From NCBI RefSeq assembly GCF_000283515.1, contig NC_015976.1:2046001-2110000 (forward strand): 64,000 bases of DNA. Direction: 5' to 3'. Made by a program: the position numbers and the translations under genes. The notes under the pieces were generated by a model. That model saw only the letters and a list, made by a program, of their open reading frames with translations. It ran no database searches and was not told the origin of the DNA. Shown here one piece after another: positions 1-64,000 of the stretch (the first letter of the stretch is position 1; each line of letters opens with the position of its first letter). Origin of the DNA: Sphingobium sp. SYK-6 (GTDB taxonomy: Bacteria; Pseudomonadota; Alphaproteobacteria; Sphingomonadales; Sphingomonadaceae).

Positions 1-375
1 ATTGGCGGGGACCAGGATTGCAGCGCCCACGCCGAAGAACAATCGGCCGGCAAGGAGCAGGATGAAGCTCGGCGCCAACGCGGAGACGACCGCTCCGGCG
101 GCCGCCAGCAGCAGACCGATCGCGAAGCAGCTCCTCTGTCCGGCCAGATCGGACAGACGCCCGCCGATCAGCAGCATGCTGGCAAACGTCAGCGCGCTGA
201 AGCTCACCAGTCCGCTCAGCAGCGCGCGCCCGACCGGATATTCATCGCCGATCGAGGGAAGCAGAATGCCCATCGTCACCAGGTCCATGGTGACGACCAT
301 CTGGCACGCGCCAACCAGCAGCGTAAGAATCAGGACGTTACCACTCCGGCTCTCGGTCGCTCCCAGGGTCGCCAC
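1..375 (-). CDS. MFS permease, N-terminal part, cut by window edge
   Basis: First 125 residues of a major facilitator superfamily permease that runs off the left edge. A GTG start is chosen because GAAGAGGAG lies about 7 bases upstream; no ATG is suitable. The visible part has a first membrane helix ending in MDLVTMGILLPSI, a second helix, the loop 2-3 signature GGRLSDLAGQR (motif A of MFS), and further helices rich in Leu and Ala. The style fits 12- or 14-helix drug or metabolite transporters of the inner membrane. It lies 32 bases downstream of the SDR gene on the same strand, so it is probably the last gene of a receptor-SDR-permease operon. The substrate is unknown and the C-terminal part cannot be seen. 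Confidence 0.75.
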   Translation of the reverse strand, partial: MATLGATESRSGNVLILTLLVGACQMVVTMDLVTMGILLPSIGDEYPVGRALLSGLVSFSALTFASMLLIGGRLSDLAGQRSCFAIGLLLAAAGAVVSALAPSFILLLAGRLFFGVGAAILVPAN

Positions 376-407
376 GGTCCGCTCCTCTTCCAGATCTTCG
401 CGATCGA

Positions 408-1163
408 TCAATGCTTTGCGTCGCCGCCATCGACTACGAGCGTCTGGCCAGTCACGAAACCGGCTTCCTCGCTCGCGAAGAAGGAGACCACTGGGGCAGA
501 ATATTCGGGTAGACTGACTTTCTTGACCGACTGGCTTTCAACGAAGCGGTTCATGAAATCCATGAAACTCGCTTCGTCGGGAAATCCCCCGCGTGTTCCT
601 TCCGTGACCGTCGGCCCCGGGGCCACTGCGTTGACCGTGATGCCATATTGGCCCAGTTCGCCAGCAAGCGAGCGGACATAACCGATACTCGCGGACTTCG
701 ACGCGACATAGGCGGTGAGTCCGGGTGGCGGGATAAAGCAGCTGTTCGAAGCTACATTGATGATCCGTCCCCAACCTTTGGCCTTCATCCCCGGCAGGAC
801 CGCCTGGGTGAGCAGGAACATGCCATCGAGATTGAGCGACATGATCTTGCGCCAGACGTCGATCGTCACGGTTTCATGCGGGGTGAAATCATAGACCCCG
901 GCATTGTTGACCAGGACGTCGACACCACCCATCTCTTTGTCGAGTCCCGCGACCAGTTCACCGATGGCATCGGCGTCGCGGAGGTCGCAAACATAGGCTC
1001 TGGCTTTCCCGCCATCGGCTTCGATCGCCGCGACGGTCCGGCCGGCATCCTGAACATCGATCGCGGCGATCTGGAAGCCATCCGCCGCCAGTCGCCTTGC
1101 ATAGGCGGCGCCGAGGCCGTTCGCCGCCCCGGTCACGATTGCCGTCTTGCCGTTTCGCGCCAT
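408..1163 (-). CDS. Short-chain dehydrogenase/reductase (SDR)
   Basis: Cytoplasmic NAD(P)-dependent oxidoreductase of 251 residues, the usual length for a classical SDR. Visible motifs are the nucleotide-binding TGAANGLG near residue 10, NNAG near residue 90, a serine in NVASNS near residue 140, the catalytic YVASK near residue 156, and the C-terminal VTGQTLVVDGG. The ATG at 1163 is preferred over an in-frame GTG ten codons upstream because AGGAAAGGG sits about 8 bases before it. It lies between a TonB receptor gene and an MFS gene on the same strand, suggesting it acts on an imported alcohol or ketone. Substrate and cofactor preference cannot be told from sequence alone. Confidence 0.9.
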   Translation of the reverse strand: MARNGKTAIVTGAANGLGAAYARRLAADGFQIAAIDVQDAGRTVAAIEADGGKARAYVCDLRDADAIGELVAGLDKEMGGVDVLVNNAGVYDFTPHETVTIDVWRKIMSLNLDGMFLLTQAVLPGMKAKGWGRIINVASNSCFIPPPGLTAYVASKSASIGYVRSLAGELGQYGITVNAVAPGPTVTEGTRGGFPDEASFMDFMNRFVESQSVKKVSLPEYSAPVVSFFASEEAGFVTGQTLVVDGGDAKH

Positions 1164-1266
1164 TCTCAAGCCCTTTCCTGGGAAATCTACCACCCCGCCG
1201 GAATCCGGGGTTGCTTCACTAAACTGTCAGTCCGAACGTTGGCATCGAGCAGGACGGCCGTGCGGA

Positions 1267-3591
1267 TCATCGTTGTCCAAAATTATGTTTGAGTGTGAGG
1301 GCTACCCGTCGGGGCGGCGCAACCTGGGCTGCGGTGTAGCCCAGGAGATTCGCCTGCTGGTCAAAATGGTTAAGAATATAATATTTGTCGAACAGGTTGG
1401 TCGCTTCCAGCGACGCCTCCCAGGCCCCGGCCTCGGCACGATATGTTAGACGGGCATTGAAGACAGAAAAGGACGGTATCCGGGTCGAAGGTGCGTTGTT
1501 ACCGTAGCTGAACGAAGAGGCCTGGTAGGAGCCGTCGAACCGGGGCGTCAGCGTGCCGCTGCCAACTGGAATTTCATATTGGATGCCGAAACTCCATTTC
1601 CAGTCGGGCGAGTTGGGCGCGACATTGTCTTTTGTAAAACCGGTTAGCGGATTCACGCGCGTATACTGGAAATGCAGATAGCTGAGCGAACCGTCGATGG
1701 TGAGCCCGGGGACGGGCTGCATCAATGTTTCGAACTCCAGCCCCTTGATCGTCGCGTCACCGGCATTGAGCTGCGCGAAGCAGAAGTTGAAAGCGCCGGT
1801 GTTAGGATCCGGGCAGTTATTGGCCTGGATCTGCATATCCTTATATTTGCTGATGAACCCGGCGACATTCAAGCGCACCCGCCGATCCAGGAACGTCGTC
1901 TTCACGCCTGCTTCATAGGATGTAAGGGTCTCAGGCTTGAAGGTCCGATAGGGCGAACCCGGCTCCAGTTCGATCAACGCGATCGGACGCGGATTGGGCC
2001 CGCCGCCCTTGAAGCCGGTAGCGGTCTGGGCATAGGCCATGAGTTGCGGCGTGAATTGATAGTCGAGGGCCACACGATAGTCCCAGCGCGATCCCCTATA
2101 GGTTTCGGCCTTACCCGTGGCGGCCTGGCCGACGCCCCTGTCGTAATCATGATGCTTATATTCTCGCGTGTAGCGAAGACCTCCGGTGAGGTTCAGACCG
2201 GCTAACGGGTGAACGACCAGATGGGCAAAGCCCGCCTCCGTATGCGCCTGGGTGCGGTCGTTCGTGTAGAGATTGGTCGGAATCGGAGGGTTGAAGGAAA
2301 AATCGGGGAAGATCGGAGCATCGATATGCTCGCGGTCCTTACCCTTCGTATCCAGGTAGAAGCCGCCGATTGTATATTCTGCGAAATCACCGAAGTTGCC
2401 GTTCAGCCGCACTTCCTGGGTGAATTGGCGGAAATCGATTTCCATATATTGCTGGCTTTCCGTAAAGGGCGAGCCATCAACATCGAGCGAGAAAAGCGTC
2501 TTTTGCTTTCGCCAGGCCGTGATCGAGGTGAGCGACATCGAGTCGCTGAGATCGAGCTTTGCCTGGAGAGACAGTCCACCGCCTGTCGATTGCGACAGCG
2601 GGTCGATGCAGTATCCCCCGTCGGTGGGGCTGCAATAGGTCGAATAGTTGACATAGCTCCCTAGTGTAACGAAGCGGCTGTCATAACCCGGGACGCCTGG
2701 CAGTCCATTTTGCGGCTGCTGTGCGACGCTCTGGACGACCGCCTGGCCTTCCGAACTATCCTTCGTATAGTCGCCGCGAAACCTCAGTTCGAACACATCG
2801 CTCGGCCGATACAGGATATCCGCGCTGCCAACGAGATATTCCTGCCCGCCGAGCGTGCCAAGTCGACAGTCGCCCCCGCCCTTTCGCACAGCGGTCGGGA
2901 CATCGGTAGCCGCGGGATGGGAGCATCGATAGTCGATGCGGTCGACGAAGCCGTCCACAGTATGGCCTATCCCCGACAACCGAACGAAAAGATCCGGCGC
3001 GAGAGCAAAGTCGGCCGCGCCGCGTACCGTCATCCGGTTATCCGTGCCATAGGTGGCCGAAACATAGCCGGTATTGCTGCCTGCAGGCACCTTGGAATAG
3101 ATTTTGATCGACCCGCCGATGGAATTCTTGCCGGACAATGTCCCTTGCGGCCCACGGGCAATTTCGATGCGGTCGATATCGACCAGATTGATGAGCTGCC
3201 CAGCCATGGTCGCGAGATAGACATCATCAATATAGATGCCGACACCCGGCTCGAGGGCGAGCGAATAATCGGTTTGCCCGACGCCGCGGATCGTAGCACT
3301 CATCGTGCCGCCCTGACCGCCACCCGCCCGGAGCGTGACGTTGGGAGCCTGGGCCGCTACATCTATGACATTTGTCTGGCTGCGCGCTTCCAGCAGTTCG
3401 GCATTCACGGCCGTGATTGCCAGCGGCGTCTGCTGCACGTTCTGCGCGCGATATTGAGCCGTCACGACGATATCGGCAAGACCCGCCGCCTCTTCCTGTC
3501 GGGCCTCGGTCTCCTGCGCATACGCTTGCGTTGCCAATCCGATCACCAGCGGCACGACGGCAGCCGATGCAAGAATATCTCTTCCCCGCAT
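1267..3591 (-). CDS. TonB-dependent outer-membrane receptor
   Basis: Receptor of 774 residues with a signal peptide (MRGRDILASA through AYAQ), a TonB-box/plug start DIVVTAQYRAQNVQQTP, plug motifs RGVGQTDY, VGIYIDDVYLAT and RGPQGTLSGKNSIGG, and a long beta-barrel ending in an aromatic C-terminal strand (RRVALTLKHNF). The ATG at 3591 is chosen over the one at 3600 because GGGAGGGG lies about 8 bases before 3591 and abuts 3600. It should transport a large or scarce organic ligand across the outer membrane with TonB-ExbBD energy; in sphingomonads such receptors often accompany aromatic catabolism genes. An SDR and an MFS gene follow on the same strand. It is divergent from the quinohaemoprotein gene at 3840. 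Confidence 0.93.
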   Translation of the reverse strand: MRGRDILASAAVVPLVIGLATQAYAQETEARQEEAAGLADIVVTAQYRAQNVQQTPLAITAVNAELLEARSQTNVIDVAAQAPNVTLRAGGGQGGTMSATIRGVGQTDYSLALEPGVGIYIDDVYLATMAGQLINLVDIDRIEIARGPQGTLSGKNSIGGSIKIYSKVPAGSNTGYVSATYGTDNRMTVRGAADFALAPDLFVRLSGIGHTVDGFVDRIDYRCSHPAATDVPTAVRKGGGDCRLGTLGGQEYLVGSADILYRPSDVFELRFRGDYTKDSSEGQAVVQSVAQQPQNGLPGVPGYDSRFVTLGSYVNYSTYCSPTDGGYCIDPLSQSTGGGLSLQAKLDLSDSMSLTSITAWRKQKTLFSLDVDGSPFTESQQYMEIDFRQFTQEVRLNGNFGDFAEYTIGGFYLDTKGKDREHIDAPIFPDFSFNPPIPTNLYTNDRTQAHTEAGFAHLVVHPLAGLNLTGGLRYTREYKHHDYDRGVGQAATGKAETYRGSRWDYRVALDYQFTPQLMAYAQTATGFKGGGPNPRPIALIELEPGSPYRTFKPETLTSYEAGVKTTFLDRRVRLNVAGFISKYKDMQIQANNCPDPNTGAFNFCFAQLNAGDATIKGLEFETLMQPVPGLTIDGSLSYLHFQYTRVNPLTGFTKDNVAPNSPDWKWSFGIQYEIPVGSGTLTPRFDGSYQASSFSYGNNAPSTRIPSFSVFNARLTYRAEAGAWEASLEATNLFDKYYILNHFDQQANLLGYTAAQVAPPRRVALTLKHNFGQR

Positions 3592-3839
3592 GATCCACAT
3601 CCCCTCCCACCGAATAGCTTCGGCGCAATTTCTCCCGAGAGCAGCGTTCTACGACGCCTGAATCTCATGTCTGTGAGGCCAGCCTTTGGACCTGGATGGC
3701 CGCACATCTAAGCAACCTGTTGGCAAGCCAACCGCGCCGATGGTATGGGTCTTCCATTAGGTAGTCAATTCCTTATTCATTATCGGATACTTTTATAATC
3801 GGAAATAGCAAGGCCGTCGAGAACGGCACGGGGGATGGG

Positions 3840-6029
3840 ATGATCCAGCAAAGGACTTGCACACAAAACACGCTCAGCGCGGCTCATTGGTTGTCCGGCA
3901 GACGCAAGGTGCTTGCCGAGGCCATTGGAGCAGGCATCGCAATATCGCTCGTCCTTGCAAGCTGCTCGGCCGACCCGTCACAGCCAGCCGCGAAAGACTG
4001 GCCCCTGATCGGCCGGGATATCCTCGGCCAGCGCTATTCACCGCTTGAACAGATCAATAAGGACAATGTCGACAAGCTCGGCCTCGCGTTCGAATTCACC
4101 GATTTTGTCGTGCGGGGAAGAACCCACCGCGGCGTCGAGGCGACGCCGTTGATGATCGGAGGGATGCTGTATTTCTCCGGACCCTGGGGCGTCGCCTATG
4201 CCGTGAATGCGCGCACGGGCAAACATTTGTGGACTTATGACCCAGAGGCGGACGGGCAATCAGGGCAGCATAGCTGCTGCGATGTGGTCAATCGCGGCGT
4301 TGCGGTCGACGGCAAAAGACTGTTCACCGCGTCCAGCGACGGCCACCTTGCCGCCGTCGATATCAAGACCGGCAAGGAGCTATGGAATGTCGACACCATC
4401 GTCGATCGACGCTGGAACTATTCCAGCACCGGTGCGCCCTATATCGCCGGAAAATATGTGGTGATCGGCAATTCGGGCGCCGACATGGGCGCTCGGGGCT
4501 ATGCCAGCGCCTATGATATGGCCACCGGCAAGCTGGCGTGGCGCTTCTGGGTGGTCCCCGGCGACCCCAGGGCTGGACCCGACGAAACTCCAGACGTCAC
4601 GGCCGCGCGCAGAACCTGGCCCATCGATACCAGATGGGAGCTGGGCCTTGGCGGCAATCCCTGGGATGGCCTGGCCTATGATCCGGAAACCAATACGACA
4701 TTCATCGGCACGGGTAATGGCGGTCCACATCCCGCCTGGCTGCGCAGCGCGAGCGGGACAGTGACCGATCAGCTTTATCTGTCGAGCATCGTCGCCCTCG
4801 ACGCCGATACGGGGCGCCTCAAATGGCACTATCAGACGACGCCGGGCGACAGCTGGGACTATGCGGCAACCTCGCCCTTTGTGATGGCTGACCTCGAAAT
4901 CGACGGGAAGCCTCGCAAGGTGATCATGCAGGCGCCCAAGAACGGCTTCTTCTATGTTCTCGATCGCCGGACGGGCGAGTTGTTGCGAGCCGCTCCCTAC
5001 ACCCCTGTCAACTGGGCAAGCTCCATCGATCGACGCACCGGACGGCCGGTGCTGACAAAGCAGGCCGACTTCCGCGATGGTCCAAGCGTGATCTGGCCGA
5101 GCATGGCAGGCGGTCACAGCTGGATACCAATGTCATACAGCCCGAAGACAAAGCTGGTCTATCTGCCGACTTATGACGCGGCTGCCAGCTATGTCAGCTA
5201 CGACAAGGGAGAATTCCTGCCCGGCAACGCCGATCACGGGACGCACAACGCCTTCCCCCCGTTCGAAGATTCGCGGCTCGGAACGCAATTCAAGCAAGGC
5301 CCCTCTACACGTTTCGAAGGCCGGCTGAAGGCGTGGGACCCGGCAAAAGGAGAAGCGCGCTGGACGTCGGAACCGCTGCCCTTCATCAACGGCGGCACGC
5401 TGGTCGTCGGGGACCTGGTGTTTCAGGGGGCCGCCGACGGATATTTGCGCGCCTATGACGCAGCAAGCGGGCAGGTTCTGGCAAAATTGTTCGTGGGGAC
5501 GGCAATGATGGCAGCGCCGATCAGCTACGAGTTGGACGGCACGCAATATATCGCGATCCTCGCAGGTTTTGGAGGTCCGCAAGGCGGCTTCTTCGCGCCC
5601 GACAATGTGGCAAGCAGCCATGAGAATTATGAGCGGCTCATCGTGCTCAAAATCGGCGGCGCGAAACTCGCGCCTCCCCCAAACCGCGTGGCGGCAGAGC
5701 AGCAGCCCACGCCCCGGGCGATCCCCGCCGAGGCGTCAACGATAGCGCGGGGGCAACGACTTTTTGAGCGGCAGTGCAACCGCTGCCATGTCATGGGTGG
5801 GGCCGTCGGTATCTATCCCGATCTATGGAATATGGCGCCGGAAACGATCGACGCATTCGAGGGTATCGTCGGAGAGGGCGCGCTCAGCTACGCCGGAATG
5901 GGTAATTTCTCGAAAAGCCTCAACCGCCCCGACATCGACGCCATCAAGGCCTTCATCGTCAATGACATGATCGTCAAACGCCGGGAAGGCCCGAACGCAG
6001 GCGCACAATTCCGGGAGGCTACACACTAA
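3840..6029 (+). CDS. PQQ-dependent quinohaemoprotein alcohol dehydrogenase
   Basis: Extracytoplasmic dehydrogenase of 729 residues combining a PQQ beta-propeller with a C-terminal cytochrome c domain (type II quinohaemoprotein). A hydrophobic leader ends in LVLASC, a lipobox-like sequence with C42, so it may be a lipoprotein. Propeller repeats such as NARTGKHLWTYD and MATGKLAWRF recur. The vicinal disulphide pair C146-C147 (HSCCDVV) that stacks on PQQ is present. The motif GDSWDYAATS holds the catalytic Asp, with Ala two residues on, which favours a calcium over a lanthanide enzyme. A haem site CNRCH is at 646-650 and a candidate Met ligand near 687. No pqq biosynthesis genes are in the window. 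The substrate, probably an alcohol or aldehyde, is unknown. Confidence 0.9.
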   Translation: MIQQRTCTQNTLSAAHWLSGRRKVLAEAIGAGIAISLVLASCSADPSQPAAKDWPLIGRDILGQRYSPLEQINKDNVDKLGLAFEFTDFVVRGRTHRGVEATPLMIGGMLYFSGPWGVAYAVNARTGKHLWTYDPEADGQSGQHSCCDVVNRGVAVDGKRLFTASSDGHLAAVDIKTGKELWNVDTIVDRRWNYSSTGAPYIAGKYVVIGNSGADMGARGYASAYDMATGKLAWRFWVVPGDPRAGPDETPDVTAARRTWPIDTRWELGLGGNPWDGLAYDPETNTTFIGTGNGGPHPAWLRSASGTVTDQLYLSSIVALDADTGRLKWHYQTTPGDSWDYAATSPFVMADLEIDGKPRKVIMQAPKNGFFYVLDRRTGELLRAAPYTPVNWASSIDRRTGRPVLTKQADFRDGPSVIWPSMAGGHSWIPMSYSPKTKLVYLPTYDAAASYVSYDKGEFLPGNADHGTHNAFPPFEDSRLGTQFKQGPSTRFEGRLKAWDPAKGEARWTSEPLPFINGGTLVVGDLVFQGAADGYLRAYDAASGQVLAKLFVGTAMMAAPISYELDGTQYIAILAGFGGPQGGFFAPDNVASSHENYERLIVLKIGGAKLAPPPNRVAAEQQPTPRAIPAEASTIARGQRLFERQCNRCHVMGGAVGIYPDLWNMAPETIDAFEGIVGEGALSYAGMGNFSKSLNRPDIDAIKAFIVNDMIVKRREGPNAGAQFREATH

Positions 6030-6188
6030 GCAAGGTGTGGCCGGAACTGCTCGGAACGATGCGACGTACAGTAAAAATCTTTTCATTGCCCTGGAGCTAT
6101 CGGTGAGCGCCATTACGTCCGAAATTTCCCCCCTTTCGGCAAAGCCGTGGAACTACGCACTCTATCCCGACTGGTTGGAGCCGCAGCC

Positions 6189-6832
6189 TCAGGACATGGG
6201 AGCGTAGGCACGCAAGAAGATGTCGATGGCGAATACCGCGTCACGGTCTATCTGCACCGGGGATGCCGCTTGCATCTGGCCTATCAACAATTGCTGATGG
6301 CAACCAACCAGAGTTATCGCCATCAACGCGCGGCCCGCATCCAGCGGATCAGCCTTGCGCAGCTGTCGACGATCCATCGCGCCTTCCAGATATTCCGCTA
6401 TGTGCACGCGCGTATGATAGGGGGCCAGGTCGAAGAAGATGCGGCTCATTTCCGGGAAGCGCGCGCCTTCCGAAATGATCAGCCGGTTGAGCGCAATCGC
6501 CTCCACCGAGGTCACTTTTTTCAACAGGCTGACGCACAGGCGATGCAGTGTTGGCGCCGTTCGCCGCAGGGATCGAGTATCTGCGCGAGATGATCGCGAT
6601 GGGCGCGGGTGGCGCGCAGTAGCACTGCGGTGAACAATTCCTCCTTCGATGGAAAGTGATTCCACAAGGTTCCCTTCGACCCACCCACTTCGGCGGCGAT
6701 GCCCGACATGGTGGTACCGGCATAGCCGTGCGCGAGGAAATAAGCCTGCGCCACCGACAGGATCATGTCACGTCGATCAAGCCGACGCGCTTCCCTTCGT
6801 CCGGAAATCCGGGATGCATCTGGCATTGTCAT
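6189..6832 (-). pseudogene. TetR/AcrR-family regulator, frameshifted
   Basis: The two halves of a TetR-type repressor lie in different frames. The N-terminal half (from ATG 6832 or 6826) has the helix-turn-helix GYAGTTMSGIAAEVGGSKGT followed by LWNHFPSKEELF. It continues to AQILDP near 6572 and then runs out of frame to a stop. The C-terminal half resumes in the other frame as LRRTAPTLHRLCVSLLKKV and continues through LNRLIISEGARFPEM to a stop at 6189. Adding one base to the GGG run at 6569-6571 (CCC on the coding strand) restores one protein of ordinary TetR length. This is either a recent inactivating deletion or a sequencing error in a homopolymer. Convergent with the quinohaemoprotein gene. 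Confidence 0.8.
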
Positions 6833-6838
6833 AAAAAC

Positions 6839-6854
6839 CGTACCATAAAGTACG
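6839..6854. promoter_or_regulatory. Inverted repeat CGTAC-N6-GTACG, possible TetR operator
   Basis: A perfect 5-6-5 inverted repeat lies 6 bases upstream of the first possible ATG of the frameshifted TetR gene. Position and symmetry suit autoregulation by a TetR-family dimer. This is inferred from geometry only; no matching experimentally known operator is claimed. Confidence 0.4.
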
Positions 6855-7033
6855 CAGTTTCTGTTAGCAAGGCTCTGCGAGACTGGCAATGGCAAGTGGA
6901 TCGGATTGCATGGCCAAGCCGTCGAACCGAGGACGTAGGCTCACACCGGACCGTGGCCGTCGTTAAACCGCCATTCCCTCCTCCGGATCACGCCAGGCCC
7001 GCTCGTATTACTCTTCAGCAATATAGCGTGCGA

Positions 7034-7489
7034 TCACTCATCGAACGATGCAATGATCTTCTTGAGCAAATTGCTAAACTGACGCGCCTCCTCGTCCGAG
7101 AGTGCCGTCGTCAGTAGGTTCTGGACCCGCTGGACACCAGGAAAGCCAACCTTGATCAACGCCATTCCCGCCGGCGTAACTGCGAGCCTTTTGACACGAC
7201 GGTCCTGTGAGCTGACCGTACGCGTGATAAGCCCCTTCCGAATAAGACGTTCGATTACGCCGCCAATGGTGGCCTTGTCGAAATCGATGAGTTCTGCGAG
7301 GCGCGTCTGGTCCAGCCCCGGGGTTTCGGCGAGCGCGACGAGAGCGACGAACTGCACGGACGTCAGTTCGAACTCGGCCAATTCCCGGGCGAAATAGGCA
7401 GATGAAATCTGCTGTACGCGCCGGATCAAATGTCCGGGCATGTCTTTCAGTAAATCGATCCGCATGTTTTGCCCGCATAACCTCGACAT
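7034..7489 (-). CDS. MarR-family transcriptional regulator
   Basis: Protein of 151 residues with the MarR winged-helix layout: an N-terminal dimerisation helix (LLKDMPGHLIRRVQQ), the region LTSVQFVALVALAETPGLDQTRLAELI, the recognition helix DKATIGGVIERLIRKGLI, and the wing SSQDRRVKRLAVTPAG. A C-terminal helix closes the dimer domain. An internal ATG at 7465 gives a protein starting MRIDLLKD and may be the true start; TTGAGGG directly abuts the ATG at 7489 and no strong ribosome site precedes 7465. It is divergent from the exported SnoaL-like gene at 7596, with several short palindromes between them, so it probably controls that gene and itself. Ligand unknown; MarR proteins often sense phenolic compounds. 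Confidence 0.9.
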   Translation of the reverse strand: MSRLCGQNMRIDLLKDMPGHLIRRVQQISSAYFARELAEFELTSVQFVALVALAETPGLDQTRLAELIDFDKATIGGVIERLIRKGLITRTVSSQDRRVKRLAVTPAGMALIKVGFPGVQRVQNLLTTALSDEEARQFSNLLKKIIASFDE

Positions 7490-7518
7490 CCCTCAAGTCA
7501 AAAGCAATTAATCCAGGA

Positions 7519-7576
7519 GCGATATCGCCTAGCCGAGAAAGATGGGCTAAGCCCTCTCTGGTTAGTTGGTAAACCA
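7519..7576. promoter_or_regulatory. Cluster of palindromes between marR-type and SnoaL-like genes
   Basis: Three short symmetric elements are visible in the 106-base divergent gap: GCGATATCGC (7519-7528), GGGCTAAGCCC (7544-7554) and TGGTT-N8-AACCA (7559-7576). MarR proteins bind palindromes of similar size in divergent promoters, so one or more could be the operator. The last lies just upstream of the ribosome site of the gene at 7596. Confidence 0.35.
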
Positions 7577-7595
7577 TCAATCGAGAGGAGAAACA

Positions 7596-8198
7596 ATGAG
7601 CGCACTGTCCGAGCCAAGTGGTCACCCCCGAATGACACGCCGTGAATTGGCGGCATTACCGGTGGGAGTCGGCCTGCTGATGTCATCCAGCAAAAGCATC
7701 GCCGCCCAAGCTGGTCAAAAAGCAGGGGAAGCCGCAGTGAACCGTATTCCACTGGATGATCGTAAAGCGATCGAAGATCTCTTCTCGACCTATGTGTGGG
7801 CTTATGATTGCAGCGATGAAGCCGGTTTCCTGGAACTGTTTACCGAGGATGGTTTGGTCGTCGGCCTCGGCAAGAAACACGTCGGCAAGGAAGCAATGGG
7901 TGCCTGGTTCCGTTACCTTCTCGATATCCGTGAGCGCGAAGGGGATCTCTGGCTCCACCAGGCTGCGCACCATCGTTACGTCGGTAGCGGCAGCAACTAT
8001 CTCGTCTATTCCTATGCGACGCATTACAATTATGCTGTCGAGGCCAAGACCTATGGGGTCCGGAGCCTTGGATATTTTGTGAGTGAGTGCGTCAAGCAGG
8101 GCACGGAATGGAAATTCCGTCGCTTCAGCATCTCCCACTGGGACAAGACAACGCAGCCGTGGAAGAAGTCGCTTCCGTGGGATACGGCCGCGATATGA
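7596..8198 (+). CDS. Exported SnoaL/NTF2-like protein with twin-arginine-type leader
   Basis: Protein of 200 residues. ATG 7596 is chosen because GAGAGGAG lies 7 bases upstream. The N-terminus MTRRELAALPVGVGLLMSS contains a twin arginine followed by a hydrophobic stretch and AAQA, which resembles a Tat signal. Residues from about 55 form an NTF2-like alpha+beta barrel: DDRKAIEDLFSTYVWAYDCSDE, then LELFTEDGLVVGLGKKHVGKEAM, and a C-terminal beta sheet ending RRFSISHWDKTTQPW. Such folds serve as isomerases, dehydratases or binding proteins for small, often aromatic, ligands. It is transcribed away from the MarR regulator and followed by a strong hairpin, so it appears to be a single-gene unit. 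Exact reaction unknown. Confidence 0.75.
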   Translation: MSALSEPSGHPRMTRRELAALPVGVGLLMSSSKSIAAQAGQKAGEAAVNRIPLDDRKAIEDLFSTYVWAYDCSDEAGFLELFTEDGLVVGLGKKHVGKEAMGAWFRYLLDIREREGDLWLHQAAHHRYVGSGSNYLVYSYATHYNYAVEAKTYGVRSLGYFVSECVKQGTEWKFRRFSISHWDKTTQPWKKSLPWDTAAI

Positions 8199-8212
8199 TG
8201 TGAATGCTGTCT

Positions 8213-8241
8213 GGAAGCGGCGGCCCCACGCCGCCGCTTCC
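8213..8241. terminator. Bidirectional hairpin terminator
   Basis: A perfect 11-bp stem, GGAAGCGGCGG paired with CCGCCGCTTCC across a 7-base loop, lies between two convergent genes (stops at 8198 and 8300). There is no clear U-tract. It probably insulates both units. Confidence 0.65.
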
Positions 8242-8299
8242 CTCGGTCCTCCGCAGGGAGGGCGATGGTGCGGGATCTAGGTTTCGTGCTTCTGCAAGA

Positions 8300-8959
8300 T
8301 CAATGCACCGGCGCCAGAACCGCAAGGCTGCTCCAGGGCGCCAACCATTGGCCGACCAATGCGATGATCCACAGCGTGGAAGCTCCGCCGATAACGATTG
8401 CGCCCCACCGAATGATCGACATCGCCATCGGGCAGGAAATATCGAGCGCTCGCGGGGTCGCCGTCTCACCCGGGCGTCGCACGAAGAGGGGCCGATAGTG
8501 TTCGAACCATTCGAGCATCAGATAGCCCTGCATGAGAAAGACCGCGCCGCCAAAGAAGATCATATCGAGAAACGATGCCCAGAAATTCCGCAGGGAAATC
8601 TCTCCACTCAATGCTGCGGCCACCGCCGCCCCGAACGGAATGGCATCCAGGATAAAGGTCATCACCAGGATGGGAAATGCCACCACGAGCACCAGCACGG
8701 CGTAGCGGTTGAAGACGAGCGAAACACCAACGCCTATTTCGATCAGCTTGGCGGCGCTGAACATCCAGCCGCTTTCGATCATCGTCGCGACGATCTGGTG
8801 TTTCATGGGTCCGGTCATCGGATCGAAGATGTTCGGAAAGGGCAGGATCTTGAACCACCAGTTCAACCCGGAAAGGATGCACTGAACGCCCAGCGCCCAA
8901 CGGACAATCGTGATCGCCCTCGCCGATGCGTCCGTGACGCCTTCCGCTGTAGAGGGCAT
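8300..8959 (-). CDS. DoxX-like integral membrane protein
   Basis: Membrane protein of 219 residues with about five to six hydrophobic helices, for example AITIVRWALGVQCILSGLNW, LIEIGVGVSLVFNRYAVLVL and MIFFGGAVFLMQGYLMLEW. The pattern of an early Gly/Leu helix, a GW-containing second helix and a conserved K-x-E-I-x-x-G-V segment resembles DoxX/DoxD-type proteins. The start is set at 8959, where ATGA overlaps the stop of the upstream SnoaL-like gene; a longer reading would run inside that gene. It is the last gene of a leftward three-gene operon with a second DoxX-like protein (9479-9964). Biochemical role unknown; DoxX proteins are linked to redox processes at the membrane. Confidence 0.7.
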   Translation of the reverse strand: MPSTAEGVTDASARAITIVRWALGVQCILSGLNWWFKILPFPNIFDPMTGPMKHQIVATMIESGWMFSAAKLIEIGVGVSLVFNRYAVLVLVVAFPILVMTFILDAIPFGAAVAAALSGEISLRNFWASFLDMIFFGGAVFLMQGYLMLEWFEHYRPLFVRRPGETATPRALDISCPMAMSIIRWGAIVIGGASTLWIIALVGQWLAPWSSLAVLAPVH

Positions 8960-9459
8960 CAGAAGGCACCATATTTGTTGGGCGAGTTTTCCGGAATTGG
9001 CTGCAGCACGTCCCAATGCTCCACCACCTTGCCATCCTTAACCTTAAAAATATCGACCGCTGCGATACCCTTGGTTCCCGGTTCGCGAACCAGATGATGG
9101 TGAACCATGACGATATCGCCCTCCGCGACGATGTGCTTGATCGTCCGTGTGGGGCCGGCCTTGTCCCAGTTCAGATGAGAAAGGCGATCGATGACCGATT
9201 GGCGGTCTCCCACGACATTGGGATCGTGGTCGATCAGGTCTGGCGAAAAATATCGCCGCACGGCTTCCGCAGGATTCCGCCCTTCGATGCCGAGCTTCTC
9301 AAAAGCCAAAACCACTTCCTTTGGTCCGAGCGATTCCTCGGTCACCTCGGCATAGTGCTCCTTGCTGCGCGGACCAGCGTCCGAGGTTGTCCAGAATGTA
9401 AGAGCAACCGGAGCGGCTATACCCCCCAGGATGCACAAGGCATGAACCCATGCGCGCAT
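8959..9459 (-). CDS. Exported SnoaL-like protein
   Basis: Protein of 166 residues with an N-terminal hydrophobic leader (MRAWVHALCILGGIAAPVAL), then a SnoaL-type polyketide-cyclase-like fold. Typical blocks are VVLAFEKLGIEGRNPAEAVRRY, FSPDLIDHDPNVVGDRQSVI, AEGDIVMVHHHLVREPGT and DIFKVKDGKVVEHWDVLQPIP. The EHWD-x3-QPIP ending recurs in other exported SnoaL proteins of this window. GGGAGG lies 8 bases before the ATG. It sits between two DoxX-like membrane proteins and overlaps the downstream one by ATGA, implying coupled translation. It probably acts in the periplasm or tethered to the inner membrane. Ligand unknown. Confidence 0.8.
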   Translation of the reverse strand: MRAWVHALCILGGIAAPVALTFWTTSDAGPRSKEHYAEVTEESLGPKEVVLAFEKLGIEGRNPAEAVRRYFSPDLIDHDPNVVGDRQSVIDRLSHLNWDKAGPTRTIKHIVAEGDIVMVHHHLVREPGTKGIAAVDIFKVKDGKVVEHWDVLQPIPENSPNKYGAF

Positions 9460-9478
9460 TATTCAACCTCCCCGAAAA

Positions 9479-9964
9479 TCAGTTGTTCTTGCCAAAAAGC
9501 CGCTTCAGGCCCAGGTCGCTTGGATCTCCATTATTCATCACCAGCATCGGCAGAAATTTGTCGAGATGACCAAGAGCAATCACTCCAAGCAGCGTCATGA
9601 TCACGATGCCGACGACAATGCTGGTGGGATCGCGGTTCGCCACCAGATTGAGATGCGCGATCGAGAGAGCCACGGGAAAGGCGGCCACCACAGCGAGCGG
9701 CACGAAGCGGTTAGCGAGCAGCAGCACGCCCGTGATGATCTCGATGATCTTCACCACCTTGAACAGCCCGGAGTGATTGAGCGCACCAATAAGTTCATGC
9801 GAGATCGGAGACGACCCGGAGGGTCTGGGAAAGAACTCGAGCCAGTGATTCAGTCCGTGCGCCAGGAACCAGCCCCCGAAGAAGAACTGCACCGCATATA
9901 CGAGGATCGTAAACCCCCGTCCTTCTCCCGCTTCCTTCGCCGCGGGACTCCCTAGGGTCGCCAT
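9479..9964 (-). CDS. DoxX-family membrane protein
   Basis: Protein of 161 residues with four strongly hydrophobic helices: FTILVYAVQFFFGGWFLAHG, LFKVVKIIEIITGVLLLANR, FVPLAVVAAFPVALSIAHL and TSIVVGIVIMTLLGVIALGH. The F-G-G-x-F-x-x-H-G helix and the VKIIEIITGVLLL helix match the DoxX/DUF417-like pattern. A strong ribosome site (GGAGAGGAG) precedes the ATG. It is the first gene of a leftward operon with an exported SnoaL-like protein and a second DoxX-like protein. Function unknown; the arrangement suggests a small membrane module handling a reactive or hydrophobic compound. Confidence 0.75.
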   Translation of the reverse strand: MATLGSPAAKEAGEGRGFTILVYAVQFFFGGWFLAHGLNHWLEFFPRPSGSSPISHELIGALNHSGLFKVVKIIEIITGVLLLANRFVPLAVVAAFPVALSIAHLNLVANRDPTSIVVGIVIMTLLGVIALGHLDKFLPMLVMNNGDPSDLGLKRLFGKNN

Positions 9965-10255
9965 GCCGCTTCTCCTCTCCAGGTCTCAAGATGTTTAGCA
10001 ACGATAGTATTCAAAGTTTCTGTTACTCCGTGCAAACCATGGCTGCAACCACAAATCGTGACCCTAAACGACCGCCCCAGCGCGAGGGCCAAACCGTCGT
10101 CCACCCCCTTCTCCCGAACCCACGAATTTCCATCATCGAATAAAATATGGTTAGACTATCAATAACCGGCGTTGCTACTCGGGGCGAGCTTGCATCGGAC
10201 ATATATCGGACCAGCGGCAGCAAAATGCCGCGGATGGGTACCGCGAGGGGACAGA

Positions 10256-10474
10256 ATGAAAGTTCTAGATCGGAAGTTTGCCGTAGGGACACGGGACTAT
10301 GCGAAGCACGACGCCATTCGCTTCCCGCAGGCGGTCGCGGCGAAAGCTCGTAAAGATCGCACCACCTCCAACGCCCTGGCGCCCCATCCCGTCGGCGCGC
10401 GCCGTGCGGAAAATGGAACGATTCCGGAGACGATATTCCAGCGTTTAACGGCACGGAGCGCGCAGATTGAATAA
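10256..10474 (+). CDS. Possible small leader ORF overlapping the MFS start
   Basis: A 72-codon frame begins with ATG 10256, preceded by GAGGGGA at a 5-base spacing, and ends with TAA at 10472-10474, overlapping the TTG start of the permease gene by 8 bases. The product is basic and has no recognised domain. Such an overlap would allow translational coupling to the permease, whose own start codon is weak. Codon use in the middle is G/C-rich at the third position, but the first part is not. It may instead be untranslated 5' sequence; I give it only low weight. Confidence 0.3.
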   Translation: MKVLDRKFAVGTRDYAKHDAIRFPQAVAAKARKDRTTSNALAPHPVGARRAENGTIPETIFQRLTARSAQIE

Positions 10475-11834
10475 TCCTGACCTTTCGCAGACGGATCATC
10501 CGGGGCTCCCCCGTCCGCGCCGCTACGCCGCCATCGCCGCCTTGTCGGTGGGCACCTCGCTGGTGGTTCTGGACGGCGCGCTACCATCCGTGGCGCTGCC
10601 GACAATCGCACGATCGCTATCGATTCCCGATAGCCTCGTGGTCCTCGTCATCACCATCTACCAGCTTGTCTTGCTGATGTCGTTGCTGCCATTGGCGGCG
10701 ATGGGCGAACGGATCGGATATCGTACCTTGTATGTGGCCGGCATGGCCGGTTTCTGTCTGGCTTCGCTGCTGTGTTTTGTCGCCCAGTCATTGCCGTTGC
10801 TCCTTGTGGCGCGGATCCTGCAGGCCTTTGGAGCCAGCGCAGTCCTGAGCGTGTCGGCCGCGCTCGTTCGCGCAACCTATCCGTCCAAACGGCTCGGGCA
10901 AGGCATCGCGATCAACAGCATCGTCGTTTCTGCTTCCAATGCAGTAGCGCCAACGTTGGGAGGCGCGATCATGGCCGTGGCGCCGTGGCCGTTCCTCTTC
11001 GCGTCAGTCGTGCCGCTTGGATTGATCACACTTTCAATGGCGCGGTTTCTTCCCGAGCCCGAGCGACGCGCCACTCCTTATGACTGGGGGGCAGCCGCCT
11101 TGTGCGCCGCGACCTTCGGCCTTTCCATCAGTGGTCTTGAACTCATGGTGCATGCGAGCCTGTGGAAAGGGACTCTCGTGCTGGCGGCCGGCATCGCCAT
11201 CGGAGCGGTTTTCGTGCGCCGCGAATTGGGGCGTCCCGACCCGATTTTGCCCCTTGACCTCGTCCGCAGGCCAGTGATCGCGCTCTCTGCGACCGGTGCA
11301 TTTCTGGCGTTCGTCGCGTCCATGATGATTCTGGTGGCTCTACCCTTTCGCCTACACCACGGCTTCGCCCTCTCGGCATCCCAGATCGGTGCGATGATCG
11401 CCCCATGGCCGGGCGCCATCATGCTCGTAGCACCCGTGGCGGGCATCTTGTCGGATCGGCTCGCGCCCAGTCTGATGGGAAGCCTGGGTATGGCCTGCAG
11501 CACTTTGGGGATGATTACCCTTGCCCTGTTACCGGCCAATCCAGACTGGTATGATATGGCTTGGCGTACGGCGCTGTGCGGCTGCGGCTTCGCGCTCTAC
11601 ACAGCGCCGAACGCGCGCCTCATCCTCAAATCTGCACCGCGCGATCGCGCGGCGTCGGCGGGGGGCCTGATCTCAACTTCGAGGCTGAGTGGACAGGTGC
11701 TGGGCGCATCGATGGCGGCCGGGCTTTTAGCGACCGGCTCCGCTGGCGCAATGCTTGCGCCATGGTTCGCCGCCTTGCTCTGCCTGCTCGCCGGAATGTT
11801 CAGCTTTGCTCGATTCTACGCCCGGGAGGGCTAG
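10467..11834 (+). CDS. MFS permease, probable DHA2 type
   Basis: Inner-membrane transporter of 455 residues with numerous hydrophobic helices. Helix 1 contains VVLDGALPSVALPTIARSL, as in DHA2-type drug:H+ antiporters, followed by the degenerate motif A AAMGERIGYRTLY and motif C-like QAFGASAVLSVSAALVRATY. The C-terminal half shows PNARLILKSAPRDRAASAGG and the helix-rich end. It starts with TTG (GGAG 8 bases upstream); an in-frame stop lies just before it. It overlaps the end of the convergent permease gene by 35 bases. Substrate unknown; it could export a toxic intermediate. Confidence 0.85.
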   Translation: MNNPDLSQTDHPGLPRPRRYAAIAALSVGTSLVVLDGALPSVALPTIARSLSIPDSLVVLVITIYQLVLLMSLLPLAAMGERIGYRTLYVAGMAGFCLASLLCFVAQSLPLLLVARILQAFGASAVLSVSAALVRATYPSKRLGQGIAINSIVVSASNAVAPTLGGAIMAVAPWPFLFASVVPLGLITLSMARFLPEPERRATPYDWGAAALCAATFGLSISGLELMVHASLWKGTLVLAAGIAIGAVFVRRELGRPDPILPLDLVRRPVIALSATGAFLAFVASMMILVALPFRLHHGFALSASQIGAMIAPWPGAIMLVAPVAGILSDRLAPSLMGSLGMACSTLGMITLALLPANPDWYDMAWRTALCGCGFALYTAPNARLILKSAPRDRAASAGGLISTSRLSGQVLGASMAAGLLATGSAGAMLAPWFAALLCLLAGMFSFARFYAREG

Positions 11835-13161
11835 ATTGGGATTGATTTGGCTTGCGGAGATTGAAGCCAAGAGCCGCAAACAACAATAGTCCGCCTAGAA
11901 CAAGGCAGTATCGCGCGACCCCGCCATGGCCGATCGCCAGGGGACCGATCAGGCCACCGCACATTGCCCCAAGGCGTCCCAGCGTGCTGGCAAGACCGAT
12001 CCCGCTCGACCGGACCCGCGGAGGGAACGTTCCCGAGGCGCCGGTATAGAGCGCCGTGATCAGGCCGTTCATCGCCATGCCTTCCAGTGCCAGCAGTCCG
12101 AACAGGAGCATGGCGGACGCGCTCCCAAACGCAGCCGGCGGCGGTAGCCCGATGCTCAGCAGCAGCGCTATTGTGATTCCGCCTGCCATCAATGCGTTAG
12201 CGACTACCCGCTCGCCCCTCGCAACGATCGCCCATCCGGTGAGGAGGACGCCGATGATCCCTGCCAGGGCAAAAACCGAAGTCGATGTGGACGCCAAAGC
12301 AAGCGAATAGCCGTTGCTGGCCAACATCGACGGCAACCACCCGAGCACAAGGCTCATCGCGAGATAGATGAAAAAGAAAGCAAGGAACAGGCCGAGCACC
12401 GCCGTACGGCGTGGGACCGCGAAGATTGTGCTCAATGACTGGGCAAGGCCGGGATCCTTGTCGCCGGGATTTTCGGCAGGAGCAGGAAGATTCAATGCCG
12501 CGAGCAAGGCTGCGAGACGTTCCGGTCGATCACCCTTCAACGCCAGATAGGCTGGCGATTCCGAGAGAAACAAGAACAATAGAACTGCTGCTGCCAAGGG
12601 CGCCATACCGCACAGCATGAACAAATTCCCCCACCCCAGCGCCGGGATCAGCCATTTCGCGAGCAGCCCCGCAAGCGCGATCCCGATAGGCGGGCAAACC
12701 ATCGACAGAGCGACGCACAGGCCGCGTCGGCGGCCGGGCATGGATTCGGTCAGTAATGCCAGCGCGGGAGGGATACACCCGCCCAGACCAAGCCCGGCAA
12801 CGAAGCGCAAACCGGCGAGATGTGTCGGCTCCCGCGCCATTGCGAGCGCGAGCGTCATCATGCTGAACAGAAGCGTACCGCCGACCAGAACGGGCTTGCG
12901 ACCGAATCGGTCGCCGAGGATTCCCGCTATCGGCGTTCCCACAAACGCTCCGGCATGCCCTGCGGCCATAGCAATGCCGAAATCCGCGAGCGGCAGCCGC
13001 CAATCGGCGACGATCGCGGGCAAAGCGACCGCCAGAATTTGCGTGTCTATGCCGTCGATGACAAAAATGAGTTGAAGCAGCAGAAGCACCTGGAGTTGCC
13101 GCCTCGTCCACCGGGTCTGCTTTTCCGCAGCGCCTTCTTGCTTCACCGGCATTTCTCCCAT
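11800..13161 (-). CDS. MFS permease, aromatic acid:H+ symporter (AAHS) type
   Basis: Transporter of 453 residues with 12 predicted helices. Helix 1 holds VIDGIDTQILAVALPAI, matching the DGxD signature needed for uptake in the PcaK/AAHS family. Motif A is GILGDRFGRKP between helices 2 and 3, and the central loop is about 60 residues. ATG 13161 or 13152 is the likely start: GTGGAGAT precedes the first and GGGAGA the second. Longer in-frame readings have no ribosome site. It is divergent from the Bcr/CflA-type permease at 13257. Probable role: proton-coupled uptake of an aromatic or other organic acid. Confidence 0.88.
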   Translation of the reverse strand: MGEMPVKQEGAAEKQTRWTRRQLQVLLLLQLIFVIDGIDTQILAVALPAIVADWRLPLADFGIAMAAGHAGAFVGTPIAGILGDRFGRKPVLVGGTLLFSMMTLALAMAREPTHLAGLRFVAGLGLGGCIPPALALLTESMPGRRRGLCVALSMVCPPIGIALAGLLAKWLIPALGWGNLFMLCGMAPLAAAVLLFLFLSESPAYLALKGDRPERLAALLAALNLPAPAENPGDKDPGLAQSLSTIFAVPRRTAVLGLFLAFFFIYLAMSLVLGWLPSMLASNGYSLALASTSTSVFALAGIIGVLLTGWAIVARGERVVANALMAGGITIALLLSIGLPPPAAFGSASAMLLFGLLALEGMAMNGLITALYTGASGTFPPRVRSSGIGLASTLGRLGAMCGGLIGPLAIGHGGVARYCLVLGGLLLFAALGFNLRKPNQSQSSPPGRRIEQS

Positions 13162-13256
13162 ATCTCCACGCGAAACAGCATGGTATCTTATTTTGCTAGA
13201 CGATAGTATATAGCCTTTCTTACACCTGCCAACCACCATCTCCAAGGGCCGAACGC

Positions 13257-14447
13257 TTGCTAACACGGAAACAGATCGTTCTCCTGGGTGCCTTTACCGC
13301 GCTGGCGCCGCTCGCCATCGATATGTACCTGCCGGCGATGCCGGCGCTGGCCGATGATCTTGCGGTATCGGCCCGCCTCGCCGGCCAAAGCGTCTCGATC
13401 TTCCTCTTCGGCATCGCGGGGGGCCAGTTGATCGCGGGGCCGCTCTCGGACCGATTCGGAAGGAAGCCGACGATCGTTGTCGGACTGCTCCTGTTCACGG
13501 TCTCGGCTCTGCTGGCCGCGTTGACCCAGAATTTCACCATGCTCCTGGTCACCCGGCTGCTCCAGGCGCTCGGCGCGTGCGCGGTGATGGTGTCGGGACG
13601 AGCAGTTGTTCGGGATCGGCTCGATTCTCGCGAATCCGCGCGGCTATTCTCGCTCCTGGCGCTGATCGGCGGGCTGGCGCCGGTGCTGGCGCCGATGGTG
13701 GGAGCAATGCTCATCCGTTTTGGCGACTGGCGGATCATCTTCCTTGTCATGGCCGGCCTCAGCCTCGTGATGTTCATCTTCACCCTCCCCTTTCTATCCG
13801 AGAGCCGCTCGGCCGAAACGGCTGCCAATGCGCGCGGCGAGCATCCGTTCATGGCGTACTGGACGCTCATTGTGAACAAGCAACTATTGGGATATCTGCT
13901 CGCCGCGGCTTTCAATAGCGCGGCGTTCTTTTCTTATGTCGCCAATTCGTCTACCGTTCTGATCGACGGGTTTGGCATCACGCCTCAGGTTTTCAGTATC
14001 CTGTTCGCACTCAATGCTGTTGGCTTGGTGGCTGCGAACCAGTTCAACCGGTACCTGCTAAAGAGCCGTTCGCCCGAAGCCGTGCTGCGCGGTTCGGGAC
14101 GAAATGCAATAGTCGTTGCGCTGTTGCTCTTCGCATTCGCAATGACCGGTGCTGGCGGCCTGCCAACACTTGTAATCCTGCTTTTCATCGTTGTCGCCAG
14201 CATCGCGCCGGTCCAGGCCAATACCATGGCTGGCGGACTCGCGGTCGATGGTTTGCGCAGCGGGTCCACAGCGGCCTTGTTCGGAGCGACAACCTTCGCC
14301 GCGGGCGCCGTCGCGTCATGGATCGCAGGACTGCTCTATCGCGGCAATGGAGCCGGGCTGGCGATCGTGGCGAGTGTGTGTCTCCTCGGATCGGCGATCG
14401 CGATTTTCACACTTATTGACAGCAATAAAAATATGGAGAGGTCATGA
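13257..14447 (+). CDS. MFS permease, Bcr/CflA type
   Basis: Transporter of 396 residues resembling Bcr/CflA drug-resistance permeases. The hallmarks are LLGAFTALAPLAIDMYLPAMP in the first helix, GPLSDRFGRKPTIVVG as motif A, RLLQALGACAVMVSGRAVVRD as motif C, and 12 helices in total. Translation appears to begin at TTG 13257 with AAGGG upstream; there is no ATG at the right place. The last codons overlap the ATG of the metallohydrolase gene (ATGA), so the two proteins are translationally coupled. Likely exports a small molecule, perhaps the product or substrate of the hydrolase. Confidence 0.87.
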   Translation: MLTRKQIVLLGAFTALAPLAIDMYLPAMPALADDLAVSARLAGQSVSIFLFGIAGGQLIAGPLSDRFGRKPTIVVGLLLFTVSALLAALTQNFTMLLVTRLLQALGACAVMVSGRAVVRDRLDSRESARLFSLLALIGGLAPVLAPMVGAMLIRFGDWRIIFLVMAGLSLVMFIFTLPFLSESRSAETAANARGEHPFMAYWTLIVNKQLLGYLLAAAFNSAAFFSYVANSSTVLIDGFGITPQVFSILFALNAVGLVAANQFNRYLLKSRSPEAVLRGSGRNAIVVALLLFAFAMTGAGGLPTLVILLFIVVASIAPVQANTMAGGLAVDGLRSGSTAALFGATTFAAGAVASWIAGLLYRGNGAGLAIVASVCLLGSAIAIFTLIDSNKNMERS

Positions 14448-15328
14448 AGCAGCTCGAGTTCGGGAAAATTGCCGTATCGCAGGTCAAGGAGAGCGAGGCC
14501 GACCTTCCGGTCGCGATGGCGCTGCCGCAGCTCGAGAGCATGGATCTCGAACGCCTCAAACCCTGGTATTGGGATGACGCCCTGTCGCTGGACCCGGCGA
14601 CCGCAGCGTTGCGACTGGCGGTGCGCAGCTATGTCGTTCGGGTCGATGGACTCAATATCCTGATTGACGCCTGCAACGGCAATCATAAGACCCGAAGCCT
14701 TCCCTTCGTCGACAACCTGGAACTGCCATGGCTCGACCGTCTGGCGGAGACCGGCCTTGCCCCCAATGATATCCATCTGGTGACCTGTACACATCTCCAT
14801 GCCGACCATGTCGGCTGGAACACGCGGCTGGAGAACGGCCGGTGGGTCCCCACATTCCCGAACGCACGATATGTCTTCAGTAGGAAGGATCTGGATTTCT
14901 ACGTGACCCAGCAGCATGAGCCGCTACATCGCGAATCCTATGACGACAGCGTCCTGCCGGTGATCGAGGCCGGCCTCGCCGACATCGTCGAGTCCGATCA
15001 TGTCCTTCATCGCGAAATCGATGATGGGATCTGGCTGGAAGATGCAAGCGGTCATTCGCCCGGCAGCGTATGCGTTCACGCCAAACGCGGCGGTAGCCAT
15101 CTGGTCTTCACCGGAGACTGTATGCACCATCCCGTGCAACTCGTCCGGCCGGACATTCCGTTTTTCGCCGATGAAGATGCCGCTCAGGCCTGCGCGACGC
15201 GGCTACGATTGCTCCAGGCCCACGCCGACCGGGAGAGCATACTGTTTCCCGCGCATTTCAGTGGTGACGGCGCCGGACAGGTCCGGTCGAACGGCGACAG
15301 TTTCCAATATAGCTTTCTGGCCAGATAG
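14444..15328 (+). CDS. Metallo-beta-lactamase-fold hydrolase, lactonase-like
   Basis: Soluble metallohydrolase of 294 residues. The zinc motif HLHADH is at residues 117-122, followed by GHSPGS (third His, near 204), FTGDCMHH (bridging Asp, near 224) and PAHF near 265. The order and spacing fit the lactonase branch of the superfamily (AHL lactonase-like, gluconolactone or muconolactone-like). The start overlaps the Bcr/CflA permease gene by ATGA. No signal peptide is seen, so it should be cytoplasmic. Likely opens a lactone or thioester formed in the catabolic pathway; substrate unproven. A strong hairpin follows at 15418. Confidence 0.85.
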   Translation: MKQLEFGKIAVSQVKESEADLPVAMALPQLESMDLERLKPWYWDDALSLDPATAALRLAVRSYVVRVDGLNILIDACNGNHKTRSLPFVDNLELPWLDRLAETGLAPNDIHLVTCTHLHADHVGWNTRLENGRWVPTFPNARYVFSRKDLDFYVTQQHEPLHRESYDDSVLPVIEAGLADIVESDHVLHREIDDGIWLEDASGHSPGSVCVHAKRGGSHLVFTGDCMHHPVQLVRPDIPFFADEDAAQACATRLRLLQAHADRESILFPAHFSGDGAGQVRSNGDSFQYSFLAR

Positions 15329-15417
15329 ATGGATCGCATGAACCGCCTCGATCCGTTCCGGCATCGAGAGTGCTCCCAATAGAGCGGCACCGCTTGAATC
15401 GACGCAAACCATTACAT

Positions 15418-15453
15418 TATAGCGCCGGGGTAGTTCGGTTGCCCGGCGCTATA
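15418..15453. terminator. Bidirectional hairpin terminator
   Basis: A 12-bp perfect stem, TATAGCGCCGGG paired with CCCGGCGCTATA over a 12-base loop, lies between the stops of two convergent genes (15328 and 15507). Confidence 0.7.
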
Positions 15454-15506
15454 ACACAATGGCATCGGATCACTCGGCAAGCGTCTTACAGGCGGCGGCG
15501 GTAGCT

Positions 15507-16565
15507 TCAGGCCGCGACAGGCGGCCTTTCTTGCTCCTGGGCAATCAATCGCTTGACGATGTTGAGGTAGCGCACCAGCGGTCCATCCATCCCCAGCGTC
15601 AGCATGGGCCTATTGGGATTGCGATCGATAATCCGCTGCTGGGCGACGATTATGTCCTCATCCTCGCGAAACGCCTCGCCTGCGACCTTGAAAACCCGAT
15701 CCTTGAGCTGGGCATGTTTCGACCAAGGACCAACAGCATAGAACAACTTGCACTGACCGTCCTTCACCGGAGTGACGATCTGGCCGATGAATCGGCTCAG
15801 GATCGGCTCCTCTTCGGGAATGCCTTCGCTACCGCAGCGGTCCTGAACGCCTGGCGCATAGCTTCTCGTCATGAGCGTGAAGACACCAGGAACGTTCACC
15901 TCGTTGATCACCAGGTCATCCGAGGCCATGTCGCCGATGAACGGGTTTTTCTTTCGACCGACGTGCCAGCGTTCGATATGGACGCCACGCTCCAATTTGG
16001 TCGTCTTCGCGTGGAACTCGCCCTCGATCAACGTTTGCACAGTCTTTTTGTCGCTCACGCCGAATGTTGCTTCGTGAACATAGGGCGCGTGCGATACGTC
16101 GAGCAGGTTGTCGATCAGGAGTTGCCCTTCCGCGTCGATATCGAGCTGAGATTGGGTTATCGCCCAATCCGGATGGTCCGGACCAATGAAGTTCGGGATC
16201 AGGGCGAAATCGAGGCGGTCGGCCTCTCCCATCCAGACCCAGGCGCATCCGTCCTTCTCGATCACATTGTAACTGCGCACACAGACGGATTTGGGAATGA
16301 CCGGCTGGCCGGGGAGGTCAGTGCACGCACCGTCCGGCCCGAACATGATCCCGTGATACATGCAACGAAGATCATTTCCTTCGCGACGCCCTTTCGACAA
16401 GGGCGCGGCCCGGTGCGGACATCGATCCTCCAGTGCAACGAGCGAACCATTGTCCGCACGGTACATTACCAGCGGCTCGTTGAGGATCGACACGGACTGG
16501 ACGTCAGTGCCGGTGAAGTCTTTCGACCATCCCGCCATGTACCAGCAGTTGCGAACATACATCAT
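15507..16565 (-). CDS. Rieske non-haem iron oxygenase, VanA-like
   Basis: Oxygenase of 352 residues. The N-terminal Rieske [2Fe-2S] site is CPHRAAPL (near residue 49) with CMYHG about 20 residues later. The catalytic iron site is in DNLLDVSHAPYVH near residue 155, giving the two His ligands. Length and motif spacing fit vanillate O-demethylase oxygenase and related aromatic demethylases or hydroxylases. AAGAGGA precedes the start; ATG 16562 is an alternative one codon in. It needs an electron supply; no reductase lies beside it, so it may share the ferredoxin and reductase at 30.7-32.3 kb. A SnoaL-like gene is upstream on the same strand. Exact substrate unknown. Confidence 0.9.
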   Translation of the reverse strand: MMYVRNCWYMAGWSKDFTGTDVQSVSILNEPLVMYRADNGSLVALEDRCPHRAAPLSKGRREGNDLRCMYHGIMFGPDGACTDLPGQPVIPKSVCVRSYNVIEKDGCAWVWMGEADRLDFALIPNFIGPDHPDWAITQSQLDIDAEGQLLIDNLLDVSHAPYVHEATFGVSDKKTVQTLIEGEFHAKTTKLERGVHIERWHVGRKKNPFIGDMASDDLVINEVNVPGVFTLMTRSYAPGVQDRCGSEGIPEEEPILSRFIGQIVTPVKDGQCKLFYAVGPWSKHAQLKDRVFKVAGEAFREDEDIIVAQQRIIDRNPNRPMLTLGMDGPLVRYLNIVKRLIAQEQERPPVAA

Positions 16566-16723
16566 GCGATCCTCTTCCGGCTATCCGTTTTTATGCAGTG
16601 CGACTCACATCCTATTCCAAACGGCCGCCCAGCGTCAATTAATATGTATACTTACTAACGCGCAGTCCGGGCACGATCCGCTTACCTCACAAGGTGTTTC
16701 AGTGCCTGGGAAGGATGATCCAT

Positions 16724-17215
16724 TCAGGCGCGATCGCTCTCGAGCAGACCGCCCGAATTACCTGCAGTCTGGTGCCCGATCGTTATAAACTTGTGATTCC
16801 ACAAGCGGCTGACGATCTTCCAACCGTCCGGATGACGAACCAGCGTGTCTGAATAGCCCCCGTGAACCTGGCTGGCGACGATTTCGCCGTCGTCGGTCTT
16901 GGTCGTGGTCGCGTTCAACATCTTCGACTTCACATAGGCTTCGCTTCGGTCCTGGTTGAAGCTGATCCGAAAGCCGGTCGCATGATGAAAATCCTCGATG
17001 AAGAACTGTCCGTTACGAATATATTCCGCACGCACAGTAGGCTCCCAATCCGCTCTTATATGACCCACCGAGGTCCAGTCGAAGACGGTGTCGGGAAGAA
17101 AGATACGGTCTAGCTCGTCATAGTCCTTGTCGTCGGTCGCGTGAACATAACGAGCATAAAGGTCGATGATGGCCACGCGATCACCGAGTTCGCCAACACT
17201 GTAAATATCTTCCAT
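16724..17215 (-). CDS. SnoaL-like/NTF2-fold protein, cytoplasmic
   Basis: Protein of 163 residues with a ring-hydroxylating-dioxygenase-beta or SnoaL-type fold and no signal peptide. Conserved blocks are RVAIIDLYARYVHATDDKDYDELDRIF, DTVFDWTSVGHI, NGQFFIEDFHHATGF and HGGYSDTLVRHPDGWKIVSRLW. AGGAG lies 10 bases before the ATG. It is the upstream gene of a short leftward unit with the Rieske oxygenase at 15507. The fold is used by dioxygenase beta subunits, dehydratases and isomerases; a role close to the Rieske reaction is likely but unproven. The upstream region faces the small gene at 17546. Confidence 0.82.
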   Translation of the reverse strand: MEDIYSVGELGDRVAIIDLYARYVHATDDKDYDELDRIFLPDTVFDWTSVGHIRADWEPTVRAEYIRNGQFFIEDFHHATGFRISFNQDRSEAYVKSKMLNATTTKTDDGEIVASQVHGGYSDTLVRHPDGWKIVSRLWNHKFITIGHQTAGNSGGLLESDRA

Positions 17216-17545
17216 TCCGGCTTCTCCTCACATTGATATAGAAATGCTGTCCATGCACGGCACATCAGTTCGCACAATATTCGCTATAAGCGGTGAGCGG
17301 GGTCGTGACTGCCGAGCGACGATTATGCCCTCATCCTCCAGGCTGTTCGATTGTTCAAAAAACAGCCTCTGAATGCCCTTCGCGCAATCTCATTGAGGAA
17401 GGCCTCGAACCACGTCCCCGTTACCCCGCTGCACAAGAGCAACGCATTGCCTTCACCGGAGAGTATGTTCCAGACACCTATTGTTACACCATTTTGCATA
17501 ATGTATCGATATAGGAATCGATTGTCATCAAGGATGGAGAATTTT

Positions 17546-17839
17546 GTGAGCCTCGACGATATCCACGACGTGGACGACTATTCACAGATAACTGTCCGGG
17601 CGATGATCGAGCGGCTGCAGCGATCGACAAGCCCCGAGCAGTTGATCTACCGCGAGACCGAACTGGACGAGATGTGGCGCCTGGCTGACGTCGCACTGGC
17701 CGAGGCGGAGCGCAGCCGCTCGCCTGATTGCGAGCGGCTGGCGAGAATAAAGGACGCAATCGTGCAAGCGCATGATCTGGTTGGCGTGAACGGCCAACCG
17801 CTGGCAGCGGCGGATGTTCTGCGCGCGCTCGAACTGTGA
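17546..17839 (+). CDS. Small uncharacterised protein, intact copy of a two-member local family
   Basis: Acidic soluble protein of 97 residues without a recognised domain. Blocks shared with a decayed copy at 58825-59100 are LD(D/E)IHDVD(D/E)Y, RSTS-x-E-x-L-(I/V)-YRE, DEMWRLA and AHDLVGV. The GTG at 17546 is preferred because GGAGA lies 6 bases upstream and because the second copy also begins with a GTG after a purine-rich site and a T-run; an ATG four codons earlier has AAGG abutting it. It lies divergently next to the SnoaL and Rieske genes. No membrane segment or signal peptide is seen. The conservation of both copies beside Rieske/SnoaL genes suggests a linked role; function unknown. Confidence 0.75.
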   Translation: MSLDDIHDVDDYSQITVRAMIERLQRSTSPEQLIYRETELDEMWRLADVALAEAERSRSPDCERLARIKDAIVQAHDLVGVNGQPLAAADVLRALEL

Positions 17840-18386
17840 CGGCCCCCGGCGTTATTCTGGAAGTGTGATAACCACGATCCGCTTTGGCTTGATGGAATTG
17901 AACTATAGCAGTCCTCCGCGTCACCAAAGGGTCGCCAGACGCCATGCGCTCCGCAAAAGCGGGGTTCGCATGGCGAACAGGGCGATCACGCTGCCGGTGC
18001 ATTTGCCAGCCCTCGCTCAACAATGGGTCGGTCAGTATCAGCGATGCGCGTACGGCTTGCGGTAGGAGGCCCGTCGCAGCTCGCCTCTCGCAGCACATGA
18101 CTGATCCTGGCCGGCAACTATCCCGGCGTCTCACTGAAAGACTCCTCGGCGGGTTCGCCGACGACGCCTTCGGCCGGAAGAAGGCGACCGCAATCTTGAT
18201 GCCGCTCTTCGGAAACGGCATGATAGTTTGTGCGTCGGCGCCTTTGCGAGATAGCCGCATTTCTCCTTCCTCTCGGCAGCTGGCGATCAGTGTTCGCGGT
18301 GGCCCGTATCATTCCCCTGGTACTGCCCCGGAATCGCTCCCGTATCCGATCAGCAAGGCGCGGCCGCGCTCCCCTTCGAGCAGCGC
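17840..18386. other. Intergenic stretch, no supportable gene
   Basis: This 547-base gap lies between two converging genes. Open frames exist on both strands but none has a convincing ribosome site, codon bias or known motif. I see no terminator-quality hairpin with a U-tract. It may be decayed coding sequence. Confidence 0.5.
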
Positions 18387-20429
18387 TCAACCGCCGTCGC
18401 GCAGTTCCAGTCGATCGTCGAGAAGAACGCCTTTTTCGAACGTCCGGACACGAACAGCTCGCCGCCCATCGATCAGAACAGGGCCGACAATCTCTTCGCG
18501 ATCTGCCGAAACGCAATTCGACAGGACACGCTTTCCGGTCGGTCCGCCGACCGCCGGCTGGATTTCTACGCCATAGGATTTGAGCGCCCCCGCGACCGAG
18601 ACATATCCTTGGCTGACATCGCGCACCACCGCTTCGACCGGACGCGTCAATGGATCACCGAACCCCGATCCCCCGCCACCGCCGGTCGCATAGACATCAC
18701 CGGCCGCCAGTTGTGCGCGATGTTTCGCGGAAAGCCTCGTCAGGTGGATGCCGCCGCCGGGGAGAGCGACCTCGGCTTCCTCATTGAACGGCGGAGACAG
18801 CGCAGTGCCGCCGAATAACGCCTGCAATGGGTCCACCAGCGCATAGAGCTGATCCATATCCGCTTCGCCGATCCCACGCACGAGGATATTGTTGAGCGGC
18901 GGCGCCGGTTCGCCGCCCATCAAGCCGAAGCTGATCGGCCAAGCGTAACCCTGTCCTACCGCGAACACGGACCCGGCACCGCCCCGCATCTGGAAGGCCG
19001 ACGAGACGGTCGTGCCGCCGCGCAAGCGCCCTGCCCCGCCAGTATCGGGACATTCCCGCCGATAGAGATAAAGCAGCGGGAACGCCATCTCCGCCGTTTC
19101 GATGTCGCCGCTCGACGCTCCGGGGCCGTCGGGCAGGCCGCCTGAATCCATCCCGTCGCGCGCACCGCTTGCTGCCAGGCCCTGGCCTGTTTCCATCAGC
19201 ATCGTGCCGAAGGGCTGACCGCTCGTACGCGCACCGAATAGCTGGACGAGGTTAACATAGGACGCAAATCCCGCGAATGCGCGTTCTGGGCAATCCCCAT
19301 CCATGGCGGCGAGCCGCCCCAATGCACCCATGACGCCATAGGCCACGCTGCGCGCGGCGAGCACGGAGCCTCCCGAAACGCCCGCCGGCCAGACCGCGTC
19401 GCAGACCGTGCCGGGCTTGCTCCTGACGGTGACGCACCGTTCGACCGCAGCCGGAGTCCAGGGAAGGTCGTGACACAGAACCGCGAGCATGCCGGCGACC
19501 ACGCCCCCGTCCAGCGCGGTCCGAGTGCAGTTGAGCAGCGCCGGCGCCTGCGGGCTCGACGCCGAAAAATCGAGGACAAGCCCCTCGGGACCGTTCGCGA
19601 CGTCGATGACAATCGCATAGATGCTGTCGCTGTTCACGCCGTCGTCGTCGAGCAGCACCGTCTCGCGGAAAGTGACATGCGGCATCTCCTGCAGGCGGAG
19701 GCGCAGCTTGTGCTCCACCATCTCGATCATGCCCGCCAACACGTCGGTCAGCGTATCGACCGAATAGGTAGCGGCGACCTCGCGCAGCCGCTCGATAGCG
19801 ATATTGTTGGCCGCAATCTGAGCACGCAGGTCGAGCCGCATCAGGTGCGGCATGCGCGAGCGTCGCAGATACCCTGCCTCGACGTCAGCTTGCATGACTC
19901 CCCCGCGCACAATGCGGACCGGTGGAAAGACGGGTGCTTCCTCGAATATGGATCGAGCCCCCATCGCAAAGCCGCCAGGGACTGGACCGCCAACATCAAG
20001 CTGATGGATCACCGATCCGACCCAGCCGACCAACCGGCCGTCGATGAAGATCGGCGCCACACAGGCCACGTCATTCTGATGGAGCGCCCCCTTCCAGGGA
20101 TCGTTGCACAGGAACATGTCGCCCTCGTGCACGATGTCCCGGCCATAGTCGGCCAGGATCGACCGCACGACCCAGGGCGTGACCGCGGCCTGGGCCGAAA
20201 TATACAGACCCGACAATATGCCGTTTCCCTCGGCGTCCATCAAACAGGTATTGAAATCCCCTGCTTCGCTCGCAATCGGAGAGCCCGACATCGCCTTGAT
20301 CGTCGTTCCGAGTTCGCCCTGGATAACCCATAGCCGGTGCCGGAGGATCTCGAAGGTGACGGGATCGATCCGGACAAGCGCACCGGTCCTTGTGCTGCGC
20401 ACGGGCGTCAAATCAGTTGCGACGTTCAT
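18387..20429 (-). CDS. hyuB: Hydantoinase B/oxoprolinase-family subunit
   Basis: Protein of 680 residues resembling the HyuB half of ATP-dependent hydantoinase/5-oxoprolinase and the related acetone/acetophenone carboxylase subunits. Typical blocks are DPVTFEILRHRLWVIQGELGTTI near residue 20, GDMFLCNDPWKGALHQNDV, RIVRGGV and a glycine-rich C-terminal ATGGGGGSGFGDPLTRP. The ATG at 20429 follows GGAGGTC and overlaps the end of the upstream hyuA-type gene by 17 bases, so the two are translationally coupled; longer readings run inside hyuA. The pair may hydrolyse a cyclic amide or lactam, or carboxylate a ketone. The substrate cannot be fixed by sequence. Confidence 0.88.
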   Translation of the reverse strand: MNVATDLTPVRSTRTGALVRIDPVTFEILRHRLWVIQGELGTTIKAMSGSPIASEAGDFNTCLMDAEGNGILSGLYISAQAAVTPWVVRSILADYGRDIVHEGDMFLCNDPWKGALHQNDVACVAPIFIDGRLVGWVGSVIHQLDVGGPVPGGFAMGARSIFEEAPVFPPVRIVRGGVMQADVEAGYLRRSRMPHLMRLDLRAQIAANNIAIERLREVAATYSVDTLTDVLAGMIEMVEHKLRLRLQEMPHVTFRETVLLDDDGVNSDSIYAIVIDVANGPEGLVLDFSASSPQAPALLNCTRTALDGGVVAGMLAVLCHDLPWTPAAVERCVTVRSKPGTVCDAVWPAGVSGGSVLAARSVAYGVMGALGRLAAMDGDCPERAFAGFASYVNLVQLFGARTSGQPFGTMLMETGQGLAASGARDGMDSGGLPDGPGASSGDIETAEMAFPLLYLYRRECPDTGGAGRLRGGTTVSSAFQMRGGAGSVFAVGQGYAWPISFGLMGGEPAPPLNNILVRGIGEADMDQLYALVDPLQALFGGTALSPPFNEEAEVALPGGGIHLTRLSAKHRAQLAAGDVYATGGGGGSGFGDPLTRPVEAVVRDVSQGYVSVAGALKSYGVEIQPAVGGPTGKRVLSNCVSADREEIVGPVLIDGRRAVRVRTFEKGVLLDDRLELRDGG

Positions 20430-22542
20430 CGCGGACCTCCAACAAATTGATATCTCCACGCCAGCGCGCCGTCCAACCTGGTGGTATGACGACGGAGGTA
20501 TAGTTGCCGGTGACAATGGCGGGGCCGGCCACGCCCGCCGGTTCACGCGCCGCCGCGAATGTTGCGACCTCCGCGTCATATTCGACGCCGTCGATCCACA
20601 GCAGAACAGTATGGCCAAGACCGTTCTCGCCCCCATCTCGGTCACCGGCCCGTTGGCGCATCGGATTATCGGCCGCGATAGGTCGGGCCGCACGGGTCAC
20701 CGCAGCCGTCAACTCGATCAGATTGTTCGCATCGGATGCGCCGACGCCATAGCGCCGTTCATAGGCTTGCGTGAAGGCGGCGCCCAGATCGACATCCTCA
20801 TGCACCGGGATGCGCAACTCCTTGGCCTGTTGGTTGTAGCGCAACTCGGCAAAGCGCTCAAATCGAATGCCTTTCCCATCTTCCCGTTCCAGCTCGACCC
20901 GCATTTCCTCTTCCATCTGCCGATAGACGTCATTCAGCCAGTTCGCCTCGACGGGAAGCGTGGCATGGATCGAACGCGTCTTCACGCCGCCCTCCCGCGC
21001 GCCCAGCATCCCATAGGCAGAAAAGGCCGAGGCGAGCTCCGGCACCAGGAAACGGGTCACACCGAGCTCGCCGCAGAATGCCCCCGCATATTGCGCGCCG
21101 GCGCCGCCATAGACCAGCGGCACCGCGCGGCGCGGATCGACCGACCGCTCGATGCAGGCCTTGCGGATCAGATCCGCCATCTGCGCCGAAGCGATGCGCA
21201 ACACCGCCGCCGCGGCCGACTTCGCCGTCATGCCGGCCGGGCCGGCGATGGCGCGCTCGAGCGCGGCCCGCGCATGCGAAACCGATAGCGCGATACCGTT
21301 GGGCATGCGCGAATTCGGCGGCAGCCAGCCTGCCACCAACGCAGCGTCGGTCAGAGTCGGCTCCGCGCCACCGCGCTGATAGCAGGCGGGCCCCGGATCG
21401 CCGCCCGCGCTCCGTGGGCCGACGTGGATCAGTCCCAGTTCCTGATCGAAACTCGCCATCGAGCCCCCGCCCGTCCCGATCGAAGCGATCTCGAACGTCG
21501 GGACCGCGACGTTCAGCCTTTCGATGACCGGATGCTGGTTCCACTGAACATTGCCGTCATGGATGACGGTGACGTCCAGGCTCGTACCGCCCAGGTCGGC
21601 GCAGAGCAGCAATGGCAATTCATCGGGCGCATCGGTTGTCAGCGCCCGCGCGCCCACAACTCCGCCGATCGGACCCGAAAACAAGCTCGGGACCGCATTG
21701 CGGCCGACTTGCTCGACGCGTTCGAGATCACCCCAGGCTCGCGTCATCAGGATCCGCCCGGCGAAACCGCGGCGCCGCAATTCGCCGTCCAATGCGTCCA
21801 GATAGCTATCGGCGATACCGCCGATATAGGCGTTCAGCGCACAGGTCGCGAACCGCTCATATTCGCCGACCATGGTCGACAGGTCGGACGAGCAGGTGAT
21901 CCGCGCACCGGGTATCACCTCGGCGATCACGCGCGCGGCCGCCTGCTCGTTCGCTGGATTGACGCACGACCAGAGAAAATTGACAGCGAATGCGGTCACA
22001 CCCTGATCGCGCAACCTTTGCGCCGCAAGGCGCACTTCCTCTACATCGACTGGCTTTACGATATCACCGGCCGCGTCGATCCGTTCGCGAATCCCTTCAA
22101 TCAGATTCTTGTCCCGAAACAGCGCAGATTTGTTCAGCTTTGCGAGATCGGTCCGCTCCCACTCGGCAAGACCGGCGACCTTCTGGTGCACGCGGCCGAT
22201 CGAAAGCGTATCCTCAAAGCCGGCCGTAGTCAGGATTCCGACGGTTGCGCCAGCACCGGTGAGCGTGGCGTTGAGCATCGCGGTGGTCCCATGCGCCAGC
22301 ACCGATGTTCGCGCCAATACATCATCCAGGCCTCCGATATCCCGCGCCGCGTCCTCGATCGCCGCCACGATGCCGTGCCAAAGCCTGCCCGGCGTCGACA
22401 ATGCCTTGCCGATCACCAATCCATGCGGTCCGGCGATGGCACAGTCGGTGAAGGTGCCGCCTGTGTCGGTCCCGATAAGCAGTGGCCCCTGCCATGCAAC
22501 GCTGGATTGGTGAGGGCTTGAAACGGTCATTTCGATCGCCAT
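20413..22542 (-). CDS. hyuA: Hydantoinase A/oxoprolinase-family subunit
   Basis: Protein of 709 residues of the actin/HSP70-like ATPase fold used by HyuA, 5-oxoprolinase and acetone carboxylase beta subunits. GTDTGGTFTD near residue 25 is the phosphate-binding motif. Others are AHGTTAMLNATL, TSSDLSTMVGEYERFAT-like (with SDLS), CADLGGTSLDVTVI, GTGGGSMA and GGDPGPACY. The likely start is ATG 22542 (an ATG at 22530 is also possible); upstream in-frame codons have no ribosome site. It is coupled to hyuB downstream. No separate small gamma-like subunit gene is seen, arguing against a classical acetone carboxylase. Cytoplasmic. Confidence 0.88.
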   Translation of the reverse strand: MAIEMTVSSPHQSSVAWQGPLLIGTDTGGTFTDCAIAGPHGLVIGKALSTPGRLWHGIVAAIEDAARDIGGLDDVLARTSVLAHGTTAMLNATLTGAGATVGILTTAGFEDTLSIGRVHQKVAGLAEWERTDLAKLNKSALFRDKNLIEGIRERIDAAGDIVKPVDVEEVRLAAQRLRDQGVTAFAVNFLWSCVNPANEQAAARVIAEVIPGARITCSSDLSTMVGEYERFATCALNAYIGGIADSYLDALDGELRRRGFAGRILMTRAWGDLERVEQVGRNAVPSLFSGPIGGVVGARALTTDAPDELPLLLCADLGGTSLDVTVIHDGNVQWNQHPVIERLNVAVPTFEIASIGTGGGSMASFDQELGLIHVGPRSAGGDPGPACYQRGGAEPTLTDAALVAGWLPPNSRMPNGIALSVSHARAALERAIAGPAGMTAKSAAAAVLRIASAQMADLIRKACIERSVDPRRAVPLVYGGAGAQYAGAFCGELGVTRFLVPELASAFSAYGMLGAREGGVKTRSIHATLPVEANWLNDVYRQMEEEMRVELEREDGKGIRFERFAELRYNQQAKELRIPVHEDVDLGAAFTQAYERRYGVGASDANNLIELTAAVTRAARPIAADNPMRQRAGDRDGGENGLGHTVLLWIDGVEYDAEVATFAAAREPAGVAGPAIVTGNYTSVVIPPGWTARWRGDINLLEVRDERRN

Positions 22543-22721
22543 GGTAACTCTTTGCACAAGGGATGTGGGGCTTCTCCGGCGGGCTGACTCGCGAGCGGCG
22601 GAAGCTTGGCTTGTATAGGAATGGGTCTGTTGGTATGTCAACTAAAGTTGGTGCGTTGCCTTGCTGCGCTGCCGGCACGAGAACCGCGCCAATCACATGA
22701 ATATCGTTTCGGGGAGGAATT

Positions 22722-23525
22722 ATGGTCACAATGAAAAAGGCGCTGGTCACTGGCTCGTCATCGGGGATCGGCGCCGCCTTTGCAGCGCACCTCGCAAGAC
22801 AGGGAAGCGACCTGGTCCTGGTGGCCCGGCGCCAGGATCGACTGGAGACGCTCGCCGAGCGCCTTCGCGGCGAAACGGGCGTGTCAGTGGAGGTTTTGAA
22901 GGCCGATCTTGCTGATCCAACGGACTTGCATCGCATCGAGGAACGGATCGAGCAGGGCGACGACATCGATCTCCTGGTCAACAACGCCGGCATTGGCGAT
23001 ATCGCACATTTTGTCGATCAAGAACGCGATACGCACGAGCGGATGATTGCAGTGAACGTCCTCGCGCTCACACGCCTCAGCCATGCCGCCATTCCCGGAA
23101 TGGTGGAGCGCGGCGGAGGCACCATCATCAATGTCGCCTCGGGTTTTGCTTTCGACTACATGCCCGGCGCCTCGGTCTATGCCGCGACCAAATCCTACGT
23201 CGCCCAACTGACCCATGTGCTTGACGCGGAACTGCGCGAAAAAGGAATGCGCTTCCAGGCGCTGGTGCCCGGTCTCACGCGCACCGAGCTTGGCGGCGAC
23301 GCGGAATTTTTCGATATGTTCCCGCCGGAGCATGTGATGTCGCCAGAGGTCCTGGTCGAGGTTTCGCTCGCCAGTCTCGAGTTAGGCGAACGCGTCTGCA
23401 TCCCGCGCCTCGCAGACATTGGGGAATGGGAACGCGCCCATGCCGCAATCAGGGCGGTCGGCAAAAGCCCGCCACATAACCAGGTGGCGCCGCGATATGG
23501 CCTGGATCAGCAATCGGCGGGGTGA
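22722..23525 (+). CDS. Short-chain dehydrogenase/reductase
   Basis: Classical SDR of 267 residues, with TGSSSGIGAAFA near residue 10, NNAG near 88, NVASG near 140 and the catalytic YAATKSYV near 155. The region PGLTRTEL matches the DltE/YqjQ-like subgroup. GGGGAGGAATT gives a strong ribosome site for the ATG at 22722. It is divergent from hyuA and followed immediately by a tandem SnoaL protein gene. Likely oxidises or reduces an intermediate of the local pathway; substrate unknown. Confidence 0.9.
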   Translation: MVTMKKALVTGSSSGIGAAFAAHLARQGSDLVLVARRQDRLETLAERLRGETGVSVEVLKADLADPTDLHRIEERIEQGDDIDLLVNNAGIGDIAHFVDQERDTHERMIAVNVLALTRLSHAAIPGMVERGGGTIINVASGFAFDYMPGASVYAATKSYVAQLTHVLDAELREKGMRFQALVPGLTRTELGGDAEFFDMFPPEHVMSPEVLVEVSLASLELGERVCIPRLADIGEWERAHAAIRAVGKSPPHNQVAPRYGLDQQSAG

Positions 23526-23530
23526 CACTC

Positions 23531-24496
23531 ATGACGGTATCGGCATCTCCTCTCTTGCTTGCGTTGCTACCATTGACGCTGGCGCTCTCCGGGCAGGCTG
23601 GCGCTCCCCCTCAGGCTCAGGACCAGTCCGCGCATACAACCAGCAATCTGACCGAATCCACACGCGCAGTCGCTCATGGCTTTCTGGAACAAATGTTCGT
23701 GATTGGCGACATGCGCGGCGCCTATGACCGCTTCGTCGACCCGAATTTCATTCAGCATAATCCCGAGATCGGCGACGGCATCGTCGCGCATCGGGCATTC
23801 TTTGCCGAGAAGGCGAAGTTGGCGGGAAATACGGGCAGCTGGGCGAACGTCAACAATATCCTCCTGGTCGATGGTGATCTGTTCGCGCTGCATCATCATG
23901 TTTTCACAGGCCCAAAGGATTCCGGACGGGTGTTCGTGGACATATGGCGCGTCAGGGACGGACGGATCGTCGAGCATTGGGACGTGATCCAGCCCATCCC
24001 TGCCCAACAGGCACACCGCAATGGGATGGCGTGCGGGAAAGGCGAGGACTATGCGAGTGCCCGCGCGATAGGCAACACATTGGCAAAACCGACATGCGGC
24101 CTACCCGATCCGTCGTCATCGCGGAGCGCTTCACTCAAAGTGATCGACAGCTATGCGGGCGCGCTCCGCAAAGGGGATGTTCGCGCCGCTACAGAGACGT
24201 GGCTTTCTCCAGACTATCGTCAGCACAGCCCCATGGTCGGCGATGGCGTCCAGGGCGCACTCGACTTTCTGCTGGCCGAATTCGGCAAGGGTGTGAGCGC
24301 CATGCCCAAGATGGGGGCGATTCGAACCATCGCCGAGGGCGATTATGTGATGCATCATCGGTTGACCACCTACGCCGATGGTCGCGAAACCGCGAATGTC
24401 GATATCTTCAGGATTGGCGTCGGGAGGATCAACGAGCATTGGGATCTGAAGCAGCCAGTCCCGGATGAGGCCGCCAATCGTAACGGAATGTGGTAA
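23531..24496 (+). CDS. Exported protein with two tandem SnoaL-like domains
   Basis: Protein of 321 residues with a signal peptide (MTVSASPLLLALLPLTLALSG) and two SnoaL repeats. The first runs to about residue 165 and ends IVEHWDVIQPIPAQQAHRNGM; the second spans about 190-321 and ends INEHWDLKQPVPDEAANRNGM, so the duplication is clear even at the C-terminal signature. ATG 23531 is chosen over the GTG 9 bases earlier, which overlaps the SDR stop. It lies directly after the SDR gene, so they are probably one operon. Periplasmic location is expected. Each repeat could bind one ligand; reaction unknown. Confidence 0.82.
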   Translation: MTVSASPLLLALLPLTLALSGQAGAPPQAQDQSAHTTSNLTESTRAVAHGFLEQMFVIGDMRGAYDRFVDPNFIQHNPEIGDGIVAHRAFFAEKAKLAGNTGSWANVNNILLVDGDLFALHHHVFTGPKDSGRVFVDIWRVRDGRIVEHWDVIQPIPAQQAHRNGMACGKGEDYASARAIGNTLAKPTCGLPDPSSSRSASLKVIDSYAGALRKGDVRAATETWLSPDYRQHSPMVGDGVQGALDFLLAEFGKGVSAMPKMGAIRTIAEGDYVMHHRLTTYADGRETANVDIFRIGVGRINEHWDLKQPVPDEAANRNGMW

Positions 24497-24920
24497 GACT
24501 GACCGCTATTCGAAACACCTTGTTCACTTATTCCCTGCGCTAACGTGCACCGTTTTCTGGCACGCGATAAGTGCTACCGGGTCTGCACACAGCTCGCCAT
24601 AAGCCCATAAAATTCGTCCGCGAAAGCCGCAACCGACATCTCGCATCGCTTCGTCATGGTTCGCACTTCCCGCGTGCTTCGGCTGTCTACCGTCTGCATC
24701 CGGCCGCGCGCGCTGGCTCCTTGCGCTCGCGCGATGCATCAGCGGCGACACCGATGCTGCATATCAGCTAACGATACCAGATAATATTTTGCATTATAGA
24801 CGGGCCGCCCCGGATTGATATAGGTCCTGCATCTGGCGCCCGCTTTCAGGGCAGCCTGGCGGGGAAAACATCCGCAGGACGGCATGCATCGATCAGGATG
24901 GCATAGGAGAGGCAGAAAAC
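24497..24920. other. Intergenic stretch, likely promoter region of the permease gene
   Basis: No gene is supported in these 424 bases. The part near 24780-24830 is A/T-richer than its surroundings and may hold the promoter of the permease gene at 24921. No strong hairpin follows the SnoaL gene. Confidence 0.5.
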
Positions 24921-26297
24921 ATGGTCCCATCAATAGCCTCGATGGATGCATCGGACTCCGGAGATGGAGGTCGATGGACTGCTTTGCAGGTGCGTTTGAT
25001 GGCTACGGTCATGCTGATCAACGTGATCGACGGCATCGACTATCAATTGCTCGCCGTCAGCCTTTCGACAATCGCGCGCGAATGGAATGAACCCGCCGAA
25101 GCGTTCCGCATTGCGATGACGGCAGGATTTTTCGGCGCCGCATTGAGCACTCCGATCGGGGGCTGGCTAGGGGACCGCATCGGCCGAAAACGCGCAATCA
25201 TTCTGGGTGTGCTTTTGTTCAGCACATTCACCACGTCGATGGGTCTGTGCCGAACAATCCCGCAGCTCATCATCGCGCGCTTCATCAGCGGATTCGGTCT
25301 TGGTATCTGCCTGCCTCCGATGCTGGCGCTTGTAGTGGAAACTGCACGTCCCCGCCAACGCGGCACAGTCGTGTCCCTGACCATGCTGAGCAGCCCCCTG
25401 GGAATCGCGCTCGCGGGCTTACTCGCCCCTGTGATCATCCCTGCATATGGCTGGCGAATGTTGTTCGTTATCTGCGGCTCCGCGGCGATCGGAATTGGGC
25501 TGATCGCGATGGCGGCGCTTATAGAATCTCCCGTCTGGTTGTTGCGCTCGGCGAGCAATCACAGCCGCGCCAAAGCCCTTGCCCAGAGCCTCGGCATTGC
25601 GCTTTCTTCGTCTCGGCAAGGCGACGGGGAAGCATCCCGAAGGTCTCCAATCCGGGCTGTCTTTACCGCCGCGCGTCCCTTATCGCTTTTCGCACTCTTC
25701 GCGGCGATGTTCTCGATCTATGTAACGATGAGCATTGTCCTGAGCTGGTTGCCTGCTTTCCTGGCCATGAGGCAATTTCCGTTACAATTGTCCAGTACCG
25801 TAATCTCCGCCTGGAGCGTCGCAGGCATTGCCGGAACTTTGCTGGCCGGTTTGGCTATAACCCTGCTCGGGATGGCGCGGGGCGTCGGCTATATTCTGTT
25901 CGGGACCGCCCTTGCGCTCGTCCTGACCGGTGCTGTTACAACCTTCGTCGATCCCAGAGTCGGCACTGGCGTTACGGTGTTTTTTGCTTTCGTCGCGCTT
26001 TCGGGCATGGGTGTGAGCGCAACGATCACTGCGCTGTTTGCCGCCGCAACTGAAGCCTTTCCGACGGATGCCCGCGCGACCGGTGTGGGCATCATATCCC
26101 TTTCCGGCAAGATCGGCGGGATTGCCGGCGCGGCGCTTGGCTCGTTCACGCTCACATTCACAGCTATATCGAGCTTCTTCTGGACGGCCGGTGCCGTCGC
26201 ACTGCTGGCTTGGATCATGTTCGCATTGCACCTCGCCAGTCGCGGAACGCCAAGGGTATCTGAGCCGTCCAATCTCGAATCACAACGTTCGATCTGA
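24921..26297 (+). CDS. MFS permease, AAHS type
   Basis: Inner-membrane transporter of 458 residues with 12 helices. Helix 1 contains VIDGIDYQLLAVSL, keeping both aspartates of the AAHS DGxD motif. Motif A is GWLGDRIGRKR, and RFISGFGLGICLPPMLALV marks helix 4. AGGAGAGG precedes the ATG by about 8 bases. It resembles the permease at 11800 closely in layout. It is expected to import an organic acid with protons. Convergent with the pentapeptide-repeat gene. Confidence 0.88.
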   Translation: MVPSIASMDASDSGDGGRWTALQVRLMATVMLINVIDGIDYQLLAVSLSTIAREWNEPAEAFRIAMTAGFFGAALSTPIGGWLGDRIGRKRAIILGVLLFSTFTTSMGLCRTIPQLIIARFISGFGLGICLPPMLALVVETARPRQRGTVVSLTMLSSPLGIALAGLLAPVIIPAYGWRMLFVICGSAAIGIGLIAMAALIESPVWLLRSASNHSRAKALAQSLGIALSSSRQGDGEASRRSPIRAVFTAARPLSLFALFAAMFSIYVTMSIVLSWLPAFLAMRQFPLQLSSTVISAWSVAGIAGTLLAGLAITLLGMARGVGYILFGTALALVLTGAVTTFVDPRVGTGVTVFFAFVALSGMGVSATITALFAAATEAFPTDARATGVGIISLSGKIGGIAGAALGSFTLTFTAISSFFWTAGAVALLAWIMFALHLASRGTPRVSEPSNLESQRSI

Positions 26298-26368
26298 GTT
26301 GGAAACAAATCGCACGTCCTGGCGGGTGCCTCGGGAACGACATCCGTTCACTTCGGGACGTGCATGCA

Positions 26369-27097
26369 TCAACGCACGTTCAGTCCCAACTCGCTCAGGA
26401 GCTGACCCGCCTGCTCGCGTGAAATGGTGGCGCCGCGAAACAGATTCGCGTCGACAAGCCGCAAGCCGCCCAGATCAGCGCCGCGCAGATCAGCCCCCTC
26501 AAACCGCGAGCCGGTCATGATCGCCTCGCGCAAACTGCACTCTTCGAAGATCGTGGCCCGAAAATCGCACTTCCGCAGGTCAGCGTGGCTGAAGTCGATC
26601 TTTTTCAAGACCTTCTTGCGGAAAGAGTAGCCCGGCAGCTTGGCGTGGATCAACAAGCTTTCCTCGAAGCGGACGTCGAGCCCTTTCGCTTCCGAAAGGT
26701 CCGCACCCGTCAGTTTGCATCGCTCGAATATCGCGGTTGCGAGGATCGACCGCCGTAGAACGCAATTGTTGAGGTCGCTTGCGATGAAGGTTGCGTCGCT
26801 CAGATCGCTTCCGACGAATTGGGCGAGCGCCGCGCGACAAGATCGCCAGGCCGTACTTTCCAGCCTCGAGCCAGTGAAGTCGCCTCGCCGCAAGTTGCAG
26901 CGCTCGAATGTCCAGCGCGATAGGTCCAGCCCGCTCAGGTCAGCATCCTCAAGATCGCAATCGATCAGATGGGACGGTGACGAGGTCGCGAGCAAGCACT
27001 CAATGTCGGCTCGCGTTAGCGCCCTATCGCGAACAGAGCGATCGGAAAACAGATCATCCATCTGGAGCTGGTAACCCGGTCCGGCGGCGTTTTCCAT
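26369..27097 (-). CDS. Pentapeptide-repeat protein, Qnr-like C-terminus
   Basis: Protein of 242 residues built largely of A(D/N)LxX repeats, for example CDLEDADLSGLDLSRWTFER, FVGSDLSDATFIASDLNN, CKLTGADLSEAKG and FEGADLRGADLGGLRL. This forms a right-handed quadrilateral beta-helix that mimics DNA in the Qnr/MfpA gyrase-protecting proteins. The C-terminus (ISREQAGQLLSELGLNV) is an amphipathic helix like the one closing Qnr proteins. The start is uncertain: ATG 27097, ATG 27061 or GTG 27121, none with a good ribosome site. It stands alone between a permease and a TonB receptor. Gyrase protection is only a possibility; no quinolone phenotype can be inferred. Confidence 0.8.
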   Translation of the reverse strand: MENAAGPGYQLQMDDLFSDRSVRDRALTRADIECLLATSSPSHLIDCDLEDADLSGLDLSRWTFERCNLRRGDFTGSRLESTAWRSCRAALAQFVGSDLSDATFIASDLNNCVLRRSILATAIFERCKLTGADLSEAKGLDVRFEESLLIHAKLPGYSFRKKVLKKIDFSHADLRKCDFRATIFEECSLREAIMTGSRFEGADLRGADLGGLRLVDANLFRGATISREQAGQLLSELGLNVR

Positions 27098-27431
27098 AAC
27101 ATCCGTGCAGTGACGGCTCACAAGGAGCGATGGCGGAAATCGGTGAAATCCGCAAAGGCCATGAAGGCCACAATCCTGCCGGCAAAAAAACCATCGTCAA
27201 ACTCTTTCGATGCAAGCGTCCGTCGACGGATCCGCCCTGGCCCGGGCCGTACCGGACATTCGGGCGATCCATCCTCGCTTACACGGGGCGAGCGGTTGTA
27301 GCATGAACTGTAACACGATTGTGCTATACTATCTTGCATTTTCATTGGCGCTCATTTACCCCCCAAACCAGCTTGGCAGCGCAAGAACTTGCTCGGCGAC
27401 AACGGAACCCGGTGCATTGGGGAGGATGATC

Positions 27432-29774
27432 ATGAAGACAAAATTCTACGGCACATCGCGCCTACAGGTAAAAAAGGCGCTACGTCGCGGCGGCGCTGCG
27501 TTCGCGCTCCTCTTGAGCGGCGTATCCCTTCCGGCTCTGGCGCAGGACGCCGGACAGTCCAGCCCACAGGATACCGCCTCTTCGACCGGTATTGCCGATA
27601 TCATTGTCACCGCGTCGCGGCGAGCCGAGAATCTTCAGAAGGAATCTCGTGCCATTTCCGTGGTCGGCGCCGAACAGCTTGCCCGACAGGGTGTAACGGG
27701 CGCGGAAGCGGTTCAGGATCTCGTTCCCGGCCTCACCATTGCGCGCAATGGCCCGCAGCTTCAGGTATCCATTCGCGGCGTTGGCGACCGCACAATCAAT
27801 GCCTCCACGGATCCGGCCATCGCTATCAATGTCGACGGCATCTACTATCCTAAATCCTTCGAGGCGAATGCTTCATTCTTCGATCTGGAGCGCGTCGAGG
27901 TTCTGAAAGGCCCTCAGGGCACACTGTACGGCCGTAACGCATCATCCGGCGCGATCAATCTGATCACCGCGAAGCCCAAGTTCGAAACAAGCGGCTTTGC
28001 CGAGGTTGAAATCGGCAACTATGGCAATCAACGGGGTACGGCGGCGATCAACACGTCTTTCGGCGACGCGGTGGCAGTCAGACTTTCCGGCCAAATCGTC
28101 GATCGCGAAGGCTATCTCACCGATGGCTTGAATGACGATAAGAGCAAGGCTGTACGGCTTCAGGTTTTGATCGCGCCGACCGACGTCACCTCTCTGCTGC
28201 TGACCGGTTTCTACGCCCATATCGGCGGCAAGGGATCGAGTGGCGTGATCGCGCGCAGATTTGGCAGCACCCCGTCTACGTCGCCTGTGCCCGACCCCAG
28301 CAATCCTTGGGCAGGACCGACCGATCCAAGAACGCAGGCCCGCATCAACGCAACGAATCCTGGTTATCAGACGATCGTCGAGAACAACTCGTTCCAGGAC
28401 ATCGACATCTACAGCATGTCGGCACAGTTCCAGCATAATATGGACTGGGGATCGCTGACGGTGATCCCGAGCTATGTCGGCGCCCGTCTGGAGGGCCTGA
28501 ATTACGCGGCCCTGGTGGTCCCCACCTATCAGAAATCCACGAGCGATCAGCTTTCTATCGAAGCGCGGCTCTCCTCGCGCGAAGGTAGCCCCATCCAGTG
28601 GGTCGTGGGCGGCTTTGCTTCGTCGGAGGACGTCGACGACCAATATCAGAGCCGAATTCCCTACAGCCCGGCACCTGCATTTGGATCGTTCGCACTCGTG
28701 AGCGTCAGCCCGCATCGCGATGACCGGACATGGGCCGTATTCGGCGAAACCAACGCTTCCGTGACGGACACCCTTCGTCTTATCGCCGGTGCCCGATATA
28801 CATGGGAAAAGAAGATCGTCCGCGGGTTCACCAATCCCATATTCGCACCGATTCCGCAGTTTCCGATCGAGGAAACAGACGCGGCTTTCCCTGCGCGATC
28901 CAGTCCCGGCAGCATATCGGTCGACGGGCAAAGCGTCGACAAAGCGTTCAACTTCCGGCTTGGAGCGGAATATGACGTAGCGCCCCGCTCCATGCTTTAT
29001 GCCACGGTCTCCACCGGGTTCAAAGCGGGAGGCTTCTATGCCAACGTCGCACCCGACAATGCATATGCTCCGGAGAAGCTGACCTCCTATCAGGTCGGAA
29101 TGAAGAACCGATTCTTCGACAATCGACTGCAGCTAAACGTTGAGGGCTTCTATTGGGACTATAAGGACAAGCAGGAATCCTTCCTCGCCTTGCTCCCGAT
29201 CGGCAATGTCCTGGTGACCCAAAACGCCGGCAAGGTCTCCATGTATGGCTTTGATGCATCGGCGATCGTTCAAATTAGTGAAAACGATGTCCTGTCTGGA
29301 GAGGTGGAATATCTTCACAGCAAATATGACAGATACGTCTACACTTATACCGGCGCACCCGACACAACCGTGAATTGCGGCACGATTGTCAATGGATCTG
29401 AGACAACGCGTGATTGTAGCGGCTACCCGCTGGTCCGCGCACCCAAATGGTCCGGCCGGGTCGGCTATGAGCGAACGCAACCGTTACCTGGCCTGGGGAA
29501 ACTTGTCTTCAATGCGCAGATGACTTTCTCATCTCCGTATTTCGTCGCGAATAACTTTAGCGCGTTGACGCGAACGAAGGCCTATCAACTTTATGATGCA
29601 TCACTGACTTGGGCATCGGAGAATGATCGTTTCTCGGTGACCGGTTTCATCAAGAATATCGGCAATACTCCAGTCTATCAGGGCGGCGTCGTGTCGGCAT
29701 CGTTGCAAGATGCGCTGGTCGGCATGATCGGAGCACCGCGAACCTATGGGGTGCGCTTCAGAGCTGGCTTTTAA
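27432..29774 (+). CDS. TonB-dependent outer-membrane receptor
   Basis: Receptor of 780 residues. A signal peptide (about residues 1-40, ending LPALAQ) is followed by the plug start DIIVTASRRAENLQKES, RGVGDRTINASTDPAIAINVDGIY and GPQGTLYGRNASSGAINLI, and then a 22-strand-type barrel ending GAPRTYGVRFRAGF. ATG 27432 is chosen because GGGGAGG is 6-7 bases upstream, although ATG 27426 is in frame. It is a close paralog of the receptor at 43139: both share TASRRA-N-Q-ES, VPGLTI and RGVGDR blocks. Probable import of a hydrophobic or aromatic compound; ligand unknown. A strong hairpin follows. Confidence 0.94.
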   Translation: MKTKFYGTSRLQVKKALRRGGAAFALLLSGVSLPALAQDAGQSSPQDTASSTGIADIIVTASRRAENLQKESRAISVVGAEQLARQGVTGAEAVQDLVPGLTIARNGPQLQVSIRGVGDRTINASTDPAIAINVDGIYYPKSFEANASFFDLERVEVLKGPQGTLYGRNASSGAINLITAKPKFETSGFAEVEIGNYGNQRGTAAINTSFGDAVAVRLSGQIVDREGYLTDGLNDDKSKAVRLQVLIAPTDVTSLLLTGFYAHIGGKGSSGVIARRFGSTPSTSPVPDPSNPWAGPTDPRTQARINATNPGYQTIVENNSFQDIDIYSMSAQFQHNMDWGSLTVIPSYVGARLEGLNYAALVVPTYQKSTSDQLSIEARLSSREGSPIQWVVGGFASSEDVDDQYQSRIPYSPAPAFGSFALVSVSPHRDDRTWAVFGETNASVTDTLRLIAGARYTWEKKIVRGFTNPIFAPIPQFPIEETDAAFPARSSPGSISVDGQSVDKAFNFRLGAEYDVAPRSMLYATVSTGFKAGGFYANVAPDNAYAPEKLTSYQVGMKNRFFDNRLQLNVEGFYWDYKDKQESFLALLPIGNVLVTQNAGKVSMYGFDASAIVQISENDVLSGEVEYLHSKYDRYVYTYTGAPDTTVNCGTIVNGSETTRDCSGYPLVRAPKWSGRVGYERTQPLPGLGKLVFNAQMTFSSPYFVANNFSALTRTKAYQLYDASLTWASENDRFSVTGFIKNIGNTPVYQGGVVSASLQDALVGMIGAPRTYGVRFRAGF

Positions 29775-29835
29775 GCCGATATTTCGAGCTGACCGGGCGA
29801 CATGGTCCTTATGACCGCCGGTCGCTGATAAAAAC

Positions 29836-29873
29836 AGGACCAGGCATAGCGAACTATCGCTATGCCTGGTCCT
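29836..29873. terminator. Hairpin terminator after the TonB receptor gene
   Basis: A perfect 16-bp stem, AGGACCAGGCATAGCG paired with its complement over a 6-base loop AACTAT, lies 61 bases after the receptor stop. A T-run follows only when read leftward, so it may also stop leftward transcription. Confidence 0.7.
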
Positions 29874-30513
29874 ACGTTCCGTTGGCGATAGCAGCGCATT
29901 ATCCCGTTTGTAATAACCCTATCTTCTGCGCACGTTTGCAGACTCAAGGGGCTGGTGACCCCTGAGCTGAGAAAGGTGCTCACCGGGCCATCGAGGCTGA
30001 ACCTGGTGGGCCTACGTCAGCCCAGTGCTGATCGCCTTCTTCAGCTGCAGTAAGCCCTCATGGCGAGCGCCGCCGCCACCTGATCGATCAGCAACTCCAA
30101 GCCAACGTTACCGAGGCATGATCTCTTCACAAAGATAGCCGCGGCTAGGTGGAGAACCGCCGCCCTCTTCGGCTCAACGATCTGCTGTCCTGGAATAGAC
30201 GTGGCCCCAACGCCGCCTGACTTCCGCCTTTCCGAATGAAGAGGCGATAAAGACAACCTCATCACGCGGTCTTATCACCTTGATCAGAACGACCGCAGTG
30301 GCATTGATCATTGGATTGGGGATGAGATCCTTTTCGTAGAGCCGGCCCACCAAGTCAGAAGCTGACGATCTCCCACAGCGCGAGAATCATCAACGCCAAA
30401 ACTGCCTCGTCGATTAGACCGACGTCAACCTGCGGATCACCGATCGCTGAGTCAGTTGGGGCCAGGACGCACTCCGAAACCAAAAGAGCCGTAGCCGATG
30501 TCGCGTTCAACTT
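29874..30513. other. Gene-poor stretch with possible decayed coding sequence
   Basis: These 640 bases hold no complete gene. The only suggestive signal is a 23-codon frame at 30149-30220 (listed separately). No other recognisable motif, ribosome site or hairpin was found; several short frames are broken by stops. Confidence 0.5.
30149..30220 (+). pseudogene. Possible 3' remnant of an IS66-type transposase
   Basis: The frame ends RLNDLLSWNRRGPNAA and a stop, resembling the R-x-(D/N)-(E/D)-LL-x-WN ending of IS66 TnpC proteins. Only about 20 residues are involved and a stop lies upstream, so this is weak evidence of a decayed element. No inverted repeats were found. Confidence 0.2.
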
Positions 30514-30726
30514 TCAGGTGACGATAAGCCTCAGACTGGCCGGCGCATCGGCTAAGGCATCTGAAAAGCCAAACGTGCTGTTCCGAACCGCCGTTCCGAG
30601 CTGAAGATCATTCTCATCTTCGTTGACCGACAAACGCAACACACCGTCGTTATCAAGAGAAACATGACATCGCCCGCAAAGAAAACATTCGCTACAGGCG
30701 TCAGAATCCCTCGATGCCCAGCTCAA
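30514..30726 (-). pseudogene. Ferredoxin-like remnant, fourth cluster ligand missing
   Basis: A 70-codon frame directly downstream of the ferredoxin reductase gene contains CSECFLCGRCHVSL, whose cysteine spacing equals that of [14 protein letters not shown] in the intact ferredoxin at 32020. An acidic NEDENDL block follows, as in ferredoxins. The fourth ligand expected in RLSCQ-like context is replaced (RNSTFG), and the N-terminal half is missing: a stop codon (TAG) lies upstream. It starts at best with TTG. It is probably a decayed or truncated second ferredoxin. A functional short variant cannot be ruled out. Confidence 0.5.
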
Positions 30727-30751
30727 GGAACCCTATGGCCCCGGTTGTTGG

Positions 30752-32014
30752 TCAAAGCACTTCGACACCCGGTTGCCTATCCTGCGCTTCGACCACCAGT
30801 TCCTTCAAGGCTATAGTCGTATCGGCAAGGCTTGTCGCGCCAACACGGGCCCTCTGGATGACGAGAGCCTTACCTTGGACATAGTCCTTGACCTGATTGA
30901 CACAGTCGAGTGCGATTACGGCGCCATCCTTCAGGTAGATGACCGAAAAGCTTCGGGAGGCAGGATCGCCCCGCACAACCGTGTCGTCGTAACCCGTCGA
31001 AAGCCCCACGGTCTGGAGTTTGAGGTCATATTGATTGGACCAGAACCAGGGAACCGCATGATAAGGACGGGGCTCTCCGACAATCGCCTGCGCGACGGTT
31101 TTGGCCATATCGTTGGCGTTTTGAACGGATTCAAGGCGGATGCGGGCACCCCCTGCGAAGACATTCGCGTGCGCCGCGCAATCGCCGATCGCATAGACAT
31201 CCGGCAGGCTCGTCTGGCAATTAACTTCGACTTCGACGCCATTGCCACCTTTGGCGCCGCAGGCGAGCAGGGGCTCCACAGCGGGAACGACGCCGACGCC
31301 GACGATCACCATGTCGGCGGGAATAACCTCTCCGTTCGCCAGTCGCACTGCCTTGACCTCGCCGCCCTCCCCTTCGAGCGCGTCAACCTGCACATCGGTG
31401 CGTAAATCGACACCATGAGCACGATGTTCGGCCTCGTAGAAAGCGGAAAGGGCTGGTCCAGCCACACGGGCCAATACGCGCGGCTGAGCCTCAAGTACTG
31501 TCACCTCGCAGCCCAATTTGGTCAGGACTGCTGCAGCTTCCAGGCCGATATATCCGCCGCCGATGACGACAACACGCACCAGGCCCGCGTCCAGGCGGGT
31601 CATCATCTGGTCCACATCTGCGCGATCTCTGATCGTATAGACGCCGGAGAGATCCGCACCAGTACATCCTAGCCTGCGCGGGTCCCCGCCCGTAGCCCAG
31701 ATGAGCTTGCCGTATTGAACCTGCCCGCCGTCGGCGAAATCGACGCGATGGGCCACCGGATCAACCGAGACCGCCGCCCTCCCCAGGACGAGATCAATGT
31801 TCTTGTCTCGCCAAAAGCCTGGCGGTCTGAGGTAGAGCCGTTCGAAGGTCTTCTCCCGCGCGAGATATTCCTTGCTGAGAGGAGGCCGCTCATAGGGCGG
31901 CTCGCTGTCCCGTCCGACCATCAGGATCGAGCCGGAGAACCCCATTTGCCGCAAAGAGATCGCGGCCTGGGCTCCACCATGACCTGCCCCAACAATGACG
32001 ATGTCGGCCTTCAT
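30752..32014 (-). CDS. NAD(P)H-ferredoxin reductase, FAD-dependent
   Basis: Flavoprotein of 420 residues of the putidaredoxin-reductase/BphA4 type. Visible are the FAD motif [12 protein letters not shown] at the N-terminus, [12 protein letters not shown], the central NAD motif [16 protein letters not shown] and the second FAD motif VYAIGDCA. The C-terminal domain includes [16 protein letters not shown]. The start lies 5 bases after the ferredoxin gene. It should pass electrons from NAD(P)H to that ferredoxin and then to a Rieske oxygenase; the VanA-like oxygenase at 34870 is the nearest candidate, with those at 15507 and 59198 possible too. Cytoplasmic. Confidence 0.93.
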
Positions 32015-32019
32015 TACCC

Positions 32020-32337
32020 TTAGTCTTCCGGAGCGATGGTTGCTTCAAGGCCATCCAGTTCGTCGCCGATGACGATCTGGCACGAGAGTCGCGATGCAGC
32101 GGTCCGATGGCTCGAACTGTCCAGCAGATCATCCTCATCCGCGCTCATCGCGGGAAGTTTGGGCAAATAGGCGAGCTCGACATAGACGTGACAGGTGGCG
32201 CAAGAGAGACACCCCCCGCACAGCGCAAGCAACTCGTCGATGCCATGATCGCGGATAACTTCCATCAGCGACAAACCCGATTTCGCTTCGATAGACTGCT
32301 GCGCACCGCCGCGATCCGTGACGACAATTTGAACCAT
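32020..32337 (-). CDS. [2Fe-2S] ferredoxin, adrenodoxin type
   Basis: Small electron carrier of 105 residues. Cluster ligands are C40, C46 and C49 in [12 protein letters not shown], with the fourth near C86 in SRLSCQIV. The DEDDLLD acidic patch and C-terminal ELDGLEATI are typical of putidaredoxin-like ferredoxins. ATG 32337 is chosen because it follows the fghA stop by 14 bases; an in-frame ATG at 32373 lies inside fghA. The reductase gene follows 5 bases downstream. Expected to feed a Rieske oxygenase. Confidence 0.92.
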
Positions 32338-32351
32338 TAACTTGTCCGATC

Positions 32352-33188
32352 TTACAGCCGAGCAGCGTGCCATTGCAGATGATCGGCCATGAATGTTGAA
32401 ATGAAATAATAGCTGTGATCATAGCCCGGCTGGAGCCGCAGCGTGAGCGGAATGGCTGCAGCCTTACAGGCATCCCTCAGCAATTCGGGCCTCAGCTGTT
32501 CGTGCAGAAACTGATCCGCGTCACCCTGGTCGACCAGCAGATCCGGAATATGGGAGCCGTCTTCGATCAGGGCGACCGCGTCGTGCTTGCGCCACGCCGA
32601 AACATCATCTCCCAGATAGCCTCGGAGCGCTTTCTGGCCCCACGGAACCTGAGATGGCGCCGTGATCGGCGAGAAAGCCGAAACCGCGCGGTAACGGTCG
32701 GGAAAGGCCAGGCCGATCGTCAGAGCGCCATGACCTCCCATGGAATGTCCCATGATCGATTGCCGTTCGAGGTCGGACGGAAATTCCGACTCGATCACGC
32801 GCGGCAACTCTTCGGTCACATAGGACCACATGCGATAATGATGGGAGAAAGGCTCCTGCGTCGCATCGACATAGAAACCCGCGCCAAGACCGAAATCATA
32901 GCTGCCGGCTGGATCGTCGGTCACGCCTTCGCCACGCGGCGAGGTGTCAGGGGCCACGAAGATGAGGCCGAGTTCCGCGCATGCTCGCCGGAATTCACCC
33001 TTCTCGGTCACATTGGCATGCGTGCAGGTGAGACCTGACAGATACCACACCACCGGCAACTTTTCTCCCGGGGCGCAGTCCGGGACGAAAACGGAAAAGA
33101 CCATCTCCGTCCCGGTCACCTTCGACTGATGCTTGTAAACGCCTTGTATACCGCCATGACTGCGGTTCGCGCTCAGCTGTTCGATCAT
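32352..33188 (-). CDS. fghA: S-formylglutathione hydrolase
   Basis: Serine hydrolase of 278 residues converting S-formylglutathione to formate and glutathione. Motifs are [18 protein letters not shown] near residue 50, the nucleophile [10 protein letters not shown] near 148, a catalytic Asp in DQGDADQFL near 224 and His in GYDHSYYFI near 258. Length is as usual for the esterase-D family. It follows the glyoxalase-fold gene and precedes the ferredoxin in one leftward operon with adhC, so it completes glutathione-dependent formaldehyde oxidation, most likely to deal with formaldehyde from O-demethylation. Cytoplasmic. Confidence 0.95.
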
Positions 33189-33209
33189 GGCGGCAACTGT
33201 TCCCGGTTC

Positions 33210-33602
33210 TTACACGAAGGTGTAGGCACAAACCTTGTTGCCGGCCGGATCGCGCAGATAGGCGGCATAGGCTCCGGGCAGATGGCTGCGCGGTCCGGCC
33301 GCGCCTTCGTCCGTTCCGCCATTTTCGAGGCCGGCCGCATAAAAGGCATCGACTTCGGCGGTGCTGGCGGCCGCAAAGCCAACCGTCACGCCGTTGCTGG
33401 AAGGCGCTTCGCCGTTGCCGGGACGCGCAATGATGAACGCCGGCTTTTCCTTGCCGTAAAGAATCCATCTATTGCCGAAAGGCCCCAGATTCTGCACTCC
33501 GAGGGCACCCAGCGCCGCGTCATAGAACTTCGCCGACGTCTCGACATCCGCCGCGCCAATGAAAACATGCGAGAAGACGCCGTCACCAGAAATCACTGCC
33601 AT
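33210..33602 (-). CDS. VOC/glyoxalase-fold protein
   Basis: Protein of 130 residues of the vicinal oxygen chelate superfamily. It begins SHVFIGAADVETSAKFYDAAL and ends LPGAYAAYLRDPAGNKVCAY, the two beta-alpha-beta-beta-beta halves. ATG 33602 has AGGAG about 8 bases upstream; longer frames run inside adhC. It lies between adhC and fghA. Such proteins commonly travel with the glutathione-dependent formaldehyde genes; a role in glutathione-adduct handling is possible. Not a complete glyoxalase I by the metal-ligand pattern that I can see. Confidence 0.85.
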   Translation of the reverse strand: MAVISGDGVFSHVFIGAADVETSAKFYDAALGALGVQNLGPFGNRWILYGKEKPAFIIARPGNGEAPSSNGVTVGFAAASTAEVDAFYAAGLENGGTDEGAAGPRSHLPGAYAAYLRDPAGNKVCAYTFV

Positions 33603-33630
33603 AATATTTCTCCTGTAGCCTTGTTGGAAT

Positions 33631-34743
<1,113 letters not shown>

Positions 34744-34869
34744 CCCCAAATGCCCCCTCTTCGAAAACTAGCAGGAACCCCGATGGTCCGCAGCGGAACC
34801 GTTTCAATCTCGACTCCACAGCCCATAGATTGTATAAATGATCGTTAGTCAAGTGAAGGATAAAGAAGG

Positions 34870-35961
34870 ATGCTGAACTATCTCCGCAACGCCTGGTATG
34901 CGTCGGCCTATGCCGACGAAATCGGTGAACGGCCGCTGGCGCGCAAGCTGCTCGATCGCGACATGGTCATCTATCGCGACGCGGAGAAGCAACTCGCCGT
35001 TCTCGAAGATAGATGCCCGCATCGATTCGCCCCCTTGTCAGGCGGCAAGGTGATCGAGGGAACGATCCAGTGCCCTTATCACGGCCTGCGGTTCGATCGT
35101 ACGGGCGCCTGCACCCATAATCCGCATATGAAGGGCGGAGGCCCCCTCAAGGCGGCGTCCGTCGCTGCCTGGCCCGTCCTGGAAAAATATGGCATCGTCT
35201 GGATCTGGCCGGGCGATCCAGAGAGAGCGCGCGAGGACGCGCTTCCCAGGATCGACTTTCTCGAACGTCCCAAGGACTTCAGCGTCGTCAAGGGACTGCT
35301 TCATGTCCGCGGCCATTATGAACTGGTGGTCGATAACCTGCTCGACCTCAGCCATGCCGCTTATATCCATCCCCAGTTTGCCGGTGGTCAGTATAGCAGT
35401 GAAGAGCTGCTGGCCGCGACGAAGCAGAAGCTCGAACGCCGCGAACGCTCCATCGTCAATCATCGCATCCGCAGCGGCCTTGCCGCTCCCGCGGCGCATC
35501 AGGCGCTGTTCGGTTTCGATGCGCAAACGCCGGTTCATTCCGAATCGACGATGACCTGGCATCCACCTGCAATGCTCGATTTCGCGGTCGGGAGCTGGAT
35601 CGACGGGACCCCGAAGGAGGAAGGCGCTCATATCCCGCAGCTTCACTTCATCACGCCGGAGACGGAATTCTCATCGCATTACTTCTTCGTCAACGGCCGC
35701 AACCGACGGCTCGGCGATCCGGAGGTCGACAAGGCCCTGCTCGATTTCTTCGACCTCGCCTTTGGCCGGCAGGACGAACCCATGATCGAAATGGTGCAAC
35801 GGCGGATGGGCAAGATAAGCGACATCAACCTCCTTAACCCGATACTTCTTCCAACGGACGCGGCACCCGTTTCAGCGCGTCGTCTTCTCGCCAAGCTGAT
35901 CGCCGATGAAGCGGCCCAGGATCTTTCGCGATCGAACGAAGACGCCATCGCGGCGGAATGA
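34870..35961 (+). CDS. Rieske oxygenase, vanillate O-demethylase-like (VanA type)
   Basis: Oxygenase of 363 residues. Rieske ligands are in CPHRFAPLSGG near residue 50 and CPYHGLRF near 70. The mononuclear iron site is DNLLDLSHAAYIH near 155-165. The N-terminus MLNYLRNAWYASAYADEI is typical of VanA/dicamba-demethylase-like oxygenases. It is transcribed divergently from the adhC-fghA-ferredoxin-reductase operon, which supplies both electrons and formaldehyde removal, so O- or N-demethylation is the best hypothesis. The substrate is not proven. An SDR gene follows about 200 bases downstream. Confidence 0.92.
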   Translation: MLNYLRNAWYASAYADEIGERPLARKLLDRDMVIYRDAEKQLAVLEDRCPHRFAPLSGGKVIEGTIQCPYHGLRFDRTGACTHNPHMKGGGPLKAASVAAWPVLEKYGIVWIWPGDPERAREDALPRIDFLERPKDFSVVKGLLHVRGHYELVVDNLLDLSHAAYIHPQFAGGQYSSEELLAATKQKLERRERSIVNHRIRSGLAAPAAHQALFGFDAQTPVHSESTMTWHPPAMLDFAVGSWIDGTPKEEGAHIPQLHFITPETEFSSHYFFVNGRNRRLGDPEVDKALLDFFDLAFGRQDEPMIEMVQRRMGKISDINLLNPILLPTDAAPVSARRLLAKLIADEAAQDLSRSNEDAIAAE

Positions 35962-36169
35962 GACATTGGGCTGAGACCAGCCATTCCGATAGTTTCGCAG
36001 CGCTCTGTGGACGTGCGGAGGAGCAAGCTGGTCCGCCAATGCGCCAAGTCCACGGCGTGCTAAAATAGAATAAATTATTGCCTGACAATCTTCGATCACC
36101 AATGATAGGCCAACATAGAAATTGGCAGAGCGGCTCGCCAAGCGAGTCCCGAGTGGAGCGGAAAGAAAT

Positions 36170-36919
36170 ATGGGTATTCTCGAAGGAAAGGTCGCGGTCG
36201 TCACGGGCGCTGCCCGGGGGATCGGTGCCGAGATCGTCCGCACACTGGCGCACGAAGGCGCGGCAGTGGTCGCGACGGACATTCTCGACTGCGACCAGAC
36301 GGTTCAAAGCGTCAAATCGGCTGGCGGGCACGCCATCGCGGTCACTGGCGATATCAGTTCACCCGAGGCGGTCGCCCAACTGGCGTCCAGAACCGCCGAG
36401 GCATTTGGCCCGGCACATATTCTCGTGAACAATGCCGGCCTGCATCCCTCGCCGATGCCTTTCGAGGAATTGGGCTTCGATTATTGGCGTCGTACCATGT
36501 CCGTCAATCTTGACGCCATGTTCCTCACAATTCAGGCATTCCTGCCGCAACTGAAGCAAAATAGCTGGGGCCGTATCGTCAATTTCTCTTCAGCCGCAGC
36601 CAACACCGCTCCGCCCAATGGCGCACCTTATGTTGCGAGCAAGGCGGGCGTGGTTGGCCTGACACGCGCGGCGGCGACCGAGTTCGGCAAGTACAATATC
36701 ACGGTGAATTCCATAGCGCCCAATCCGGTGCGCACGCCCGGCGCCGACGACGCGATCAATGAAGATATGTTCCAGGCGATTGCCCAACTCCAGCCCGTCC
36801 CCAAGGTGATGGAACCCCGGCATCTGACAGGCGCCATCCTGTTCCTTTGCACCGATGGCGCCGAGTTCATCACCGGTCAAAATCTGCATGTGGACGGCGG
36901 AATGGTCCGCGCCGGCTAA
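36170..36919 (+). CDS. Short-chain dehydrogenase/reductase
   Basis: Protein of 249 residues with the FabG-like SDR pattern: TGAARGIGAEIV near residue 13, NNAGLHP near 87, NFSSAAA near 139, YVASKAGVVG near 152 and the C-terminal ITGQNLHVDGG. ATG 36170 is preferred over an in-frame upstream start at 36122 because GGAAAG lies 5-6 bases before it. It lies downstream of the VanA-like oxygenase on the same strand, so it may oxidise or reduce its product. Substrate unknown. Confidence 0.9.
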   Translation: MGILEGKVAVVTGAARGIGAEIVRTLAHEGAAVVATDILDCDQTVQSVKSAGGHAIAVTGDISSPEAVAQLASRTAEAFGPAHILVNNAGLHPSPMPFEELGFDYWRRTMSVNLDAMFLTIQAFLPQLKQNSWGRIVNFSSAAANTAPPNGAPYVASKAGVVGLTRAAATEFGKYNITVNSIAPNPVRTPGADDAINEDMFQAIAQLQPVPKVMEPRHLTGAILFLCTDGAEFITGQNLHVDGGMVRAG

Positions 36920-37226
36920 GAAAGGACGCGCAGATCCATTCCCAACCCCTTGTGCGCGATCCGTTGGGAAAGCAGTTCCCTCGGTCGGCTCGCCCGTCGC
37001 AAAGCTGCCAGGCGCTGAAGTCACGAGAATGGCTGGGCATTGCGAGGGCATTCTCGCGCGTACCAATGCTGGAGGCCTTTCCTCGCCCCGCATCATTGGA
37101 CAATCGCCGCCCTGTGCTTCTCGACCGCCGCGATCAGGCTCGATAGCGTGGTTACGCTGGTCGCATTGCCCTCGACCTGGATCGGGCATCCCATCCCGTT
37201 CAACCGATCACGATGTGCCCCCAGTT

Positions 37227-37441
37227 ATGCACTTCGCAGTGGCAAACTCTGCCGTCCGATCGGGCGGCGCGACGGGCAGTCTGATGGCGATCGCCCGCTT
37301 GACAGGCGATATCTGAATTCCACGCTGCCCAGCGTCATCCTTGCGCCAGGTTGGGTCGCCAGCCCTGCGACTTTTTGCTATCCGGCAGGCCTTGTCGTCA
37401 CTGCTGCCTTCTTCGGCCTCACACGCGAAGACGCGAGCTAG
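37227..37441 (+). pseudogene. Decayed 3' end of a DHA2-type MFS permease gene
   Basis: Two frames read together give SAVRSGGATGSLMAIARLTGD and then, in a second frame, VILAPGWVASPATFCYPAGL and FFGLTREDAS with a stop at 37441. The first block matches the S-A-P-R-x-S-G-G-A-x-G-x-L-x-T-A-R-L-T-G segment found near the end of DHA2 permeases (compare the permease at 10467). At least one frameshift separates the blocks. The rest of the gap from 36920 shows only noisy similarity. The 3' end overlaps that of the GntR gene by 4 bases. Confidence 0.4.
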
Positions 37442-38115
37442 TCAGCCGTCCAATAGCCAGGCAGGCTGTCAAACACCTCTTCAAGCAAATGTTCGATGCG
37501 ATCCCGATCCGCCGAATGAGCCGCGAGCAAAGTGTCGCGATCCTTCATCACCAGCGCGTCATACAGGGCCTTCTCACCTGTCGCGGATTCCTCATCGGGA
37601 AGCAGGGCGCGAAAACGGTCCGTCAAGGTCCATAAGCGCATGGCCTCGCGCAGCAGAATCTTCTCCGGCGAAAGACTGAAGATCAGTTCGCGCGCCGCCG
37701 TCAGGGCTTCGAGCCATATCTCACGCTTTCCCGGACTTAATGGGCGAGAGATGATTTCGAAATAGGCCTTCAGTTTCTTGATCTCCGTGGCGTTGGGCCA
37801 ACGGGCGCTGCGCAGCAACTCGGCTTCGAGCCAGCGCCGCAACTTATAAAGCTGACGCGCTTCCCCGCGCGACAGGCGAGTCACGAAATAACCCCGGTTG
37901 CGATCATGCTGCAGCAAGCCTTCCGCATGCAGCTGCTTGAGGGCCTCCCGAACCGGAACCTTGCTCACCGAATATTCCTCGGCCAGGCCGGTTTGGCTGA
38001 GATGAGCGCCGGGCTGAAGTCCTCCACGCATGATCGCGCGACGGATCAACTGTACCATTCGATCCGACAGCGCGGATTCGGGTTGGGCGGTAGAAATTGA
38101 CGATGCTGTACTCAT
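37438..38115 (-). CDS. GntR-family regulator (FCD/VanR type)
   Basis: Regulator of 225 residues. The N-terminal winged helix shows LSDRMVQLIRRAIMRGGLQPG and LAEEYSVSKVPVREALKQLHAEGLL, then HDRNRGYFV. The C-terminal all-helical FCD-type domain starts with EARQLYKLRRWLEAELLR. The usual metal/ligand signature D-x-x-FH is replaced here (EALTAARELIF), unlike the paralog at 49522. It is preceded by the alcohol dehydrogenase gene on the same strand (31 bases). It probably controls that operon and perhaps the divergent amidohydrolase gene. Confidence 0.9.
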   Translation of the reverse strand: MSTASSISTAQPESALSDRMVQLIRRAIMRGGLQPGAHLSQTGLAEEYSVSKVPVREALKQLHAEGLLQHDRNRGYFVTRLSRGEARQLYKLRRWLEAELLRSARWPNATEIKKLKAYFEIISRPLSPGKREIWLEALTAARELIFSLSPEKILLREAMRLWTLTDRFRALLPDEESATGEKALYDALVMKDRDTLLAAHSADRDRIEHLLEEVFDSLPGYWTAD

Positions 38116-38146
38116 CGAGGATTCACACCTGAAAGTCGCATGGCTG

Positions 38147-39256
38147 TCAAGTCGCCCGCCATGGCGAAACCGTCACATGAATCGCGCCCTCGATTCCTCG
38201 CCCGGCGGTGGCCAGTATCGCCTCGTGCACCTGATCGAGACCAAAATCATGGCTGCACAACAGATCGATCGGCCAGCGGGTCGATCCGATAAGTTGCAGC
38301 GCGATTTCCACCGACCGGTAACTATGACCTCGCGGCGCACGGACGGTGAGATAGCGCTTTTTGATCTCACCGATCGGCACCTGCTGGCGAAGACCGTTAA
38401 GGCTGAGCCACGCCCCCTTGGCGGACAGGCTGATCGCCTGCTCGGCAATTTCACCCGTGGGATCCCCGGTTGTGTCCACCACCACGTCGACGCCACGACC
38501 CGCAGTCTCGCGCATCACGATCGCTTCGAGATTCTCCTGCTCGACATCGACGGCGATGTCCGCGCCCAGTTGGGGGGCAAGGTCCAGACGACTGCGATCG
38601 CGCGTCATCCCGCAGATAATGACCTTTGCCGCTCCCGCGGCCTTGGCCGCGAGCGCGCAGCCCAGGCCTTGCTGCCCGGGACCGTAGACAAGGACAGTCT
38701 TACCGAGGCCGGCGCCACCGTCGAGCACTGCCCACTGGACCCCGTTTCCGAGCGGCACAGCAAGCGTGGCGTGACGCGCGTCCATGTCCGCAGGAATCCT
38801 GTGGATCACGGCGTTAGGAGCGAGATACATATATTGCGCGTTGCCGCCCCAGAGATGCGGTGGATGCTCGGCGTTGCAGGTGCCGTAGCGCAATGTGTTG
38901 AACTGGTCCTTCACGTTGAAGAAGTCTGCTTCCATGCACAGCCGAAAGTCGCCCTGCCGACACCAGTGGCAATGCCAGCAGGGCAGATATTCGTGCAGCG
39001 CTATCCGGTCTCCGACCTTAAGCCCCCAACGCTTTGCTGCCGCTTCACCCAGCTCCTCTACCGTGCCGACATTCTCGTGTCCCATAATACATGGAGCGCT
39101 GTCGGGCTTTCGGTACATTTCCGGGTCGCTGCCTCCGACGCCGGAAGCCTCGACCCGCAGGAGGCCGGCCTCCGCGCCGATAGCGGGACGTTCAAACTCG
39201 CGGATTTCCGTCTTTTCGACGTCGACCTTTACGGCGGCGCGAACCGGTGCCTTCAT
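38147..39256 (-). CDS. Zinc-type alcohol dehydrogenase with altered catalytic ligand
   Basis: Medium-chain dehydrogenase of 369 residues. The structural zinc loop CWHCHWCRQGDFRLC near residues 93-107 and GHENVGTV near 59 are present, and the nucleotide fold is near 193 (VYGPGQQGLGCALAAKAAG). The first catalytic zinc ligand is replaced: the expected G-(V/I)-C-G-S-D block reads GVGGSD, with a GGA codon. The start is 1 base past the upstream permease stop, so translation is coupled. Either it works without that ligand, uses a different metal arrangement, or has lost normal activity. Substrate unknown. Confidence 0.88.
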   Translation of the reverse strand: MKAPVRAAVKVDVEKTEIREFERPAIGAEAGLLRVEASGVGGSDPEMYRKPDSAPCIMGHENVGTVEELGEAAAKRWGLKVGDRIALHEYLPCWHCHWCRQGDFRLCMEADFFNVKDQFNTLRYGTCNAEHPPHLWGGNAQYMYLAPNAVIHRIPADMDARHATLAVPLGNGVQWAVLDGGAGLGKTVLVYGPGQQGLGCALAAKAAGAAKVIICGMTRDRSRLDLAPQLGADIAVDVEQENLEAIVMRETAGRGVDVVVDTTGDPTGEIAEQAISLSAKGAWLSLNGLRQQVPIGEIKKRYLTVRAPRGHSYRSVEIALQLIGSTRWPIDLLCSHDFGLDQVHEAILATAGRGIEGAIHVTVSPWRAT

Positions 39257-39257
39257 T

Positions 39258-40454
39258 TCAGATTTCCTTATTAATGGTCGTTGCCGGTGCGATCCGACCC
39301 GACATCAGCAGGATGGCCACCAGGATTGGCGGTATAGCGAACAGCAGGTAGAGACCCGGTCGCCCGATCCCGATCTGAAGGGCCAAACCGGCCAGCATTG
39401 GCCCAACGGTCGCGCCGAGCCGGCCGATCCCGATCGCAAGGCCTGTGCCCGCGGCGCGCACTTTTGCAGGAAAGATAAGCGGCGTGCTGGCATAGAGGCT
39501 CGTCATTGCGCCTGCCATCAACAGCCCGATCAGGGCTGCTATCATATAGATCACCCATAGATCGGTCGTTGCCCCGGCAAACAATGCGATTGCGCCGCCA
39601 AAACCGACGAAATAGAGGCCAGCCACGCGAATGAGCCCAAATCTGTCCGCGAGCGCGCCGAAAAGGAAGGGTCCTACAAGACTGGCGAGATTGACGATCG
39701 TCATCGCCGTCGCGCCGACATTCTCCGGCACGCCAATCGCGATCGTCAGCCGCGTGGTCCACAGGAGGATGAAATAGAAGCTGATCATGTTGAGGAAGAA
39801 AGCGAGGCAAATCGCGACCGTGGCAGCTCGTTGCTTAGGGCCGAACGGGCGCCATGATGTGTCATCGTCGCCGCGGGCAGGCAGGGCGCCGCGCGGCGGT
39901 TCCGGCAATGAAAAGAGATTGAAGAAGAAAACGAGGGTAGCCAGCGTGCCACCGATGACGAAGACTACGGGCCAGCCGAATTTGGCCATCAGGCCGATTG
40001 CAAAGCCCCCCGCCAGGGTGGATCCAAGTGGATAGCCGGATGAAAAGATGGCCATTACCATGTTACGTCGCTCGGGCGGCGCTATCTCCGCAACAACGGT
40101 GTTGAGCGTCGCCAAGACCCCGCCGATACCCAGGCCTGTTACCGCAAGGGCCGCAAGCAGTTGCCACACATTCCCCGCGAGCGCGGCACAGAACATGCTG
40201 ATCGCGACGAGCAAGAGCGACGCAAGCGCCACTTTCCTGCGCCCCAACCGGTCCGCGAACGGGGAGATGACAAGCGAGCCTATCATCATTCCTGCAGGGC
40301 CTGCGGCGAAAACGAGCCCCAGCATCGCTGGATCGAGATGCCACACCCGCTCGATCGCCTTGCCGATGAATGCGACCGCGACGACCCCATAGCCGTCGAC
40401 CACATTCCCGAGGATGCACCCCGTTATCGCAACTGCGCGCCCTCTTTCCCGCAA
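39258..40454 (-). CDS. MFS permease, sugar/aromatic-acid transporter-like
   Basis: Transporter of 398 residues with 12 helices. Helix 1 holds NVVDGYGVVAVAF; compared with the AAHS DGxD motif the second Asp is Gly. Motif A is SPFADRLGRRK. TTG is the likely start, with AGAGGG about 8 bases upstream; no ATG is well placed. It forms a leftward operon with the alcohol dehydrogenase (1-base gap) and then the GntR gene. Presumably imports the substrate of the dehydrogenase. Confidence 0.86.
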   Translation of the reverse strand: MRERGRAVAITGCILGNVVDGYGVVAVAFIGKAIERVWHLDPAMLGLVFAAGPAGMMIGSLVISPFADRLGRRKVALASLLLVAISMFCAALAGNVWQLLAALAVTGLGIGGVLATLNTVVAEIAPPERRNMVMAIFSSGYPLGSTLAGGFAIGLMAKFGWPVVFVIGGTLATLVFFFNLFSLPEPPRGALPARGDDDTSWRPFGPKQRAATVAICLAFFLNMISFYFILLWTTRLTIAIGVPENVGATAMTIVNLASLVGPFLFGALADRFGLIRVAGLYFVGFGGAIALFAGATTDLWVIYMIAALIGLLMAGAMTSLYASTPLIFPAKVRAAGTGLAIGIGRLGATVGPMLAGLALQIGIGRPGLYLLFAIPPILVAILLMSGRIAPATTINKEI

Positions 40455-40480
40455 AGCACAACCCTCTCATCGTATCTACT

Positions 40481-40656
40481 ATTGCCTACATTATCGTATA
40501 TTCAGCAAGTTCTATGGTCACCGCAACCGAAAAATGCAGCCGCCCCGTTCCCACGCCCTGAGGAGGAGCCTGGGCCCGTCGCGCTCATGTCCGCGACGAC
40601 CTTCTGCGCGGGCCGCCTACACTTCGATAACCCATATTGCCTAACACTATTGCATA
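40481..40656. promoter_or_regulatory. Divergent promoter region with repeated ATTGCCTA element
   Basis: Between the permease (TTG 40454, leftward) and the amidohydrolase (ATG 40702, rightward) the element ATTGCCTA followed by an A/T-rich half-site occurs at 40481-40500 and again at 40636-40656, in the same orientation. Each sits 26-46 bases from the adjacent start. This is consistent with a shared regulator, possibly the GntR protein encoded at 37438. Confidence 0.35.
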
Positions 40657-40701
40657 CTCTACTGCCAGTAGTTCCACTTTAATTCAATGGGGATCGCAGC
40701 G

Positions 40702-41541
40702 ATGCACGATTCGCACGCGCACATCATTTCTGACAATCTTGCAAAATATCCCGCAGCAAATCCCGACGATCCAAAGGTGGCGGAGGTGTTGAATGATCCC
40801 TTCCCGGCTGAGCGTCTGATCGAGGAGATGACGAGTTGCGGCGTCTCGAAGGCCCTGGTTGTGCAGCGAGGCCAAATTTATGGCTTTGACAACAGTTATG
40901 TCATCGATGCAGCCAAGGCCAGCAATGGAAAATTGAAAGCCGTCTGCAACGTCGATGTCAGCCAAAGCGCCTGCGGCGATGAAGTCAGAAAATTGCACAC
41001 CTCCGGCGCCGCCGGATTTCGGCTGATGGCGAATATCCAGGACAAGACGTTCAACTGGCTTGATGGCCCGAATGCTCCGGCTTTCTGGAGCGCTGTGTCG
41101 GATTTATGCGTCCCCGTGTGCGTGCATTTCTTTGTCTGGAACCGCGACGAAGGTTTGACACGCCTTGAAACGCTACTCGATAAGTATCCCGTTACACAGC
41201 TCGTTATAGACCATCTGACCAACGGCCCCATCGGGAATGAGGTAGACAGCGGCATCGACGATCTGGTCCGCCGCATGGGCGATCGTGCCAATGTGTCGCT
41301 CAAGTTCACATCAATCCCGCTCAACTCCCTGGCCGAGCGCCAGCTTGACGCGAGCCGCGTGCTGGACGCCTATCTCGCCATTTTTAGCGCTGACAGGTTG
41401 CTGTGGGGATCCGACGTGACCCAGTCAAAGGGGTCCTATGCTGAGATGGTTGCCCGCGGCCGCCAGGCCGTGGAGCGCTTCCCGCAAGATATCCAGACAA
41501 AGCTTCTGGAAGCCAACGTAGCACGGATCTACAACCTCTAG
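40702..41541 (+). CDS. Amidohydrolase family 2 protein, PDC-hydrolase-like
   Basis: TIM-barrel hydrolase of 279 residues with the N-terminal metal motif DSHAH near residue 3-7, a central HFF and IDHLTNGP near residue 170, and LLWGSDVTQSKG near residue 235, the usual catalytic Asp region. ATG 40702 is used because GGGGATC precedes it; an ATG 15 bases upstream has no ribosome site. The fold is that of 2-pyrone-4,6-dicarboxylate hydrolase (LigI) and related lactonases. It may open a lactone in the pathway. Divergent from the permease-dehydrogenase-GntR operon. Confidence 0.82.
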   Translation: MHDSHAHIISDNLAKYPAANPDDPKVAEVLNDPFPAERLIEEMTSCGVSKALVVQRGQIYGFDNSYVIDAAKASNGKLKAVCNVDVSQSACGDEVRKLHTSGAAGFRLMANIQDKTFNWLDGPNAPAFWSAVSDLCVPVCVHFFVWNRDEGLTRLETLLDKYPVTQLVIDHLTNGPIGNEVDSGIDDLVRRMGDRANVSLKFTSIPLNSLAERQLDASRVLDAYLAIFSADRLLWGSDVTQSKGSYAEMVARGRQAVERFPQDIQTKLLEANVARIYNL

Positions 41542-41554
41542 GAACGCAGAATGA

Positions 41555-41581
41555 GCGGTCAGGGCGCGCGCCCCTGACCGC
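41555..41581. terminator. Hairpin terminator after the amidohydrolase gene
   Basis: A 10-bp perfect stem, GCGGTCAGGG paired with CCCTGACCGC over 7 bases, starts 14 bases after the stop codon. There is no clear U-tract. Confidence 0.6.
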
Positions 41582-41804
41582 CAGACAGCGTCAGCATTGT
41601 TCAACGGATAACATGCCGGAATCGCGCGCACGGGGAACCCATCCCGGTAAGCACACTTCGCCTGACTGGGAAAGGTTGGGTAACCCTGGCGCCCCCACAT
41701 GAAGGATTTGGCCGATCCACGGTTCGGAGTGAAATCCGCACAGGGCCTCAGCCGTCCCTAGGATCGATCGCTTCTGATCGGCAATCGGTTGAATATGTCC
41801 TGCT

Positions 41805-43139
41805 TCAGTGATCGGAAACCGATCGGCTTTTGCCTTGCAGATGCTGGCGAAAAGCCACGGCCGCAACCATGATAAAGAAGGATGCGATAGCTATCTGAAG
41901 GAAGAAAGCCGTGATGCCTCCGAATTTTACAACGGCAGCCGTCACAGCGGAACTGGTTACGGCGCCAAGGCGCCCAAACCCGAATGCGAAGCCCACGCCG
42001 GAAGCCCTACTGCTTGTGGGGAATGCCTCGGCAGCAACGGGATAACTGGCCTGCAGAAGCGCGGTCAAAACAGCCCCGCTCACAACGACATAAAGGATGA
42101 TCACCCCTTCGCTGATTTCGCCCGCGACACTATAGATCCCGAGCGAAGCAAGAACGCTTACGCCCGAGAAAGTGATGAAAATCCACTTCGATCCCCACTT
42201 GTAGAGGACGAAGGACGTCGCGAGCGCACAGACGAGGCCGGCGAGATTGTATAATGTCATGACGGACGCGGCGAACTTTATGCCATAGCCGAGATCCGAG
42301 ATGACCATTGTTCCCCAATTGCCGATCGCCACCCAGGCAAACAGGGTGAAAAACACCATGAAAGCCATGATCAGCGTCGTAGTCCGATATTCGGGCCCGA
42401 ATACTGTTCGAAGCGGTCTCTTCGCCGCCGGGTCCTCTGCGGAAGTGAATTCCACATCCCCACTGAACATCATTCGCCTCGCAAGGCGGTTGAGAACACG
42501 AGCGGCGTCCGCGTGCCTTCCGCGGCCCATCAGGAACTTAGGCGATTCCGGGACCCAAAGGGACACCAAGGCGGCGATGACCAGCGGCATCGTTCCCCCT
42601 ATCAGGAAAATCGCGCGCCAACCCGGATCGGGAAGCATTTCACGAGACAGAAGCCCCGCCAGGCTGGTTCCGATCGTCGATAAGGCATAGGCGATCATCA
42701 TGATCTGTCGCCGCAATCTCCGTGGCAAGATCTCGGCCAAAAGCGCAGCCGCATTCGGCGTCATGACCCCCAGACCAAATCCGGCAAGCAGCCGCGCCAG
42801 CGCAAAGAGGAAAACGTCGGTCGCCATGGCGGAAAGAAGGGTCAGGACACCGAAAATCAGCAGGCTGACGCCGATCATCCGCCGGCGGCCGAACAGATCG
42901 CCCAGATATCCGCCGGCAAAGCCCCCGATCGCGACGCCGATCAGCGACGCCGTCAGGACAGCGCCGATCCCGCCATAACCCAGCCCGAAACTGGCATTCA
43001 CGGCAGGGGCCACGAAACCGAGGACGACGATATCGAAGCCGTCGACGATGAGCGCCAGAGCAATGACGAACGACACTGTCAGTACATGCAATGTGACCGG
43101 CGCGTCATCGAGCGCGGTGTCTATGTCGATCTTGTTCAT
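41805..43139 (-). CDS. MFS permease, AAHS type
   Basis: Transporter of 444 residues with 12 helices. Helix 1 contains IVDGFDIVVLGFVAPAV, keeping both aspartates of the DGxD motif, and motif A is GYLGDLFGRRR. RLLAGFGLGVMTPNAAALLAE marks helix 4. The start overlaps the end of the TonB receptor gene, so the two are translationally coupled. This pairing of an outer-membrane receptor with an inner-membrane permease supports a joint uptake route. Confidence 0.9.
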   Translation of the reverse strand: MNKIDIDTALDDAPVTLHVLTVSFVIALALIVDGFDIVVLGFVAPAVNASFGLGYGGIGAVLTASLIGVAIGGFAGGYLGDLFGRRRMIGVSLLIFGVLTLLSAMATDVFLFALARLLAGFGLGVMTPNAAALLAEILPRRLRRQIMMIAYALSTIGTSLAGLLSREMLPDPGWRAIFLIGGTMPLVIAALVSLWVPESPKFLMGRGRHADAARVLNRLARRMMFSGDVEFTSAEDPAAKRPLRTVFGPEYRTTTLIMAFMVFFTLFAWVAIGNWGTMVISDLGYGIKFAASVMTLYNLAGLVCALATSFVLYKWGSKWIFITFSGVSVLASLGIYSVAGEISEGVIILYVVVSGAVLTALLQASYPVAAEAFPTSSRASGVGFAFGFGRLGAVTSSAVTAAVVKFGGITAFFLQIAIASFFIMVAAVAFRQHLQGKSRSVSDH

Positions 43140-45370
43140 CAGTATTTGTACCGCAGGCGAACGCCGTAGGTCCTGGGCAACTGCGTTGTTGCCAGAACAA
43201 GACCGTCTATCCCGGAACTCTGAGCGCCCAGCGTATAGACTTCTTTATTCTCGATGTTACGCACATAAGCAGACACGTCCAGTCTCTCGCCCGCCGTCAG
43301 GTAGGCCAGCGACACGTCGCTGACATGATAGCTCTTTGTCCGTTCAACGGGGATGAAGTCAGGCGCCAGCCAATAGGGCGATGAGAAGCGCGTTTGCGCC
43401 AGCAGCGAGACGCGGGAACCGTCGGCAAGCGGGAAGTTATGCTGGAAGCTCACCCGGCCGCTCCACTTGGGAGCGCGCACAAGCTGGAAGCCGCTACAAT
43501 CCACACTCGCACTGAGCCGCGGATCGGATGGCGCGCCGAGGCGGCACCCTGTCCGGGCAGCCGTGGTGTTCGTATCATAGACGAAATCGATATATTTGGA
43601 GTCGAGATATTCGGCGTCGAACGTCAGCCTGTCATTGTCCGTCAGTAGCGCCATGATGCTCGCATCGACACCCCTTATCCGGGCAGAACCGGCGTTGGTG
43701 GTGATATTGGCGGTAGCGCCCCCGGTAACGATGCCGATGTAAGATTCCTGGCGATCCGTATAGTCCCACCAGAACGCATCGACGTTGACCTGCAGATGAT
43801 TGTCGAAAAAGCGGCTCTTCACGCCTGCCTCATAGGACGTCAGGCGTTCGGGCTTATAAGTATTCGGCGGAAGGGCGCCGAAGAAACCTCCCGCTTTGAA
43901 GCCGGTACTCACGGTCGCGTAGAGCATCACGCGGTCGGCGGCATCATATTCAACGCCGGCACGATAATTCACGGCATCAAAGGACGTATCGCCGAAAATG
44001 CGCCCGGCCGGTGTTGGATTGCCGCCAACAATCGTTTGCGACGTCCCATCGATCTTCTTCGTCTCGTAGGTGTATCGGACGCCGCCAATCGCCCGCAAGC
44101 GGTCGGTCAGACTGAGCTTACCCTCGCCGAACACTGCCCAGGTCTCGTCATCGAGCGTCGGGAAATTCCGTCTGATCTGGACAGCCCGGTTGATGGCGAA
44201 CTGACTCCAATCGGTTGACTTCTCCTTGGAATAATATCCACCAAGCACCCATTGCAGGGCCGAGGACCCATCAGACGAAAGCCTTGCCTCGATCGATTTT
44301 TGGTTGCTCGTCTGAACCTGGTCATAGGGTATCCCCGGAACATAATTCCTGTTCCGGTTCGTGCCATGGACATATCCGGGAAGGACGGTCAGAACGATAC
44401 CGTCTATCGGTCGCCATTCCGCAGTCGCGCTGAGCACCCAACTGTCCGTGTCGAGATAAACGTCGGTCCCGGGCCGGAACAGCGAATTGCTCGGATTGAG
44501 CAGGTTGAAGCGAGCGATCGACGCCGGATCAGCGGCGCCAACGAAAGAACGGCTGGAATCCACCTGTGGCAACAGCACGGGCGCTGCGCCAGTTCCACCC
44601 TGGTGGGCATAAGTCGCGCCAACGCGGAGGGAGAATTTATCGCTTGGCTGGAACATGAGTTGAAGCCTGGCGGACTGCATCTTTTCGTCGGAAAGACCAT
44701 CGCTTAGATAACCGTCGCGGGTAGTGACCTGCCCGCTCGCACGCACCGATAAATTGGGAGCGATTGCTCCGCTCACCGCAGCTGCGGCGCGCATGGCCTG
44801 AAGGTTGCCGGCCTCCATTTCCACGAAGCCGCCCAGTGCCTCCGTCGGCCGCGCGGAGATGAGATTCATCGCCCCCGCGGTCGCGTTGCGGCCATATAGG
44901 GTGCCTTGGGGTCCCTTCACCACCTCAACCCGCTCCAGGTCGAAGAACAAGCCGGGGATGGTGAAGGATCTCGGGATATAGACGCCATCCAGACTCGGAG
45001 CCACCGCAGGATCGCCGAAGGCGTTCACAGAGCGATCCCCAACGCCGCGGATATAGATCTGGAATTGCGGTCCCGAACGACCGATGGTCAGGCCCGGAAC
45101 GAGGTTAGCCAGAGCAGCGGGATCAGCGACGCCATTGCGTGAAAGCTCATCCCCTCCAACCGCCGACAGTTGCCTGGACTCCCGCTGTACGTTGACCGCT
45201 CTGCGCGATGCGGTCACGACGATATCCTGAATGCCGTTCGACTGGTCGGCGCCAGAACTGGACTCGTCCTGCCCTTCCACTGCCTGCGCGTGAGCTGGTA
45301 GCGCGATCAGCAACCCCAAGCTGGCAAAAGCAACCGATGTCCTTCGCAACACGAACCTCCCCTTTATCAT
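43139..45370 (-). CDS. TonB-dependent outer-membrane receptor
   Basis: Receptor of 743 residues. A signal peptide ends near LPAHAQA, followed by the plug start DIVVTASRRAVNVQRES, RGVGDRSVNAFGDPAVAPSLDGVY and GPQGTLYGRNATAGAMNLI. The barrel ends with PRTYGVRLRYKY. It is clearly a paralog of the receptor at 27432. The permease at 41805 is coupled to it. Likely ligand an aromatic compound of the local pathway; not proven. Its promoter region faces pdhA. Confidence 0.94.
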   Translation of the reverse strand: MIKGRFVLRRTSVAFASLGLLIALPAHAQAVEGQDESSSGADQSNGIQDIVVTASRRAVNVQRESRQLSAVGGDELSRNGVADPAALANLVPGLTIGRSGPQFQIYIRGVGDRSVNAFGDPAVAPSLDGVYIPRSFTIPGLFFDLERVEVVKGPQGTLYGRNATAGAMNLISARPTEALGGFVEMEAGNLQAMRAAAAVSGAIAPNLSVRASGQVTTRDGYLSDGLSDEKMQSARLQLMFQPSDKFSLRVGATYAHQGGTGAAPVLLPQVDSSRSFVGAADPASIARFNLLNPSNSLFRPGTDVYLDTDSWVLSATAEWRPIDGIVLTVLPGYVHGTNRNRNYVPGIPYDQVQTSNQKSIEARLSSDGSSALQWVLGGYYSKEKSTDWSQFAINRAVQIRRNFPTLDDETWAVFGEGKLSLTDRLRAIGGVRYTYETKKIDGTSQTIVGGNPTPAGRIFGDTSFDAVNYRAGVEYDAADRVMLYATVSTGFKAGGFFGALPPNTYKPERLTSYEAGVKSRFFDNHLQVNVDAFWWDYTDRQESYIGIVTGGATANITTNAGSARIRGVDASIMALLTDNDRLTFDAEYLDSKYIDFVYDTNTTAARTGCRLGAPSDPRLSASVDCSGFQLVRAPKWSGRVSFQHNFPLADGSRVSLLAQTRFSSPYWLAPDFIPVERTKSYHVSDVSLAYLTAGERLDVSAYVRNIENKEVYTLGAQSSGIDGLVLATTQLPRTYGVRLRYKY

Positions 45371-46015
45371 GATCGTAACCCGAGCATGCGCTGAAACAGC
45401 AGCGCCCCCTCAACAGCTCCTCGCCGTCCGCCAAGGCATCACAGCGCGACCCGCAATGCGGCTCGCCATGTCGCAGGACTCGCCTCGCCGACCATCGAGA
45501 TCTCGGGTGGCATCGACCGGGATCTCGATGGTTGGCGATTTGCGTTTCCGCGCATTCACACCTCCCGTCGCAGCCTTTGCGCCACCAACTGTCGATCCAG
45601 TTTGCATTTGATGCATTTTCTTTATACGATCTTGAATATCGAAGCGCCTGACAAAGCGCAACCCCCACCCGTCAAGGAACGCCGCCGGCGCGTAACGAAT
45701 GCCTTCAATTCACTCACCGATTGGCGTGGCCGCGACCACAACGCGACCTGCCATGCCCCGCAGGCTCACGCCGGTAATTCCTTGGTGGCGAAATGCGAAA
45801 CACCGCCGTTCGACCACTGGCGCCGGGCCGCCCCGGGCTCCGGCGAAAGCACCGGGCCTGTGGCTATGCGCACTATCGCCCTGATCGTCGTCAGACCGGA
45901 TCGCCAGCAATCCTCCTTCGTCCACCGAGGTCGCATGCGGCTGGCATCTCCAAAACTCTCAGTCGGTGCGCCGCGCTCTTCCCATCCGCCATCCATTACT
46001 ATTAAGGAGGGATCC
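45371..46015. other. Intergenic stretch between divergent TonB receptor and pdhA genes
   Basis: These 645 bases contain no supported gene. An in-frame upstream extension of pdhA is open to 45602 but has no family similarity or ribosome site. A TGCAT-TTG-ATGCA palindrome is at 45603-45615 and an A/T-rich patch near 45620-45640 may be a promoter. The gene's ribosome site AAGGAGGG is at 46004-46011. Confidence 0.5.
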
Positions 46016-47092
46016 TTGGTCTCCACTCGAACACGTGCTACGAAAAGAACATCGGCCAAGCCGCCTGCCGCGAGCAGTTCGCCGATCGTCGACCGCAAAC
46101 GTCCGCAGCAGCCTTCCAATTATCCGGCAAGCAAGGACGAACTCCTCGCCTTATACCGCCAGATGCTCCTCATCCGCCGATTCGAGGAAAGGGCGGGCCA
46201 GCTCTATGGTCTCGGCCTGATCGGCGGTTTCTGTCACCTCTATATTGGCCAGGAGGCGGTCGCGGTGGGCATTCAGTCGGCACTCGAACCGGGCAAGGAC
46301 AGCGTCATCACCGGCTATCGCGACCATGGCCACATGCTCGCCTATGGCATCGATCCCAAGCTCATCATGGCGGAGCTGACCGGGCGCGAGGCCGGCATTT
46401 CCAAGGGCAAGGGCGGTTCGATGCACATGTTCAGCGTCGAACATAAATTCTACGGCGGCCACGGCATCGTCGGCGCACAGGTTTCGCTGGGCGCGGGCCT
46501 TGGCTTTGCGCATAAATATAGTGGCGATGGCGGCGTGTGCGTCGCCTATTTCGGCGATGGCGCGGCCAACCAGGGCCAGGTCTATGAAAGCTTCAACATG
46601 GCCGAGCTGTGGAAGCTGCCGATCATCTTCGTGATCGAGAATAACCAATATGCCATGGGCACCAGCGTCAACCGCTCGTCGGCCGAGGATCAGCTCTATC
46701 GCCGTGGTGAGAGTTTCCGGATTCCGGGGCTTCAGGTCAACGGCATGGACGTGCTTGCGGTGCGCGGCGCGACCGAAGAGGCGCTAAAATGGGTGAAGGA
46801 TGGCAATGGGCCGATCCTGCTTGAGATGAAGACCTATCGCTATCGCGGCCATTCCATGTCCGATCCCGCCAAATATCGCTCGCGCGAGGAAGTGCAGGAG
46901 GTGCGGGAGAAGTCAGACCCCATCGAAGGCGCGAAGAAGCATCTGGAAGCCGCCGGTATCAGCGAGGAGGAACTCAAGAAGATCGATCAGGACATCCGCA
47001 AGATCGTCAGCGACGCAGCGGATTTCGCGGAAAGCTCGCCCGAACCTGAACTGAGCGAACTCTATACCGACGTGCTGGTGGAGCAATATTAA
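46016..47092 (+). CDS. pdhA: Pyruvate dehydrogenase E1 alpha subunit
   Basis: Protein of 358 residues that decarboxylates pyruvate with thiamine diphosphate as part of the E1 alpha2beta2 heterotetramer. It contains [40 protein letters not shown] and the ThDP motif [17 protein letters not shown] with [13 protein letters not shown] at 46016 is the likely start: AAGGAGGG lies 4 bases upstream; longer frames have no ribosome site. The basic, Ala/Pro/Ser-rich N-terminus is usual for alphaproteobacterial PdhA. The pdhB start overlaps its stop. May serve the pyruvate formed by the ring-cleavage pathway encoded at 52.8-57 kb. Confidence 0.95.
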
Positions 47093-48480
47093 TGGGTATC
47101 GAAATCAAGATGCCGGCGCTGTCGCCGACTATGGAGGAAGGCACGCTGGCCAAGTGGCTGGTGAAGGAAGGCGATGAGGTGCGGTCCGGCGACATATTGG
47201 CCGAGATTGAGACCGACAAGGCGACGATGGAATTCGAAGCAGTCGATGAAGGCAAGATTGGCAAGATCGTCGTGGCCGAAGGGACCGAAGGGGTGAAGGT
47301 TGGAACCGTCCTCGCCGAAATGGCGGGCGAGGGCGGCGAAAGCGCAAAAGCCGCGCCCAAGGCGGAGGAGAGCGCGCCGCCTGCCAAATCCGATGCCGCG
47401 CCTGAAGCGTCGAAGAAGGCGGAAAGCGGCACAACCAAACTCGCCACGCAGGCGCAGGCGACCATTGCCGACCCGGACCTGCCCGAAGGCACTGAATATG
47501 TGAAGACGACGGTGCGTGAGGCGCTGCGCGACGCGATGGCGGAGGAAATGCGCGCGGACGAGCGCGTCTTCGTGATGGGCGAGGAAGTGGCCGAATATCA
47601 GGGCGCCTACAAGGTGACTCAGGGCCTGCTGGAGGAGTTCGGCGCCAGGCGCGTAATCGACACGCCGATCACCGAATATGGCTTTGCCGGTATCGGTGCG
47701 GGTGCGGCGATGGGCGGCCTGAAGCCCATTGTCGAGTTCATGACGTTCAACTTCGCCATGCAGGCTATCGACCACATCATCAACTCGGCGGCCAAGACTA
47801 ATTATATGTCCGGCGGCCAGATGCGCTGCCCCATCGTGTTCCGCGGCCCCAATGGCGCCGCGAGTCGCGTGGGCGCGCAGCACAGCCAGAACTATGGCCC
47901 CTGGTACGCGGCGGTGCCCGGCCTGATCGTGATCGCGCCCTATGACTCGGCCGATGCGAAGGGCCTGCTGAAGGCGGCGATCCGCTGCCCCGATCCGGTG
48001 GTGTTCCTAGAGAACGAGCTTCTCTATGGCCGCAGCTTCGAAGTGCCCAAGCTGGACGACTACGTCCTGCCGATCGGCAAGGCGCGGATCATGCGCGAGG
48101 GCAAGGACGTGACGCTGGTCAGCTATTCGATCGGCGTGGGCGTGGCGCTGGAAGCGGCCGAAGCGCTGGCGGGCGAGGGGATCGAGGCGGAGGTCATCGA
48201 CCTGCGCACGCTCCGCCCGCTCGACACCGCGACGGTGCTCCAGAGCCTCAGGAAGACCAACCGCCTGGTGGTGGTCGAGGAAGGCTGGCCGGTCTGCTCG
48301 ATCGCTTCCGAAATCGCTGCGGTGGTGATGGAACAGGGCTTCGACGACCTCGACGCCCCGGTGCTGCGCGTCACCAACGAGGACGTGCCGCTGCCCTATG
48401 CCGCGAACCTCGAAAAAGCCGCACTCATCGACGCCGGACGCGTCGTCGAGGCGGTCAAAAGCGTATCCTACAGGAAGTGA
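47092..48480 (+). CDS. pdhB: Pyruvate dehydrogenase E1 beta subunit with N-terminal lipoyl domain
   Basis: Protein of 462 residues. The N-terminal lipoyl domain carries the lipoylated lysine K43 in [12 protein letters not shown]. An Ala/Pro/Glu-rich linker (about 85-130) leads to the catalytic part, from [15 protein letters not shown] to [17 protein letters not shown], with [19 protein letters not shown] near 200. The stop of pdhA and the start of pdhB overlap (TAATG). This domain order is normal in Alphaproteobacteria. In this operon the lipoyl domain may matter more, since the partner E2 has none. Confidence 0.95.
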
Positions 48481-49463
48481 GCGACATGCTGACCCAACCC
48501 CTTCAGCCCCGCAGGTTCCGTCAACCCAGGATCAACGCCTCTCCGGTGGCACGCAGGCTTGCGCAGCGACATGATCTTGATCTGCGCTCAGTCTCGGGTT
48601 CGGGACCCGCTGGCCGGATCGTGAAAAGCGATCTGGACGCCATGCTCCAGGCCGTCCCCATACAGGAAAAAGCCGTCACTGCTTTCCCCACACCCTCGTC
48701 GGACCCGTCGCTGACCGTTCCTTTATCGGTTGATCCGCCCGAACGCCCGGGAACGCAGGGCCCTTGGGTAAATGTCCCCCATGTGGCGGACAAGATCGCC
48801 GGCATGCGCAAGACGATCGCCCGACGCCTTACCGAAGCGAAACAGCAGATACCCCATATCTATTTGACCCTTGACGTCCGCGTCGATCCTCTTCTGGCCC
48901 TGCGACAACAGCTGAATGCATCGCTTGAGGGGCGCGCGATCAAGCTGTCGGTGAACGACATGCTGATCAAGGCGCTCGCACTGGCGCTAAAGGAGGTTCC
49001 CGAGTGCAACGTCATGATCTCGGGCGACCATCTCCTTAGCTTTCAGCGCGCCGATATATCGGTCGCAGTCTCGGTTCCAAATGGTCTGCTGACACCCGTG
49101 ATAATCGATGCGGACGGCAAATCTCTTTCTACAATCGCGGTTGAAGCGCAGAATCTCGCACGAAGGGCACGGGAGGGCAAGCTGACGCCTGACCAATATC
49201 AGGGTGGAACCGCCAGCCTCTCCAATTTGGGAATGTTCGGCATCAAACAATTTGATGCGATCATCAACCCGCCCCAGAGCGCGATCCTGGCAATTGGCGC
49301 TGCCGAAAAGCGCCCCTATGTCATCGATGGCGAGCTGTCCGTCGCGACCGTTCTGACGGCCACTGGCAGCTTCGATCACCGCGCTATCGACGGGGCGGCA
49401 GGCGCACAATTGATGTCGGCATTAAAATCCCTGATCGAGAATCCGCTTGCACTCCTGGCATGA
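48477..49463 (+). CDS. pdhC: Dihydrolipoamide acyltransferase (E2) lacking its own lipoyl domain
   Basis: Protein of 328 residues, shorter than a normal E2 (over 400). It begins at once with the E3/E1-binding domain ([35 protein letters not shown]; residues about 19-57), then a linker and the acyltransferase core with [19 protein letters not shown] and the catalytic DHRAIDG (His 301). No lipoyl domain (ETDKA motif) precedes it. The start overlaps pdhB by 4 bases. It may accept the lipoyl arm of E1 beta; E3 must come from elsewhere. Compare the lipoyl-first E2 of ordinary pyruvate dehydrogenase. Confidence 0.9.
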
Positions 49464-49468
49464 AGCGC

Positions 49469-49505
49469 GCCTGCGGGAGCGGACGCTCTAGCCGTTCCCG
49501 CAGGC
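49469..49505. terminator. Bidirectional hairpin terminator after the pdh operon
   Basis: A 14-bp stem, GCCTGCGGGAGCGG paired with CCGTTCCCGCAGGC (one G-T pair), lies 5 bases after the E2 stop and 16 bases before the end of the convergent GntR gene. Confidence 0.7.
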
Positions 49506-49521
49506 GCCTCTCGTGGTGAGG

Positions 49522-50205
49522 CTACAAACTCCGCTCCTCGAGAATGGTCAGAACCGCTTCCTCAAATGCGCGGCGGCGGTTGGAGCGGACCTTGAGCAAC
49601 TTCTTCGTATTGCGCTCGGCCAGCGCCTCGACCAGGTCTGCCTTGTTGACAATATTACGCGCCGCCGATGGTCGGCGCGGCAGGGGGACCAACGCGCGAT
49701 ATCGGTCGGTGAGCGACCAGTAGCGCATGGCCTCACGCACCATGATCTTGTTTGGCGATAGATTGAACAGGGCATGATGGAAAGCCTGGTGACGATCCCA
49801 CCATTCGGCCCGATTGCCTTTGTTGAGCAGTTCTTCGAGTTCCTCCGCCTTCGCCCGAAGCTCCTCCAGATCGGCTTCCGTCGGCCACCGGATTGTCACC
49901 AGAAGCTCATCCTCGACCATGTCGCGCAGCCGGAAATACTGCCGTGCCTCATCAGCAGAGAAGCGCGCCACGAAAAAGCCCCGGTTCGGATCGTGCTCCA
50001 CTACGCCCTCAGCGGATAGCAACTTGAGCGCTTCGCGTACCGGCACGCGGCTCGCGGAGAATTGCTGGGCAAGTTCGGTCTGGCCGAGCCGGATGCCTGG
50101 TGAATAATGGCCACAGGCTATAAGCGTCCGCAATTTTCCCGCAATAATGGACGGAACCGCGTCCGCAGTTTGTTTTGTATTCTGCTTTTCAATACTCGTA
50201 GCCAC
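49522..50205 (-). CDS. GntR-family regulator (FCD type)
   Basis: Regulator of 227 residues. The winged helix shows IIAGKLRTLIACGHYSPGIRL, LAQQFSASRVPVREALKLLSAEGVV and HDPNRGFFVARF. The FCD-like C-terminal domain starts EARQYFRLRDMVEDELL and keeps D-RHQAFHHALFNLS, with the His residues expected for metal or ligand binding. GTG 50205 is preferred: AAGG lies upstream, while further in-frame codons lack a ribosome site. It is downstream of the flavin monooxygenase gene on the same strand. Probably controls the monooxygenase operon and the divergent ring-cleavage operon. Confidence 0.88.
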   Translation of the reverse strand: MATSIEKQNTKQTADAVPSIIAGKLRTLIACGHYSPGIRLGQTELAQQFSASRVPVREALKLLSAEGVVEHDPNRGFFVARFSADEARQYFRLRDMVEDELLVTIRWPTEADLEELRAKAEELEELLNKGNRAEWWDRHQAFHHALFNLSPNKIMVREAMRYWSLTDRYRALVPLPRRPSAARNIVNKADLVEALAERNTKKLLKVRSNRRRAFEEAVLTILEERSL

Positions 50206-50314
50206 AAGCTTCTGCCTTATCCTTTGGACGAATATGATGTTAGGCAGAATCGTGATCTTTGGAAAGGGAGAACCGCAGTTCGGTGCCGGTCGGCGCGGCT
50301 CTCCCCGCCCGAGC

Positions 50315-51532
50315 CTATTTCCGGCGGTTAGGCAATGCAAACTCGGAGGGCTTGAGACCGCTCGCCGCTCTCCCGTAGCGGCTCATTGCACTATCCCATG
50401 TGAAAGCAAAATGTTGCGCAGCACTGTTAACATCGCGCCACACCCGCTGTAACCCGTGGCCGTCATAGATACCAGACCCACCCGATGCTTCGAAGATCCT
50501 GGTCGCCGCGTAGCGTGCGGTCTGCGCCGCCCAGGCCCAATCGCGCGGGATCCTGGCGCGATCAAGCGGCGAAATGTCCGCCGGTGAATGCGCCCGGTCA
50601 ATCAATTCGGCATCGCGTAACACCAGCGCAAGCGCCGCATCCACCTCGGCCGAAGCCTGGGCAATTCGCGCATAGGTGGCCGATTGTTCGCCAAGTTCGA
50701 CATCACCCGCGTCAGACAGGCGCTGGCCCAACTGTTCGGCGAAATTCCGCACGGCGCCTTGCGCCATGCCAATCGGCGCCCCGATGATCGAAAAGGGCGC
50801 GATATCGGCAAACGGCATACGATAGATTGCACCCTTATGCGCGTTCGCGCCCGGCGAGTTGCCGCTCAGCATCTCGGCAAGCGATACCGAGCGATGGGCC
50901 GGAATGAAGCTGTCCGCGATACGGATCGTGCGGCTTCCAGTGCCGCGCATGCCGACCGTATACCAGTCGTCGACGACTTCGATCTCGCTGCGCGGGATCA
51001 CGAAGAAACGCGGCTCGAAACTGCCATCCGCGCGCGTGATACCGTTGCCGATAATGACCCAGTCGGCAAAGTCGATACCCGAGCAGAACCGTCCGTCGCC
51101 TCCTTGCAGCCGGTATCCGCCTTCGACTTCCTCGACCTTTCCGGCGAGCCGGAAAACCGTCGCGATCAAGGCGTCCGGGTTGGAGAAGACATCGTCCTGC
51201 GCCGCGGCTGGAAACAGGTTCAATAGCCAGCTGTGTCCGGCCAACACGCCATAGACCCACCCGGTCGAGCCACAGACGGCGGCGATTTCGGCGGTCACCC
51301 GGACGAGATCGGCAAAGCCGAGTTCGCTGCCGCCCAACGTCTTGGGCGTGACGATATTGAAAAGGCCCGACTGACGTAGTTCGTCGATCGTCGCGTCGGA
51401 CACATGTCGATCCTCGTCCACCATCCGGGCACGCTCCCGAATTGCGGGCAGGAGACCCCGAACGCGATCAAGAGCGTCGGCGCTGTCGGCGATCAAAGTC
51501 CGTCCCTCGCCAATCGTTGGATTAGTAGCCAT
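50315..51532 (-). CDS. Flavin-dependent monooxygenase, acyl-CoA-dehydrogenase fold (HsaA/group D-like)
   Basis: Protein of 405 residues with the acyl-CoA dehydrogenase fold used by two-component flavin monooxygenases such as HsaA and 4-hydroxyphenylacetate-type hydroxylases. Blocks are VDEDRHVSDATIDELRQSGLF, CGSTGWVYGVLAGHSW, GRFCSGIDFADWVIIG, GMRGTGSRTI and, at the C-terminus, SGIYDGHGLQRVWRDVNSAAQH. The catalytic Glu of true acyl-CoA dehydrogenases is not obvious. A flavin reductase gene lies at 56945. Expected to hydroxylate a phenolic ring ortho to OH before ring cleavage. GGGGA is 8 bases before the ATG. Confidence 0.86.
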   Translation of the reverse strand: MATNPTIGEGRTLIADSADALDRVRGLLPAIRERARMVDEDRHVSDATIDELRQSGLFNIVTPKTLGGSELGFADLVRVTAEIAAVCGSTGWVYGVLAGHSWLLNLFPAAAQDDVFSNPDALIATVFRLAGKVEEVEGGYRLQGGDGRFCSGIDFADWVIIGNGITRADGSFEPRFFVIPRSEIEVVDDWYTVGMRGTGSRTIRIADSFIPAHRSVSLAEMLSGNSPGANAHKGAIYRMPFADIAPFSIIGAPIGMAQGAVRNFAEQLGQRLSDAGDVELGEQSATYARIAQASAEVDAALALVLRDAELIDRAHSPADISPLDRARIPRDWAWAAQTARYAATRIFEASGGSGIYDGHGLQRVWRDVNSAAQHFAFTWDSAMSRYGRAASGLKPSEFALPNRRK

Positions 51533-51549
51533 TTGATATTCCCCGTTCT

Positions 51550-52698
51550 TCAGCCGACAGCGGCCGTTTTCTGCTTGCGCAGTTCTTCTTCGATCTCCGC
51601 GCGACGCTCATCGGTCAGGAACCAGCGATAATGACCGCCCTTGGAGATCGGCGGCAGCCGCTCGGCAAGCAACGACCAGGTTTCCCCGCAATCATCGCTG
51701 TGGAAGATCTCGCCCGTGGCCGTACCGGCATAGAGACTGAAGGCGTCGCCGAAGCTGTGAAGGCCCATCGCCTCGATATTGCCAACGATTTTCGGAAGAC
51801 CCACACCCATCGTCTCCCAGGTGGCGCCGCCATCGGCGCTATATAGCACCGCAGGGTCTGCCATCGGCGTGTCCTGTTCGCGCCACTTGCGCGGCGGGTT
51901 TTGCGGTCCGCCCATGATCACGCCATTTTCGTTACGCGGATCCAGGAACATGGCGTCCGGGTAACCGATGCGATCGTCCCGGGTGGTCAGATGCGTCCAC
52001 ACCCCATGCGCGCTGCGATAGAGCCCTTCGCCCCCGTCCATGAGGAAATCGTCCGGATCCGACGGCCTGATGAGCACGCGGTGATTGTCGTTATAGAAGA
52101 AATCCTCGCTCGACTCGTAACCTGTGACTTCGTCCCAGGTCTCGCCGGCATCATCGGACTTCAGCAGCGCGCCCTGTTCGATACAAATATAAATCTCGTC
52201 GGGACGATCCGGGTGAAAGGCGACATTCTTGACATGCGCCACATGCGGCGGCGGCGGGAACGTCCATTTGTCGGTGTTCTTGACCTTGAGCATGCCGGGC
52301 AACGCCGTCCAGCTCCTGCCGAGATCCGTCGATTTATAGAGCATCGGCGGCTCGGTGCCCAACCAGAGGACCGTCCCTTCCTCGCGCTGCTGCGCCGCCA
52401 GCGTATAGATGTGGCGGCTTTGCAGGCCTTCGTTATACGGCGTCCAATTCTCGCCAAGATCCTCGCTGACCCAGAGGCCCGCCTCATAATGGCCACCCGC
52501 GAACAGCAGCCCGGATTCGGGCTCATGCAGAATCGCGCTGATATGATAATCGATCAGCTTGCGATCGACCAGCCGCCAGGGCTCGCCCGGCGCGCGCTCG
52601 AAAATATGGACCCCATGAAGCGTCGCCGCGAGTAGGCGAGTCGCCGGCCCTTCACCCGTCGTAACGGTTCCACCATTGCAGGATAACAGTGCCAGCAT
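51550..52698 (-). CDS. Asp-box (BNR-repeat) beta-propeller protein
   Basis: Protein of 382 residues with five S-x-D-x-G-x-T/S-W Asp-box repeats: SEDLGENWT (about 78), STDLGRSWT (123), SDDAGETWD (181), SADGGATWE (287) and SDDCGETWS (334). These form the blades of a sialidase-like propeller. No signal peptide is visible and the other sialidase active-site residues are not evident, so a sialidase role is not supported. ATG 52698 has GAGGAG 6 bases upstream. It is the first gene of the leftward unit with the monooxygenase and GntR genes. Role in the pathway unknown. Confidence 0.8.
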   Translation of the reverse strand: MLALLSCNGGTVTTGEGPATRLLAATLHGVHIFERAPGEPWRLVDRKLIDYHISAILHEPESGLLFAGGHYEAGLWVSEDLGENWTPYNEGLQSRHIYTLAAQQREEGTVLWLGTEPPMLYKSTDLGRSWTALPGMLKVKNTDKWTFPPPPHVAHVKNVAFHPDRPDEIYICIEQGALLKSDDAGETWDEVTGYESSEDFFYNDNHRVLIRPSDPDDFLMDGGEGLYRSAHGVWTHLTTRDDRIGYPDAMFLDPRNENGVIMGGPQNPPRKWREQDTPMADPAVLYSADGGATWETMGVGLPKIVGNIEAMGLHSFGDAFSLYAGTATGEIFHSDDCGETWSLLAERLPPISKGGHYRWFLTDERRAEIEEELRKQKTAAVG

Positions 52699-52776
52699 GT
52701 CTTTCTCCTCGTCCTTAACCGGTCCGGCCGAGTTCTCGGCGCGGCCCAAATGCCGCAGGGAAGCCAAACCGCCTTG

Positions 52777-52804
52777 TTGACCTCCTGTCCCGGATTGCTA
52801 TACA
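52777..52804 (+). promoter_or_regulatory. Probable sigma-70 promoter of the ring-cleavage operon
   Basis: TTGACC at 52777-52782 and TATACA at 52799-52804 are separated by 16 bases and end 33 bases before ATG 52838. An imperfect ATAC-N6-GTAT symmetry overlaps the -10 element and could bind a GntR regulator. Confidence 0.5.
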
Positions 52805-52837
52805 GTTCAGTATCCGATTCAAGAGAGGAACGCAAGC

Positions 52838-53887
52838 ATGACGCCAGAAGCTGCGACGGACGCCGGAAGAGACCCCCTCATCATCGACTGCCACGGACAT
52901 GTGAGCGCGCCGGATGCGCTCTGGGTTTATAAGTCTCTACTGTTGTCCCACCGCGGCGAGCATGGCCGGAAGTTTCCCGAAGTAACCGACGAGGAAATTC
53001 TCCACTTCGCCAACAAGAGGGAAATGGGCCCTTGCGGGCATCTCGACATGCTTGATCGCGCCGGCACGCATATGCAACTGCTCTCGCCGCGGCCCTTCCA
53101 GCAGATGCATTCGGAAAAGCCCGGCAAGCTCGTCCACTGGTTCACCGAGGAAACCAACAACATCATCGCGCGCACGGTCAAGCTGCTGCCGGAGCGGTTC
53201 TTTGGCGTCGCGGGCATACCGCAGGTCGCCGGAGACCCGATCGAGGGTGTCCTCCCCGAACTGGAGCGTGCGGTGAAGTCTCTTGGCTTCAAGGGATGCC
53301 TGCTCAACCCCGATCCATTCGAAAACCGGCCGGGCACCGAGCCGCCCGCGATGGGCGACCGCTACTGGTATCCCCTGTACGAGAAATTGTGCGAACTCGA
53401 CGTCCCGGCCCATATCCACAGCGCATCATCGCACTCCGAGCGCTCGCCCTACACCCTCAACTTCCTGCTGGACGAAACAACGGCCGTTTACGGGCTTCTC
53501 CATTCGGACGTGTTCAAGGATTTCCCGACCCTCAAGATCGTCGTGAGCCATGGCGGCGGGGCCATTCCCTACCATGCCGGGCGCTTCCACGCCTCGGCGC
53601 TGCGGCGCGGCGGGAATTTCTACGAGCAGCTGCGTCAGCTCTATTTCGACACGGTCCTCTACAATGAGGAATCGCTGCGCCTACTCATCAAGACCGTGGG
53701 CGTCGACAACTGCCTGTTCGGCGCTGAATGCCCGGGCGTCGGCTCGGCCGTAGACCCGCAGACCGGGCATACGCTCGATCATATCTCGCCCTTCATCCGG
53801 GGATTCGACTGGCTGACGGACGAGGAAAAGCAGAAAATCCTCGCGGGCAATGCGATCCGCGTGTTCAACCTGGAAGGATTTGACTGA
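52838..53887 (+). CDS. Amidohydrolase, LigJ/LigY-like (4-oxalomesaconate hydratase or meta-cleavage hydrolase family)
   Basis: Metal enzyme of 349 residues. Metal-binding motif DCHGHVS is near residue 18, then SPRPFQQMHSE, LPQ-like GIPQVAGDP, HIHSASSHS near 200, VVSHGGGAIPYHAGRFH near 236, and FGAECPG with DPQTGHTLDHISPFI near 290-310. The overall layout matches the LigJ hydratase of protocatechuate 4,5-cleavage and the related LigY hydrolase. It is the first gene of a rightward operon and its stop overlaps the dioxygenase start. It should act on a ring-opened acid made by that dioxygenase. LigJ versus LigY cannot be decided from sequence alone. Confidence 0.87.
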   Translation: MTPEAATDAGRDPLIIDCHGHVSAPDALWVYKSLLLSHRGEHGRKFPEVTDEEILHFANKREMGPCGHLDMLDRAGTHMQLLSPRPFQQMHSEKPGKLVHWFTEETNNIIARTVKLLPERFFGVAGIPQVAGDPIEGVLPELERAVKSLGFKGCLLNPDPFENRPGTEPPAMGDRYWYPLYEKLCELDVPAHIHSASSHSERSPYTLNFLLDETTAVYGLLHSDVFKDFPTLKIVVSHGGGAIPYHAGRFHASALRRGGNFYEQLRQLYFDTVLYNEESLRLLIKTVGVDNCLFGAECPGVGSAVDPQTGHTLDHISPFIRGFDWLTDEEKQKILAGNAIRVFNLEGFD

Positions 53888-54879
53888 TGGCTGAGATCGT
53901 CCTTGGCATCGGCACGAGCCACGGCCCGATGCTTGTCACACAAACCGAGCAATGGCGTTCGCGCCTCGCCTTCGATCAGAGCGTCAACCACGCCTGGCGC
54001 GGCGGTTCCTGGTCCTATGATCAGTTGGTCGCTGAGCGCGCCGATCAAAATTTCGCCGCGCAGATCACGCCCGAAGCGATGACAGCGCACAATGCGCGCT
54101 GCCAAGCTTCACTCGACCAACTGGCGGAGATATTCTCGGAGGCCAAGATCGATGTCGCAGTCATTCTCGGCAATGATCAGATGGAGATATTCGACGAACG
54201 GCTCGTGCCCGCTTTCTCCGTCTTCTATGGCGACACGATCACCAATTACGAGTTCCCGCCCGAGCGTATGGCGGCGTTGCCACCGGGCATCAACCTGTCC
54301 GTGGCGGGCTATATTCCTTCAGGCGGCGCCGAATATGCCGGCCAACCCGAACTGGCGCGATCGATCATCGCCCAGGCAATGGCCGACGAGTTCGATGTCG
54401 CGGCGATGAAGGCCCTGCCCAAGCCGGAAACGCCCCACGCTTTCGGCTTCGTCTATCGTCGCATCATGCGCGATAATCCCGTGCCCAGCGTGCCGGTGCT
54501 CGTGAACACTTTCTATCCGCCCAACCAGCCCACCGTGCGGCGCTGCTATGAATTCGGCAAGTCCGTGCTGCGCGGCATCCAGGCCTGGGAAAGCGATGCG
54601 CGGGTGGCCGTGCTGGCCTCGGGCGGTCTCACGCATTTCGTCATCGACGAGGAGATCGACCGGCTATTCTTCCAGGCCATGGAAGATCGCGACATCGCCC
54701 GGCTGGCGGATCTGGGCGAGGCGATCTTCCAGGACGGCACGTCCGAGCTCAAGAACTGGATCCCGCTCGCCGGCATGATGGCCGAACTCGGCCTCGACCA
54801 TGAAATCCTCGATTATGTGCCCTGCTATCGAAGCGAAGCGGGAACCGGCAATGCGATGGGTTTCGTCTGCTGGCGATGA
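53887..54879 (+). CDS. Extradiol ring-cleavage dioxygenase, class III (LigB type)
   Basis: Non-haem iron(II) dioxygenase of 330 residues. It begins MAEIVLGIGTSHGPMLVT with the His ligand of the iron site, then NDQMEIFDERLVPAF and YTH-like PSVPVLVNTFYPPNQP, and SGGLTHFVIDEEIDRLF with the catalytic His. No separate LigA-type alpha subunit gene is present nearby. Start and upstream stop overlap by 1 base. It should open a catechol-type ring between hydroxyls and the neighbouring carbon. LigZ-like or protocatechuate-like specificity remains open. Confidence 0.88.
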   Translation: MAEIVLGIGTSHGPMLVTQTEQWRSRLAFDQSVNHAWRGGSWSYDQLVAERADQNFAAQITPEAMTAHNARCQASLDQLAEIFSEAKIDVAVILGNDQMEIFDERLVPAFSVFYGDTITNYEFPPERMAALPPGINLSVAGYIPSGGAEYAGQPELARSIIAQAMADEFDVAAMKALPKPETPHAFGFVYRRIMRDNPVPSVPVLVNTFYPPNQPTVRRCYEFGKSVLRGIQAWESDARVAVLASGGLTHFVIDEEIDRLFFQAMEDRDIARLADLGEAIFQDGTSELKNWIPLAGMMAELGLDHEILDYVPCYRSEAGTGNAMGFVCWR

Positions 54880-54932
54880 ACAGCTGAAAATATGCGCGCC
54901 CCTGGGGCGCCTTCCTGTGAGAGGATAGCTTG

Positions 54933-55601
54933 ATGGACCAAAACAATATGCTTGTGGCGCGCCTGAAGCGGCTGGATTGTTGCGCCGTGTCAGACGCGAT
55001 GGATCGCCTCAAGATCCGCGGCCAGGTGACGGAACTCGCCCAGCGATCGGGCAAGGGCCGGATCGCGGGACGCGCAGTGACGGTGCGCCTTGGAACCGGC
55101 GATCCGCCGCCGGGCCCGCCCCGCCACCTGGGCACGACCGCGATCGAAGCCGCCGGCGCTGACACTGTGATCGTGGTGGAGCAAAAGACCGGGGTTGAGG
55201 CAGGATGTTGGGGTGGATTGCTGACCCTGGGCGCGAAAGTGCGCGGAGTGGCGGGCGTCGTGGCGGATGGACCGGTGCGGGATATCGACGAGGCCCAGGG
55301 CTACGAGTTTCCGATCTTCACGAACCGCACCACCTGTCTCACGGCACGCGGGCGCGTGGTGGAAAAGGAAACCAACGGGACGGTGACGATCTGCGACGTC
55401 ACCGTCGAGCCGGGCGATTATGTGGTCGCCGACCAGAGCGCATGCCTCTTCATCAAGTCTGCCGACATCGAACGAGTGCTGGACACCGCCGAGGAGATCG
55501 TCGCCCGCGAAGCTGCGATGGCCAAGGCGATCCTGGCCGGCACGCCGATCAGCGAGGTCATGGGCGGAAACTACGAGCATATGCTTGAAAGCAAGGATTG
55601 A
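54933..55601 (+). CDS. RraA/LigK-fold protein 1, lacks acidic residue of the aldolase motif
   Basis: Protein of 222 residues. It shows the RraA core WGGLLTLGAKVRGVAGVVADG and RD. The aldolase signature D/E-X20-R-D reads G-X20-R-D here (Gly in WGGLL, then R-D 20 residues on), as in RraA itself rather than in HMG/CHA aldolases. ATG 54933 has GAGAGG upstream. It is one of three consecutive paralogs; perhaps it acts as a decarboxylase, tautomerase or accessory protein. Reaction unknown. Confidence 0.83.
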   Translation: MDQNNMLVARLKRLDCCAVSDAMDRLKIRGQVTELAQRSGKGRIAGRAVTVRLGTGDPPPGPPRHLGTTAIEAAGADTVIVVEQKTGVEAGCWGGLLTLGAKVRGVAGVVADGPVRDIDEAQGYEFPIFTNRTTCLTARGRVVEKETNGTVTICDVTVEPGDYVVADQSACLFIKSADIERVLDTAEEIVAREAAMAKAILAGTPISEVMGGNYEHMLESKD

Positions 55602-55609
55602 GAACCGGA

Positions 55610-56263
55610 ATGAGCGAAGAAAACGTCACGCGAGCCGCGCGCCTCGACACCGCAACGATCAGCGACGCGCTCGATCGGCTCGGGATCGTCGGCCAATGCT
55701 ACGAGATCAAGGGACGCGATCCCGGCTTCCGCATGGCAGGCCGCGCCTTTACCATGCGCTGCGGACCCGCCGCCAATCCGCCGGGCACCGTCGGCGATTA
55801 CATCGATGAAGTGCCGGAGGGCCATGTCGTGGTGATCGACAATGGCGGACGCACCGACGCCACCATCTGGGGCGACATCCTGACGGAGATCGCGCATCGT
55901 CGCGGTCTTGCCGGCACGGTCATCGACGGCATCAACCGCGACGTCGCCCTCTGTCGTGAGCTTGGTTATCCGATCTTTTCCAAGGATCATTGGATGCGCA
56001 CCGGCAAGGACCGCGTCCAGGTCGAAGAGATGCATTGCGTCGTCAATATCGGCGGCGCGCGGGTCGCGCCCGGAGATCTGCTCCGCGGCGATCCCGACGG
56101 TGTCGTCGTCATCCCGGCCGAGCACGAGGAAGTGGTGCTGGCCGCCGCCGAGGAGATCCATGAGGCCGAGGAGCATATCCGCCAGGCCGTACGCGGCGGC
56201 ATGCGGCTCGACGAGGCGCGCACGCAGTTCAAATATCATCAACTCCAGACGCGAAAGGCATAG
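55610..56263 (+). CDS. RraA/LigK-fold protein 2, aldolase motif present
   Basis: Protein of 217 residues with WGDILTEIAHRRGLAGTVIDG and RD, that is a full D-X20-R-D signature as in 4-carboxy-4-hydroxy-2-oxoadipate/HMG aldolases. N-terminal SDALDRLGIVG is typical of the family. ATG 55610 is used; a TTG 12 bases upstream overlaps the previous stop. Expected to cleave a hydroxy-oxo diacid to pyruvate plus a second product, or to decarboxylate oxaloacetate. Substrate not known. Confidence 0.83.
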   Translation: MSEENVTRAARLDTATISDALDRLGIVGQCYEIKGRDPGFRMAGRAFTMRCGPAANPPGTVGDYIDEVPEGHVVVIDNGGRTDATIWGDILTEIAHRRGLAGTVIDGINRDVALCRELGYPIFSKDHWMRTGKDRVQVEEMHCVVNIGGARVAPGDLLRGDPDGVVVIPAEHEEVVLAAAEEIHEAEEHIRQAVRGGMRLDEARTQFKYHQLQTRKA

Positions 56264-56275
56264 GCGGTACCGCGC

Positions 56276-56941
56276 ATGACCAAAGTCGATCCCAAATGGC
56301 GCATCCGCTCCGATGGCTTTGCCCGCGTCCATCCCGATCTGGTCAAGCAGGCGAAAGCCCTCTCGAGCGCCACCATACATGAAGCCGGCGGCAAGATCGG
56401 TGTCATGCCGCCCGAAATCAAACCCGTCCATCCGCATTTTCGCGTGTGCGGCTCGGTGTTGACAGTCCATTCGCCCCCCGGCGACAATCTCTGGCTGCAT
56501 TATGCGATCTATGCGGCGCAGCCAGGCGATGTGCTGGTCGTCCACTGCAACGGCGCCTATGACCACGGCTATTGGGGCGAAGTCATGTCGACGGCGGCAA
56601 AAGTCCGGGGTCTCGGCGGTCTCGTGATCGATGGTGGCGTGCGCGACTATACATTGCTCGATGAGGTCGGCTTTCCCGTATTTTGCCGCGGTCAATGCAT
56701 TCGTGGCACCGGCAAGGACACGCAGGCGATCGGGTGGATCGGTGCGCCCATCCTGTTCGGAGACCTCGTCGTTCGCTCCGGCGATCTCGTCTTCGGCGAC
56801 AATGATGGTGTCGTGATCGTCCCCTCCGACAGGGCAGAAGAGGTCATTCTCGCCTCAAAGAAGCGCGATGCCGACGAAATCGACATCTGCCGTCGTCTCG
56901 AGGCAGGCGAAACCACGCTCGACATTTACGGTCTGGGCTGA
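56276..56941 (+). CDS. ligK: 4-carboxy-4-hydroxy-2-oxoadipate aldolase-like protein (LigK type)
   Basis: Protein of 221 residues closest in layout to LigK: SSATIHEAGGKIGVMPPEIKP near residue 30, PGDNLWLHYAI near 70, PGDVLVVHCNGAYDHGYWGEVM, E-X20-R-D, and GDNDGVVIVPSDRAEEV near 170. It should split the hydratase product into pyruvate and oxaloacetate. Thirteen bases separate it from the previous gene, and the flavin reductase follows after its stop. Of the three paralogs this is the best aldolase candidate. Confidence 0.85.
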   Translation: MTKVDPKWRIRSDGFARVHPDLVKQAKALSSATIHEAGGKIGVMPPEIKPVHPHFRVCGSVLTVHSPPGDNLWLHYAIYAAQPGDVLVVHCNGAYDHGYWGEVMSTAAKVRGLGGLVIDGGVRDYTLLDEVGFPVFCRGQCIRGTGKDTQAIGWIGAPILFGDLVVRSGDLVFGDNDGVVIVPSDRAEEVILASKKRDADEIDICRRLEAGETTLDIYGLG

Positions 56942-56944
56942 CCT

Positions 56945-57487
56945 GTGGGCGTTTCGGCCGATGAGTTCCGGGAGGGCATGCGCAGGCTCGCCGCGAGCGT
57001 AACCGTCTTGACCACGCGGCTGGACGACGAGGCCCGCGTCGGCATGACGGCAACGGCCGTGACCTCTGTCTCGGGAGATCCGCCGACGCTATTATGCTGT
57101 GTCAATCGGGCCAACGCCACCAGAACAGCGTTTGCGCAGGCGGGCGTCTTCGCGGTCAACGTTCTGGCGGCGGGGGATAATGATCTGGCGACCCGTTTCG
57201 CCACACCGATGGCGCCAGAGGAGCGGTTTACCAGCGGCGCGTGGACGACCCTGTCGACGGGCGCGCCGATCCTTGAGACCGCCGTCGCTTCTTTCGATTG
57301 CCGCATCATGCAGACAACGGAAATCGGCAGCCACAGCATCTTTTTCGGTGAAGTGCTCGCCGTCGCCTTGCGCGGGCCGCACGTGATGCCGCTGCTCTAT
57401 GCCCATGGCGGCTACGGCAAGTTCGCCGGCCCCCATCCTTCATTCCAGGATCTTATGTGGACCCCCGACTGGCAGGTGTACGACTGA
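56945..57487 (+). CDS. Flavin reductase, HpaC/HsaB-like
   Basis: Protein of 180 residues of the flavin-reductase domain family. Blocks are MRRLAASVTVLTTRL, GMTATAVTSVSGDPPTLLCCVNR, FAVNVLAAGDNDLATRFA and FFGEVLAVALRGP. GTG at 56945 follows the ligK stop by 3 bases with a weak ribosome site, so coupling is likely. It should supply reduced FMN or FAD to the monooxygenase at 50315. Cytoplasmic. Confidence 0.9.
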   Translation: MGVSADEFREGMRRLAASVTVLTTRLDDEARVGMTATAVTSVSGDPPTLLCCVNRANATRTAFAQAGVFAVNVLAAGDNDLATRFATPMAPEERFTSGAWTTLSTGAPILETAVASFDCRIMQTTEIGSHSIFFGEVLAVALRGPHVMPLLYAHGGYGKFAGPHPSFQDLMWTPDWQVYD

Positions 57488-57783
57488 TGACCCAATCCTT
57501 TTTCCTGATCCAATATGTCCAGACCGGCAGCAATGCGCTGCGCGAGGAAAAGCGTGGCGAGCATATCGCCTACCGGAAGGGGCTGGGCGAAGCGCTGGCG
57601 CTTGCCGGTCCGCTGCTTGACGATGAAGGACGCCCGGTCGGCAGCGTGATCATCCTGGCGGCCGGCAGCAAAGCCGACGCCGACCGTTTGGCAACCGGCG
57701 ATCCGTTCGTCGAGGCAGGCCTGTTGGCACTCGAGTCCATAAAGCCGATGCGGATCGCCGCAATGGTGCCACCTCGGCCATGA
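57487..57783 (+). CDS. YciI-like protein
   Basis: Protein of 98 residues with the YciI fold: FFLIQYVQTGSNALREEKR, GEALALAGPLLDDEGRPVGSVIIL and ADADRLATGDPFVEAGL. The ATG overlaps the flavin reductase stop (TGATG). YciI-like proteins are dimeric ferredoxin-like folds found near catabolic genes; some act as hydrolases or lyases of lactones or muconolactones. Specific role unknown. Confidence 0.8.
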   Translation: MTQSFFLIQYVQTGSNALREEKRGEHIAYRKGLGEALALAGPLLDDEGRPVGSVIILAAGSKADADRLATGDPFVEAGLLALESIKPMRIAAMVPPRP

Positions 57784-57818
57784 AATTTGAGGCGCTGATG
57801 ATCGAAAGGTTCTGATCG

Positions 57819-58130
57819 ATGTTTTCCAGCACCGCCATCGTGCCGACCGAAAGGGCAAGCCGGTACCTCCAGCAACTGTGCAAGCACTGGTCGCACAATC
57901 TCTCGGTCGAATTCGACCCGCATCATGGTCGCGTGGTCTTCCCCCACGACACGCGCGGGGCCGATTGGCCCGGCGACGGTGTGTTCATCATGGAAGCATC
58001 AGAGACCGCCCTCACCTGCCGGATCGAAGCCTCCGCCCTGGGCCAGCTCGAAGGGCTCAAGGGCGCAGTCGAACGTCATCTGAACCGCTTCGCCTTTCGT
58101 GAGGGCGAGTTGGAGTTCGCCTGGGTTTAA
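57819..58130 (+). CDS. DUF2218-type protein
   Basis: Protein of 103 residues containing YLQQLCKHWSHNLSVEFD, GRVVFPHDTRG and LEGLKGAVERHLNRFAFREGELEFAW, which match the DUF2218 family. No signal peptide. It lies in the same run as YciI-like and flavin reductase genes, with a 35-base gap. Although the position suggests a ligA-like alpha subunit for the dioxygenase, the sequence does not resemble LigA. Function unknown. Confidence 0.75.
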   Translation: MFSSTAIVPTERASRYLQQLCKHWSHNLSVEFDPHHGRVVFPHDTRGADWPGDGVFIMEASETALTCRIEASALGQLEGLKGAVERHLNRFAFREGELEFAWV

Positions 58131-58171
58131 CGCGCCACAACACACTGTTCATAACCACGAGAGGACCACTT

Positions 58172-58723
58172 ATGTTTAACCTGCGTTCGACGACAGCGGC
58201 ATTCCTTATTCCCTGCGCCCTTCTGATGGCCAATGCCCACGCCCAGACGCCTGCCGGCGCACAGGCGGGGAGCGCGGTCCCTGAGAACCAGCCGCAGACG
58301 GAGGCCGAGCGCAAGGCGTTCGCGCCGGATGACAAGTCGCCACTCGCCGTGGTCAACGCTTTCAACCAGATGGCTTTTTTCGATCGCCGTCCGATCGAGG
58401 CGTTCAAACGGTATCTTGCTGACGATTTTATCGAACGCAGTCCCGATTTTGCCCATGACGGTCATGGCAGCGATAAGGCGGGTCTCATCGCCTTCTTCGA
58501 AACCCGCGGCTGGAAAGAAGGAGAAGCGCTCAAGGACACGATCTATCAGGTGATCGGGGATGGCGAGCGCGTGGCGGTTTTTCACAAGGTTACGATGAAT
58601 GACAAGGATCGTGGCACGGCATTTGTCGATATCTTCCGCGTCCGGGACGGTCTGATTGTCGAACATTGGGCGATCAGCCAGCCGATCCCGGCCAACACGA
58701 CGCCTCGCCACAGCATGTTCTGA
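58172..58723 (+). CDS. Exported SnoaL-like protein
   Basis: Protein of 183 residues with a signal peptide (MFNLRSTTAAFLIPCALLMANAHAQ, cleavage after AHA), a Pro/Gln-rich linker and a SnoaL domain: FNQMAFFDRRPIEAFKRYLADDFIER, DGERVAVFHKVTMND and DIFRVRDGLIVEHWAISQPIP. The ending matches the EHW-x3-QPIP signature of other exported SnoaL proteins here. AGAGGACC is just upstream. Last gene of the ring-cleavage run; expected in the periplasm. Ligand unknown. Confidence 0.82.
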   Translation: MFNLRSTTAAFLIPCALLMANAHAQTPAGAQAGSAVPENQPQTEAERKAFAPDDKSPLAVVNAFNQMAFFDRRPIEAFKRYLADDFIERSPDFAHDGHGSDKAGLIAFFETRGWKEGEALKDTIYQVIGDGERVAVFHKVTMNDKDRGTAFVDIFRVRDGLIVEHWAISQPIPANTTPRHSMF

Positions 58724-58824
58724 ACCTGGCAGCCTCGCCCGCCGCAATTCAGCGGACGCTCCCTGACCATTGACGGTGCCGGCACCACAGCGACGCGGCC
58801 GCGCCGTCAATCGTCAACTATGGC

Positions 58825-59100
58825 TCACCGTGCCAGCTTGCGCAGCTCCTCGGCAGCCTCACACGGCCTGCCATCCACGCCGACCAGATCATGCGCCTTC
58901 ATGATCGTCGCGCAAAGGCTCCGGAGAGCGCTGCGCTCGCCCTCCCCTGCCCGCTTGAACTCGATATTGGCGAGACGCCACATCTCATCCGGCTCGCTTT
59001 CGCGATAAACCAGATGTTCGGATGAGGTCGATCGCTCGAATCATGCTTTCTGCATATTCGTCTACATCGTGGATCTCATCCAGAGCACGACAGCCTCCAC
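58825..59100 (-). pseudogene. Decayed copy of the small protein encoded at 17546-17839
   Basis: Reading leftward from GTG 59100 (after AGGAATTTTTT) the copy shows LDEIHDVDEYAESMI in one frame and, after a frame change near 59036-59040, ERSTSSEHLVYRESEPDEMWRL and AHDLVGVDGRPCEAAEELRKL to the stop at 58825. Alignment with the intact copy needs a small shift just after the GTG and a net 8-base loss after MI. Two lesions make the gene non-functional. It lies divergently 97 bases from the start of the Rieske gene at 59198. Confidence 0.8.
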
Positions 59101-59197
59101 AAAAAATTCCTCTGTTTGCGTTCGATCAAGGATTAGTGACAAGCTCTCCGGTACGTGATATGGAATACACGATTGACTAACAAAAGGAGATTCGTCC

Positions 59198-60469
59198 ATG
59201 CTCTCGCGAGAGGACAATGAGCTGCTCGTTCATGTGGGTTCTGGTACCGCCATGGGCGATCTCATGCGCCGTTTCTGGATGCCCGCGCTTTTGGAAAGCG
59301 AACTTCCCGAAAAAGACGGGAAGCCGGTGCGCATTCGCCTGATGGGGGAGGATCTGGTCGCCTTCCGGGATAGCGAAGGCCGGATCGGCCTGCTCGACGA
59401 GCATTGCCCCCATCGCGGCTCCTCGCTTGCTCTGGGCGTGAACGGCGAGTGCGGTCTGCGCTGCCTCTTTCACGGCTGGAAGTTCGACGTGACCGGCCAG
59501 TGCACGGACACGCCCGCCGAGCCAGAAGGCGCCACGCTCGCCAAGGCGATGCGCGTCAAGGCCTATCCGACCCGCGTCGCGGGTGGCATGATCTGGACCT
59601 ATATGGGCCCCAAGGAAGCCGAGCCGCCCTTCCCGCATTTCCCTTGGTTCGATATGCCCGAAGGCCATTGCGAGGCGTTCAAGGTCATCTACGAATGCAA
59701 CTACGCCCAGGCGATCGAGGGCGCCATCGACTCCGCCCATGCCGGCGTCCTGCACCGGGAGAGCCCGTGGGGCGAAGAGGCGAAATATCCGCACGAACGC
59801 GATCTGCGCCCCAAACTGGAAGTTGAATTCACCAATTATGGGCTGCGCTACTGTGCGGTGCGGAAGGACGGCGATCAAGGTCATGCCCGCATCACCCAGG
59901 TGCCGCTGCCGTTCTGGACTTTCATTCCGTCCGATGGAGGAAACTCGCCAGTGTATCGCCGCAATCGGCGCCTGATCAATGCCTTCGTGCCGCGCGACGA
60001 TGTGACGACATGGCACATCCAGTTCTTCTATGACGAGACGCACCCCATCGATCGCGAGCATCGCATCGCCGAGGCCGGCACGCAGCATGACAAGGATTTC
60101 TTCAAGCTCGTCGGCAACAGGCAGTGGTACAATCAGGATCGCGAGATGATGCGGACCACGAACATGTCCGGCATCGTCGGTATCGCCGCGCAGGACCATG
60201 CCGTCAGCGAGACCATGGGGCCGATCGCCGATCGCACCAAGGAACATCTCGGCCGTACCGACATGGCTGTCGTCGCCTGGCGGCGGCTGATGCTCAAGGC
60301 AGCCCGCGAGCTGGCAACGACCGGAACCCTGCCCCAGGCGGCCCAGGCCAATCTCGACTGGAGCAAGATCACGGCAGAGACCTTCACCTTCCCATTGGAA
60401 GAGAAGAGCTGGAAGGACGTGGTCCCGCTGCCCCAGGAGATGCATCCGAGCCTGTCGACCGCGGCCTGA
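59198..60469 (+). CDS. Rieske oxygenase, phthalate/LigXa-like
   Basis: Oxygenase of 423 residues, longer than VanA types and like the phthalate 4,5-dioxygenase or 5,5'-dehydrodivanillate O-demethylase (LigXa) branch. The start LSREDNELLVHVGSGTAMGD is characteristic. Rieske ligands are CPHRGSSL near 70 and CLFHGWKF near 89; the mononuclear site is IEGAIDSAHAGVLH near 175. AAAGGAG precedes the ATG. It needs ferredoxin and reductase from elsewhere, perhaps those at 30.7-32.3 kb. An amidohydrolase gene follows 13 bases later. Substrate unknown. Confidence 0.92.
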   Translation: MLSREDNELLVHVGSGTAMGDLMRRFWMPALLESELPEKDGKPVRIRLMGEDLVAFRDSEGRIGLLDEHCPHRGSSLALGVNGECGLRCLFHGWKFDVTGQCTDTPAEPEGATLAKAMRVKAYPTRVAGGMIWTYMGPKEAEPPFPHFPWFDMPEGHCEAFKVIYECNYAQAIEGAIDSAHAGVLHRESPWGEEAKYPHERDLRPKLEVEFTNYGLRYCAVRKDGDQGHARITQVPLPFWTFIPSDGGNSPVYRRNRRLINAFVPRDDVTTWHIQFFYDETHPIDREHRIAEAGTQHDKDFFKLVGNRQWYNQDREMMRTTNMSGIVGIAAQDHAVSETMGPIADRTKEHLGRTDMAVVAWRRLMLKAARELATTGTLPQAAQANLDWSKITAETFTFPLEEKSWKDVVPLPQEMHPSLSTAA

Positions 60470-60482
60470 GCATCGCTGCATC

Positions 60483-61277
60483 GTGATTGTCGACACACAT
60501 TGCCACGCTTCCTCGCGCTGGTATGAACCTATCGACACGCTCCTGTTCAACATGGACAGGTGCGGCGTCGATAGGGCCGTGCTCATCCAATTGCTGGGAA
60601 GTACGGACAGCGCCGACATGCGCGCAGCCCAACGCGCGCATCCCGACCGGCTCCGCTATGTTGCCGCGATCAATCCCGGCGCGCCCGATGCAGTGGCCGC
60701 GATCGAAGCTGCGGCTGCCGAGGGCGCGGTGGGACTTCGCATGCGCGCCGCGTGGCGCAGCCCGGGAGACGATCCACTGGCCCTATGGCGCGCGGTGGCC
60801 AGCAGCGGATTGCGGGTGTCGATGGTGGGCCCAGCCTCCAGTTTTACAGATGGCGAACTCGCTGAAATCGCGCTTGCCTGCCCCGATCTGCCGATCATTC
60901 TGGAACATCTGGGCGGACTTGGCCGCCCAGATGTTGGAGATCGCGCCGCCGCGCTGCGTGCGGTCATCGCTCTTGCAAGCCATCCCAACGTGATGCTGAA
61001 GCTGCCCGGCCTCGGTCAATTGGCCCCGCGTCTTTCCGGCATCGATGCTGCTGGCGCACTTCCCCTGGACATGAAAGGCGTCGAGCCGCTGCTCGCCTCT
61101 ATCCTCGATGCGTTCGGTGCTGACCGGTTGATGTGGGGAAGCGATTTCCCGCCGGTCGCCAGCCGGGAAGGTTATGCCAACGCCCTCGGCTGGACACGCG
61201 ATCTGATCGATCGCGTGTCGCCCGGCGCGGCCTCCCTCATCTTCGAAGAGACGGCCGCACGCGTTTTCGGTTTCTGA
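60483..61277 (+). CDS. Amidohydrolase family 2 protein
   Basis: TIM-barrel hydrolase of 264 residues with the metal motif DTHCH near residue 4-8, ILEHLGGLG near 140 and LMWGSDFPPVASREGY near 220. It starts with GTG 60483, 13 bases after the Rieske stop, so it is probably cotranscribed. Related proteins include 2-pyrone-4,6-dicarboxylate hydrolase and decarboxylases. Likely acts on a lactone or carboxylated intermediate formed after the oxygenase. Substrate unknown. Confidence 0.82.
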   Translation: MIVDTHCHASSRWYEPIDTLLFNMDRCGVDRAVLIQLLGSTDSADMRAAQRAHPDRLRYVAAINPGAPDAVAAIEAAAAEGAVGLRMRAAWRSPGDDPLALWRAVASSGLRVSMVGPASSFTDGELAEIALACPDLPIILEHLGGLGRPDVGDRAAALRAVIALASHPNVMLKLPGLGQLAPRLSGIDAAGALPLDMKGVEPLLASILDAFGADRLMWGSDFPPVASREGYANALGWTRDLIDRVSPGAASLIFEETAARVFGF

Positions 61278-61463
61278 ACCAACAGCGGTTTGATCGCAGT
61301 TCTGCGGCCATAAGCCCTCGAAGCGTTCATGACCGGATATCAGCGCTTAATCTGATGCCACTTCGCTGCTAGACCCATGCGAGATATCCGCGCAAACCGC
61401 TTATTTTGCGCTGATAGTCCAAGATAGAATGGACGCCGCAGTTGCCATGCTATGTGAGGCATC

Positions 61464-62369
61464 ATGCTTGTTCGCCATCTCTCCTATTTCGTCACCCTCG
61501 CCAGGGAGCGCCACTTCGCGAGGGCCGCTGAAGTCTGCCATATCGCCCAACCCACACTCTCCGCTGCGATCCGCAAGCTCGAGGAGGATCTGGGAACCCC
61601 GCTGGTCGAACGTAGTCATCGCTTTGTCGGTCTGACGCCTGAAGGCGAGAAGCTGCTTGTCTGGGGTCGTCAGATTCTCACCGATTATCACAGTTTGCGC
61701 GATGATCTCGCGGGTTCTCGGCAGGGTCTCGTCGGCGAATTGCGGCTTGGCGTCATCCCCGCCGCCTTGCCCTGCGTCTCCTTCGTCACGGAACGCTTCT
61801 GTGCTGCTAACCCGGCTGCCACAATCGACATCCGCTCCATCACGTCGCGCGCCATCGCGGAAGGCCTCGATGCGTTCGAACTTGATGGCGGTATCACCTA
61901 TCTCGAAAATGAGCCGATCGCCCACGTTCAGCGTGTGCCGCTCTATCGCGAACGTTACAAATTCGTCGTAGACCGGGAGCATCCGTTCGCCGGCCGCAAA
62001 ACGATCAGCTGGCAGGAAGCGGCAGGCGAACGGCTGTGCCTGCTCAGTCAGGACATGCAGAATCGTCGCATCATCGACCGGCTGACGACCTCGATCGGTC
62101 TCGCCGTTCACCCCGTCGTCGCGAGCAATTCATTCCTCGCTGTCTGTGCGCATCTGCGGCACGGTAACTGGGCAAGCATCATGCCGCACAGCTTTTTCCA
62201 CGTGCTGGGCAGCCAGCCAGATCTTGCTGCAATTGATCTGGTTGACCCTGTTCATGACGAAGCGGTCGGCCTTGTCATTTCCGGCCGTGAGCCGAGATCG
62301 CCAATGGCCACGGCGCTGCTCGCCGCAGCCCTCGAAACAGACATCGAAACCGCATTCGCAGATTTTTGA
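61464..62369 (+). CDS. LysR-family regulator
   Basis: Regulator of 301 residues. The N-terminal helix-turn-helix is HLSYFVTLARERHFARAAEVCHIAQPTLSAAIRKLEEDLG, rewritten here as several blocks: FVTLARERHFARAAEV, HIAQPTLSAAIRKL and GTPLVERSHRFVGLT. The effector domain begins near residue 90. It lies directly upstream of the formate dehydrogenase gene on the same strand with a 193-base gap that can hold its operator. Probably controls formate dehydrogenase. Inducer unknown. Confidence 0.92.
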   Translation: MLVRHLSYFVTLARERHFARAAEVCHIAQPTLSAAIRKLEEDLGTPLVERSHRFVGLTPEGEKLLVWGRQILTDYHSLRDDLAGSRQGLVGELRLGVIPAALPCVSFVTERFCAANPAATIDIRSITSRAIAEGLDAFELDGGITYLENEPIAHVQRVPLYRERYKFVVDREHPFAGRKTISWQEAAGERLCLLSQDMQNRRIIDRLTTSIGLAVHPVVASNSFLAVCAHLRHGNWASIMPHSFFHVLGSQPDLAAIDLVDPVHDEAVGLVISGREPRSPMATALLAAALETDIETAFADF

Positions 62370-62561
62370 TAGATGGATCCTATCAATCCTTCCGAGACTT
62401 TCATTGGATTTGCGAACCGTTTGCAGTCCATGCCAGCATCGTCCGAAGCGAAGCGCGGCAAGCGCGGCGCGAATGACCGGATGAGGATGGCTGATTTCGC
62501 GCCGCTGCCGTCGCCGATCGAGAGGTCGCTGCCGTCCTCCCCTCTTCTGAAGGATGACGAG

Positions 62562-63767
62562 ATGGCAAAAGTTGTATGTGTTCTATATGATGATCCCATT
62601 GATGGCGCTCCGACGTCATATGCGCGAGATGAGCTGCCGCAGATCGACACATATCCCGATGGCCAGACGCTTCCCACGCCCAAGGCAATCGATTTCCAGC
62701 CCGGTACCCTGCTGGGCAGCGTTTCGGGCGAACTGGGCCTGCGGAAATATCTCGAAGCCAACGGTCACACGCTGGTGGTGACTTCGAGCAAGGATGGGCC
62801 GGACTCCGTTCTCGAGCGCGAGTTGGCCGACGCCGAAGTCGTGATCTCGCAGCCCTTCTGGCCCGCTTATCTCACTGCCGAGCGTATCGCCAGGGCACCC
62901 AAGCTCAAGCTTGCGCTCACCGCCGGCATCGGCTCGGACCATGTCGATCTGCAGGCTGCCATCGACCGCGACATCACCGTGGCGGAAGTCACCTATTGCA
63001 ACTCGATCAGCGTCGCCGAGCATGTCGTGATGATGATCCTCGGCCTCGTGCGCAATTACATTCCTTCCTATCAGTGGGTGATGAAAGGCGGCTGGAACAT
63101 CGCCGATTGCGTCGCGCGCTCCTATGATGTCGAGGGCATGCATGTCGGCACGGTGGCCGCCGGCCGCATCGGCCTCGCGGTGCTCAAGCGCCTCAAACCG
63201 TTCGACATGCACCTCCATTACACCGACCGTCACCGCCTGCCGGAAGCGGTCGAGAAGGAGTTGGGCCTGACCTGGCACGCGACGCGCGAGGAGATGTATG
63301 GCGTCTGCGATGTGGTGACCCTCAACTGCCCGCTCCACCCGGAGACAGAGCATATGATCAACGACGAGACGCTGAAGCTCTTCAAGCGCGGCGCCTATCT
63401 GGTCAACACCGCGCGCGGCAAGCTGTGCGATCGCGATTCCATCGCGCGCGCACTCGAATCCGGCCAGCTCGCCGGTTATGCGGGCGACGTCTGGTTCCCG
63501 CAGCCGGCGCCGCAGGATCATCCATGGCGCACTATGCCGCATCACGGCATGACCCCGCATATCTCTGGCACGTCGCTCTCCGCGCAGGCACGCTATGCGG
63601 CAGGCACGCGAGAAATCCTCGAATGCTATTTCGAGGGCCGCCCGATCCGCGACGAATACCTGATCGTCCAGGGCGGTGCGCTCGCCGGCGTCGGCGCGCA
63701 TAGCTATTCGAAGGGCAATGCGACCGGCGGATCGGAAGAAGCCGCCAAGTTCGAAAAGGTCGACTGA
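62562..63767 (+). CDS. fdh: NAD-dependent formate dehydrogenase
   Basis: Soluble enzyme of 401 residues oxidising formate to CO2 with NAD, of the Pseudomonas sp. 101 type. Diagnostic blocks are VVCVLYDDPIDG at the start, TLPTPKAIDFQPG, SQPFWPAYLTAERIA, TYCNSISVAEHVVMMIL, GTVAAGRIG (nucleotide site), GYAGDVWFPQPAP and MTPHISGTSLSAQ with the catalytic His. ATG 62562 follows AAGGA; a longer in-frame reading has no family match. It completes formaldehyde oxidation started by adhC and fghA. A strong hairpin follows. Confidence 0.96.
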   Translation: MAKVVCVLYDDPIDGAPTSYARDELPQIDTYPDGQTLPTPKAIDFQPGTLLGSVSGELGLRKYLEANGHTLVVTSSKDGPDSVLERELADAEVVISQPFWPAYLTAERIARAPKLKLALTAGIGSDHVDLQAAIDRDITVAEVTYCNSISVAEHVVMMILGLVRNYIPSYQWVMKGGWNIADCVARSYDVEGMHVGTVAAGRIGLAVLKRLKPFDMHLHYTDRHRLPEAVEKELGLTWHATREEMYGVCDVVTLNCPLHPETEHMINDETLKLFKRGAYLVNTARGKLCDRDSIARALESGQLAGYAGDVWFPQPAPQDHPWRTMPHHGMTPHISGTSLSAQARYAAGTREILECYFEGRPIRDEYLIVQGGALAGVGAHSYSKGNATGGSEEAAKFEKVD

Positions 63768-63772
63768 CCGTC

Positions 63773-63807
63773 ATGACCCACGCGGACGCATAGTCCGCGT
63801 GGGTCAT
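63773..63807. terminator. 15-bp perfect hairpin after formate dehydrogenase gene
   Basis: ATGACCCACGCGGAC pairs perfectly with GTCCGCGTGGGTCAT across a 5-base loop (GCATA). It starts 6 bases after the fdh stop. No U-tract follows, but the stem is strong. Confidence 0.7.
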
Positions 63808-63827
63808 CGGGCCTTCAGAGTATCAAA

Positions 63828-64000
63828 ATGACATCGGAAACCGAGAGCCTTCCGGCCGTGAGCGGCCTCGACAACATCACCGACTATGTTCGGGCCAACG
63901 GTCTGCCATCGCTGGTGGCCGGCCTCGGCGGCGCTTTGGCAATCTGGCTCCTCGCACAACTTGCCCAAACACTTGAACAGGCCCTCCTGATCGCTCCTTT
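63828..64000 (+). CDS. Partial ORF, probable membrane protein, cut by window edge
   Basis: The first 57 residues of a rightward gene are visible. It starts MTSETESLPAVSGLDNITDY and then a Gly/Ala/Leu-rich hydrophobic segment LVAGLGGALAIWLLAQL, a likely membrane helix. No family can be named from this piece, and no strong ribosome site precedes the ATG. Confidence 0.45.
   Translation, partial: MTSETESLPAVSGLDNITDYVRANGLPSLVAGLGGALAIWLLAQLAQTLEQALLIAP

Follow-up and report, generated by a model that had tools for sequence, protein, structure and literature searches.

Why does the lignin-degrading bacterium Sphingobium sp. SYK-6 carry three consecutive genes for RraA-fold proteins on the same strand, next to genes for ring cleavage, and what would each of them do there? 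We followed the question through the open reading frames of a window of 64,000 nucleotides (the whole stretch of DNA that was analysed). The original prediction had placed three tandem RraA-fold genes at 54933-56941; the coordinates hold, and the three products, P1, P2 and P3, score 112.8, 128.5 and 138.6 bits against Pfam family PF03737, far above its gathering score of 24.5 bits. The features concerned are the following.

50315 to 51532, minus strand: HsaA-like flavin-dependent monooxygenase, oxygenase component
51550 to 52767, minus strand: BNR-repeat protein
52838 to 53887, plus strand: LigY-like C-C hydrolase for meta-cleavage products (amidohydrolase family), matching LigY 5VN5 at 465 bits
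53887 to 54879, plus strand: extradiol dioxygenase of the LigB family (class III), sharing 46% identity with the genome's LigZ-like protein
54933 to 55601, plus strand: P1, RraA-fold, 222 aa, G-X20-R-D-I-D-E (G-X20-R-D-X2-E), candidate tautomerase
55610 to 56263, plus strand: P2, RraA-fold, 217 aa, D-X20-R-D, ATG start at 55610, candidate hydratase
56276 to 56941, plus strand: P3, RraA-fold, 221 aa, E-X20-R-D, above the NF006731 cut-off, candidate HMG/CHA aldolase
56945 to 57487, plus strand: flavin reductase, 3 bases 3' of P3
59198 to 60469, plus strand: Rieske oxygenase with a LigXa_C domain
60483 to 61277, plus strand: second amidohydrolase, PF04909

P1 is read from the ATG at 54933, a TTG at 54930 also being possible as a start. 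The trio, the LigB-family dioxygenase and the LigY-like C-C hydrolase apparently share one operon, which also encodes SnoaL-like and YCII proteins, and the flavin reductase is a possible partner of the HsaA-like monooxygenase. The product of 52838-53887 is nearer to LigY than to LigJ (465 bits, vs 210 to 4-oxalomesaconate hydratase). Because the genome's own LigJ (806 bits to 6DWV) and LigK lie elsewhere, in L008, the window operon is distinct from that of protocatechuate 4,5-cleavage, and a role of the trio in that pathway is rejected. The steps wanted here are hydration of 4-carboxy-2-hydroxypenta-2,4-dienoate (CHPD), together with tautomerisation, and aldol cleavage of HMG. In the excerpts of PMC12673573 (2025) available, CHPD is proposed to pass through a hydratase to HMG and on to an aldolase, HMG yields two pyruvates, UxuA is proposed as the hydratase of Paenibacillus, and the SYK-6 hydratase is listed as not identified.

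Our preferred reading, which we hold with a probability of roughly 45%, is that P1 is a tautomerase, P2 a hydratase and P3 an HMG/CHA aldolase, together making up the lower part of the route encoded by a meta-cleavage operon. The LigB-type dioxygenase would open rings probably of the 3-substituted 4,5-dihydroxybenzoate type, and the LigY-like hydrolase, if it acts as LigY does, would release CHPD; P1 would then convert the dienol into the 2-oxo-3-enoate, P2 would perform the hydratase step, and P3 would cleave HMG into two pyruvates. The device common to the trio would be a metal- and Arg-stabilised enolate of a 2-oxo acid, with a different proton or bond being moved in each case. What the substrate is, which reactions P1 and P2 catalyse and how the steps divide between these two is our inference; two members of the trio are good candidates for unassigned steps between the broken lignin ring and pyruvate. 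That the paralogs split successive steps, as first suggested, fits the evidence best, with two corrections: the pathway is not protocatechuate 4,5-cleavage, and no decarboxylation is needed, because HMG is split into two pyruvates. We know of no report of tautomerase or hydratase activity in the RraA fold.

The catalytic residues differ among the three proteins in a highly regular manner. Numbered as in 3NOJ, and aligned over a close set of 82 P1, 79 P2 and 78 P3 rows, positions 102, 123 and 124 read G, R and D in P1 (82/82) and D, R and D in P2 (79/79), and in P3 a Glu occupies 102 in 77/78 rows, with R and D following in 78/78. The predicted residues 21 positions before R-D (G in P1, D in P2, E in P3) are therefore real, the aligned rows excluding chance. 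The claim that P1 lacks the acid, as E. coli RraA does, proved wrong, for P1 carries a Glu three residues past the Asp of R-D (E127) in all 82 close rows; it reads G-X20-R-D-X2-E, as does T. thermophilus RraA (1J3L), whereas E. coli RraA reads A-X20-R-Q. We take this to be the metal motif of the T. thermophilus RraA type, and G-X20-R-D-X2-E/D, which presumably includes the motif of Yer010Cp, to define the TtRraA/Yer010Cp-type RraA-like class II aldolases; the latter form is present in 82/82 close P1 rows and in 93/99 with distant rows included. Every one of the 99 P1 rows has one acid, 93 combining G102 with E127 and six having an acid at 102 without one at 127 (the 99- and 88-row counts leave out the RraA proper, L147:3357). 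A strict rule of one acid, at 102 or 127, was rejected, being broken by 3/88 P3 rows and LigK, with acids at both positions, and by the P2 of L144, with an acid at neither. Arg123, Asp124 and Glu199 are kept by P1, P2 and P3 alike in the close set; Glu199, presumably contributed by the neighbouring subunit, is invariant in the 82 close P1 rows, and Gln replaces it in 5/99 P1 rows, close and distant together. PMC5065237, in the portion available, ascribes enolate stabilisation and metal binding to these three residues in the P. putida enzyme.

The aldolase assignment of P3 draws on profiles, clade and residues. P3 scores 192.2 bits on the NCBIfam equivalog NF006731 (cut-off 179), groups with LigK and 3NOJ in the tree, and retains three further residues of 3NOJ (D70, N71 and H75), each of them in 78/78 close rows; because it stays below the cut-off of TIGR02798 ligK_PcmE (175.2 vs 304.5 bits, with 434.4 for the genome's own LigK), we call it LigK-like and not LigK. 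On the same two profiles P1 reaches 75.4 and 65.8 bits and P2 86.8 and 82.4, below both cut-offs, and none of the three attains the 136 bits of the RraA equivalog NF006875 (P1 35.8, P2 53.6, P3 54.4). The expectation that only P3 resembles LigK thus stands for overall sequence and clade and fails for the motif: since the genome's own LigK reads D-X20-R-D, it is P2 that shares its motif, and P3, with Glu, does not. A fold search with P1 returned 2C5Q (Z 24.6) and 1J3L (Z 19.1), and beyond the family, at Z 6.5-8.4 and possibly through a mere common arrangement, swivel domains (PPDK, enzyme I, dihydroxyacid and 6-phosphogluconate dehydratases, aconitase X) and others. The solved structure closest to P2 is PSPTO_3204 (3K4I, E 2.5e-44), deposited as uncharacterized; the predicted model of P2 is of moderate quality (pLDDT 82.2), and the other four models reach 54-58. 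Our searches found no homolog of P1 or P2 with CHPD/KCH hydratase or tautomerase activity, and no activity for P1, P2 or 3K4I.

A second pair, P1'-P2', lies at L007:7860-9202 in the DDVA operon of the same genome, where the order, head to tail, is the LigZ-like gene, P1', P2' and the LigY gene (783 bits to 6E6I). P1' and P2' overlap by one base, and apart from them there is no possible hydratase gene between the ligZ-like gene and ligY; the published tags of ligZ (SLG_07720) and ligY (SLG_07750) leave room for two genes. In searches of the open-licence PMC literature we saw no paper that assigns a function to P1/P2 or to the RraA-fold genes of the DDVA pair.

The alternative that survives best is that each of the three proteins is a class II pyruvate aldolase or an oxaloacetate decarboxylase, with a substrate range of its own, P1 and P2 acting on other 2-oxo acids of the pathway while another protein hydrates CHPD. 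The shared Arg123, Asp124 and Glu199 in the close set are as expected on this account, and Mazurkewich in 2014 reportedly found aldolase and decarboxylase activity in T. thermophilus RraA, whose motif is of the P1 type. Yet turning HMG into two pyruvates needs one aldolase and no decarboxylase, P1 and P2 fall in clades apart from LigK/3NOJ, with 75 and 87 vs 179 bits, and the DDVA gene run offers no other hydratase between the ligZ-like gene and ligY, although one elsewhere in the genome is possible; we consider this account unlikely.

We also traced how P1, P2 and P3 are distributed. Each forms a separate clade (support 100/93, 92/99 and 99/98, with some long branches flagged), P1 and P2 being sisters, and the mutual identity of the three proteins, 27-35%, together with the three separate clades, rules out a recent tandem duplication. 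At E<=1e-50 the P1 profile is found in 2/398 Pseudomonadota genomes, that of SYK-6 included, and at E<=1e-45 in 9/399 genomes of G720's order. Three consecutive copies had been called unusual; P1 is indeed rare, yet the trio is the rule beside close P1 genes, for among 80 loci, drawn from 113 P1 relatives with L007 and L008 set aside, all three genes are present in 75 and P1 with P2 in 77. Among the five loci without the full trio, L080 ends just past P1, and the contig of L084 spans 3.4 kb; L142 is a repeat of L010, and the domain tests covered neighbours other than those downstream of P2 in L018 and L045. A LigB-type dioxygenase is present in 70/80 loci and a LigY-like gene (at least 60%) in 15, of which the same 13 have both the HsaA-like monooxygenase and the BNR protein. 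Where the LigY-like gene is absent (57 loci), the upstream part varies and the trio stays constant: a dioxygenase occurs in 48/57, with a mean identity to the window's of 37%, compared with 69% for P1 (57), 73% for P2 (55) and 61% for P3 (55). L046, scored as having no LigY-like gene, breaks off within an amidohydrolase gene; the first 35 residues matched in it are about equally LigY-like (50 bits) and LigJ-like (43 bits). None of the 80 loci holds a LigU relative (E<=1e-4), and only L057 has a LigJ-type gene with a full-length match of at least 60%. The P1-P2 pair extends to Actinobacteria, its adjacency persisting there and across Pseudomonadota; it is also seen without P3, or without a dioxygenase in the stretch seen, and stand-alone LysR-P1-P2-P3-aminotransferase operons occur.

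A P2 ortholog was not found in three P1-carrying genomes (L057, L135 and G931, the last at L136). L057 and L135 have P1 and a P3-like gene, with a LigJ-type gene in place of P2 (62% and 64%, that of L057 matching 4-oxalomesaconate hydratase at 538.6 bits and LigY at 219.9), and since they form one lineage in the tree the swap counts as a single event. In G931 (89% complete, 6% contaminated), P1 occurs together with a LigB dioxygenase and a LigY-like hydrolase (65%); the genome yielded no P2 ortholog and the stretch no LigJ match, so P2 is either dispensable to this layout or replaced by something else. These genomes bear on the idea, one form of the hetero-oligomer raised originally, that P1 and P2 build a joint enzyme whose active sites lie where P1 meets P2, for instance a CHPD hydratase; this would suit their adjacency in Pseudomonadota and Actinobacteria, their sister clades, the one-base overlap in the DDVA operon, and the acidic, metal-binding nature of Glu199 in the P. 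putida enzyme (PMC5065237, same portion). Its obligate form is weakened, because three P1 genomes yielded no P2 ortholog and both proteins have a full complement of Glu199, Arg123 and Asp124 in the close set, and we regard a joint enzyme as rather improbable. An RNase E regulator of the RraA type, and not an enzyme, is what the same fold and the missing acid at 102 might suggest for P1; this is hardly credible and is rejected on score (35.8 vs 136 bits), length (222 vs 161 aa), motif (invariant G102...R-D..E127 plus Glu199, 82/82, vs A...R-Q in E. coli) and context (the dioxygenase in 70/80 loci).

For a tautomerase, hydratase and aldolase in series we count the profile, clade and D70-N71-H75 of P3, the LigY-like hydrolase, the position of P1'-P2' before ligY, the 77/80 linkage, the absence of LigU, and LigJ where P2 is missing. 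Against it we count G931, the P1-P2 pairs without dioxygenase or P3, the P1 rows with Gln199, the P2 of L144, the UxuA proposal, that one of P1' and P2' could be an aldolase, and that the SnoaL-like or YCII protein, and not P1, could be the tautomerase. More tentatively, the RraA fold may hold both a tautomerase and a hydratase, so that with P3 one fold would convert CHPD/4-oxalomesaconate to pyruvate, P1 and P2 types would supply CHPD hydration in the SYK-6 DDVA pathway, and the LysR-P1-P2-P3-aminotransferase operons would serve to break down 4-methyleneglutamate via the same intermediate.

The SYK-6 DDVA pathway is a model of lignin biphenyl breakdown, whose alkene-hydration step is listed as not identified in the excerpts of PMC12673573. 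If P1'-P2' perform CHPD hydration, the pathway closes, and the C6 fragment released by LigY opens to engineering. Annotations such as 'RraA family' and 'menaquinone methyltransferase' in such catabolic clusters would gain a function, and one enolate-stabilising active site would have been retuned from aldolase to both hydratase and tautomerase by moving one carboxylate.

Among known systems, LigU-LigJ-LigK and GalD-GalB-GalC comprise OMA tautomerase, KCH hydratase and CHA aldolase (PMC12314914, in part). The trio resembles them in three consecutive steps after extradiol cleavage, in ending with an RraA-fold enzyme, and in the chemistry proposed, on 2-oxo-4-carboxy-3-enoates; it differs in being RraA-like throughout, with LigU relatives in 0/80 loci and LigJ (at least 60%) in one. 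P3 shares with the HMG/CHA aldolase LigK/GalC (3NOJ) its clade, a score above the NF006731 cut-off and D70-N71...H75, and differs in having Glu, not Asp, at 102 and in falling below TIGR02798; P1 and P2 fall outside that clade. P1 has in common with T. thermophilus RraA and yeast Yer010Cp the fold, and with 1J3L the G-X20-R-D-X2-E motif, although its clade adjoins P2, apart from 1J3L. PSPTO_3204 of P. syringae, the nearest solved structure to P2, was deposited as uncharacterized. Closest in layout is the SYK-6 DDVA operon (ligZ, ligY), which likewise unites a LigB-family dioxygenase, P1, P2 and a LigY-type hydrolase in one gene run, the LigY-like proteins being 61% and the LigZ-like proteins 46% identical between the two, and to which the window operon adds P3, the flavin monooxygenase with its reductase, and the BNR protein.

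The three tandem RraA-fold (PF03737) genes P1, P2 and P3 lie in what looks like a catabolic cluster, of which the following members matter here:

54933-55601, + strand: P1, PF03737 at 112.8 bits (cut-off 24.5)
55610-56263, + strand: P2, PF03737 at 128.5 bits (cut-off 24.5)
56276-56941, + strand: P3, PF03737 at 138.6 bits (cut-off 24.5)
53887-54879, 5' of P1-P3: LigB-family dioxygenase
52838-53887, 5' of P1-P3: LigY-like gene of the amidohydrolase family, nearest solved relative LigY
57457-57783, window operon: YCII protein
58172-58723, window operon: SnoaL-like protein

From the dioxygenase stop to the flavin reductase start, the gaps separating dioxygenase, P1, P2, P3 and flavin reductase are 53, 8, 12 and 3 bases, and the cluster also includes a LigXa_C-domain Rieske oxygenase and a second amidohydrolase, with an HsaA-like flavin monooxygenase and a BNR-repeat protein on the opposite strand. 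Compared with solved structures, the product of gene 52838-53887 scored 465 bits against LigY, which hydrolyses the meta-cleavage compound in the biphenyl DDVA pathway, versus 210 bits against 4-oxalomesaconate hydratase.

The observation of three tandem paralogs is real, and the motif comparison in the original prediction was partly wrong. Alignment bore out G, D and E at 21 residues before R-D in P1, P2 and P3, respectively. P1 had been said to lack the acidic residue, as E. coli RraA does, but it carries an invariant Glu three residues past the Asp of R-D (G-X20-R-D-X2-E), and differs at both places from E. coli RraA (A-X20-R-Q). T. thermophilus RraA (1J3L) aligned as G-X20-R-D-T-E-E, and Mazurkewich et al. 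(2014) reportedly described G-X20-R-D-X2-E as an alternative metal motif in this protein and yeast Yer010Cp. PMC5065237 mentions "one of two motifs". LigK's motif had been likened to that of P3, but the LigK of this genome (TIGR02798, 434 bits vs a cut-off of 304.5) reads D-X20-R-D, and therefore P2, not P3, shares it.

In the main alignment of 245 rows (239 without six references), whose rows share ancestry and are not independent, P1 had G102, R123, D124, D126, E127 and E199 (numbering of the HMG/CHA aldolase structure 3NOJ) each in 82/82 rows of the 239-row set, P2 had D102, R123, D124 and E199 each in 79/79, and P3 had E102 in 77/78 with R123, D124 and E199 each in 78/78. With 42 distant rows added, D102 was found in 93/94 P2 rows and E102 in 85/88 P3 rows, while P1 combined G102 with E127 in 93/99 rows, had D or E at 102 without an acid at 127 in 6/99, and had both or neither in 0/99; position 199 was Gln in 5/99. 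Since the acid sits at 102 or 127, never at both or neither, the P1 pattern reads, at the level of sequence, as relocation of one metal-side carboxylate. The reverse of the G102/E127 state, an acid at 102 with none at 127, belongs to the distant P1-clade members L137, L138, L139, L140, L141 and L147.

Of 113 relatives found by scanning with P1, 80 loci (59-89% identity) were kept, all with P1 by construction. All three genes occurred in 75/80 loci, ordered P1-P2-P3 in 72 and P1-P3-P2 in 3, the five incomplete loci having P1-P2 only (n=2), P1 with a P3-like gene (n=2) or P1 only at a contig end (n=1), and a LigB-type dioxygenase was present in 70/80. In a tree of 107 rows, P1, P2 and P3 could each be separated from the rest by a single branch; support for the branch uniting P1 with P2 was 99/98, and LigK and 3NOJ grouped with P3. 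The trio is a conserved module made up of three clades, and not a peculiarity of a single operon. The trio also occurs beyond Pseudomonadota: in Rhodococcus koreensis, a P3-type gene, LigB dioxygenase, P1 and P2 stand consecutively, and Streptosporangium roseum carries a LysR-P1-P2-P3 set on its own, whose P2 has no acid at 102. P1 is rare, being found in 2/398 Pseudomonadota genomes at E<=1e-50, SYK-6 among them, and, several distant ones included, in 9/399 genomes of the order of genome G720 at E<=1e-45. A fold search with the P1 model (pLDDT 91.6) returned 3K4I (Z 25.7, rmsd 2.2, 204 aligned), yeast YER010Cp (Z 24.6, rmsd 2.7, 211 aligned) and 3NOJ (Z 23.7, rmsd 2.1, 198 aligned), Z differences that give no functional ranking. 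The BNR-repeat gene (51550-52767), which adjoins the flavin monooxygenase, recurred in 13/15 loci with a LigY-like gene of at least 60% and in 0/65 others.

The genome also holds a second pair on contig C1, in the DDVA operon stretch (L007):

C1:819859-821201 (L007:7860-9202): P1'-P2' pair, RraA-fold genes between the LigZ-like and LigY genes

Gene C1:821199-822206 matched LigY (6E6I) at 783 bits over all 332 residues, and the genome's LigJ matched 6DWV at 807 bits over 341 residues. Directly 5' of the LigY gene lie P2' (83% identity to window P2), P1' (52% to window P1) and the LigZ-like dioxygenase gene, all four packed head to tail, with the P1' stop and P2' start overlapping by 1 base. PMC12997858 gives ligZ as SLG_07720 and ligY as SLG_07750, tags that leave room for two genes between them, and our literature search found no function assignment for the two RraA-fold genes there. 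Another genome of the species keeps P1'-P2', but nothing closely matching the LigY-like gene of the window was found in it, which makes the window operon look accessory.

LigY releases 4-carboxy-2-hydroxypenta-2,4-dienoate (CHPD) and 5-carboxyvanillate (PMC6874591), and PMC12673573 proposes hydration of CHPD to HMG followed by cleavage of HMG to two pyruvates by HMG aldolase; its Table 2 lists the enzyme for CHPD hydration in SYK-6 as not identified. P1' and P2' occupy the place in which enzymes for this step would be expected. P1 would act as tautomerase and P2 as hydratase; LigK, encoded elsewhere in the genome, could act as aldolase in the DDVA route, and the window operon would add its own P3 for that step. 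P1 and P2 are set apart from the aldolases on the basis of clade and context, not of chemistry.

A neighbour search of the 80 loci (8 kb per side where the contig allowed) found a LigU relative at E<=1e-4 in none, and a LigJ-type gene along its length at >=60% only in L057, other long LigJ matches being of 35-39% and mostly LigY-type genes. The L057 gene is of the 4-oxalomesaconate-hydratase type (538.6 bits to 2GWG vs 219.9 to LigY). P1 and a P3-like gene are retained both in L057 and in a second genome, G1108 (L135; LigJ 64%); searches of the two genomes found no P2 ortholog (best partial matches up to 40%). Such a pattern is as expected if LigJ replaces P2, which would make P2 the hydratase and leave P1 as the tautomerase; the two loci lie together in the tree, and the replacement would therefore be a single event. 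The SnoaL-like and YCII proteins are further candidates for the window tautomerase: PMC12314914 names a SnoaL-domain protein, MgaD of strain NGC7, as putative CHMA tautomerase, but SnoaL-like genes occurred in 1/80 loci (35%) and YCII in 4/80, all sphingomonads, against P1 in 80/80 by set construction.

Evidence against the CHPD role of P1 and P2 includes the stand-alone trios described below, which show no dioxygenase in the stretch covered, and 57/80 loci in which a LigY-like gene was not seen, counting L046, whose sequence stops within an amidohydrolase gene of LigY-like or LigJ type. In genome G931 (L136; 89% complete), P1 occurs with a LigB dioxygenase and a LigY-like gene (65%), and a distant amidohydrolase follows P1; a P2 ortholog was not found in this genome, nor a LigJ match in the L136 stretch. 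In a Cupriavidus example, the neighbouring genes encode acyl-CoA dehydrogenases, a thiolase and its ChsH2-like partner, a CoA-transferase and an enoyl-CoA hydratase; ring cleavage there must give a different product, perhaps 4-oxalomesaconate. L023 and similar Burkholderiales loci carry the trio in an acyl-CoA type operon without a LigY-like gene. The L023 operon comprises two acyl-CoA dehydrogenases, TctC, thiolase, ChsH2-like protein, CoA-transferase III, LigB, P1-P3, enoyl-CoA hydratase and thioesterase, with domains assigned from L023; in ~40 loci, conserved ORFs occupy the corresponding positions.

In the stand-alone LysR-P1-P2-P3 operons L139, L140 and L144, a dioxygenase was not seen in the stretch covered. 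A 407-residue gene follows the operon in L139 and L140 (two genomes of one genus), in L139 a class I/II aminotransferase, with an alpha/beta hydrolase also 3', suggesting 4-substituted glutamates as substrates of these operons. The keto form of CHPD is 4-methylene-2-oxoglutarate, which is also the keto acid corresponding to 4-methyleneglutamate, an amino acid of plants. Entry into this intermediate from an amino acid would account for dioxygenase-free trios; a literature search on such a route found nothing relevant. In L091, L092, L145, L146 and L143 (pNL1, Sphingobium fuliginis KK22 p1, two Bradyrhizobium plasmids and Rhodococcus koreensis), P1-P2 and a LigY-like amidohydrolase (41-43%) have a RidA-family gene next to them or close by, a hint of amino-substituted products of ring cleavage.

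Of these results, the connection of the trio with the unassigned CHPD hydration step is the most useful, since it makes the hydration question experimentally approachable. In the gallate and protocatechuate routes, the three 4-oxalomesaconate steps are assigned to LigU/GalD, LigJ/GalB and LigK/GalC (PMC12314914).
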